Positions 1 to 31,302 of a DNA stretch of 31,302 nt are shown piece after piece. The notes under the pieces were generated by a model, which did not search any database, had not been told where the DNA came from, and saw only the letters and a program-made list of their open reading frames with translations. The position numbers and the translations under genes are program-made. The number at the start of each line of letters is the position of its first letter. Position 1 is the first letter of the stretch. The DNA comes from a virus, in IMG/VR virus record IMGVR_UViG_3300020171_000094, positions 1 to 31,302 of that record; one strand, given 5' to 3'.

Positions 1-127
1 TACCGCTGATGCTGCTGAAACAATTACTTTTGATAGTGCTGGTTTAAATCAAGCGGTTGCTCAAAACCAGCGAGGTATCTTTGTTTATAGTGGAACAGCA
101 TGGCTTAAAATTTATGTAGGAAGTTAA
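1..127 (+). CDS. C-terminal end of a phage structural or tail protein (partial)
   Basis: An open frame enters from the left edge (codons from base 2) and stops with TAA at 125-127, leaving about 41 residues. The tail reads ITFDSAG...GIFVYSGTAWLKIYVGS, a pattern of short beta strands with G/S turns and a final aromatic strand that often ends phage tail-fibre or virion surface proteins. The lysis genes follow on the same strand, which fits a late tail gene. The family cannot be named from this fragment. Confidence 0.6.
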   Translation, partial: TADAAETITFDSAGLNQAVAQNQRGIFVYSGTAWLKIYVGS

Positions 128-160
128 ACCTAAATTTCCTAAACCTTAAAGGATACTGAA

Positions 161-289
161 ATGAAAATAACTTGTTCGTGTGGATTCAAAGGAAAATTAA
201 GCGATTTGTTAACAGATGATGATTGTCATAGAATTTATTTTTGCCCGAAATGCAAACTCTACAATGGGATTAACTTTTCTAAATCTTAA
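161..289 (+). CDS. small zinc-ribbon-like protein, 42 aa
   Basis: The ATG at 161 follows an AAAGGA site at 148-153 and the frame closes with TAA at 287. The product has a CxC pair at residues 5-7 and a CPKC knuckle at 28-31, the layout of a single zinc ribbon or Com-like finger. P2/Mu Com proteins share this kind of small two-knuckle fold, but that is only an analogy. It lies between a virion gene and the holin-like gene with 33-bp and 12-bp gaps, so it is probably co-transcribed with the late/lysis genes. Function unknown. Confidence 0.6.
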   Translation: MKITCSCGFKGKLSDLLTDDDCHRIYFCPKCKLYNGINFSKS

Positions 290-301
290 AGGATTATGTC
301 T

Positions 302-589
302 ATGGCTCCAGCAGAGGAAATAAAACTATTAGAGGCTGTAAATAATATTCACGCTACAATGAATCGTAGCTTTGAAAAAGTTTATAAAAAAATAGATGAG
401 AAATTTGATTTATGTGATGACCGATTACAAAAGGTTGAAACTGATATTGCTGTAAAAAATGCAGTAAGAAAGGTTCAAAAAGAATCTTCTGACTTCTGGC
501 GATGGATTATTAGGAGTGTTACCGTTGCGGGGGCTATTTCTCTTATGTTTATTGCTGCTAAGTTGTTTATATTTGGAGCTAAACTATGA
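302..589 (+). CDS. holin-like membrane protein with coiled coil and C-terminal TM helix
   Basis: About 95 residues. Residues 6-60 are charged and heptad-rich (coiled coil), and the last 25-30 residues (IIRSVTVAGAISLMFIAAKLF) form one membrane segment. This is the architecture of XhlA-like haemolysin/holin partners. The second ATG (302) is chosen over 296 because the AAAGGA site at 288-293 leaves only 2 bases before 296 but 8 before 302. The stop overlaps the next start (ATGA, 586-589), coupling it to the M15 peptidase. Position next to two cell-wall hydrolases supports a lysis role; a spanin-like or host-membrane role is possible. Confidence 0.6.
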   Translation: MAPAEEIKLLEAVNNIHATMNRSFEKVYKKIDEKFDLCDDRLQKVETDIAVKNAVRKVQKESSDFWRWIIRSVTVAGAISLMFIAAKLFIFGAKL

Positions 590-1017
590 TTGAATTAATG
601 ACGCCTCAACTTTGGGAAGCTATCCGGCATTTTCGCCCTGACTCTAAGCTGGACAAATGGGGAGACCCTTTCAAAATGAGCTCCCGATTGATATTTGCTT
701 TGGATAATCTCAGAGAATATGTCGGCAGACCGATATATGTGCATTGTGCCTGGGAGCCAAGAGGTAGCGGTTGGCATCCTTCCGGCAATGCAGTTGATGT
801 ACATATAAAAGGCCTGCATGTGGTCGATCAATTTTTAGTTGCTTCCAAATTTGATAGTTTTAACGGCATAGGTGTTTATCCTTGGTGGCGAAGTCCTGGA
901 TTACATCTTGACGATAGACCACACAGCACAAAGTTACAGGAAGATTCAAGATGGGGAAGTACCAAGGCTGGTGTTTATGTGGCTTTAAGCTGGAAATTTT
1001 TAAAAAGTCTTAGGTGA
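586..1017 (+). CDS. peptidase M15-type endolysin
   Basis: A 143-aa protein of the size of single-domain M15 (D-Ala-D-Ala carboxypeptidase/L-Ala-D-Glu peptidase) phage lysins. The zinc-site pattern is readable: SGWHPSGNAVDVHI gives His64 and Asp71, and PGLHLDDR gives the third ligand His107. In this family these bind Zn and cut stem peptides of peptidoglycan. No signal peptide is seen, so export would depend on the holin-like protein encoded just upstream with an ATGA overlap. Lysis module assignment is strong; exact bond specificity is not readable. Confidence 0.85.
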   Translation: MIELMTPQLWEAIRHFRPDSKLDKWGDPFKMSSRLIFALDNLREYVGRPIYVHCAWEPRGSGWHPSGNAVDVHIKGLHVVDQFLVASKFDSFNGIGVYPWWRSPGLHLDDRPHSTKLQEDSRWGSTKAGVYVALSWKFLKSLR

Positions 1018-1021
1018 TGAA

Positions 1022-1567
1022 ATGATAGAACTTCGTCCAGGTGATATATTCGTCTCAGAAAATCCTTCTACCATCTTACGCTTTTGTATTATGCACGCTC
1101 AGAAAGCGCTATCAATGGATGGCAAGTCTAAGTATGGCCATGCAGGAATTATCATTGATAATACTGGCAAAACCTTTGAATCAGGTATTCGCATTCCTGA
1201 TAAACATGGGGTGAGAATCGGGTATGGCAATCTATTTGATGACTATCAGGACATGGAAGTTATGATACTTAGGCATGAGAAAATGACAGAAAAATTATTC
1301 AAGAATGCTTTTGTTCCTTTAGCTATGGAATATAATAAAAAGATATATCCAATGTGGAGATTGCCTCTGATGCTTACACCTGTTTTTGCAAGGAAGTTAC
1401 ACTTTACAAACCTGGGGGTATGTTCCGAGATAGCTGCTAAACTTCTTTTTAATGCTGGATTACTACCTCAATGGTTATCAGTATTTCCAGATATGATTGC
1501 AGATTGGGGGCATCCTATTTATGGTATGAAAGGATTTAATATAGTTTGGGAAGGTGTTATTGTTTAA
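1022..1567 (+). CDS. permuted NlpC/P60 (YiiX/LRAT-like) papain-fold hydrolase
   Basis: 181 aa starting 4 bp after the M15 gene, with GGTGATGAA as Shine-Dalgarno. The start MIELRPGDIFVSEN, the strand YGHAGIII with His40, and the later VCSEIAAKLLFNAGL with Cys134 give His before Cys, the circularly permuted order of YiiX/LRAT-type NlpC/P60 proteins. GDI(F) near the N-terminus is also typical of that group. Likely a thiol peptidase or amidase acting on cell wall or lipid. It could be a second lysis enzyme or a virion-associated hydrolase. Its 3' end overlaps the opposing helicase gene by 11 bp. Confidence 0.65.
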   Translation: MIELRPGDIFVSENPSTILRFCIMHAQKALSMDGKSKYGHAGIIIDNTGKTFESGIRIPDKHGVRIGYGNLFDDYQDMEVMILRHEKMTEKLFKNAFVPLAMEYNKKIYPMWRLPLMLTPVFARKLHFTNLGVCSEIAAKLLFNAGLLPQWLSVFPDMIADWGHPIYGMKGFNIVWEGVIV

Positions 1568-2903
1568 GAGCATTCAATAGTTTTGACTGTGTAGCATCTT
1601 TATCCTTTAAAACTTTAACAACTCTTTCATCAATAGTATTTTTCATAATCAAGTGGTTTACAATTACACTTGCACTCTTTTGTCCCTGTCTAATTAGACG
1701 GCCATTTAATTGTTTATAATGCTCTAAACTCCACGTTAATCCAAACCATAACATTATATGCCCCCCAGCTTGTAAGTTAACACCGTGTCCTAAACTAGCT
1801 GGGTGGCATAATAATAATGGAAGTTCACTGTTATTCCATGCTTTTATAAATTTATTAGAATCTGCATTACTTGTTCCTCCAGATATACATGGAATTGATT
1901 TATCAATAAACTCTCGTATCATTCTCAATTCAAATTTAAACTGTATAGGACATAGAATTGGTTGACCAGCAGATGTTTCTATGAGTTCCTTAAGAGCATC
2001 TATCTTAATCTGGTGTAAAGGATAAAAACTACCATCTTTTAAATCAGTATATACTGCCCCTTGAATGAACTGCCGCAACTTCATAGAAAGTGCTGCAGCA
2101 TTAAAAGCTGTAGCATCTGCACCAACAAACTCTAAGAAAAAATTATCCTCAAGTTGCTTATACTTATCTTGCAATGGTTTAGATAATACCAAAGGAATAT
2201 CATTGTAAATAGTTTTTGGCATTTTCAAATAATCATTAGCATCTAACCTATAAGTTACTGGCTTAATTCTATCTCGGATCATTTCATATGATCCATTGCG
2301 TAAAGAGGTTTTATATAGTGGTGGTCCACTGTAATGAAAGAACGTATTAATAAAACTGCTAAAAGAAGTAAATAACCTATCACCTTTGTCAAGCATAAAA
2401 TATTGTGCCCATAATTCATGGTATCCATTTGGTGCAGGAGTTGCAGATAAACAATATCTATAGTTACTCCACAATGGCATCATCTTCTTAAGAAGCTTAA
2501 ATCTCAAAGTCTTTGGTGACTTAATCATAGATGACTCATCAAGAATAAGAATTCTCTTTTGCCACTTAACATTGGGTTCAAGAACCTCTTTGGAGAACCA
2601 CTTTAACCCATCAAAATTTATCAAAAGTATATCTGCCTTTGATCTCCTGAGGACGTTTCTTTTATCCGGACCATGGATAATATCATAAGTTAATTTTGGT
2701 GTCCATCTTTTAATTTCATCTGGCCAAGTATTATAGATAACTCTTAATGGTGCAAAGACAATAGCTTTTTGTTTTAACCGTTGTATTATTTTTAAAGCCA
2801 CCGCAGTTTTACCAAGTCCCAAATCCATCGCGAAGAAAACAGCTTCCTTCTCAATTCCAAACTTTACCGCTTTCTTTTGGTATTCATGTAACTGAAACTC
2901 CAT
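1557..2903 (-). CDS. SNF2/SF2-type DNA helicase (ATPase)
   Basis: 448 aa. Q-motif-like HEYQKKAV at 6-13, Walker A DLGLGKT at 27-33, motif II LDESS at 121-125 (DESS instead of DEAH/DEAD, as in many phage SNF2 proteins), motif III SATPAPN at 153-159, and motif VI QLNGRLIRQGQ close to the C-terminus. These define a phage SNF2-family double-stranded DNA translocase/helicase, probably helping replication or recombination. It is the last gene of the leftward early block. The start follows AAGGA embedded in a perfect 12-bp palindrome. A 190-bp gap with dyads separates it from the upstream HTH gene, so it may have its own control. Confidence 0.9.
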   Translation of the reverse strand: MEFQLHEYQKKAVKFGIEKEAVFFAMDLGLGKTAVALKIIQRLKQKAIVFAPLRVIYNTWPDEIKRWTPKLTYDIIHGPDKRNVLRRSKADILLINFDGLKWFSKEVLEPNVKWQKRILILDESSMIKSPKTLRFKLLKKMMPLWSNYRYCLSATPAPNGYHELWAQYFMLDKGDRLFTSFSSFINTFFHYSGPPLYKTSLRNGSYEMIRDRIKPVTYRLDANDYLKMPKTIYNDIPLVLSKPLQDKYKQLEDNFFLEFVGADATAFNAAALSMKLRQFIQGAVYTDLKDGSFYPLHQIKIDALKELIETSAGQPILCPIQFKFELRMIREFIDKSIPCISGGTSNADSNKFIKAWNNSELPLLLCHPASLGHGVNLQAGGHIMLWFGLTWSLEHYKQLNGRLIRQGQKSASVIVNHLIMKNTIDERVVKVLKDKDATQSKLLNALKQ

Positions 2904-3095
2904 TGGAATATATTCCTTTATTGGGTTCGTTTATTATCTTACTGAATCCTTAAAGCGTCTTTAAAAATGAGGTATATAACTATATAGGCCTCATATATAA
3001 AGTCGTTTATGATCGTCTCAGTATATTACTTTTGTTCGTGTAAGTCTTTATTATCGTTTAAAAATAATATCTGAGACGTTTTTAATTGATACAAA
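2904..3095 (-). promoter_or_regulatory. dyad-rich leader in front of the SNF2 helicase gene
   Basis: This is the only gap near 200 bp in the downstream half of the leftward block. It holds a perfect 12-bp palindrome GGAATATATTCC (2905-2916) over the helicase Shine-Dalgarno, a TGAGG/CCTCA dyad (2968-2972/2989-2993) with AT-rich interior, and an 8-bp inverted repeat CGTCTCAG/CTGAGACG at 3014-3021 and 3071-3078. Short direct repeats of the form CGTTTATNATC also recur. I see no good TTTAC-17-TATAAT promoter, so a regulator-dependent promoter or attenuator is inferred rather than shown. Confidence 0.45.
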
Positions 3096-3344
3096 TCAAT
3101 CCTCATCCTCAAGTTCAGTTGCGCTACCAAAGGAAGATATATGACGACCTTTCAGATACTCTAGAACAGAATCAACATGATAAAGAATACATTTGCTTGT
3201 TGGTTTAATATGGTCAATAAATGCTTGCTTACCAGTTATATGATTACTGCGGAGATCACGAACTCTTTTGGTATCGACATTCAACAACTCTGCCAATTCT
3301 GCTTCAGTTATATACTCCTCTTTAATTTTATCAATTGCTCTCAT
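3096..3344 (-). CDS. small helix-turn-helix DNA-binding protein
   Basis: 82 aa from the second ATG. GGAGGT is placed 5 bases before that ATG and overlaps the first one, so the upstream start (3356) is rejected. Residues 11-35 (YITEAELAELLNVDTKRVRDLRS) read as a MerR/excisionase-type winged helix, followed by a basic wing (HIKPTSKCILYHVDSVLEYLK) and an acidic tail. This is the pattern of phage excisionase-like or helix_turn_helix_17 proteins. It precedes a dyad-rich leader, so it may bind there. Regulation of the adjacent helicase gene is inference. Confidence 0.7.
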   Translation of the reverse strand: MRAIDKIKEEYITEAELAELLNVDTKRVRDLRSNHITGKQAFIDHIKPTSKCILYHVDSVLEYLKGRHISSFGSATELEDED

Positions 3345-3355
3345 TTGTACCTCCA

Positions 3356-3508
3356 TTAATCATCAAATTTAAAACTGTAGTTTATCATTATTATTCCAAA
3401 TCGATTAGTTTGCTTGAATAAATATATGCCAATTTCACTGATTATACACAATAATGCCCCTGTTACTGATAACCAAAGACTTAAAAATGAATATAGGATT
3501 GACCTCAT
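3356..3508 (-). CDS. 50-aa small membrane protein
   Basis: The ATG overlaps the ligase stop (ATGA) and is preceded by GGGAGGA. The TAA sits directly before the GGAGG of the HTH gene, so it fills the gap exactly. The product MRSILYSFLSLWLSVTGALL... has one clear transmembrane segment (about residues 4-30) and a short polar tail. Its gene-like placement, not homology, supports it. Unknown function; small phage membrane proteins often modulate host processes, but nothing here shows which. Confidence 0.6.
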   Translation of the reverse strand: MRSILYSFLSLWLSVTGALLCIISEIGIYLFKQTNRFGIIMINYSFKFDD

Positions 3509-4650
3509 TTGTCCTCCCTAATTCCTTCAAAGTTAGCATGACGGAAGTTGCCTCCATCTGTTAGTTCCATATAGGAAACTTCAATACACTTGCCAAGTAT
3601 TAGTTTTGGGTTTTCCCAAAAGTCTTTTCGCTGTTTATCACTCCAACCTCCTCCAACATCATTGCGACCATTGAAGTCAACAGTTGCTCCACCCATTTGA
3701 CCTAGATACTTACCTTTGCCTTCATATACACTTATAACTACCACATCTTTGTTTTCTTTTGGTTTTATTTTCATCCAATCATAAGAACGTGTACCTTTGT
3801 ATTCATAATCTATTGGCTTAATAACTGCACCTTCATATCCAACATTTCTGCATGTTTGATAAAATTCAAATACTTCATCTTCAGAATGAAGAATTGTATG
3901 GGGAACTTTTATTACATGATCCCCAATAAGGTGAATATCATCTATCATTATAAGGCGTTCTATAAAAGATACTTTAGCTGTTGGTACTTCAAAAATTCTG
4001 AATTCAGCATTCAAAGTAAGGTTATCATTTCTAATTAACCCTGAACTTTGTTGAAATGTAAGTCCTGGAACTATTAGTTCACCATCAAGTTCTTCTCTAA
4101 TAGACATAAGTTCATCAGTTAAATGAATAAGACCTTTATATGGATGACCTTTACGTGAATAAAATATTCCATTTTTAAATTTTGCTCTTACACCGTCAAT
4201 CTTTGGAGAACCAAAGCATGGGTATCTTACACGGTTTTTCTCAAACAGTTTTGCAAGCATTACATCATGAGTTGGTATAAGTCCTGGGAATATTTTATTA
4301 ATAGTTTTTACACCCACACCCATCCGTAAGTCCTTATTTATAATCATATCCAATAATCTACTAGACTTATATGTTAATTCATTTGTATGTGCATTAATAG
4401 CAAATTGGGCATCATTTCCCGTTATTTTACGGTTAGATAGTGCATCTAAAAGAATCCAGGTTTCTTTATCAAATTCTTTTGTTCCACCAAAACCCCCCTT
4501 TGATTCAGTTATGTGATACATAGTAAATGGGTCATAAGCGGCAAGTAAATACTCTTTAACATCAGCTCCCCTCAAGAGTTGCTGCTTACTCAACCCACTT
4601 GCATCAGCAATTTTAGTAAAAATATCAAAAGCATTATCTGATGATATCAT
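3505..4650 (-). CDS. ATP-dependent DNA ligase (T7-like)
   Basis: 381 aa, close to T7 ligase (359 aa). Motif I PKIDGVRAKF puts the adenylated lysine at Lys150; motif III-like ELDGELIV, motif IV EGAVIKP and motif V WMKIKP follow in order, then an OB-fold with GQMGGATVDFNGR. The first about 130 residues form an N-terminal domain seen in some phage ligases. It seals nicks during replication and recombination, in line with polymerase, SSB and helicase on the same operon. Start ATG at 4650 follows AGGAGGAACTAA. Confidence 0.93.
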   Translation of the reverse strand: MISSDNAFDIFTKIADASGLSKQQLLRGADVKEYLLAAYDPFTMYHITESKGGFGGTKEFDKETWILLDALSNRKITGNDAQFAINAHTNELTYKSSRLLDMIINKDLRMGVGVKTINKIFPGLIPTHDVMLAKLFEKNRVRYPCFGSPKIDGVRAKFKNGIFYSRKGHPYKGLIHLTDELMSIREELDGELIVPGLTFQQSSGLIRNDNLTLNAEFRIFEVPTAKVSFIERLIMIDDIHLIGDHVIKVPHTILHSEDEVFEFYQTCRNVGYEGAVIKPIDYEYKGTRSYDWMKIKPKENKDVVVISVYEGKGKYLGQMGGATVDFNGRNDVGGGWSDKQRKDFWENPKLILGKCIEVSYMELTDGGNFRHANFEGIREDK

Positions 4651-4723
4651 TTAGTTCCTCCTATAAACATTTAGTGTACCCTAATATAAAAGCTATTAAA
4701 ATTAACCAAGGACTGAAATGACT

Positions 4724-4780
4724 TTACCTTTTCCCCAGTATCATAAGTATAGTCAATAGGAATACATATATTATAAACAT
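4724..4780 (-). CDS. possible 18-aa hydrophobic peptide
   Basis: A GGAGGAATTGGA ATG overlaps the end of the VRR-NUC gene and gives a peptide of 18 residues (MFIIYVFLLTILMILGKR), nearly all of it one membrane helix. After its TAA, the same frame continues with another hydrophobic stretch, so it may be the remnant of a longer two-helix protein. Supported only by the Shine-Dalgarno and composition. Confidence 0.3.
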   Translation of the reverse strand: MFIIYVFLLTILMILGKR

Positions 4781-5064
4781 TCCAATTCCTCCTTCCACAT
4801 ATTAATTAAAATGTCAACCATTTCTTTGGAATCAACAATAAGTACTTCATGACCAAGACTTCGTAAATACTCTATAACTTTCCATTGTAATGGTGTTGGT
4901 CTCTTACCCAAAGCTTTGCATTCGACATATTTTGTCAAGCCTTGCGGGAGACAACAAAGCCTATCAGGAATAGATCGGTTTGAAGGGGATGAAAACTTAT
5001 AAGCTTTCCCTCCAAGTTTAACTACTTGTCTAACTAAATAACCTTCAACTTCTTTCTCAAGCAT
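4771..5064 (-). CDS. VRR-NUC domain nuclease
   Basis: 97 aa, the full length of a stand-alone VRR-NUC protein. The N-terminal Glu (EKEVEGYLVRQVVKLGGKAYKF), then PDRLCCLPQG with Asp34 and VECKALG with Glu48-x-Lys50 make up the PD-(D/E)XK active site; TPLQ follows as in the family. Members cut branched DNA and are common beside phage polymerases and SNF2 helicases, often thought to work together. GAGGTAGTAAT precedes the ATG. Assignment is confident; substrate is not readable. Confidence 0.9.
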   Translation of the reverse strand: MLEKEVEGYLVRQVVKLGGKAYKFSSPSNRSIPDRLCCLPQGLTKYVECKALGKRPTPLQWKVIEYLRSLGHEVLIVDSKEMVDILINMWKEELECL

Positions 5065-5083
5065 ATTACTACCTCAGTTTATG

Positions 5084-5386
5084 TTATTGCATCTTTTGCT
5101 CTTTTAATATTATAATACCAGAAGTAACTTCTAGATAATATTCTTCAAGTTTAGATCTTTTTTTGACAGTTAAAACTCTAACAATACAATCTGATTTAAT
5201 AACAATAGGTAAATCAAAAAAATTATTCTTTGACAGATCAAGCATTTGAATACCTGTTTGCACATTTTTAACAATACAACCACTTTTAAGTTTATAAATT
5301 TTTGACTTGTAGAATGTATCTACATCATCTTCACGAGTCACATAAATACTTCCATCTGACAACTCAATCTGAAATAATCTACCCAT
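5084..5386 (-). CDS. conserved-looking protein of unknown function, 100 aa
   Basis: Starts at ATG 5386 after AAAAGGAGGTTTAA, overlapping the upstream gene by 8 bp. It is rich in beta-strand patterns (LFQIELSDGSIYVTR, IVIKSDCIVRVLTVKK), suggesting a small all-beta or mixed fold. There are two lone Cys (37 and 67) but no metal motif, signal peptide or membrane helix. No family recognised. The operon position next to VRR-NUC suggests an early accessory role. Confidence 0.65.
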   Translation of the reverse strand: MGRLFQIELSDGSIYVTREDDVDTFYKSKIYKLKSGCIVKNVQTGIQMLDLSKNNFFDLPIVIKSDCIVRVLTVKKRSKLEEYYLEVTSGIIILKEQKMQ

Positions 5387-5633
5387 TTAAACCTCCTTTT
5401 TTAATCCATTCATCCATTTTTTCTTTAGACCCACGGCATGCCATAGGTGCTTCCATATACATAAATTTAGCAATATCAAACATTTTAATAGTATTAATTT
5501 CGTCAGCTATTGCAAAACTATCTACAAGTTTATCTTGTATAACTGCCGTTAAAAAATTACCTGGACATATACCTTCTTCAATATACCGTTTCATGCCTCC
5601 TTTAATGTGTTCTGGTAATAATTCGTAATTCAT
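5379..5633 (-). CDS. phage protein of the 'LLPEHI-GGM-RYIE' family, unknown function
   Basis: 84 aa from the ATG that follows AGGAGGATACA; a longer in-frame extension to 5684 lacks a site. The sequence MNYELLPEHIKGGMKRYIEEG followed by PGNFLTAVIQDKLVDSFAIAD is a pattern I know from small proteins widespread in phage and prophage early regions, with no established function. Helical, soluble, no Cys motif. The tail (KEKMDEWIKKGGLNG) overlaps the next start by 8 bp. Confidence 0.75.
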   Translation of the reverse strand: MNYELLPEHIKGGMKRYIEEGICPGNFLTAVIQDKLVDSFAIADEINTIKMFDIAKFMYMEAPMACRGSKEKMDEWIKKGGLNG

Positions 5634-5790
5634 TGTATCCTCCTTTCCTCCTTTTATATTTTTCTGGACATTGTCCCATTTCATATAACCGACAAATTTT
5701 TATACCATTTCCAATGAAAGGGATAAAGCATTCTCTGGTATAACATTTTTCATCTCTCACTTGATATTTCTTTTTCTCGGATTTTTTCAT
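5602..5790 (-). CDS. small basic Cys-containing protein, 62 aa
   Basis: The chosen ATG at 5790 follows AAGGGAAAATA. An in-frame ATG at 5871 has an AAAAGGA site too, but its first 27 residues would be a translation of the 3' half of a tRNA-like element (…RFKSCPQQP…), a common false extension. The product has Cys at 16, 21, 33 and 41 (KCYTREC, KICRLYEMGQC), so a metal-binding knuckle is possible. Its end overlaps the next gene by 32 bp. No family recognised. Confidence 0.5.
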   Translation of the reverse strand: MKKSEKKKYQVRDEKCYTRECFIPFIGNGIKICRLYEMGQCPEKYKRRKGGYNELRIITRTH

Positions 5791-5818
5791 TATTTTCCCT
5801 TTTATTATAAATGATGGT

Positions 5819-5973
5819 TGCTGAGGGCAGGATTTAAACCTGCTATGCTCTGATAGAATAATGAATAACATGTCAACGTCCTTTTACTGTTTTATTCTAT
5901 TTTTGCTTCTACAGATGACAAGCCGGTAACAAGTATTACCTCATTCGACACTTATCAATTCCGCCACCTCAGC
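5819..5973 (-). tRNA. tRNA-Leu-like element with enlarged or degenerate interior
   Basis: On the minus strand the ends GCTGAGG (5973-5967) and CCTCAGC (5826-5820) pair over 7 bp, followed by A. A T-arm GCAGG-TTTAAAT-CCTGC stands directly before the 3' acceptor strand, and TGGCGGAATTGATAA resembles a leucine-type D-arm. The span is 155 nt, about 70 more than a class II tRNA. No clean 5+7 anticodon arm can be placed: GGTAA-TACTTG-TTACC and a 9-bp stem ATAGAATAA/TTATTCTAT lie inside. It could be a tRNA with an insert, a decayed tRNA, or a tRNA mimic. CAACCA follows the acceptor strand. Confidence 0.5.
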
Positions 5974-5979
5974 AATTTG

Positions 5980-6147
5980 TTATATTCTTTTTTTCTCTTT
6001 ACCCTTATCTATATCGGCCTGTGATAAGTCCTTGTTGCAACTACAGGGTTCACTTGGATAGCCACACCACGAACTATGACTTCTTTGTGGTTTATCATAG
6101 TCGCAACAACAAGGCTCATTAGGGTAAAAACAGTAGTTTTTGTGCAC
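5980..6147 (-). CDS. 55-aa Cys-rich protein with a duplicated C-x-Y-P-x-E-P-C-x-C motif
   Basis: Starts with GTG at 6147, 7 bases after AAGGAG (6155-6160), and ends TAA at 5980. The two motifs CFYPNEPCCC (residues 6-15) and CGYPSEPCSC (28-37) are clear tandem duplicates, giving seven Cys in 32 residues, followed by a basic helix-like tail (DIDKGKEKKR). Two metal knuckles or disulfide loops are possible. No signal peptide. It lies directly upstream of the tRNA-like element and downstream of the polymerase. I do not recognise a family. Confidence 0.65.
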   Translation of the reverse strand: MHKNYCFYPNEPCCCDYDKPQRSHSSWCGYPSEPCSCNKDLSQADIDKGKEKKRI

Positions 6148-6325
6148 GCTATTTCTCCTTAAACTGGTTTAATCTCGCTCATGAAATCGAGATCGTTAGT
6201 AAGCTTCCATTAACTATTATAAATATCATTCCCATAAATTTTCTTCTTTTTTGTTTGATACTGGGAGCAAAATTCGAACTTGCAAATAAGAGTGACTCTT
6301 TGTGTATACCCATTTTCCACCATAA
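6148..6325 (-). other. gap after the polymerase gene with a T-arm-like fold and small dyads
   Basis: Reading leftward after the polymerase stop there is a hairpin AAGAG-TCA-CTCTT (6288-6300), then a T-arm-like GCAAG-TTCGAAT-TTTGC (6283-6267) with TCCCAGT A behind it. No matching ACTGGGA 5' strand is present, so this is a tRNA fragment or mimic rather than a tRNA. Further down is a 6-bp dyad ATCTCG/CGAGAT (around 6172-6197) and a possible 18-codon hydrophobic ORF (6179-6235). No promoter of the type used elsewhere was found. Confidence 0.4.
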
Positions 6326-8251
6326 TCACATTTTCCGGTATCTTTTCTCAACAAATCCCTCTGCATTAAGAGGAAGACCTTTTGCCCATTGGGGTACTTC
6401 ACACATCAGTTTATAAATATTATTTAATGTTTCTTCTTTATCACAATCCTCAGGAATCTCTAAAATGATTTCATCATATACTGAACCTATGATTTTATAT
6501 CCTGCTTTCTCCAAAGTTTCTTCACCATGAAATAATAAGTCTCTTGACATTGCTTGGACTATGTTTTCAACTAATCTTCCAGGAATTATACTTAACCTCA
6601 TCCATTTTTTTGTATATGGATTAATTCCAAATGCAGATGGTTCAAGTCCAAACTTACCTTCTGTAATAAGTGGTTTGTTATAATACATATTTCTTCCTGA
6701 TGGTAAAGTTAATTGTAACCATCTAGTTTTGTTTCTATCGAGAACTACTTTGTATGTAGCATATGATGCTTCAAAAGCTGTTCCAGGGTATGTTATAGCG
6801 TTTATTGCTGCATCTTTACATTTATACCATAACTCAACAACTTTATGATACTTAGTTCTATATGCATTAACTGCTCTTTGAGCTTCTTCAGGAGTCAATA
6901 ATAAATCATTTTTCTCTGCATAACCTATAAATCCTTTTCCTCCAAGGCCATACCCACAACCAAGAACCAATTGTTTACCAAAATATCTTTGTTGACTATT
7001 TATATCTTCATATGGTATTCCGTATAAGTCAACAGCCATATCAATATACTGATCTAGGTCTTCACGAAATAACTGTAAAGTTTTTTCATCTTGAGCAAGC
7101 CATGCAAGACCACGATTTTCTATTCCTGTATAGTCAGCTGCACCTATTAGTTTTCCTTTGGAAGCCTTAATCATAGCTCTAACTAAAGATTTTGCAACAT
7201 TTACAGGATTCTTTTCAATAACACTTAAGTCAAAAAATCCTTGTATAAGTTCCTGAGCTTCAGTTTCTGATTCAGCACCAACCTTTGATCTAGGTAAATT
7301 ATACAATTGAAAACCCATACCTGAATCTCTACCAGTATTAGCCCCATAATAACGGATATTATCATATATCCTGCCTTTATGCTCAAGTTCTATAATTTTT
7401 AAATACTTGGCAGTTGAAGATCTACCGAGTTCTTGCCTAAGTTCTAATACAGTTTTTACATCATCAGTAAGATCAACTCTCTTCAGTAGTTTAATAACTG
7501 TATCAGCTTGTAAATTGGGAGTTATAAGTCCTTTAGACTTTAACCATTTAACTATGCGTTGGTTTTGAGTAGCTTTTGTTACTTCACCGTTTGTTAGATC
7601 TGGCAGTGATTTATTTTGTTCTTCTTTATAAACCTCAGTTACTCTATAAATTTGTTTTGCAGATTCAATATCAATAGGTAATCCACGATTATTTTTTTTA
7701 ACTGTTCGTTCCCAATGCCTTTGCTCTTCATCTGATAATTTAGAAGCAGGTAAAGCGTTTAACATCTCATACATTGTATCTATATCACGTTTACAATACT
7801 CATGTAACTCCATTAAGTCCATATGAGTATATTTAAACGGTGGACAACATATCAATTGAATTAGTGCTTTACCCCTTGGATTTTTTTGAATCTTAAGTTT
7901 AAGGTCTTCACCTGCTTGAGCAAGGGATTGATGATATGTGAACCTTCCACAAATAGCCATAACATCAATCCATTGACCAATAGGTAACTGTGGAAATCTA
8001 TATTTAGAACCGAGAATATTCCATACTGCTAAATCAAATTGTGCATTAAAGGCATAAAGCTTATGTGAGTCAAGAGATTTCATAAATTCGGGAAGTTGAT
8101 TACCAGGAACCCACAATTGAGTTGGTTCATTACCAACTTTATATCCCATACAAATTATATCTGCTTCTTTACCAGCTAAATAATTCTTCCGTCCATGTTT
8201 AGCTAAATCAACTTCGCTTTTGGTTTCAAAATCAATTCCTACCAACGGCAT
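6326..8251 (-). CDS. polA: family A DNA polymerase with 3'-5' exonuclease
   Basis: 641 aa; phage replicative polymerase. Exonuclease: ExoI DFET (Asp7, Glu9), ExoII Asp73 (AFNAQFD), ExoIII YCKRDID (Tyr152, Asp156). Polymerase: motif A ADYTGIENR (Asp373, Arg380), motif B R422-x3-K426-x3-LGCGYG, motif C VYDE (Asp593, Glu594). Two residues are unusual: Leu430 stands where E. coli Pol I has Phe762 and T7 has Tyr526, and Tyr592 replaces the usual His of VHDE. All catalytic carboxylates are kept. Start after TTAGGAGAACTT. The SSB gene is immediately upstream with a stable hairpin between them. Confidence 0.97.
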   Translation of the reverse strand: MPLVGIDFETKSEVDLAKHGRKNYLAGKEADIICMGYKVGNEPTQLWVPGNQLPEFMKSLDSHKLYAFNAQFDLAVWNILGSKYRFPQLPIGQWIDVMAICGRFTYHQSLAQAGEDLKLKIQKNPRGKALIQLICCPPFKYTHMDLMELHEYCKRDIDTMYEMLNALPASKLSDEEQRHWERTVKKNNRGLPIDIESAKQIYRVTEVYKEEQNKSLPDLTNGEVTKATQNQRIVKWLKSKGLITPNLQADTVIKLLKRVDLTDDVKTVLELRQELGRSSTAKYLKIIELEHKGRIYDNIRYYGANTGRDSGMGFQLYNLPRSKVGAESETEAQELIQGFFDLSVIEKNPVNVAKSLVRAMIKASKGKLIGAADYTGIENRGLAWLAQDEKTLQLFREDLDQYIDMAVDLYGIPYEDINSQQRYFGKQLVLGCGYGLGGKGFIGYAEKNDLLLTPEEAQRAVNAYRTKYHKVVELWYKCKDAAINAITYPGTAFEASYATYKVVLDRNKTRWLQLTLPSGRNMYYNKPLITEGKFGLEPSAFGINPYTKKWMRLSIIPGRLVENIVQAMSRDLLFHGEETLEKAGYKIIGSVYDEIILEIPEDCDKEETLNNIYKLMCEVPQWAKGLPLNAEGFVEKRYRKM

Positions 8252-8265
8252 AAGTTCTCCTAATG

Positions 8266-8291
8266 TTGTGGGGCTCCGAAGAGCCCCACAA
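8266..8291 (-). other. intercistronic hairpin with UUCG tetraloop
   Basis: Perfect 11-bp stem TTGTGGGGCTC / GAGCCCCACAA around a 4-base loop. On the transcribed (minus) strand the loop is UUCG closed by C-G, the most stable RNA tetraloop. It stands between the SSB stop and the polymerase Shine-Dalgarno. No U-run follows, so it is not a standard intrinsic terminator; it probably protects the SSB mRNA 3' end or tunes downstream expression. Confidence 0.7.
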
Positions 8292-8299
8292 GTTAAGGT

Positions 8300-8872
8300 T
8301 TATTCCAAATCACCTGAAGCTTCATCAGTTTCTTCAGTTGCTACTTCTGCATATTCTGCAAAAGCATCCTCAGCTTTCTGACGGCCATCAAGACGTTCAC
8401 CTTCCTTAACAAGCAAAAGGTTGTTAAGACCAACACCTATACCCCTATTACCTGCTTGATTATAAGGGAAGAAGTTAATATCTGCACGTCCATAACAACC
8501 GCTAAAGAAATCTTCTGGATCAAAGATTGGAGCAGGTGGTCCATCTACCTGAACTTTAACCACACCTGGTTTGTTCACAGATGAAGAGTTCAAGAAGAAA
8601 CATCCTTTATATTCTGCTCCTCTATTTCCGTTGTCAAATTCTTCATCACCATCACGAAGTGGAAGACGAAGTCCGGAAATTTGGGCTTTGGTAAACTTAT
8701 TAGTGTCAAGACCCTTCTGAACTGCCGTATTAATTGCTGTTTGTACAGCCTTAACTCCAGCTTTATCACTTTTTGAAATAAGAATGGAAGCTGAATATTT
8801 AAGGTCTCCTGAAGGATTAGCCTTTGGTTCAAATGCATTGAGGTAACTAAACCTCACTAATGTCGTTATCAT
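8300..8872 (-). CDS. single-stranded DNA-binding protein, DUF2815 (gp2.5-like)
   Basis: 190 aa. The opening TLVRFSYLNAFEPKANPSGDLKYSASILISK, then GLRLPLRDGDEEF, EYKGCFFLNSSS and FFSGCYGRADINFFPYNQAGNRGIGVGLNN are the recognisable DUF2815 blocks, a family treated as phage ssDNA-binding OB-fold proteins. The C-terminal 25 residues are strongly acidic, as in SSB/gp2.5 tails that contact polymerase. It directly precedes the polymerase gene in the operon. Two Shine-Dalgarno-like purine blocks (AAGGAG, AAAAGGA) precede the ATG, in line with high expression. Confidence 0.9.
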   Translation of the reverse strand: MITTLVRFSYLNAFEPKANPSGDLKYSASILISKSDKAGVKAVQTAINTAVQKGLDTNKFTKAQISGLRLPLRDGDEEFDNGNRGAEYKGCFFLNSSSVNKPGVVKVQVDGPPAPIFDPEDFFSGCYGRADINFFPYNQAGNRGIGVGLNNLLLVKEGERLDGRQKAEDAFAEYAEVATEETDEASGDLE

Positions 8873-8902
8873 TGGTTCCTTTTCTCCTTGTCTGTTTGAC
8901 TG

Positions 8903-9097
8903 TTATTCGTTTTTGAGTGTTTCTGCAATTTTATTCTTAATATATTGCCGAAGACCATTTACGGACTTATCAATTTCTTCCAATAGATTGGCACTATCTT
9001 CAATATCCTTCTCTATAGCCACATCTAATCGGATAGATTCATATGGAGCGGACTGACAAGTACGGCCATAAGAAACTCTTACTCTTCTGTTAGCCAT
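8903..9097 (-). CDS. small phage protein of unknown function, 64 aa
   Basis: Starts after a strong AAAGGAGGTGATGTAA. The first half RVRVSYGRTCQSAPYESIRLDVAIEKDI matches a pattern I know from small phage proteins ('kVSyG.T...g.YEs.RvdVgle') near SSB and polymerase genes, followed by a helix. One Cys, no membrane segment. No function is established. It lies between the Acb2-like gene and the SSB gene in one operon. Confidence 0.7.
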   Translation of the reverse strand: MANRRVRVSYGRTCQSAPYESIRLDVAIEKDIEDSANLLEEIDKSVNGLRQYIKNKIAETLKNE

Positions 9098-9115
9098 TTA
9101 CATCACCTCCTTTAA

Positions 9116-9481
9116 CTATAAAATATTAGTTCCTTCTACACCGCGTTTAACTCTTTCATTTGTCCTATGATTTAACCAAAGTATTGCTTCCTCAATCTTT
9201 GTTAAAGCAATAGCATTTTCACGGCAAGCGTATTCACCTGCTTGAAATGATTGAAGCCTATCAATTACAATAGCAAGTAAATCTTCTTGACGGCAACCAT
9301 TAACACCAAATTCTTTGACTAGTCCATTTTGGAATCTAATGTATCCAAACTCTTCTGCTAGTTCATCCATTTTAGCATTTGCTCTACTGATATAATATTC
9401 ATGACATGCTCCACCTTGTCCCGGTTCATCTCCAACAGAAATCTGTGTAAAATTAGCTATTCCAATATTTATTTTTCTCAT
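9116..9481 (-). CDS. Acb2/Tad1-like hairpin-domain protein (possible cyclic-nucleotide sponge)
   Basis: 121 aa from ATG 9481 with AAAGGAGG seven bases ahead. Features: ACHEYYISRANAKMDELAE, then FQNGLVKEFGVNGCRQEDLLAIVIDRLQSFQAGEYACREN, then ALTKIEEAILWLNHRTNERVKRGVEGT. This widespread phage family ends in the REnaLAlTkLEEA-W helix pair shared with Acb2 and Tad1 proteins, which bind and sequester cyclic oligonucleotide or gcADPR signals of CBASS and Thoeris. Members of this exact subgroup are often annotated only by domain. Sponge activity is inferred, not shown. Confidence 0.6.
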   Translation of the reverse strand: MRKINIGIANFTQISVGDEPGQGGACHEYYISRANAKMDELAEEFGYIRFQNGLVKEFGVNGCRQEDLLAIVIDRLQSFQAGEYACRENAIALTKIEEAILWLNHRTNERVKRGVEGTNIL

Positions 9482-9483
9482 CA

Positions 9484-9843
9484 CTACTCCTCCTTTATTT
9501 TACTATACCCTTTTGCTATTCTCTGATTATTGTTCCGCATTATAGTACTAAACATTGCATCGATTCCTTCTGGTAAAATATTAAAAATTTCACATATCCC
9601 TGCCAAAAAAAATATACAATCTACAACTTCTCTTATTACATTATAGAGATCAAGGGTCTGATCTTCTATGGGTCTCCATGGTTTCCAGGGAGCGCTATTT
9701 ACTAATTCAGCTATTTCCTGATTTAGTGCCAATGCAAAGTCGCGAAAAGCTATCATCTTTTCTTCTTCAGTAGCCTTACTGAAGTCATACCCTAACCTTT
9801 TGTGATAATCCTTAATATCATTGAACATTTTTATTGTGTCCAT
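9484..9843 (-). CDS. MazG-like/dimeric dUTPase-type NTP pyrophosphohydrolase
   Basis: 119 aa, all-alpha. The helix ALNQEIAELVNSAPWKPWR carries the E-x2-E-L pattern, and EVVDCIFFLAGICE carries the second metal-binding E-x2-D. Together they give the Mg site of the MazG/dUTPase_2 fold that hydrolyses (d)NTPs to monophosphate and PPi. N-terminal MFNDIKDYHKRLGYDFSKATEEEKM also fits phage members. Being next to dCMP deaminase and ThyX it likely makes dUMP from dUTP or cleans dNTP pools. The 26-bp overlap with the deaminase gene indicates coupled translation. Confidence 0.75.
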   Translation of the reverse strand: MDTIKMFNDIKDYHKRLGYDFSKATEEEKMIAFRDFALALNQEIAELVNSAPWKPWRPIEDQTLDLYNVIREVVDCIFFLAGICEIFNILPEGIDAMFSTIMRNNNQRIAKGYSKIKEE

Positions 9844-10261
9844 ATTTAATCCACGCTCCTTTCCATAACTCCTTTGCTTCAGAATGCATGTGCTCCTCTA
9901 AAAATACAATCCTTTTACAAGGGGTATTCATTATCATTTTGATACATGCCACACATGGACTCAAAGTTGTATATATTGTATGTATCTGTTCCGGAACTTT
10001 ACATTGTATTAATGCATTTTGTTCTGCATGAGCTGAAGGACATCTAGCTATATTATTAAATACTTCTTTCATGCAAAGTCCAATATCAATACAATGTTCA
10101 TGTCCTCGTGCAGCTCCATTATAACCAGTTGTAATGATTTCATTTTTATCATTTATAATAACACAGCCAACTTGCTTATCTAAACAAGTGCTTCTTTCAG
10201 CAAGTACTTGTGCTATTTTCAGATAACATTCATCCTTTGATATTCTTGTTCTTATCATCAT
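9818..10261 (-). CDS. dCMP deaminase
   Basis: About 147 aa. Zinc-site motifs HAEQNA (His78, catalytic Glu80) and SPCVAC (Cys103, Cys106) are intact, with VGCVIINDKNEIITTGYNGA and the extra Cys/His segment (GHEHC...LCMKE...RCPS) typical of ComEB/dCMP deaminases. It makes dUMP, the ThyX substrate. The ATG at 10261 after GGAAAAGAATACA is preferred over GTG at 10276. It overlaps the end of thyX by 32 bp and the next gene by 26 bp. Confidence 0.93.
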   Translation of the reverse strand: MMIRTRISKDECYLKIAQVLAERSTCLDKQVGCVIINDKNEIITTGYNGAARGHEHCIDIGLCMKEVFNNIARCPSAHAEQNALIQCKVPEQIHTIYTTLSPCVACIKMIMNTPCKRIVFLEEHMHSEAKELWKGAWIKYGHNKNVQ

Positions 10262-10928
10262 TGTATTCTTTTCCACAAGTCATAAAAGACTGATTACATT
10301 TACCATCAATATAACATGGAGGACCAAGTATTTCTGCAAACTCAGGCCACCATTGCTGTACTAAAGAAAGTACTTTGTCACAAAAGATTCTTATTTCGGT
10401 GACATTACGTAAACACATTCTTAACCGCATAAAGTTGTGCAATGACCGAGCATTAATAGTCCACATTAAGTTAACAGCCTTAGCATTTGGTAAAACTTGT
10501 CTGGCTTCTTCTTTTGGTATACCCTCTCGGATTTTCTTTTTATAAATGGCATTCAAAAATTCAAACGTTTTCATAAAATCAATATCATCAATTAGATCAG
10601 CATGAACAATGTTATCATATTCAGCATAGTCTTGATAATGTTGACTTGAAGAAGTAAAAGAACTTATTCTATGCCGAGTAATTTGTGCTAACCAGGACCT
10701 TGAAGCTCCCAAAATTCTAAAACTAATTACAGCATGTTCAACTGTAGAAGAATGTTCAGCTTGAAACAAAAACTTTAATACTTTTGCAGATACATTATTA
10801 TTTTTATTAGAAGCTAAGATGGAAATATCTTTCATAGTATTATCCAAAGCTTCTCTAATTTGTGCTCCTGGATTAGGAGAAGCCCAAATCACTTCAACTT
10901 TTGTGTCTTCATAAGACTTTAATTCCAT
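10230..10928 (-). CDS. thyX: flavin-dependent thymidylate synthase ThyX
   Basis: 232 aa from the ATG after AAAGGAAGGCAA (a TTG-started extension is rejected). The ThyX signature RHR-x7-S is at 85-95 (RHRISSFTSSSQHY). The usual Arg two residues later is His97, and the common NE of the motif is absent. LKFLFQAEHSSTVEHAVISFRI and NARSLHNFMRLRMC are further family blocks. The tail GPPCYIDGKCNQ..MTCG has three Cys, seen in some phage/clostridial ThyX. It uses FAD, NADPH and CH2-THF to make dTMP, downstream of dCMP deaminase and MazG functions. Confidence 0.95.
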   Translation of the reverse strand: MELKSYEDTKVEVIWASPNPGAQIREALDNTMKDISILASNKNNNVSAKVLKFLFQAEHSSTVEHAVISFRILGASRSWLAQITRHRISSFTSSSQHYQDYAEYDNIVHADLIDDIDFMKTFEFLNAIYKKKIREGIPKEEARQVLPNAKAVNLMWTINARSLHNFMRLRMCLRNVTEIRIFCDKVLSLVQQWWPEFAEILGPPCYIDGKCNQSFMTCGKEYNDDKNKNIKG

Positions 10929-11205
10929 TTGCCTTCCTTTCAAACCAAAACATAAACATTAGGTTACATGCAGCATGAAGTATATGAGGTAATCCTGATT
11001 CTTTATCCAAAAGTTCACCCGTTTTCCATACTAATAAATGCCTCATAACTGCTCCATAATATCTATCTTGTGGATCTTTTAAAGTTTGCCAATTATTTGG
11101 TCTATATTTTTTAGCACCAAAAGTCAGAACCTCACCTATTCCACTAATAAAGTTAGGATCAATCAAATCTAATCTATTTTTATCGTTATCTAACTTTTTA
11201 CCCAT
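10909..11205 (-). CDS. dATP/dGTP diphosphohydrolase N-terminal domain protein
   Basis: 98 aa, a single-domain member of the family annotated as dATP/dGTP diphosphohydrolase (DUF5664-type). The blocks NDKNRLDLIDPNFISGIGEVLTFGAKKYRPNNW, YGAVMRHLLVWKTGELLDKESGLPHILHAACNLMFM fit that family; the E/H/D residues in the last block form its putative metal site. Likely hydrolyses selected dNTPs to shape the nucleotide pool together with neighbouring ThyX, deaminase and MazG-like enzymes. It overlaps the start of thyX. Confidence 0.8.
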   Translation of the reverse strand: MGKKLDNDKNRLDLIDPNFISGIGEVLTFGAKKYRPNNWQTLKDPQDRYYGAVMRHLLVWKTGELLDKESGLPHILHAACNLMFMFWFERKANGIKVL

Positions 11206-11221
11206 AGATTTCTCTCCAGAT

Positions 11222-11252
11222 AAAAAGGCCGCATATTACATGCGGCCTTTTT
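11222..11252. terminator. strong bidirectional-looking intrinsic terminator
   Basis: Perfect 13-bp stem AAAAAGGCCGCAT / ATGCGGCCTTTTT with a 5-base loop; both strands end in a T-run. It lies just after the leftward 11286-11855 gene and before the dNTP hydrolase gene, so it should end or attenuate the abundant wHTH-like transcript before nucleotide genes. Confidence 0.85.
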
Positions 11253-11285
11253 GATTTAACTAAATGAGTGACTAAGACTTTTCAT

Positions 11286-11855
11286 TTACCCCTGATTTTT
11301 GTCTTTACCTTTTTTTTTACCTTTTTTATTCTCGAATACTTCATCTTCAAATACATTAACTTCCTCGGTTACTTCAGGAGCTTCATCAAGTGCGCTCATA
11401 GGTGCAACTTCTTCAGGAGCTTCTTCAACAGGTGTAGCGGCAAGAATTTCTTCGGCTGCTCCAAGTTCAAGTTCAGCAATTTGAAGTTCTGCATCAGCTT
11501 TAACAAACTTCAATTCATTCAATTTGTTTTCTTTGTCAGCTTCATAGCGTTTTTTTGCACTATCAAACGCAGAAACTGCTCTTGTGGACCTTTTTTCTGC
11601 TTGTTCAACACGCCCAGCCGGAGTAAGATTTTTTGTAACCGAAGTTCCTGATTCCGCTTTATGAGCGTCCCACTCTTCTGCCGAAACAATCTTAAATGTG
11701 CCATCCTCTTGCTTCATAGGACAGTTACCCATCATCCTCATGTAAGTAAACTGTGATGCAAGTCCTTTTTCCGTGGTTCCTGTCAATGTAAGCAACGAAT
11801 TTTTTGTTGCTCCACCTTTTTCAATTGCTACTTTGATGTCATCTCGCATTGCCAT
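11286..11855 (-). CDS. winged-helix-like protein with acidic/basic tail, unknown function
   Basis: 189 aa from ATG after GGAGGATTTATTT. Residues 5-65 (IKVAIEKGGATKNSLLTLTGTTEKGLASQFTYMRMMGNCP) resemble a winged-helix domain and align by eye with the regulator at 18918-19274 (SQ[FL]TY[ML]R then a G-[NH] turn). A helical middle (110-150) and an acidic Val/Glu-rich region lead to a Lys-rich end (KKGKKKGKDKNQG). It has its own TTTACT-17-TATAAT promoter and terminator, so it is a single-gene, probably highly expressed unit. DNA-binding or nucleoid-type role is inferred. Confidence 0.65.
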   Translation of the reverse strand: MAMRDDIKVAIEKGGATKNSLLTLTGTTEKGLASQFTYMRMMGNCPMKQEDGTFKIVSAEEWDAHKAESGTSVTKNLTPAGRVEQAEKRSTRAVSAFDSAKKRYEADKENKLNELKFVKADAELQIAELELGAAEEILAATPVEEAPEEVAPMSALDEAPEVTEEVNVFEDEVFENKKGKKKGKDKNQG

Positions 11856-11919
11856 AAATAAATCCTCCAAGTTAAAAATTTTGTGAAATTTAATTGCCCA
11901 TTGCAATCATTTATAAACT

Positions 11920-11964
11920 ATTATACAGTTTTAAATACCAAAAGTAAATGCGCAATACTAAAAG
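11920..11964 (-). promoter_or_regulatory. sigma70-type promoter with conserved upstream element
   Basis: On the minus strand: TTTACT (11948-11943), 17-bp spacer, TATAAT (11925-11920). Upstream of the -35 a block up to 11964 is almost the same as one at the 15255-15299 promoter. It drives the wHTH-like gene at 11286-11855 across a 65-bp leader. Confidence 0.75.
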
Positions 11965-13128
11965 TTACTCAGATATGTCTGCAAAAACGTTAATAGCTTT
12001 GGATTCAACTTGTATTGCTGGACGGCCATCTGTTTCTGGGACCATAGTGATTTTTCCTTCTGGTGTTTCATAAAGTTTTTTGAATGCATCATTCTTTTTG
12101 AGAGTTCTAACCTCTTTTTCAAACTGACTTGGTGAACGAAGTTTAGATGTGAATAACTCTTCAATAGATGTATTCTTAGCTAACCAAGTTACAGCATCAT
12201 TTTCATTTACCCACGTTCTATTAGCTCTGCCTCTAATGAGCTTCATACCTGGAATATCATTTCCTTTTTCCAGTTCTGTTTGTAAATAAAGCCTTATACT
12301 GTTAACAGCATCCTCTACCAAAGGAGCTAGTTTAAGCAAGTTGACTAAGTCTTCTGTTGACGGACATGTAGCAAGTTTTTCTTTGGCGTTGAAGAGTTTA
12401 ATTGTTGTTTCATGAGCAAATGTTATTCGTATTTCACAATGATTTTTTGCTTCACACCATCTACACTGATCTATTCCAGGATTAAATTGATTAACTCCTG
12501 AAGAATGACATTTATTAAGTGCAACAGCAAGAATGCTGTGAACCCAGTTATACAATTCATGAATTGAAAGTTCCCATGTATCATAGTGATCAATAGCTGG
12601 TTGCACAACATGAAGAGTAATTGTTTGGACATTTGTTGGCCATTCAATAGCACCAGCAGCATATGCTAGTAATTGAGGATTTTCTTTGGCGTAAACTGTA
12701 ACACCAGCACCAAATTTCCAATCAAAAATATCTACATGCCTTCTTTGTGGGTTATTAATTGAATAATCAAGAGTTCCCCAAATATCAGGAATACCCCATA
12801 AATCTAACTTAACAAGCAATTCAGACTTTTTTATAATATTAGAATGCCCTATGCTCTTGAAAACCAAATCCAGATATTCTGCAACATCCTCTATAAGAAC
12901 CTTATCATCAAGTTCTAATCCAACAAGAGCCATAATATTGTGACATCCAGGACTAATATAATACTTTTCCATAACTTTATGAAGCATAGTCCCATGATCT
13001 GCGTATGAACTTGGTTCTTTTTCTGTTATTGTAGATGTAATCATAAGATTGTCTATTAACTCAACTGATCCTGGACAAGCAATAATCCTGGACAATTGAG
13101 ACGGACTATATTTTGAATGTTCTGCCAT
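11965..13128 (-). CDS. Cas4/RecB-like exonuclease, DUF2800
   Basis: 387 aa. Starts with SKYSPSQLSRIIACPGSVEL, the DUF2800 hallmark with a first Cys (18). The PD-(D/E)XK core is readable: TLDYSI (Asp121), DIFDWKFG (Asp136, Lys138), and ENPQLLAYAAGA (Gln152). DQCRWCEAKNHC (Cys222, 225, 231) completes a likely 4Fe-4S cluster as in Cas4/AddB. Role: 5'-3' ssDNA exonuclease in phage recombination or replication. It precedes the wHTH-like unit and lies in the leftward replication operon. Confidence 0.9.
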   Translation of the reverse strand: MAEHSKYSPSQLSRIIACPGSVELIDNLMITSTITEKEPSSYADHGTMLHKVMEKYYISPGCHNIMALVGLELDDKVLIEDVAEYLDLVFKSIGHSNIIKKSELLVKLDLWGIPDIWGTLDYSINNPQRRHVDIFDWKFGAGVTVYAKENPQLLAYAAGAIEWPTNVQTITLHVVQPAIDHYDTWELSIHELYNWVHSILAVALNKCHSSGVNQFNPGIDQCRWCEAKNHCEIRITFAHETTIKLFNAKEKLATCPSTEDLVNLLKLAPLVEDAVNSIRLYLQTELEKGNDIPGMKLIRGRANRTWVNENDAVTWLAKNTSIEELFTSKLRSPSQFEKEVRTLKKNDAFKKLYETPEGKITMVPETDGRPAIQVESKAINVFADISE

Positions 13129-13146
13129 ACTTTTTACTCCTCTTTA

Positions 13147-13329
13147 TTATTTAGAAATCATAGCTTTATCAAAGCCAGTTGACTTACTATTAACTATTAC
13201 ATTTAAACTCCCAACCATATTCTGCATATGCTCCACTTGAAATTCAAGTGATGAACATCTTTTGTCGAAATGGAGAATTAATAAAATAAATATAATGGTT
13301 AAAATTATAAACAATACATCTTTACGCAC
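13147..13329 (-). CDS. small membrane protein with coiled coil, 60 aa
   Basis: GTG start at 13329, 7 bases after AGGAGG, overlapping the upstream stop by 8 bp. Residues 4-21 (DVLFIILTIIFILLILHF) are one N-terminal transmembrane helix; residues 25-45 (CSSLEFQVEHMQNMVGSL) look like a short coiled coil. The layout resembles an i-spanin (Rz-like), but it sits in an early operon far from the lysis genes. Function unknown. Confidence 0.65.
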   Translation of the reverse strand: MRKDVLFIILTIIFILLILHFDKRCSSLEFQVEHMQNMVGSLNVIVNSKSTGFDKAMISK

Positions 13330-13570
13330 TTTTCACCTCCTTTTTCCCTTCACAATAATTACAAAGTTCAGGAAACTCACCTGAAGGATACATAGGCATA
13401 AATGTAGGATTCTTTTCACTCCAAGAACTACCTTTATACTTTATAAGTTGTGAAGGCTGACTTTTATCTACTTTTGAATGTACAAGCTGGTTACACATTC
13501 TGCAACGTGGAAGTTTTGCAATAATTTTTCTACATTTCTTTGACATTGTTAAGCTGAATTTATGTTTCAT
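13322..13570 (-). CDS. zinc-finger-like protein, 82 aa
   Basis: Two Cys knuckles, CRMC at 23-26 and CNYC at 70-73, bracket a Ser/Pro-rich middle with SSWSEKNPTFMPMYPSGEF. This is the pattern of small HNH-like or zinc-ribbon phage proteins, but the catalytic His-Asn-His residues are missing, so a nuclease is not supported. The basic N-terminus (KHKFSLTMSKKCRKIIAKLPRC) could bind nucleic acid. Purine-rich site GAGGGGTAGGGGTA precedes ATG. Confidence 0.65.
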   Translation of the reverse strand: MKHKFSLTMSKKCRKIIAKLPRCRMCNQLVHSKVDKSQPSQLIKYKGSSWSEKNPTFMPMYPSGEFPELCNYCEGKKEVKSA

Positions 13571-13575
13571 TACCC

Positions 13576-13794
13576 CTACCCCTCTTTATTCATTAATCTT
13601 GCATAATGGGCAATAAGTTCTTCCCAAGTATTACACTTTATATTACAATGATCTTCTACATATATGGAAAACTCCAATCCATTACATGGATTTGTAATAC
13701 TGTAAGTTCTAGCATTTATAGCTATATTTGAGTATTTATGAAACTTTGCTTGAAGCTTTTTTGACATTTCCATAATTTGATTAATCTTTTCCAC
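13576..13794 (-). CDS. hypothetical protein, 72 aa
   Basis: Starts with GTG at 13794 close to AGAGGG; an internal ATG seven codons on is an alternative. N-terminal helix KINQIMEMSKKLQAKFHKYSNIAINART, then GLEFSIYVEDHCN and a helix WEELIAHYARLMNKEG. No motif recognised. Supported by tight packing in the operon (5-bp gap to the next gene). Confidence 0.6.
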   Translation of the reverse strand: MEKINQIMEMSKKLQAKFHKYSNIAINARTYSITNPCNGLEFSIYVEDHCNIKCNTWEELIAHYARLMNKEG

Positions 13795-13810
13795 AATCCC
13801 TCTCTTTTGC

Positions 13811-14005
13811 TTATTTAATAACTTCTTTGATTTGAAAATTGTCTCTCATGCCACCAAAATAATATTTTATTGAACCATGAGTTACTTTCAACTTTTTTGC
13901 AAGTCTTAATGTCATCAAAAAATAAGCTTTATTGATGGTTGAAGCATGTCTGAAAAAATTATGAAGTTCACCAAAATAATTAAACTTACCTTCATAAAGT
14001 GCCAT
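13811..14005 (-). CDS. hypothetical protein, 64 aa
   Basis: ATG after AGGAGGATAACAA, whose AGGAGGA is the 3' end of the upstream 31-aa gene. Basic, aromatic-rich sequence (KFNYFGELHNFFRHASTINKAYFLMTLRLAKKLKVTHGSIKYYFGGM). No Cys or membrane segment. Family not recognised. Strong Shine-Dalgarno and gene packing support it. Confidence 0.6.
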   Translation of the reverse strand: MALYEGKFNYFGELHNFFRHASTINKAYFLMTLRLAKKLKVTHGSIKYYFGGMRDNFQIKEVIK

Positions 14006-14008
14006 TTG

Positions 14009-14104
14009 TTATCCTCCTAATTGTGTTAAAGCTTTAAAACACCAATAATATCCAAATATTACACCAATAAGAAAAACAAAAAAGTATTTTATCCATTTAT
14101 TCAT
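14009..14104 (-). CDS. 31-aa single-pass membrane protein
   Basis: ATG at 14104 after GGAGGAATAAAC; TAA at 14009 forms part of the next gene's Shine-Dalgarno context. Product MNKWIKYFFVFLIGVIFGYYW... has a basic start and one transmembrane helix (residues 5-24). It fills the gap between two genes exactly. Unknown function. Confidence 0.6.
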   Translation of the reverse strand: MNKWIKYFFVFLIGVIFGYYWCFKALTQLGG

Positions 14105-14120
14105 GTTTATTCCTCCTATT

Positions 14121-14561
14121 TTACCAGCTTCCATATCTGATTAATCCGGCATTATATAGAGCTTCTATACGTTCTTTTAATAGTTCTTGGGCTTTATTCC
14201 ATATCTCTTCTGGTACGTCTCCGTAATTCCAACACCAATTACCAAAAAATTTGCTTATTGGGTCTTTCAGTACTAAACCTGTGTCTTTTATCACGTTTTC
14301 TATCAGTGCGCCCGGACGAGTCATTCCCGGTGCACAATCTAATTCTATTGTTTGCTCCTTTTTTATTATTTGTTCCTCCCCTGTTAAAAGCTCATCTAAA
14401 TAATCGGGCTCTAAGCCAAACCATTCAGCACATATATCATAAGGTATTTCGCCTTCTTCAAATCTGGCATATAATTCTTCTTTTGTGTCTTTAACAAGTT
14501 GTATTGCCTCTTCCTGAGTCATACTATCTCTTCTCATTAAAATTTCTATTATACTTTCCAT
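14121..14561 (-). CDS. hypothetical acidic protein, 146 aa
   Basis: ATG at 14561 after GAGGTAAAT. The N-terminal 60 residues (RRDSMTQEEAIQLVKDTKEELYARFEEGEIPYDICAEWFGLEPDYLDEL) are helical and similar to a short repeat-like domain found in many phage proteins ('MTxEEAxxxVxxxKeE...eEi..dilG.EPDYL.dL'). The C-terminal part (FFGNWCWNYGDVPEEIWNKAQELLKERIEALYNAG) is probably a second helical domain. Function unknown. Confidence 0.7.
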   Translation of the reverse strand: MESIIEILMRRDSMTQEEAIQLVKDTKEELYARFEEGEIPYDICAEWFGLEPDYLDELLTGEEQIIKKEQTIELDCAPGMTRPGALIENVIKDTGLVLKDPISKFFGNWCWNYGDVPEEIWNKAQELLKERIEALYNAGLIRYGSW

Positions 14562-14576
14562 ATTTACCTCTTAACT

Positions 14577-14775
14577 CTTGGATTTAACATTTTATCTAAC
14601 ATACTGTAATTAATAGTCATACAATCATACATCCTGTTTTCTAGCACCGATTCTTTGATTTGAAATTCAATATAATTCTTGGATTTAGTATCTTATCCAA
14701 CATATTGTAATTAATAGTCATACAATCATACATTTTGTTTTCTAGCACCGATTCTTTGATTTGAAACTCAATATC
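14577..14775. repeat. tandem 101-bp duplication at the 3' end of the 14641-14916 gene
   Basis: Two diverged copies start at 14577 and 14678 (offset 101 bp, seen again as CTAGCACCGA at 14641 and 14742). Because 101 is not a multiple of 3, the downstream copy is out of frame and supplies the present stop. Copies differ at several positions, so the event is not recent. Confidence 0.85.
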
Positions 14776-14916
14776 ATACTTGTCACTTTGTGCTCTATAA
14801 AGTTCTTCAATAACTGCATGCCGTTTGCTTACTAATTCATTGATTCTGTCATAATTACCCATTTGTTTTTCCTCCAGTTTGCTTACTAATTCATTGATTC
14901 TGTCATAATTACCCAT
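14641..14916 (-). CDS. hypothetical protein altered by two tandem duplications, 91 aa
   Basis: ATG 14916 after GGAGGAAAAACAA. The first 18 residues (MGNYDRINELVSKLEEKQ) are repeated, because a 54-bp unit containing the Shine-Dalgarno, start codon and following codons is exactly duplicated; the second ATG (14862) is an equally good start giving 73 aa. After NPR the frame runs into the second copy of the 101-bp repeat and ends as IILNFKSKNRC. In the outer copy the same region in its original frame ends NPRVKR-TAA just before the next gene, probably the ancestral C-terminus. Function unknown. Confidence 0.6.
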   Translation of the reverse strand: MGNYDRINELVSKLEEKQMGNYDRINELVSKRHAVIEELYRAQSDKYDIEFQIKESVLENKMYDCMTINYNMLDKILNPRIILNFKSKNRC

Positions 14917-14930
14917 TTGTTTTTCCTCCA
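14823..14930. repeat. perfect 54-bp tandem repeat carrying a Shine-Dalgarno and start codon
   Basis: Units 14823-14876 and 14877-14930 are identical. Each holds one Shine-Dalgarno (GGAGG on the minus strand), an ATG and 13 codons before the next unit. Perfect identity suggests a recent duplication or slippage event. Confidence 0.9.
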
Positions 14931-14974
14931 GTTTGTTTGGTAGTTAATATTTACTTCTTAATCTATACATTATT

Positions 14975-15196
14975 TTATCTCATATCAAGAGCATAATGTT
15001 TTTTAAATGAAAGAGATTCTAAATGACCAAGACTTCCACTATCAAAACGAATGATTCTACTAAAAGAAGTCATTCTAATACGTATAAGAATATTATTGCC
15101 TTCTTGTTCCCATGTTTCATTTTCTACATAATTTGGATTAATTCTGTAACCTTTGAGTTTCATTGTGTTAATAAAATCTTCTTGTGATTTTGCCAT
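14975..15196 (-). CDS. hypothetical protein, 73 aa
   Basis: ATG 15196 after GGAGGTAATT; the TTG at 15208 would lie upstream of the site. KSQEDFINTMKLKGYRINPNYVENETWEQ then alternating strands NILIRIRMTSFSRIIRFDSGSLGHLESLSF, so a small alpha-beta protein. No family recognised. Transcribed from the promoter at 15255-15283. Confidence 0.65.
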   Translation of the reverse strand: MAKSQEDFINTMKLKGYRINPNYVENETWEQEGNNILIRIRMTSFSRIIRFDSGSLGHLESLSFKKHYALDMR

Positions 15197-15254
15197 AATT
15201 ACCTCCAATATGTTTGATGGTTAATATTTTACTTTCCAACCTATACATTATATT

Positions 15255-15299
15255 ATTATATCAAGGTTTTAACTGAAAGTAAACATGCAATACCAAAAG
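15255..15299 (-). promoter_or_regulatory. sigma70-type promoter with conserved upstream element
   Basis: Minus strand TTTACT (15283-15278), 17-bp spacer, TATAAT (15260-15255). The block from -35 upstream to 15299 closely matches that at 11943-11964. It lies between the primase stop and the 73-aa gene. The leader down to GGAGG is also partly copied before the 14641-14916 gene (around 14935-14975). Confidence 0.75.
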
Positions 15300-15313
15300 A
15301 GATAAAATAACTT

Positions 15314-17710
15314 TTAATCAAAATCAGTTAATTTTGGAGGCATAACATACTTAACCCATTGTCCTTGCGTGACTATTCCATTCTCAATGGTGCCTTTATA
15401 CTTTTTAAGAGTTTTCATTCTATTTGTAGTATGTGTATAATTGCCACATAGCCGTTTGAGTAGGTGCTTTAGTTCTGCAGGTTTGATTTGAAGAGTAGGA
15501 TATTTTTGTTTTATAGTACCCAATATTTCACTCATTTTTGAAAGTTCTTTATTATGTTGAACTCCAATACTTTCATAGTCGGGGACTTTATTATGAGTTT
15601 TCATATCAAAGTCAAAAACATCCTTAAGTATTATTTCCATATTAGATTGAGCTCTAAACTCCTCATTTACTTTATATTGTAGTTTTATTGTCTCTTTAGT
15701 TAACTTCCATGGATGTACACCATTCACCATAGCCTTTTTGCCTTTGGCTATATAGTCTCTATAAAAGTGATGCCAATTAATGCTTTCCATAGCAGTTGTA
15801 TCAATAAATCTCACATCTATCATCGCCAGTCTTCTATTACTATCTTGCTCAAATGCCAAACTTCTCCTATTTGTTGTACCTGCCAGAACAGCATTCTTAA
15901 ACTCCTTTCGCATTGACTTTTCATAAATTGGTACATAGTCAATTACATCCGAAGTGACATAAGTTTTGAACAATGAGTCATTCTTTTGATTATAAAAGAT
16001 TTCAAATTCATCTGTAACAACTAGAGCAGACGTTACCAAAGAAGTTGCAAAGTCTCGTATAGATTTTGCCCCTCCAAGTGTTTCAGTTGAATTAGTAACA
16101 AACTGTCTTCTTAAGTTAGATGGAAACAGCATTGAGAAAAAGGTAGTCTTTCTACAATTTTCAGGGCCTGTCATAACAAGCATAAAGCTTCGCTGGGAAT
16201 ACTTCCTCTCTATATTGTAAAGTGGCATCATCATTTCAAAAAAAAATGTATCAAAATAAATTCTGGCTAGCTCAATATCCTGTGTCATATTGAATTCTAT
16301 ACATGATATAAGAAAGTCAAGATTGGATTTTGAAATGTCAGTATCTTTTTCAACCATACTTTCAGATAATTCCTCTGCAGGAGTGTCCAACCACAACTTG
16401 AGCATATTCACCATCTTTACATTATCCACTAAATAAGCACTAAACAATGGAGATACAGTTGAATAGGTAACATTGGTATATCCATTATTTTGAGCTATTA
16501 TCCAGAACTTAAATTTAAGCTCATCTAATTGATATGGTCCTATCATTCCAAAATAGTCTGATACAAGTCCTTTGCCAAGAAAAAACTTATTTAGTATATC
16601 CTCATCTGCTTTGACATAAAAGCTGCCATTAAATATGTCTTGACACAAATGGATATTAAAGTAATTTACCATATATTCAAAGTTCTCACATGAATTAATC
16701 ATAGGCTTTCCAGTAGGATTGCCTTGATTGTCATAGGCTTCTTGAGGCCATTGAAACTTCAATAGTTGAGCAAATTTAAACAATGTATGGAATGTTATTC
16801 CAGAGTCTTTTTGGGATAATGAAGACCAATGTTTTATTACATCTTCTTCACTTTCAAAGGATGCTTTATCAGTTTGAGACCATTCTACAATGGCAGATAC
16901 TATTCTGGTCATTTGATTTGATTTAATAGCATAATCATGACACGCAGATAAAATTTTTAACCAATAGTCATAGTGGTTATAATCCTGACCAGTTATAGCT
17001 TTATAAACTGTTTTGACTCGAGTTCTTTGATCCAAAAAGCATGTATTAAGTGCCTCGAGAGTAAGATTTAATGGTGGTATATTTAATTCAGTCTCCTCCT
17101 TTCGTCGATCTTTATTTTGTTGTATAGCATTGTCTTGTTGCTTTTCATCAATAACAAACCATTGCTTTAAGTCTTCAGATTTTATAGTTGCAATGCTTTC
17201 TCCAGCCACTTGGTTCCCAGTTATAGTAACATATCCAGAGTTTATAAATAGCTCCCCACCAATACATAAGTCCTTAGATAGGTTAACTCTACCAGGAAGA
17301 CCATTTTTATCTCTACAATGCATCAATATTCTGACTCCGCATCCCGATGGTGATATTTCAGTATAAGAATTATACTTTATCATAAACTGTTGAAAAGCTT
17401 CTGACAATCGTGACATATCAAAGATTCTTTTGCCCAACTTAGCATCTTTGTCATCAATATCAAAGGCTATCAAATCAGTATGCTTATTTATTTTAATCCC
17501 AGGATATCCATCTTTAATGGCTTCATGAAATGTTACACCTTGTTTGTCTGCATCTACTGAATGGCCTTGCTGGGCACACGGAGGTTTGGTATAAGTACCA
17601 TCTTTATTTTGGAGATAATAATATGCTAACCAAATTTTGGCTTTAAGGATTTCTTCTGGAATGTTTGCAGTTATATTGATTATAATGCCATCTTTATCCG
17701 GTTTGAGCAT
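15314..17710 (-). CDS. primase-helicase: AEP-type primase fused to SF3/VirE-like helicase
   Basis: 798 aa. N-terminal archaeo-eukaryotic primase/PrimPol part: AFDIDD (Asp84, Asp86, Asp87), SPSGCGVRILMH (120-131) and GGELFINSGYVTITG (151-165). A middle domain (220-330, DYWLKILSACHDYAI) resembles the PriCT linker. The C-terminal ATPase has Walker A GPENCRKTT (515-523), Walker B LVVTDEF (563-569), and AGTTNRR plus SNRR arginines (610-627), as in VirE/DUF5906 helicases. One protein thus primes and unwinds at the phage fork with PolA and SSB. It overlaps the HTH gene upstream by 17 bp, directly beside the candidate origin. Confidence 0.93.
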   Translation of the reverse strand: MLKPDKDGIIINITANIPEEILKAKIWLAYYYLQNKDGTYTKPPCAQQGHSVDADKQGVTFHEAIKDGYPGIKINKHTDLIAFDIDDKDAKLGKRIFDMSRLSEAFQQFMIKYNSYTEISPSGCGVRILMHCRDKNGLPGRVNLSKDLCIGGELFINSGYVTITGNQVAGESIATIKSEDLKQWFVIDEKQQDNAIQQNKDRRKEETELNIPPLNLTLEALNTCFLDQRTRVKTVYKAITGQDYNHYDYWLKILSACHDYAIKSNQMTRIVSAIVEWSQTDKASFESEEDVIKHWSSLSQKDSGITFHTLFKFAQLLKFQWPQEAYDNQGNPTGKPMINSCENFEYMVNYFNIHLCQDIFNGSFYVKADEDILNKFFLGKGLVSDYFGMIGPYQLDELKFKFWIIAQNNGYTNVTYSTVSPLFSAYLVDNVKMVNMLKLWLDTPAEELSESMVEKDTDISKSNLDFLISCIEFNMTQDIELARIYFDTFFFEMMMPLYNIERKYSQRSFMLVMTGPENCRKTTFFSMLFPSNLRRQFVTNSTETLGGAKSIRDFATSLVTSALVVTDEFEIFYNQKNDSLFKTYVTSDVIDYVPIYEKSMRKEFKNAVLAGTTNRRSLAFEQDSNRRLAMIDVRFIDTTAMESINWHHFYRDYIAKGKKAMVNGVHPWKLTKETIKLQYKVNEEFRAQSNMEIILKDVFDFDMKTHNKVPDYESIGVQHNKELSKMSEILGTIKQKYPTLQIKPAELKHLLKRLCGNYTHTTNRMKTLKKYKGTIENGIVTQGQWVKYVMPPKLTDFD

Positions 17711-17924
17711 TTATATAATCCTTTAACAATTTGTTGGTTTCTATTAACTCCATTCTATTATATTTCTTAATTTCTGCAAACTCAAACCCTCTCCAAAGAT
17801 TACGTAAAGTAGCATAACCAAAAGAAAAATAAGACGCTGCTTCTTTTGCAGTATAATGGGCTTTAAATAGTTCTAATGCAAATGATTTTTCTTCGTTAGA
17901 CATATAATTTCTTGTTGCTGTCAT
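17694..17924 (-). CDS. small HTH protein, first gene of the leftward operon
   Basis: 76 aa from ATG 17924, placed 8 bases after GGAGG. An in-frame GTG inside the Shine-Dalgarno is rejected. MSNEEKSFALELFKAHYTAKEAASYFSFGYATLRNLWRGFEF reads as a helix-turn-helix of the transposase/terminase-like type (AKEAASYFSFGYATLRNLWRG). It is the promoter-proximal gene and overlaps the primase gene. Could act as regulator or replication-initiation helper; only the fold is inferred. Confidence 0.65.
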   Translation of the reverse strand: MTATRNYMSNEEKSFALELFKAHYTAKEAASYFSFGYATLRNLWRGFEFAEIKKYNRMELIETNKLLKDYINAQTG

Positions 17925-17955
17925 TTCATTCACCTCCTTTTATTTTAATAATATT

Positions 17956-17984
17956 ACTATACTTTATTCTTTTAAAAATGTAAA
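17956..17984 (-). promoter_or_regulatory. leftward early promoter
   Basis: Minus strand TTTACA (17984-17979), 17-bp spacer, TATAGT (17961-17956), followed by AGGAGG and the HTH gene. It is the head of the leftward replication block and so probably the main early leftward promoter. Confidence 0.75.
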
Positions 17985-18640
17985 CAAAAAAAGTGCTGAA
18001 TTAATAAATAAGTCTGGAATGGTAAACAAAAATAAATTAGAAAAATTAAGTAATGCTGAGTTAAATTGCACAAATAAAAATGATAATGCTGAGTCGAGTG
18101 TGCGCTGAGGAAAAATTGGAAATGGCTAAAAATAGTGCTGAATTTTTGCTGTTTTTGCCTGGACTTGCTAAAAATAGTTGTATGAAAAATTTTGATTATG
18201 CTGAGCTTTTTGTGAGCTGGTACCAGCATCTTTTAATGTCTTTCAAATACTTTTAATTGGCAAAAAAAAGTGAAAATGATTGGGGAAGTGGAGAGAAATT
18301 CGACTTTCACTATTTCAAAAAACGTAATAAAATTAAGTACTTATGGGCTGGAAATGGCTAAAAAAAGTGAATAGTGAAAGAGTGAAGAATTCTAAAAACC
18401 TGCCATATGTATATATAGGCCTTTTTACTGACTTAGCTTTAATAACTATATATTTTCATTTTCATTAAAAAGATTGTATAAGTATTTGAATTTATTATAT
18501 AAAATAAAAGAATGAAGGATGAGTGTGGTAATGCTATTTCTTATCCCATATCTAATCTAACTCCTTTGGCATGGAAATCAGTCTTATCGATTTGCATACA
18601 CAATAAGTATAGAACATCATTTTTTCGCGTATAAATTATA
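17985..18640. other. long non-coding purine-rich stretch with repeated GCTGA words, candidate origin flank
   Basis: No convincing gene in 650 bp. The plus strand is A/G rich with a degenerate repeat of the form CTAAAAATAGTGCTGA (about 18129, 18170, 18357) and recurring ATGCTGAG (18052, 18083, 18196). A 40-codon ORF at 18512-18634 has a weak AAAAGA site and a doubtful TTGTAT-16-TATATA promoter, so it is left out as a gene. No DnaA-box consensus was seen. AT-rich skewed DNA beside the primase operon suggests an origin or leader region; this is inference. Confidence 0.4.
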
Positions 18641-18846
18641 AATACACAAATGGTCAATGATACCGGATCAAAATTATCATTTCTTTCTGTGTGGCTTTTA
18701 AATCTACAAATAATTGGTAATACCGGATCAAAATTATCATTTCTTTATGTGTGGCTTTTGAATACACAAATGGTCAGTGATACCGGATCAAATTATCATT
18801 TCTATCTGCATGGCTTTTAAATCTACAAATAGTCAGTGATGCTGGA
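18641..18846. repeat. 60-bp iteron array
   Basis: Units begin TACCGGATCA at 18661, 18721 and 18781, with a partial unit before (18641-18660) and a diverged end at 18840. Period is exactly 60 bp, with one single-base deletion in the third copy. Each unit ends in a TCAGTGAT/TTGGTAAT word leading to the next [AC]CGG. Similar words appear inverted in the array at 19765-20000. Confidence 0.85.
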
Positions 18847-18864
18847 AAAAAATTTTGAGAAAAA

Positions 18865-18901
18865 AAAAATCTCAAGACTTATAAAAAGTCTTGAGATTTT
18901 T
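18865..18901 (-). terminator. intrinsic terminator of the regulator gene
   Basis: A perfect 16-bp stem (18865-18880 with 18886-18901) around a 5-base loop. On the minus strand it is followed by a run of ten T. It begins 17 bp after the stop of the regulator gene, and insulates the 60-bp repeat array from that transcript. Confidence 0.9.
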
Positions 18902-18917
18902 AATTTAATTTAATTTG

Positions 18918-19274
18918 TTAGATTTCTTTAACTTCATCAACTTTTTCAACTTCATCAACTTTTTCAACTTCATCAATTTTTTCAACTTTTTCAATTTTCA
19001 TGAGAAACTTTCTTCCTTGAGGATTAGTACATATTTGATGGCCATCTGTTCTAAGATATGTTAATTGTGATGAAACATTTTTTGTTGAGATATTTAATTT
19101 TTTTGAAATATCAAGAATTGAAATACTTTCACAACTTCTCAACAAATCTAAAACTTGAGACTTTCTCCCATCTTTTCCATTAAAAAGTTTTGCGTGAAGA
19201 TCCAAAATAATTTGTTCTTGATTCTCTATGATAGTCAATAATTCTTTTTTGCTACTTTTCTCATAATTATTCAT
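18918..19274 (-). CDS. winged-helix regulator with EKVDEV-repeat tail
   Basis: 118 aa; a stand-alone gene with its own promoter and terminator in the divergent control region. Residues 5-30 form an amphipathic helix (ELLTIIENQEQIILDLHAKL), 38-85 a winged helix (QVLDLLRSCESISILDISKKLNISTKNVSSQLTYLRTDG), and 86-95 the wing. The tail repeats EKVDEV, coded by three 18-bp repeats at 18931-18984. Position, size and isolation suggest a repressor or origin-binding protein acting on the nearby arrays. The wHTH part aligns by eye with the 11286-11855 product. Confidence 0.75.
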   Translation of the reverse strand: MNNYEKSSKKELLTIIENQEQIILDLHAKLFNGKDGRKSQVLDLLRSCESISILDISKKLNISTKNVSSQLTYLRTDGHQICTNPQGRKFLMKIEKVEKIDEVEKVDEVEKVDEVKEI

Positions 19275-19322
19275 GTTTTATCCTTTCTTTTATTGAATAA
19301 CTTAATTGTTATTCATAATTAA

Positions 19323-19351
19323 TATATACACTATAAAAAAGCTTTTGTAAA
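19323..19351 (-). promoter_or_regulatory. promoter of the winged-helix regulator
   Basis: Minus strand TTTACA (19351-19346), 17-bp spacer, TATATA (19328-19323). A leader of about 45 bp with GAAAGGATAAAAC precedes the ATG. The 18-bp dyad array starts about 125-180 bp upstream, so autoregulation is possible. Confidence 0.65.
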
Positions 19352-19475
19352 CATTTATTTTTTGAAATTGCAATCTTTATTTATTACTTATGATAAAAAA
19401 CAAATGACATTTATTAAATATAATTAAGTAGCAATTAATATTACTCACAACAATTAATAAATAGAGTAATAAAAA

Positions 19476-19690
19476 ATGAATCATATTCATTCTGTGTTAC
19501 TCATAATATAAAACAAATGGAGTAATAAAAAATGAATCATATTCACTGGATGAATTATATTCATTGGATGAATCATATTCACTGGATGAATCATATTCAC
19601 TGGATGAATCATATTCATTGGATGAATCATATTCACTGGATGAATCATATTCACTGGATGAATCATATTCATTGGATGAATCATATTCAC
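19476..19690. repeat. 18-bp tandem repeats, each with a TGAAT-N3-ATTCA dyad
   Basis: Unit ATGAATCATATTCACTGG repeats 8.8 times without gaps from 19532 to 19690, with C/T variation at two positions. A lone copy sits at 19476-19492 after the same GAGTAATAAAAA lead as the array. Each unit carries a 5-bp inverted repeat with 3-bp centre. The period of 18 bp keeps frames open on both strands, which makes false ORFs (MNHIHW...). Likely an operator or iteron array. Confidence 0.9.
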
Positions 19691-19764
19691 TTATTGAGTT
19701 CCATCCAGCTTTTTCCCTGTCAAGCCCCCTATGCCTCTTTTAATAAAAATAATTGTATAAAAAT

Positions 19765-20000
19765 CATAGGGTCAATCGGAAATATTTTATCATTTTATTT
19801 TTACTGGCTATAAACTGACAGTCCAGCATTACCATAGGGTCAATCGGAAATATTTTATCATTTTATTTTTACTGGCTATAAACTGACAGTCCAGCATTAC
19901 CATATAAGTATTCTGTGGTTTATTTTTTACTAGCTATAAACTGAATAATCCAGCATTACCATATAAGTATTCTATCTATAAACTAACAATCCAGCATTAC
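19765..20000. repeat. 68-bp tandem repeat with two shortened copies
   Basis: 19765-19832 and 19833-19900 are identical; 19901-19959 and 19960-20000 keep only the 3' half with small changes. The shared core is CTATAAACTGACAGTCCAGC followed by ATTACC. On the minus strand it reads GGTAATGCTGGA, close to GGTAATACCGGA in the 60-bp array, so the two arrays carry related words in opposite orientation on either side of the regulator. Confidence 0.9.
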
Positions 20001-20068
20001 CAATGTTGAATATCCAACAACTCTTATATTCAATCCAGACTTATTTGCATCCCAATCTCACTTTTTTA

Positions 20069-20097
20069 TTTACAAAGACATAAAACTATAGTATAAT
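20069..20097 (+). promoter_or_regulatory. rightward promoter of the head-gene operon
   Basis: TTTACA (20069-20074), 17-bp spacer, TATAAT (20092-20097), a near-consensus sigma70 promoter 35 bp before the small-terminase gene. Being so strong, late control would need repression or an antiterminator; the adjacent repeats are candidates. Confidence 0.8.
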
Positions 20098-20131
20098 ATA
20101 TCTTAAAGATTATAATAGATAAAGGAAGATT

Positions 20132-20632
20132 ATGAGCGATACAAATTGGGATTTGATACAATTTAAATATGAATTTTTGGGGTTTTCATTAATAGATTTA
20201 GCTCGTGAACATTCAGTCTCGTTCGCCGTTTTAGAGTATAATTCTAAAAACTGGAAACAAATTTCTTTGGTACAGGATAATCCAGTAGACATGAGTGATA
20301 TTAAGTCTCTAGATGATATAATAAAAAAATTAAGCACACAAACTTTAAATCAAACACAGGCTTTCCAAATCCTCAAACAAAAGTTTCTTGGTCCAAAATA
20401 TATTGAACTTGAAACTGTACTCCTCCATAAAGCAATCTCCATAGCTGCAAATATAAAAGAAGATGATCCACGATCAGCATCAACACTGAAATCGCTGACT
20501 GAGACGCTAGTGAACTTGATAAGTCAAAATCCACTCTTAAAGTCTGGAGAGGTGGTTAGTGGTGAAGGAGATAAAATATGGGAAGTTAGAATTGTGAATG
20601 CAAAACCAAAGGAGACTATATTAAATGAGTGA
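20132..20632 (+). CDS. probable terminase small subunit
   Basis: 166 aa, first gene of the rightward operon, with AAAGGAAGATT before the ATG. Residues 8-40 (LIQFKYEFLGFSLIDLAREHSVSFAVLEYNSKNW) look like an N-terminal DNA-binding HTH; residues 60-135 are helical (oligomerisation), ending in a strand-rich tail. Small terminases have this order, and the large subunit follows one gene later. Sequence similarity to a named family is not clear to me, so position carries weight. Confidence 0.7.
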   Translation: MSDTNWDLIQFKYEFLGFSLIDLAREHSVSFAVLEYNSKNWKQISLVQDNPVDMSDIKSLDDIIKKLSTQTLNQTQAFQILKQKFLGPKYIELETVLLHKAISIAANIKEDDPRSASTLKSLTETLVNLISQNPLLKSGEVVSGEGDKIWEVRIVNAKPKETILNE

Positions 20633-20903
20633 GGTAGAAAGGAAAAAAGTTTATGGGGGTCCGGATAGAAAATCTTTTGATAATGGCAATGTTATTCCGG
20701 CACTCTTTAATAAGGAAGATCCATATTGGGATACACCTGCTGCATTAAATTCTATTGATAAGTTATGTAAGTCTGGTAAAATGAAAGACCTCATTATAAT
20801 CTACAGAACAGAAGAAGGCGTTTTTGCATACTATCGTGGACTTGGTACTGAGATAGTTGTCTTAGGAATGTTAGAGTTTACAAAAAGGTTAATTAATAAC
20901 TAA
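20625..20903 (+). CDS. hypothetical protein between terminase subunits, 92 aa
   Basis: Overlaps the small terminase by 8 bp and the large terminase by one base (TAATG). AAAGGAG lies 11 bases before the ATG. The C-terminal half has KDLIIIYRTEEGVFAYYRGLGTEIVVLGMLEFTKRL, a beta-beta-alpha arrangement common in small phage regulators of unknown role. Not recognised as a named family; terminase accessory role is only suggested by position. Confidence 0.65.
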   Translation: MSEVERKKVYGGPDRKSFDNGNVIPALFNKEDPYWDTPAALNSIDKLCKSGKMKDLIIIYRTEEGVFAYYRGLGTEIVVLGMLEFTKRLINN

Positions 20904-22390
20904 TGGCATTACAATTACAAGTACCATCAAAATTAGCTCCCTTTATAAGCAAACTTAAGAGGTACAAGGTTGCTTATGGTGGTAGAGGTGGTGCCAAATC
21001 AATGTCCTTTTCAGATATGTTAGCTGTAAAAGCACAAACTGAAGGAGCTTTAGTAGGTTGTTTGCGTGAATATCAAAATTCAATTGAAGACAGTGTGTTT
21101 GCACTCTTAAAGTCAGAAATTGCTAAACTTAAAATTCCTGGTTTTAAGAACTTCAACAATAAAATAGATCATACAAGTGGTGGAGGGTTTCGCTTTAGGG
21201 GACTTGCAAGATCTATTGAAGCAATTAAGTCCATGTTTGGCTTTAAGTATTTTTGGTTGGAAGAGGGTCAGTTTATCTCTGAAGAAAGTCTACGAATTTT
21301 GACTCCTACCCTCCGGGAAGAGAATTCTGAACTATGGATATCGGCCAATCCTATGAGTAAAACTGACCCCTTCTCTCAACGGTTTATAGTTCCATACCAA
21401 GTAGAACTTGACAAAAACGGTTTTTATGAAGATGACTTACATTATATAGTAAAAATTAATTACAGTGATAATCCTTGGTTTCCTCCTGAACTTGAAGCCG
21501 AAAGACTCAATGACTATCAATCTCTTCCTAGAGCTCTTTACGATCACATCTGGGAAGGTGAGTATAATGATTCAGTAGACAATGCTCTTATAAATGCTAA
21601 GTGGTTTGACGCATGTATTGATGCCCACTTAAAGTTAGGATTTGAACCTCTTGGCATAAGAGCATCTTCACATGATCCTTCTGATGAAGGAGAGGACACT
21701 AAAGGTTATGCCTTTAGACACGGTTCTGTGATTTTTCAAGTTGAGGAAATGGTCACAGGAGATATTAATGAAGGATGTGATTGGGCAACCGGACTTGCCA
21801 TACAAAATAATTCAGATGCCTTTATATGGGATTGTGATGGTGTGGGAATTGGTCTTAACAGGCAAGTTAGCCAAGCATTTGGTGGGAAAAACGTAAGACT
21901 GTCACAGTATAAAGGATCTGAGAAAGTTGAGTATCCAAATTCGATATATGAACCAATAAGTGCTGAAGGATCAGATATATTCTCAGTTCAGAATCAAAAA
22001 ACAAATAAAGAAGTTTTCAAAAACCTCCGAGTTCAAAAGTACTTTGAACTGAGAAATAGAATTTATAGAACTTTTGAAGCAGTTGAAAAAGGAAGATATC
22101 ACAATCCTGAAACACTAATATCTTTTTCTTCTGGTATCGTTGAACTCAATAAACTTAGGTCTGAATTATGTAGGATACCAAAGAAACCTAATGCGAATGG
22201 AATGTTAGATTTATATTCCAAGGATAAAATGAAATCTAAATTTAAAATTGCCTCACCAAATTTAGCGGATTCTGTTAAAATGTTGTGGAAGGTCCCAAAG
22301 ATTGTAAATGTAGGAGGTACTAAAAGACCTCAATCAATTAGGGTGATAGGTTCTACTTATAGGGATCAAAAAAGAAGGGCTACTTACTAA
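20903..22390 (+). CDS. terL: terminase large subunit
   Basis: 495 aa. ATPase: Walker A GGRGGAKS (26-33), Walker B YFWLEEGQ with Glu120/Glu121, coupling SANP (147-150). Nuclease: SHDPSDEGEDT with Asp258, and FIWDCDGVG with Asp310/Asp312, the RNase H-like acidic residues. This is the PBSX/Terminase_3/6 type, which packages DNA through the portal, often by headful. Start overlaps the previous stop; the site upstream is weak, so translation is likely coupled. Confidence 0.95.
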   Translation: MALQLQVPSKLAPFISKLKRYKVAYGGRGGAKSMSFSDMLAVKAQTEGALVGCLREYQNSIEDSVFALLKSEIAKLKIPGFKNFNNKIDHTSGGGFRFRGLARSIEAIKSMFGFKYFWLEEGQFISEESLRILTPTLREENSELWISANPMSKTDPFSQRFIVPYQVELDKNGFYEDDLHYIVKINYSDNPWFPPELEAERLNDYQSLPRALYDHIWEGEYNDSVDNALINAKWFDACIDAHLKLGFEPLGIRASSHDPSDEGEDTKGYAFRHGSVIFQVEEMVTGDINEGCDWATGLAIQNNSDAFIWDCDGVGIGLNRQVSQAFGGKNVRLSQYKGSEKVEYPNSIYEPISAEGSDIFSVQNQKTNKEVFKNLRVQKYFELRNRIYRTFEAVEKGRYHNPETLISFSSGIVELNKLRSELCRIPKKPNANGMLDLYSKDKMKSKFKIASPNLADSVKMLWKVPKIVNVGGTKRPQSIRVIGSTYRDQKRRATY

Positions 22391-24525
22391 TGGCACTTGA
22401 ACTAAAACAACTCAAAAAAATGCATGAAAAAGCTTATATAGCTAACCAGATTCCAAGAGAACGGTCTGCCAATGATCTTGTATTCTATTGGGTGACACAA
22501 TGGGATCAAGAAGTTCTACAATCTTCTCAACTTGCATACCGTGGTGAATTTGATATATTACGTAAGGCTGGAAGGCAGATTTTATCAGACCTTATTGCAA
22601 ATCCTGTTCAAGTAGACTTTATTCCTATAAATGAAACAAGAACTGATGCAGCCGAACTTGCTGATGGTTTATATAGATCTGGTCTTCAAAAAAATACTTC
22701 TATAGAAGCATTTGAGAATGCAGAAACAGAGAACGTAGTTTGTGGGGTAGGAGCTTGGTTACTTTATACAAAATATGAAAGTCAAAATATTGACAATGAT
22801 AAACAAGTAATACTCCGTAAACCAATTTTTGAAGCTAATAATACAGTATATTGGGATCCAGATTCAAAACTTTTAGATAAGTCTGATGCAAAGTATTGTT
22901 CAGTTTTAACAGCATATACAGAAGAAGGTTATAAAACTTTAGTTGAAAAGATCACTGGAGAAGAAGTTAAAAATTTAAACGCAGGATCTTTTAAACTACC
23001 TGAACACTCTTATACATTTCCGTGGTTAGGAGGAGAAGGTAAGAAAATTTATATTACAAGTTTTTATCACATAGAAGAAATTGATGATGTTGTTCTTACA
23101 ATGGAAGATTCATTTGGTGAAACTCTTGATTTACAGGAGTCTGATCTAGTAGATATAATGGATGACATGATTGATGGAGGTTATTCAATAGTCTCTGAAA
23201 GAAAAATCAAAAGAAATATAGTAACAAAGTATATTGCTTCTGGAGCAGAAATACTTAAGGAAGAAAGAATAGCGGGTCAGCATATCCCAGTAATACCGTG
23301 CTATGGAGAACACGCAGTAGTTGAAGGAGAGGAATATTGGGAAGGTATAACAAGACTTGCTAAAGACCCACAACGTTTAAGAAATTTTGCCTTTTCATAT
23401 ATGGGTGATATACTCTCAAGATCACCACGTCAAAAACCTCTGTTCTGGCCTGAGCAAATTCAAGGATTTGAAGATATGTATTCTGAGAGTGGTATTGATA
23501 ATGCATATCCATACTTACTCATTAATAGAAAGACAGCAGATGGTGAAGAATTACCACCAATGCCAATAGGAGTTATGCCAGAACAACCTATGCCAACTGC
23601 TCTTCCTATGGTATTAACTCTAACTAGAGAAGCAGTTACTGATGTAGCTAATCCTGGTGTTCCTGATAAAGTTGCCGAACCAGACATTTCAGGAAAAGCT
23701 GTTCAAAAGTTAGAGGCCAGAATTGAACGTCAGTCTATGAGATTTCAAACGCATATGAAACATGCAAAACGCAGAGATGGTGAAGTCTGGATTTCTATGG
23801 CTTCTGAAGTTATAGATACCCCAAGAAAAGTTATGGTTGAGTTATCTGATGGTACCAAAAAAGAAACTCAAGTAATGGATACTATAATCGATAAAGAAAC
23901 TGGTAATCTTATTACCGTCAATGATTTGCGAAGAGCTGAATTTGAAGTCTTTTCTAAAATAGGTCCCAGTTACTCAAGTCAAAAAGAACAAACAATTGAT
24001 AGATTAGAATCAATGATGATATTAATGGCTCCAGATGATCCTGTAAGAAAAGCTCTACAACTTAAAATACTTGCTCTTTCAGATGGTGTTGAATTTGATG
24101 ACATCAGAGATTATGTAAATAAACAGTTAATGATAATGGGTATTAGAAAACCTCAGACACCAGAAGATGAAGCTTTCATGAAACAAATGCAACAAAGTCC
24201 AAAACAACCAGATGCTGCTACAATGATAGCTATTGCAGAAAATAAGAAAGGGGATGCTGATCTTCTTGAACAAAAACGCAAAGGTATTGAAATGCAGTTA
24301 AATGCACAAAATGATCAAAGACAATCAGCTATTGATGCTTTTAATGCTGAGACAAAACGAATAGATGTCATATCAAAAATAAGAGAATCTAATCTAAAAG
24401 TTGATATGACAAATATAGAAGCTTTTGGTAAACAAGTTGATAATGCTACTAAACTTATTGACTTGAAGAGATTGACTAAAGAACTCTATACAGGTAGAGG
24501 TGAACAACAGAAGCAGACTGGTTAA
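22390..24525 (+). CDS. portal protein, P22 type
   Basis: 711 aa, near the 725 of P22 gp1. Matching blocks: DGLYRSGLQKNTSIEAFENAETENVVCGVGAWLLYTKY followed by NTVYWDPDSKLLDKSDAKYCSVLTAYT (residues about 90-180), and YWEGITRLAKDPQRLRNFAFSYMGDILSRSPRQKPLFWPEQI (about 315-360). The last 130 residues are helical and Gln/Lys rich, as in the P22 barrel but shorter. It forms the dodecameric DNA gate on which the gp4-like factor binds. Overlaps the terminase stop by one base. Confidence 0.93.
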   Translation: MALELKQLKKMHEKAYIANQIPRERSANDLVFYWVTQWDQEVLQSSQLAYRGEFDILRKAGRQILSDLIANPVQVDFIPINETRTDAAELADGLYRSGLQKNTSIEAFENAETENVVCGVGAWLLYTKYESQNIDNDKQVILRKPIFEANNTVYWDPDSKLLDKSDAKYCSVLTAYTEEGYKTLVEKITGEEVKNLNAGSFKLPEHSYTFPWLGGEGKKIYITSFYHIEEIDDVVLTMEDSFGETLDLQESDLVDIMDDMIDGGYSIVSERKIKRNIVTKYIASGAEILKEERIAGQHIPVIPCYGEHAVVEGEEYWEGITRLAKDPQRLRNFAFSYMGDILSRSPRQKPLFWPEQIQGFEDMYSESGIDNAYPYLLINRKTADGEELPPMPIGVMPEQPMPTALPMVLTLTREAVTDVANPGVPDKVAEPDISGKAVQKLEARIERQSMRFQTHMKHAKRRDGEVWISMASEVIDTPRKVMVELSDGTKKETQVMDTIIDKETGNLITVNDLRRAEFEVFSKIGPSYSSQKEQTIDRLESMMILMAPDDPVRKALQLKILALSDGVEFDDIRDYVNKQLMIMGIRKPQTPEDEAFMKQMQQSPKQPDAATMIAIAENKKGDADLLEQKRKGIEMQLNAQNDQRQSAIDAFNAETKRIDVISKIRESNLKVDMTNIEAFGKQVDNATKLIDLKRLTKELYTGRGEQQKQTG

Positions 24526-24576
24526 AATGCAAGTACTTGTGCTTCATCACAAGGCACCTAACATCAAGGAGAAAGA

Positions 24577-25614
24577 ATGATGGTTGATAATCTGGCAGTA
24601 AAAATTGAGGATGAAAATCTTGGAGATGAGAATCTCGGGGATGAAAATCTTGGAGATGAAAATCTTGGAGATGAAAATCTTGGAGATGAAAATCTTGGAG
24701 ATGAAAATCTTGGAGATGAAAATCTTGGAGATGAAAATCTTGGAGATGAAAATCTAGATAAGGATGGTAAATCTAAAGAAGTAGCTAATTGGATGAAGGA
24801 AGATGATGACCAGACACCATCTGATACTATGCCAGTTAGTGCACATATACGTGCAAAACATAAATTGAAGGGAAAAATCGGGGAAAGAGACTCTGAGATT
24901 GAAAAACTTAGGAAAGAAAATGAAGCTCTTAGGAATCAAAGTCTAGTAACTCCTACTCGAGATAAAACCCTGGTAAGACCCAAACAAGATGAATATGAAT
25001 CTTTTGAGGATTACCAAACTGCTCTGGATAAGTATGAAGACAAACGACTTGATTCTAAGATTTCTGTAGTACAAGGGCAAAATAAACTTCGGGAAACACA
25101 AGCGAAGGCAATCGAAAAACTTAATGCAGCTGTAGATAGTCATTATGTACGAGCTGATAAGTTAATTAAAGACAGTGGTATTTCAGCAGAAACTTATAAA
25201 CAAGCAGATGAAGTAGTAAGGAATGCCATAGAGGCAGTCAGACCAGGGCAGGGTAATTTAGTTGTTGATCAAATAATCTCTATCTTAGGAGATGGTTCTG
25301 AAAAAGTTATATATAAATTGGGGAGAAGTAAAGCTCTTCGGGGTGAATTAATAACTCTTCTTTCAGAAGATCCCCATGGTTTAAGAGCAACTGCTTTTTT
25401 AGGTGAACAAAAAGCAAAACTATTAAGTACCACCAAAAGAAGATCAAATGCACCTACACCTTCAAATGAAATAAATGGAGATGCTACGTCTTCTAATAAA
25501 GAGCGGGTTTTCAAAAAGAAATATGATGCCGCTCATGCTAAAGGCAATACTCAAGCTGCCTACAATGCTAAGAAGGAAGCAAAAGTCGCAGGTGTTAATA
25601 CTTCTAAGTGGTAG
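24577..25614 (+). CDS. head scaffolding protein with DENLG-repeat N-terminus
   Basis: 345 aa between portal and coat, the P22 gp8 position. Residues 12-61 are nine DENLG pentapeptides plus DENLD; then VSAHIRAKHKLKGKIGERDSEIEKLRKENEALRNQS forms a coiled coil (about 85-120), a long helical region follows, and the last 70 residues are basic (KTTKRRSNAPTP... KKKYDAAHAKGNTQAAYNAKKEAKVAGV), like the coat-binding end of P22 scaffold. AAGGAGAAAG precedes ATG ATG; either may be used. The acidic repeat is unusual. Confidence 0.8.
   Translation: MMVDNLAVKIEDENLGDENLGDENLGDENLGDENLGDENLGDENLGDENLGDENLGDENLDKDGKSKEVANWMKEDDDQTPSDTMPVSAHIRAKHKLKGKIGERDSEIEKLRKENEALRNQSLVTPTRDKTLVRPKQDEYESFEDYQTALDKYEDKRLDSKISVVQGQNKLRETQAKAIEKLNAAVDSHYVRADKLIKDSGISAETYKQADEVVRNAIEAVRPGQGNLVVDQIISILGDGSEKVIYKLGRSKALRGELITLLSEDPHGLRATAFLGEQKAKLLSTTKRRSNAPTPSNEINGDATSSNKERVFKKKYDAAHAKGNTQAAYNAKKEAKVAGVNTSKW
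24610..24759 (+). repeat. 15-bp coding tandem repeat (DENLG)x9 + DENLD
   Basis: Ten 15-bp units of the form GATGAAAATCTTGGA run without gap; only unit 2 (GATGAGAATCTCGGG) and unit 10 differ much. Near identity at the DNA level points to recent slippage expansion within the scaffold gene. Confidence 0.95.
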
Positions 25615-25629
25615 AAAGGGATATAAATC

Positions 25630-26907
25630 ATGGCTTTATCAACAGGTAAAACTGCTGAAGTAATGTTTGAAAAATTTAAGGATACTTATGAACATCAACT
25701 GACACTTCTTGATTTGGTTGATTTTCATGAGCCGGCATCAGGAATGATGCAGAATTCCAGTAATGTAATTTGGTATCCTGTACAACAACATGCACCAGTA
25801 ATTGCTGGTTGGGATCTTACAGGTCAAGAAACTGGAATTATAGAGGAAACTTACCCGGCTGTTCTTGGAACTCCTAATAATGATTTTGTTCAAATGAGAG
25901 CAGATGACTTAAGGGATATGCGTTTCTGGGAACGTAGAGCTGAAACATCAGGTAAACGCCAGGCTACTACATTGAACTCAGATATTGCTAATGCAATTGC
26001 TGTTCAGGGTGCTTTGTTTTACAGATCCAATGCAACAAGTGGTTATGAGTTTATTGCAGAAGCTCAGGCATTAATGAATGAACGACAGGCTAATAGTTCT
26101 CAAAGGTTTTTCTGTATAAATGACAGAGACAATCTTATCTTTGGTACTGATTTGGCCGCTCGTCAAACTATGCAGGGTCAACCTGCAGAGACTTGGAAAA
26201 CAGGTCAGATTGGTAGAAATATAGCAGAGTTTGATGTTTATGTTGGTTCTTTTCTGCCAAACATCGCAGGAGCTGCAGATCCTGCTGTAACAGTAACTGG
26301 CAATCAGGCATTCGTGCCTTCAGGTGGTTCGGTAAATGCTACTACCCGTGTTGTAACAAATGTCGATTATCGTGAAGCATCTTTGGTTGTTAACAATTCC
26401 GCTCTTATGGCAGTTGGTGACAAATTCACTATCCAAAATGGTGGAGTTAATATTCAGTCGATTGGCCTTGCAGATAAAAATCCTACAGGTCAGGCAATGA
26501 TCTTCACAGTTATTGAGTTAACGGATGCAACTCATATTAAAATTTATCCAAAACCAATTGCAGCGAATCAGGCAGGAATTACATCGCTTCAAGCAGCATA
26601 TGCCAATATTAATACGGCTATTCTTAATGCTGCTACAATTACTCGTCTCAACATTGATGCTACTAAGAAAACCAATCTCTTTTGGGATAGAGCAGCGATT
26701 GAAGTAATTGGCGGTTCAATTCCAGGTGATCTCTTTAAACAGTATGATGGTATGAGAGTTCTTACTGATACCATGTCTAATGGTCTTACACTCTATATGG
26801 TTTATGATGGTGACATTGCTACCATGAACTTCCGGTTTAGACTGTTTACTTGGTATGGAATTACTGTTAATAACCCCACAAACTGTGGAGTTGCTGTTAC
26901 TTTTTAG
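25630..26907 (+). CDS. major capsid (coat) protein, P22 type
   Basis: 425 aa (P22 gp5: 430). The N-terminal region holds NSSNVIWYPVQQHAPVIAGWDLT (about 39-61) and GTPNNDFVQMRADDLRD (about 78-94), both closely like the P22 coat blocks SSNTIWMPVEQESP..GWDLT and NDFFQLRADDLRD. A strand-rich segment at about 215-310 fits the inserted I-domain of this HK97-fold subgroup. AAAGGGATATAAATC precedes the ATG; stop TAG. Flanked by scaffold and decoration-like genes. Confidence 0.95.
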   Translation: MALSTGKTAEVMFEKFKDTYEHQLTLLDLVDFHEPASGMMQNSSNVIWYPVQQHAPVIAGWDLTGQETGIIEETYPAVLGTPNNDFVQMRADDLRDMRFWERRAETSGKRQATTLNSDIANAIAVQGALFYRSNATSGYEFIAEAQALMNERQANSSQRFFCINDRDNLIFGTDLAARQTMQGQPAETWKTGQIGRNIAEFDVYVGSFLPNIAGAADPAVTVTGNQAFVPSGGSVNATTRVVTNVDYREASLVVNNSALMAVGDKFTIQNGGVNIQSIGLADKNPTGQAMIFTVIELTDATHIKIYPKPIAANQAGITSLQAAYANINTAILNAATITRLNIDATKKTNLFWDRAAIEVIGGSIPGDLFKQYDGMRVLTDTMSNGLTLYMVYDGDIATMNFRFRLFTWYGITVNNPTNCGVAVTF

Positions 26908-26921
26908 TTAACCTTTTCTCC

Positions 26922-26945
26922 GGGTGGAGTATAACAACTCCACCC
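26922..26945 (+). other. intercistronic hairpin after the coat gene
   Basis: Perfect 9-bp stem GGGTGGAGT / ACTCCACCC with a 6-base loop, followed directly by CTGAACAAGGAGG, the next gene's Shine-Dalgarno. No T-run, so probably an mRNA-stabilising or processing element. The same hairpin-GAACAAGGAG layout recurs at 27356. Confidence 0.75.
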
Positions 26946-26965
26946 TGAACAAGGAGGATTTAAGT

Positions 26966-27337
26966 ATGTCAAGAATAATAAGAATTGGAGAAATTTATCA
27001 TCAACAGGATTCAGATAATACTGATGATTTGTCAACTACTGTTGCTGCAGATGTATTAGCAATTCCTGTAACTCATGCAGATGTTGCTAAGACAACTGGT
27101 GCAGATGCTGAAGCATTAACTTTGGCAAATGGTAAACCTTGCCAAGTATTGTTAATTGGTCTTGTAACTGATGGTGGTGGAGATGGCACGTTAACTCCAG
27201 TAACTTGTTCAGGATTTGCTACTATTGTATTTGCAGATGCTGGTGATCAAGCTGTTTTACTTTATGTAGATGATACTGTTGGATGGGTTATTTTTTCATT
27301 ATCTGGGGTAGCAGGTCCACCAGCTTTCACAGTTTAA
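26966..27337 (+). CDS. small head protein, decoration-like (unknown family)
   Basis: 123 aa from ATG 26966 after AAGGAGGATTTAAGT; the longer frame from 26924 runs through the hairpin and is rejected. Rich in Ala/Val/Thr/Asp and beta-strands with GGG and GDGT turns (LLIGLVTDGGGDGTLTPVTC, AVLLYVDDTVGWVIFSLSG). Many phages have a decoration or trimeric spike protein here, just behind the coat gene. No specific family recognised. Confidence 0.65.
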   Translation: MSRIIRIGEIYHQQDSDNTDDLSTTVAADVLAIPVTHADVAKTTGADAEALTLANGKPCQVLLIGLVTDGGGDGTLTPVTCSGFATIVFADAGDQAVLLYVDDTVGWVIFSLSGVAGPPAFTV

Positions 27338-27355
27338 TATTAACTAGTTTCTACC

Positions 27356-27379
27356 TGAGGGGGGTTTTATACCCCCTCA
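27356..27379 (+). other. intercistronic hairpin before the beta-helix gene
   Basis: Stem TGAGGGGG / CCCCCTCA (8 bp) with an 8-base loop, followed by TGAACAAGGAG. Same arrangement as after the coat gene: GC-rich stem, then the Shine-Dalgarno copy GAACAAGGAG, start codon 12-14 bases on. Confidence 0.7.
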
Positions 27380-27397
27380 TGAACAAGGAGAAATATT

Positions 27398-29137
27398 ATG
27401 TCTAATAGAATGAGAGATTTTTTTCACACTGGTTTAAATGTTTCAAGGTCTGACCTTGAAAGACTTATGAATGACATTTCTACAATAACCCTTAATGGGA
27501 CTAATTACTTTGTTGATAGTACAATTTCACAAAGTGGTGATGGTAAATCATGGGATGCTGCTTTTAAAACTCTGACTGAAGCTGTAGCAGCAGCTGTAGT
27601 TCGGAATGACGTGATTAATATGGCTCCTGGTGATTATGATGAAGATGCTGTTATTAATATTACAACCCAGGGACTTATTATTCGTGGTCCTCGTGGCAAT
27701 GATTGGCAAAATAAAGCGATGATCTATAGTGGTGCTGCTGGTCATCTTATGACCATTAATGCTCATGAAGTTATGATTGATGGTATTGGTTTTTCTGCTG
27801 TTGATAATACTTTCGATGCTATTAGAGTAGGAACAACCATGTCACCTTATAAAGTTACCATCCGTAATTGTCGTTTTGATGGTTGGTCAGGTGAACATGG
27901 AATTTATCAAGGTGGTACATATGATGCTCCTGATCTTTTGATTGAACATAATCTTTTCAGAAGTTGGGATACTGGAGCTATTAGGATTGAGGGTACTCGT
28001 GTTATGGTACGGCATAATACTATTATTCTTGAAGGTTCTACAAGTGGTATTATTCATGTACCAACTGGTGGTAATAGACCTGATACTACATTAGAAGATA
28101 ATGTAATATTTGGTACATATAATGGTGATACTGGTGTTGAGATTGTAGGTACACCAACAGAAGCTCTTTTTCATATGGCTCGTAATCATGTTGTTGGTTG
28201 TGAAGTTCCAGTTACATTATCTAAATATACTAACTGGTATGTTGGTAATTATTGGGGAAAAGAAAACTGGCGTTATGTTCCAGATACAGGTCGGAAAGCT
28301 GCTGAAGCTAGAGGAGCTTTTGGTAACCTTTTTTATGTTGATCTAAATATAGCGACAACTGGTCTTGATGGAAGATGTTGGGCATCAGCTTTTGATACTA
28401 TAGCAGCAGGTCTTGCTGCTGCTGATACTGATGCTGCTCTTCATCGTAACTGGGCTAAACGAAATACTGTTTATGTTAGTTGTGATGGTGAATCTGAAAC
28501 TTTAGTACTTGCAGCAGAAAAAACTGACTTGGTTGGTGTTGGTTATGATATTGGTTCTAAACCTGTTGTTACAGGTAATTTCACAATTGGAACTGCTGTA
28601 CAAGGTTTTAGAATTTTTAATATGGGTTTCATTCCTACTACAATTGATCCTGTAATTACATTTCCAGATGGTATGCATAAATGGGAACTCCATGATGTTG
28701 ATATATATAAAGTAGAAGGTCAGTTAAATTCAGTTATGATTTTAGCAGCTGCAACTACCAGAAATTGGGTAATGAAAGGTTGTAGAGTTATGGCTGATGC
28801 TGGTGGTGCTAGAAGTACTATTGGGGTATCTTTAGTTGGTGATTCTGGTGCTGGTATTATGGATAATTGTTATATTGAGGGTATAACAGCATTAAAAGTA
28901 GCTAATCCTTCAATACAAACGATTCTTAGGAATTCTGAACTTGTAGCAACAGCTTTAACTCTTGATGATGATTCAGATGATTGTAATTGTTTTAATTTGA
29001 ATTTTGTTTCTGATGCTGCTGCTGGTGATGCAACTGCAACCGGTTGTTTAGATTGGAACGTACGAAAAGCTGCTAATTGTTATTTAACAGCATTGGCTAC
29101 TAATGGACCAATTCCTAACTTAACAGCTCACGCATAA
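27398..29137 (+). CDS. two-module right-handed beta-helix protein (virion surface protein)
   Basis: 579 aa. Residues 36-290 have the parallel beta-helix pattern (VDSTISQSGDGKSWDAAFKTLTEAV, MAPGDYDEDAVINITTQGLIIRG, VTIRNCRFDGWSGEHGIY, VMVRHNTIILEG). At about 310 a second module restarts with the same opening (YVDLNIATTGLDGRCWASAFDTIAAGL) and continues to the end. The opening resembles DUF1565/pectate-lyase-like phage proteins. Located between decoration-like and gp4-like genes, so a head fibre or capsid-bound surface protein is more likely than a tailspike; enzymatic residues are not identifiable. Confidence 0.75.
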   Translation: MSNRMRDFFHTGLNVSRSDLERLMNDISTITLNGTNYFVDSTISQSGDGKSWDAAFKTLTEAVAAAVVRNDVINMAPGDYDEDAVINITTQGLIIRGPRGNDWQNKAMIYSGAAGHLMTINAHEVMIDGIGFSAVDNTFDAIRVGTTMSPYKVTIRNCRFDGWSGEHGIYQGGTYDAPDLLIEHNLFRSWDTGAIRIEGTRVMVRHNTIILEGSTSGIIHVPTGGNRPDTTLEDNVIFGTYNGDTGVEIVGTPTEALFHMARNHVVGCEVPVTLSKYTNWYVGNYWGKENWRYVPDTGRKAAEARGAFGNLFYVDLNIATTGLDGRCWASAFDTIAAGLAAADTDAALHRNWAKRNTVYVSCDGESETLVLAAEKTDLVGVGYDIGSKPVVTGNFTIGTAVQGFRIFNMGFIPTTIDPVITFPDGMHKWELHDVDIYKVEGQLNSVMILAAATTRNWVMKGCRVMADAGGARSTIGVSLVGDSGAGIMDNCYIEGITALKVANPSIQTILRNSELVATALTLDDDSDDCNCFNLNFVSDAAAGDATATGCLDWNVRKAANCYLTALATNGPIPNLTAHA

Positions 29138-29156
29138 CCTTTTAACTTTAAAACCA

Positions 29157-29184
29157 TATGTGGGAGTAGAAATACTCCCACATA
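29157..29184 (+). other. intercistronic hairpin with GAAA tetraloop
   Basis: Perfect 12-bp stem TATGTGGGAGTA / TACTCCCACATA around GAAA (a GNRA loop). It follows the beta-helix gene and precedes a small gene. No T-run behind it, so like the other hairpins here it is probably a stability or processing element rather than a terminator. Confidence 0.75.
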
Positions 29185-29206
29185 ATTAAGATTGGGGGGA
29201 TTACAA

Positions 29207-29362
29207 ATGGCAGTAGTATTATTTAAAGATGGAATTCCAAAAATATGCAATGAGTTTTCATTTTTGCATGAACTTGATAATGGATATTCTTTTACAAAAG
29301 AACCTGTTGAAGAAGTTATTGAAGAAGTTATTGAAGAAGATGAAAATGCAGATGAGGAGTAA
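29207..29362 (+). CDS. small acidic protein, 51 aa
   Basis: ATG 29207 after GGGGGGATTACAA; TAA at 29360, 5 bp before the next ATG. N-terminus AVVLFKDGIPKICNEFSFLHELDNGYSFTKEP, then an acidic tail with EEVIEEVIEEDENADEE. Small proteins of this kind ('xVxlfkdG...f....l...L..GW') are common in phage head-to-tail clusters, with no known role. Good site and perfect fit in the gap support it. Confidence 0.65.
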   Translation: MAVVLFKDGIPKICNEFSFLHELDNGYSFTKEPVEEVIEEVIEEDENADEE

Positions 29363-29367
29363 TTATA

Positions 29368-30117
29368 ATGGCAACTGGTGATACTAAAGGTGATATATTA
29401 AATAGAGCTTTTTCAGCTTTAAGAATTTCAGGAATTACTGCTGATCCTTCTCCTGAAGATTTAGAGTTGGCTATTACCAAACTTGAGAATATGGCTGCTG
29501 AATTTTCAGGGAGAAATATGAATACAGGTTATGCTTTTGAAGATGAACCTGACCCAAATTGTCCACATAATTTGGATAGAAAATTCTGGCATTCATTTGA
29601 TGTTAATCTTGCAGTTAGATTAATGTCAGATTATGGCAAAGGGTTTAAACCAGATGTTGGTTTAATAAGACAAGCTTCAGCGGGTATATCATTTTTAGCA
29701 TCAGCAACTGCCTTGGTTAAACAGATTCAGTATCCCGATAGAATGCCAAGAGGAAGTGGAATATCGATAGGTCCGAGATGGAGAAAATTCTATCAAAAGC
29801 AAATTGAAGCTCCTAATTCATATTTGACTAAAACAATGTATACTGGGGATATAAATGATTTTGTAGAACATTTTGACTCATATCTTAAAACTGGTGAAGA
29901 TGTTTCTGCTTATACAATTGAAGCAGAAACAGGACTCACAATAAATTCAGATTCTCTTGTTACTCCTGATGTTTTATATAATATAACTGCTACAGGGAAT
30001 TCTGATGGTGTAGCAATTAGTTTACTTAAAGTTAGGATTATAGCAACAACTTCAGATGGTAGAGCAGAAACAAGGATTATTAATTTTAGATTATTAGAAT
30101 CAGGAATAAATGATTAA
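29368..30117 (+). CDS. gp4-like tail accessory factor with C-terminal Ig-like domain
   Basis: 249 aa; residues 1-155 match the P22 gp4 (packaged DNA stabilisation) family: TKGDILNRAFSALRISG...SPEDLELAITKLENMAAEF, DRKFWHSFDVNLAVRLMSDYG and YPDRMPRGSGIS (P22: PYPSRMPTGSGNS). The last about 75 residues (SAYTIEAETGLTINSDSL...ATSDGRAETRIINFRL) form a separate beta-sandwich-like domain not in P22 gp4. It plugs the portal after packaging and is the base for needle and tail proteins. Site GAGGAG. Confidence 0.88.
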   Translation: MATGDTKGDILNRAFSALRISGITADPSPEDLELAITKLENMAAEFSGRNMNTGYAFEDEPDPNCPHNLDRKFWHSFDVNLAVRLMSDYGKGFKPDVGLIRQASAGISFLASATALVKQIQYPDRMPRGSGISIGPRWRKFYQKQIEAPNSYLTKTMYTGDINDFVEHFDSYLKTGEDVSAYTIEAETGLTINSDSLVTPDVLYNITATGNSDGVAISLLKVRIIATTSDGRAETRIINFRLLESGIND

Positions 30118-30129
30118 AGGGGGTTTAGT

Positions 30130-30438
30130 ATGGCTAATACAATTAAAATTACTAATAGAACTATTGAAATAAGTGCAATAGATGAAGATTACATGATGCC
30201 ACAGAATATCAATGTTCAATCTGTTGTTTTTTTACCAGGTGCAATTAATGATTCAGTTGACATTGTCGAAAATAGTATTCATGCCACTAACCCTATAAAA
30301 GTCAGATTGGTAAGTGGTGATGGTGAACCAAGAGGTTTAATACTTAATCAACGATTACAATTGGGTTTTGTTTTTGCTAATGGGATATTTACTCTGGGAG
30401 CTATAGTAATTTTTAATATTGGTGAGTTAAAAGGATAA
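30130..30438 (+). CDS. small virion-like protein A (paralogue of next gene), 102 aa
   Basis: Begins ANTIKITNRTIEISAIDEDYMMPQNINVQSVVFLPG and ends LGFVFANGIFTLGAIVIFNIGELKG, an all-beta pattern. The next gene shares about half its residues at the same positions, showing tandem duplication. AAAGGGGGTTTAGT before ATG. In related phages short beta proteins of this kind are found behind the gp4-like gene; role unknown. Confidence 0.7.
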   Translation: MANTIKITNRTIEISAIDEDYMMPQNINVQSVVFLPGAINDSVDIVENSIHATNPIKVRLVSGDGEPRGLILNQRLQLGFVFANGIFTLGAIVIFNIGELKG

Positions 30439-30439
30439 T

Positions 30440-30823
30440 ATGGCTAATACAATTACAGTTACAAATAGAACTATTGAGATTAGTGGCATAGATTCTGACT
30501 ATATGATGGATCAAGTCATCAATGTTCAGTCTGTTGTGTTTATTCCAGGTATATCACTTAAAACTCCAAATTATGTCAACATTATTGAAAATAGTTTACA
30601 TACTACTAATCCAGTGAAAATTAAACTTATTAACTTAGTTGGTGGTAAAGAAGCAAGAGCATGTATATTTAATCAAAGACTACAACTAGGTTTTGTCTTT
30701 GCTAACTGTAATCTTGACGCATGGTGTAAAGTAATTTTTAATATTGGTGAAATTAAATTTGGTAATGATGTTATTACTACTCAAATGAAAATGAAACTCA
30801 GTGCAGAAGATATTGTACTTTAA
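30440..30823 (+). CDS. small virion-like protein B (paralogue of previous gene), 127 aa
   Basis: ANTITVTNRTIEISGIDSDYMMDQVINVQSVVFIPG opens almost exactly as protein A; then ENSLHTTNPVKIKLIN, NQRLQLGFVFANC and VIFNIGEIK align as well. It has a six-residue insertion (SLKTPNYVN region) and a 24-residue C-terminal extension (GNDVITTQMKMKLSAEDIVL). Starts one base after the previous stop with AAAAGGATAAT as site. Likely a second copy adapted to another subunit position. Confidence 0.7.
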   Translation: MANTITVTNRTIEISGIDSDYMMDQVINVQSVVFIPGISLKTPNYVNIIENSLHTTNPVKIKLINLVGGKEARACIFNQRLQLGFVFANCNLDAWCKVIFNIGEIKFGNDVITTQMKMKLSAEDIVL

Positions 30824-30833
30824 GGAGTAACCA

Positions 30834-30968
30834 ATGATAACAAGCGTAACAGTAACTAAACAATCAGTATCCCAAAGCATGATAGGGCAGTTCTCAGTAA
30901 CATGGGAGCTGAAAGGGTTTGATGGAGCGACTGAATTATTTTCTACAACTTTTAGCGAAGGATTATAA
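30834..30968 (+). CDS. 5' half of a frameshifted phage gene (44 aa)
   Basis: ATG after AAGGAGTAACC. ITSVTVTKQSVSQSMIGQFSVTWELKGFDGATELFSTTFSE is the N-terminal half of a small phage protein family I recognise from head-to-tail regions, which normally continues with a segment like YKTGDS...KMQ..I..YK.EQ. Here the frame stops right after FSEGL, and that continuation stands in the +1 frame (see next entry). So this is either a broken gene, a sequence error or a programmed frameshift. Confidence 0.6.
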   Translation: MITSVTVTKQSVSQSMIGQFSVTWELKGFDGATELFSTTFSEGL

Positions 30969-31116
30969 AACAGGCGATTCTCCTTCAAGAGTTATGCTTG
31001 GGTTTAAGGATAAGATGCAGGCATATATAAATAAATACAAAGCTGAACAGGTATTGCTGAATCACGCATTAATGGATACGGCTGTTTCGACTGTTCGAGC
31101 AGCATTGGAGGTATAA
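30922..31116 (+). CDS. 3' half of the frameshifted phage gene (64 aa as a separate ORF)
   Basis: In its own frame it can start at ATG 30922 after AAAGGG, but the first 14 residues (MERLNYFLQLLAKD) are a translation of the upstream gene's other frame. From about 30960 the product DYKTGDSPSRVMLGFKDKMQAYINKYKAEQVLLNHALMDTAVSTVRAALEV is the expected C-terminal half. Skipping one base in GAAGGAT (30957-30963) joins both halves into one protein of about 93 aa. Confidence 0.55.
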   Translation: MERLNYFLQLLAKDYKTGDSPSRVMLGFKDKMQAYINKYKAEQVLLNHALMDTAVSTVRAALEV

Positions 31117-31117
31117 C

Positions 31118-31302
31118 ATGGCATTAACTAAAGGATCTCAAACTACATTAGACGAATGGGCGGTAACAGCTAAAACAGCAATAAGACTTGGAACGGAGCT
31201 TGATGTAAGCGCTGCCTATGGTTGTACTCTTAATATTAAGGCGGCACTTGGTGAAGCAGTTGCAAGCACAGGACAGCCAGAGGTAATTATTCAGGTTACT
31301 GG
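31118..31302 (+). CDS. N-terminal part of a phage structural-region protein (partial)
   Basis: ATG one base after the previous stop (GGAGGTATAAC is the site); open to the right edge, 61 codons. ALTKGSQTTLDEWAVTAKTAIRLGTELDVSAAYGCTLNIKAALGEAVASTGQPEVIIQV resembles a family of small phage proteins that follows the 'ITSVTV' gene in related head-tail clusters. Its role is unknown. Confidence 0.65.
   Translation, partial: MALTKGSQTTLDEWAVTAKTAIRLGTELDVSAAYGCTLNIKAALGEAVASTGQPEVIIQVT

Follow-up and report, generated by a model that had tools for sequence, protein, structure and literature searches.

A probable non-decoding tRNA-Leu-shell RNA in a phage contig and the class of shell RNAs that it resembles

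The stretch of DNA analysed here (the window; 31,302 nucleotides) is a 31.3 kb IMG/VR phage contig with helicase, ligase, polymerase, terminase, portal and capsid genes. Its minus strand carries at positions 5819-5973 a tRNA-Leu-like RNA gene of 155 nt, which extends from acceptor position 1 to discriminator A73. This element is probably a phage-encoded, non-decoding tRNA-Leu-shell RNA, having a frame that is found class-wide and an interior that is variable. The RNAs of the class, referred to as tRNA-Leu shell RNAs, keep a covarying acceptor, a D-arm, U48, a T-arm and, in most cases, A73 around a hypervariable interior, and are common in IMG/VR phage contigs and rare in bacterial genomes.

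Results

Structure of the element

Read along the minus strand from 5973 to 5819, the element is laid out as GCTGAGG-TG-GCGGAATTGATAAGTGT-(about 104 nt)-GCAGGTTTAAATCCTGC-CCTCAGC-A. Its parts, and the reading frames on either side, are as follows.

5980-6147, minus strand: 55-aa Cys-rich ORF, separated from the start of the RNA by 6 nt (ORF listing)
5819-5973, minus strand: whole tRNA-Leu-shell RNA (covariance model match and fold, values below)
5967-5973, minus strand: acceptor stem 5' strand, GCTGAGG (sequence)
5948-5964, minus strand: Leu-type D-arm, GCG-GAATTGATAAG-TGT, with G18 retained and G19 changed to A (sequence, alignment)
5911-5964, minus strand: alternative long arm, GCGGA..TGATAAG with CTTGTCA..TCTGT, whose formation would open the D-arm (MFE fold)
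5844-5947, minus strand: interior of ~104 nt replacing the anticodon arm and variable arm (no tRNA found; alignment)
5925-5940, minus strand: small hairpin, GGTAA-TACTTG-TTACC (MFE fold; variant form in constrained folds)
5892-5900, minus strand: stem B (9 bp) 5' strand, ATAGAATAA (sequence; part of the MFE fold)
5853-5861, minus strand: stem B (9 bp) 3' strand, TTATTCTAT, at the variable-region position (sequence; part of the MFE fold)
5827-5843, minus strand: T-arm, GCAGG-TTTAAAT-CCTGC, with C56 changed to U, which could in principle pair with A19 (sequence, alignment)
5820-5826, minus strand: acceptor stem 3' strand, CCTCAGC, with the discriminator A at 5819 (sequence)
5602-5790, minus strand: 62-aa Cys-rich ORF, separated from the end of the RNA by 28 nt (ORF listing)

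All seven acceptor pairs are present, with U-A at pair 3-70, and the flanking TT (5975-5974) and AA lengthen the stem to 9 bp. The T-stem is paired throughout (5/5), and the D-arm, GGTGGCGGAATTGATAAGTGT, has a stem of 3 bp (G-U, C-G, G-U). Alignment places A at position 48 (5844), where U48 is absent, and at the elbow the pairing-compatible bases A19/U56 stand in place of G19-C56. The genome continues with ACCA after the discriminator A, there being no CCA immediately 3' of A73. A sequence-only reading of this DNA had described an acceptor pairing of 7 bp, a T-arm and a Leu-type D-arm over 155 nt together with a 9-bp internal stem; the former are borne out by the sequence and by a model match at the same coordinates, and the latter is real (5900-5892 with 5861-5853).

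The folding energy of the element is −47.2 kcal/mol (z −3.55), a value equalled by one of 200 shuffles. The MFE fold melts the D-arm, and with the D-arm forced the energy is −38.9 kcal/mol as opposed to −47.2 kcal/mol for the free fold, a loss that counts against the favoured explanation. A pseudoknot topology can be drawn in the window between GAATGA (5946-5941) and TTATTC (5868-5863) plus ATAGAATAA and TTATTCTAT, and is not significant on its own.

Detection of the element

Default ARAGORN, with and without introns of up to 200 nt, identified no tRNA at the element, confirming the earlier observation that no normal anticodon arm fits. Rfam returned no match at the gathering score, tmRNA and intron families included, and the interior is, as had been argued, too short for a group I intron. 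The Rfam tRNA model scored the T-arm alone, at 10.9 bits. A functional tRNA-Leu was rejected: it needs a long variable arm and an anticodon arm with a 5-bp stem and 7-nt loop, which the element lacks. Relaxed ARAGORN settings, which had been suggested as a check, do produce a call here, namely a 'tRNA-Asn with 69-nt intron' at the 80% threshold; the call carries no weight because lowered thresholds call many other sites too, with 166 calls within the window at the 70% threshold. A covariance model, R1, was constructed from 49 other phage members with the window excluded, and it matched the window at exactly 5819-5973, over model positions 1-139 of 139, with 50.0 bits and an E-value of 6.4e-12 (R1 E-values being rough). 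ARAGORN and Rfam miss the shell RNAs as a class, and phage annotation therefore overlooks them.

Genomic setting

The RNA has an operon-like placement between small ORFs on the same strand. In the phage relatives L002 and L010 a homologue of ORF 5379-5684 comes immediately after the polymerase, indicating that the window RNA sits in an accessory insertion of ~640 bp. Two null results count against the favoured explanation: the element was beside the polymerase in none of 15 loci of DNA-polymerase-related phages, and no close relative was recovered with the exact D-arm 22-mer, GATAAG shells, the acceptor/T-arm combination or blastn versus isolate phages. Two weak R1 matches inside the polymerase gene of related phages (25.5 bits) were taken as chance.

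The window also has a further, weak shell-like match (14.2 bits, E 0.023) at 6259-6390 on the minus strand, over the polymerase 3' end. This match has a T-arm, GCAAG-TTCGAAT-TTTGC, at 6283-6267, a Leu-like D-arm word and an unpaired acceptor, and is perhaps a decayed copy. Elsewhere in the window, GDENL is tandemly repeated at the N-terminus of a 345-aa protein (24577-25614) whose gene precedes that of the capsid, and a HIHWMN-repeat frame occupies 19532-19813.

Conservation and distribution of the class

Viral contigs were searched with a shell pattern in which 86-116 nt separate a Leu-type D-arm from a T-arm; the pattern did not demand acceptor pairing and is biased to one D-arm word. At least 120 contigs matched, most with the same build and with covarying acceptors, which makes a tRNA mimic the best supported of the three readings originally offered for the element. 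Among the matches listed, which were not selected for pairing, at least six of the seven acceptor pairs form in 62 of 72 distinct interiors, against ~15% with swapped acceptors, and 64 of the 72 have CGC as the D-stem 3' strand. The matches listed include 27 different acceptor sequences, AGTCAGG occurring in 36 members, and have A73 in 54/62 and an encoded CCA in 2/62. U48, directly 5' of the T-stem, is present in all 49 aligned members. Covariation in the acceptor and T-stem amounts to 95 two-sided changes as opposed to 21 in shuffles, for members preselected for paired acceptors, so that the unselected count over 72 interiors is the fair test. The interiors are hypervariable, with 70 families among 83 distinct interiors in the matches listed. 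A motif, CCGATA, found in 9 of 70 families of the matches listed (1.5 expected), was too weak to use as a conserved feature.

The class is defined by an interior of 46-120 nt with neither anticodon nor variable arm, a 7-bp acceptor, a discriminator A with no CCA directly after it, and a full-length match to a model of the acceptor, D-arm and T-arm of other members, all of which apply to the window element with its interior of ~104 nt. U48, kept in 49/49 core members, was not made a defining feature; owing to its A48 the element is filed as a divergent relative as opposed to a core member.

In bacterial and archaeal genomes (257 Gb) the pattern gave 23 matches, eight of them genuine (L139, L142, L143, L145, L147, L153, L155 and L158); the other 15, discarded, were either N-filled or neighbouring tRNAs of normal or truncated form. 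Cyanobacterial genomes (Paraprochloron, Nostoc, Trichormus) contain tandem groups of 3-6 shell-like RNAs spaced about 120-200 nt apart (L143 3767-5108, L147 5390-5912, L139 3105-3581). Among the phage isolates searched, none has a near copy of an AGTCAGG shell whose interior is enlarged. Sulfitobacter phage phiCB2047-B has an unannotated small relative, a 93-nt candidate (L166 596-688, 47.5 bits).

Several contigs carry arrays, with 12 matches in 3.8 kb of L073, seven in L059, six in L066 and five in L083, and in L207 several shell matches lie between 26 ordinary tRNAs. Most array members have AGTCAGG/CCTGACT ends in common and differ in their interiors; some of the shortest array matches coincide in part with tRNAs called by ARAGORN, and these may be tRNAs, whether ordinary or odd. 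No adjacent partner protein common to class members was found, and a literature search, with few subscription papers within reach, found no description of the class.

Structure of the interiors

Compensatory changes were observed within the interiors of some families. The L017/L059/L114 family has two two-sided changes and one G.U in a helix that crosses another helix, the L028/L047 family has two compensatory changes in a crossing helix, and the L019/L110 family has three in a plain hairpin. The changes in crossing helices indicate that at least some interiors are H-type pseudoknots, in which the anticodon-stem position pairs with the variable-region position. A pseudoknot as a universal feature was rejected: 11% of families reach p≤0.05, and the modest excess over shuffles counts against the favoured explanation.

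Insert-bearing tRNAs and single deletions

For each Leu-shell member, all single deletions after which a variable arm and a regular anticodon arm would remain were tried. A single deletion restored tRNA-Leu in 3.9% of members, compared with 2.8% of shuffled interiors, which argues against a reading of the shell RNAs as mini-intron tRNAs. For class-I tRNAs, a test of this kind succeeded in 47%, against 0.5%.

Phage class-I tRNA genes (Lys, Asn, Ile, Gly, Arg and others) were found with inserts of 40-56 nt in the anticodon stem, where they separate nucleotides 28 and 29, as in L267, L270, L297, L271, L311, L214 and L285 (viral contigs L214-L326). Removal of the insert gave a canonical tRNA in 26 of 64 tested (background 0.1%). 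The inserts mostly start with TA, contain a hairpin and often include CAGCAA or GTTACT; no Rfam family matched them, and they look like an unrecognised mini-intron. The anticodon loop of one phage tRNA-Leu (L031 3275-3403, minus strand) is enlarged by ~44 nt, close to where group I introns insert. L285 also carries a tmRNA gene (5605-6001, 98 bits).

Class-I tRNA shells with enlarged interiors occur in viral contigs too. This suggests that leucine identity may not be the point, and is a further count against the favoured explanation. One such family (L255, L266, L284 and L312) has the common interior ..GGTAAAGGACCGTAA..GGTAAAGCAAGCC, and no single deletion turns its members into a tRNA.

Discussion

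If the element is a non-decoding shell RNA, host enzymes of tRNA maturation, RNase P and the 3' enzymes, would excise it from the operon transcript. The requirement of RNase P is essentially a stacked acceptor/T-arm domain. The matured RNA would then receive CCA and be recognised by host factors that read the acceptor and elbow of tRNA-Leu, including LeuRS for core members, which would be leucylated; it would be unable to decode. The leucylation determinants of E. coli tRNA-Leu are A73, A15-U48, G18G19, A20a and G19-C56 (D/T-loop tertiary pairs), and aminoacylation does not require the anticodon arm (PMC9976931). Comparison of identity elements suggests that the shell keeps the known determinants, which predicts leucylation for most members. 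Leucylation of the window copy is doubtful given its A48, A19/U56 and D-stem weakened by G.U pairs, all of which count against the favoured explanation.

The closest known RNA is species 1 RNA of phage T4 (RNA C, rnaC, 139 nt), a late RNA of unknown function (PMC9697503). It too is a phage gene in a tRNA region, with a T-arm (CCGGG-TTCGAAT-CCCGG) beside an acceptor-like closing helix, two enlarged arms in place of the normal tRNA interior and a very stable fold (z −4.4), whose closing helix, long arm, 10-bp arm and T-arm resemble the window fold. However, it is without a Leu-type D-arm, its acceptor is imperfect and R1 matches its T-arm alone (12.5 bits); the similarity is one of architecture as opposed to sequence or model. 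The tmRNA likewise has tRNA-like ends around a non-tRNA interior, in its case with pseudoknots, and an alanine identity that is read without an anticodon. The window element differs in having no Rfam tmRNA match, a proper D-arm, no recognised tag frame and a leucine-type as opposed to alanine-type shell, pair 3-70 being U-A and not G3.U70. The pseudo-tRNA tRNA-Other of Bacillus cereus resembles it as a tRNA-like RNA with no part in translation, encoded next to a genomic island, but is cellular, has a Trp anticodon and is proposed to have a regulatory role within a larger RNA (PMC3399842). Group I introns in tRNA-Leu(UAA) likewise enlarge the anticodon region with additional RNA, whereas the window interior is far too short, matches no intron family and offers no anticodon loop to restore. 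The tRNA-Tyr genes of phages T5 and T6, which counter Septu and retron-Eco7, are tRNA-build phage RNAs directed against a tRNA-cleaving defence and have been discussed as decoy or supplement (PMC13096335); these are decoding tRNAs, whereas the window RNA is predicted to be unable to decode.

A decaying tRNA-Leu gene, once functional, that took up an insertion and has since drifted would account for G19A, C56U, U48A and the G.U pairs of the D-stem, and for the absence of the gene from related phages and of any close relative that keeps it. This explanation is unlikely for the window copy: pairing is complete in its acceptor (9 bp) and T-stem (5 bp), the elbow has changed on both sides (A19/U56), the fold is unusually stable, the gene is placed compactly between two ORFs and the same build exists in many other phages. 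Decay, as had been proposed at the outset, is disfavoured for the class as a whole by the compensatory changes inside some interiors and by the invariant U48, and keeps a small chance for this divergent copy, with its weakened D-stem and U48 changed to A; a decayed member of the shell class would, in any case, still not be a decayed decoding tRNA. Less probable still is a functional tRNA from whose anticodon region a small, unknown intron is removed. Such genes have precedents in the class-I phage tRNAs with inserts at 28/29 and in the tRNA-Leu of L031, the one convincing case of the 'tRNA with a tiny insert' that had been suggested for the element, but single deletions restore Leu-shell members no more often than shuffled interiors, and ARAGORN with introns finds nothing at the element.

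A rival on function, overlapping with the favoured explanation on identity, is that the tRNA shell supplies ends and nuclease resistance to an interior that is the active regulatory RNA, be it antisense, protein-binding or an antitoxin-like pseudoknot. Hypervariable, structured interiors in a constant shell would be expected of such a scaffold, class-I shells with enlarged interiors fit it, and T4 RNA C joins a T-arm with large extra arms. Yet the window interior has no antisense pairing with its own genome beyond that of shuffles, and the strict keeping of A73 and U48 is left unexplained. The scaffold is a possibility to which we give rather low odds. Under the non-decoding shell RNA explanation, the role could most readily be that of a mimic or decoy in the phage-host conflict over tRNAs, a function that we infer and rate somewhat short of an even chance, and on which the interior would vary as partners or attackers vary, with a tRNA scaffold protecting an RNA payload the next most likely; the phage 'bait' tRNA of the earlier reading is a hypothesis. 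Defences that attack class II tRNAs by cleavage include Septu and retron-Eco7 (PMC13096335).

On a broader and tentative proposal, phages may keep a diversifying repertoire of leucylatable, non-decoding shell RNAs, alone or in arrays that reach a dozen members with one fixed shell around changing interiors, for counter-defence or host takeover based on tRNA mimicry, the window element being a lone diverged copy. Knowledge of non-decoding tRNA-like phage RNAs goes back to T4 RNA C and D, with no function attached to them. With many independent and widespread examples, shells that mostly predict leucylation and arrays of up to a dozen interiors, the purpose of such RNAs becomes testable, and Septu and retron-Eco7, through their cleavage of class II tRNAs, provide a concrete hypothesis for the role that the shell RNAs may have.
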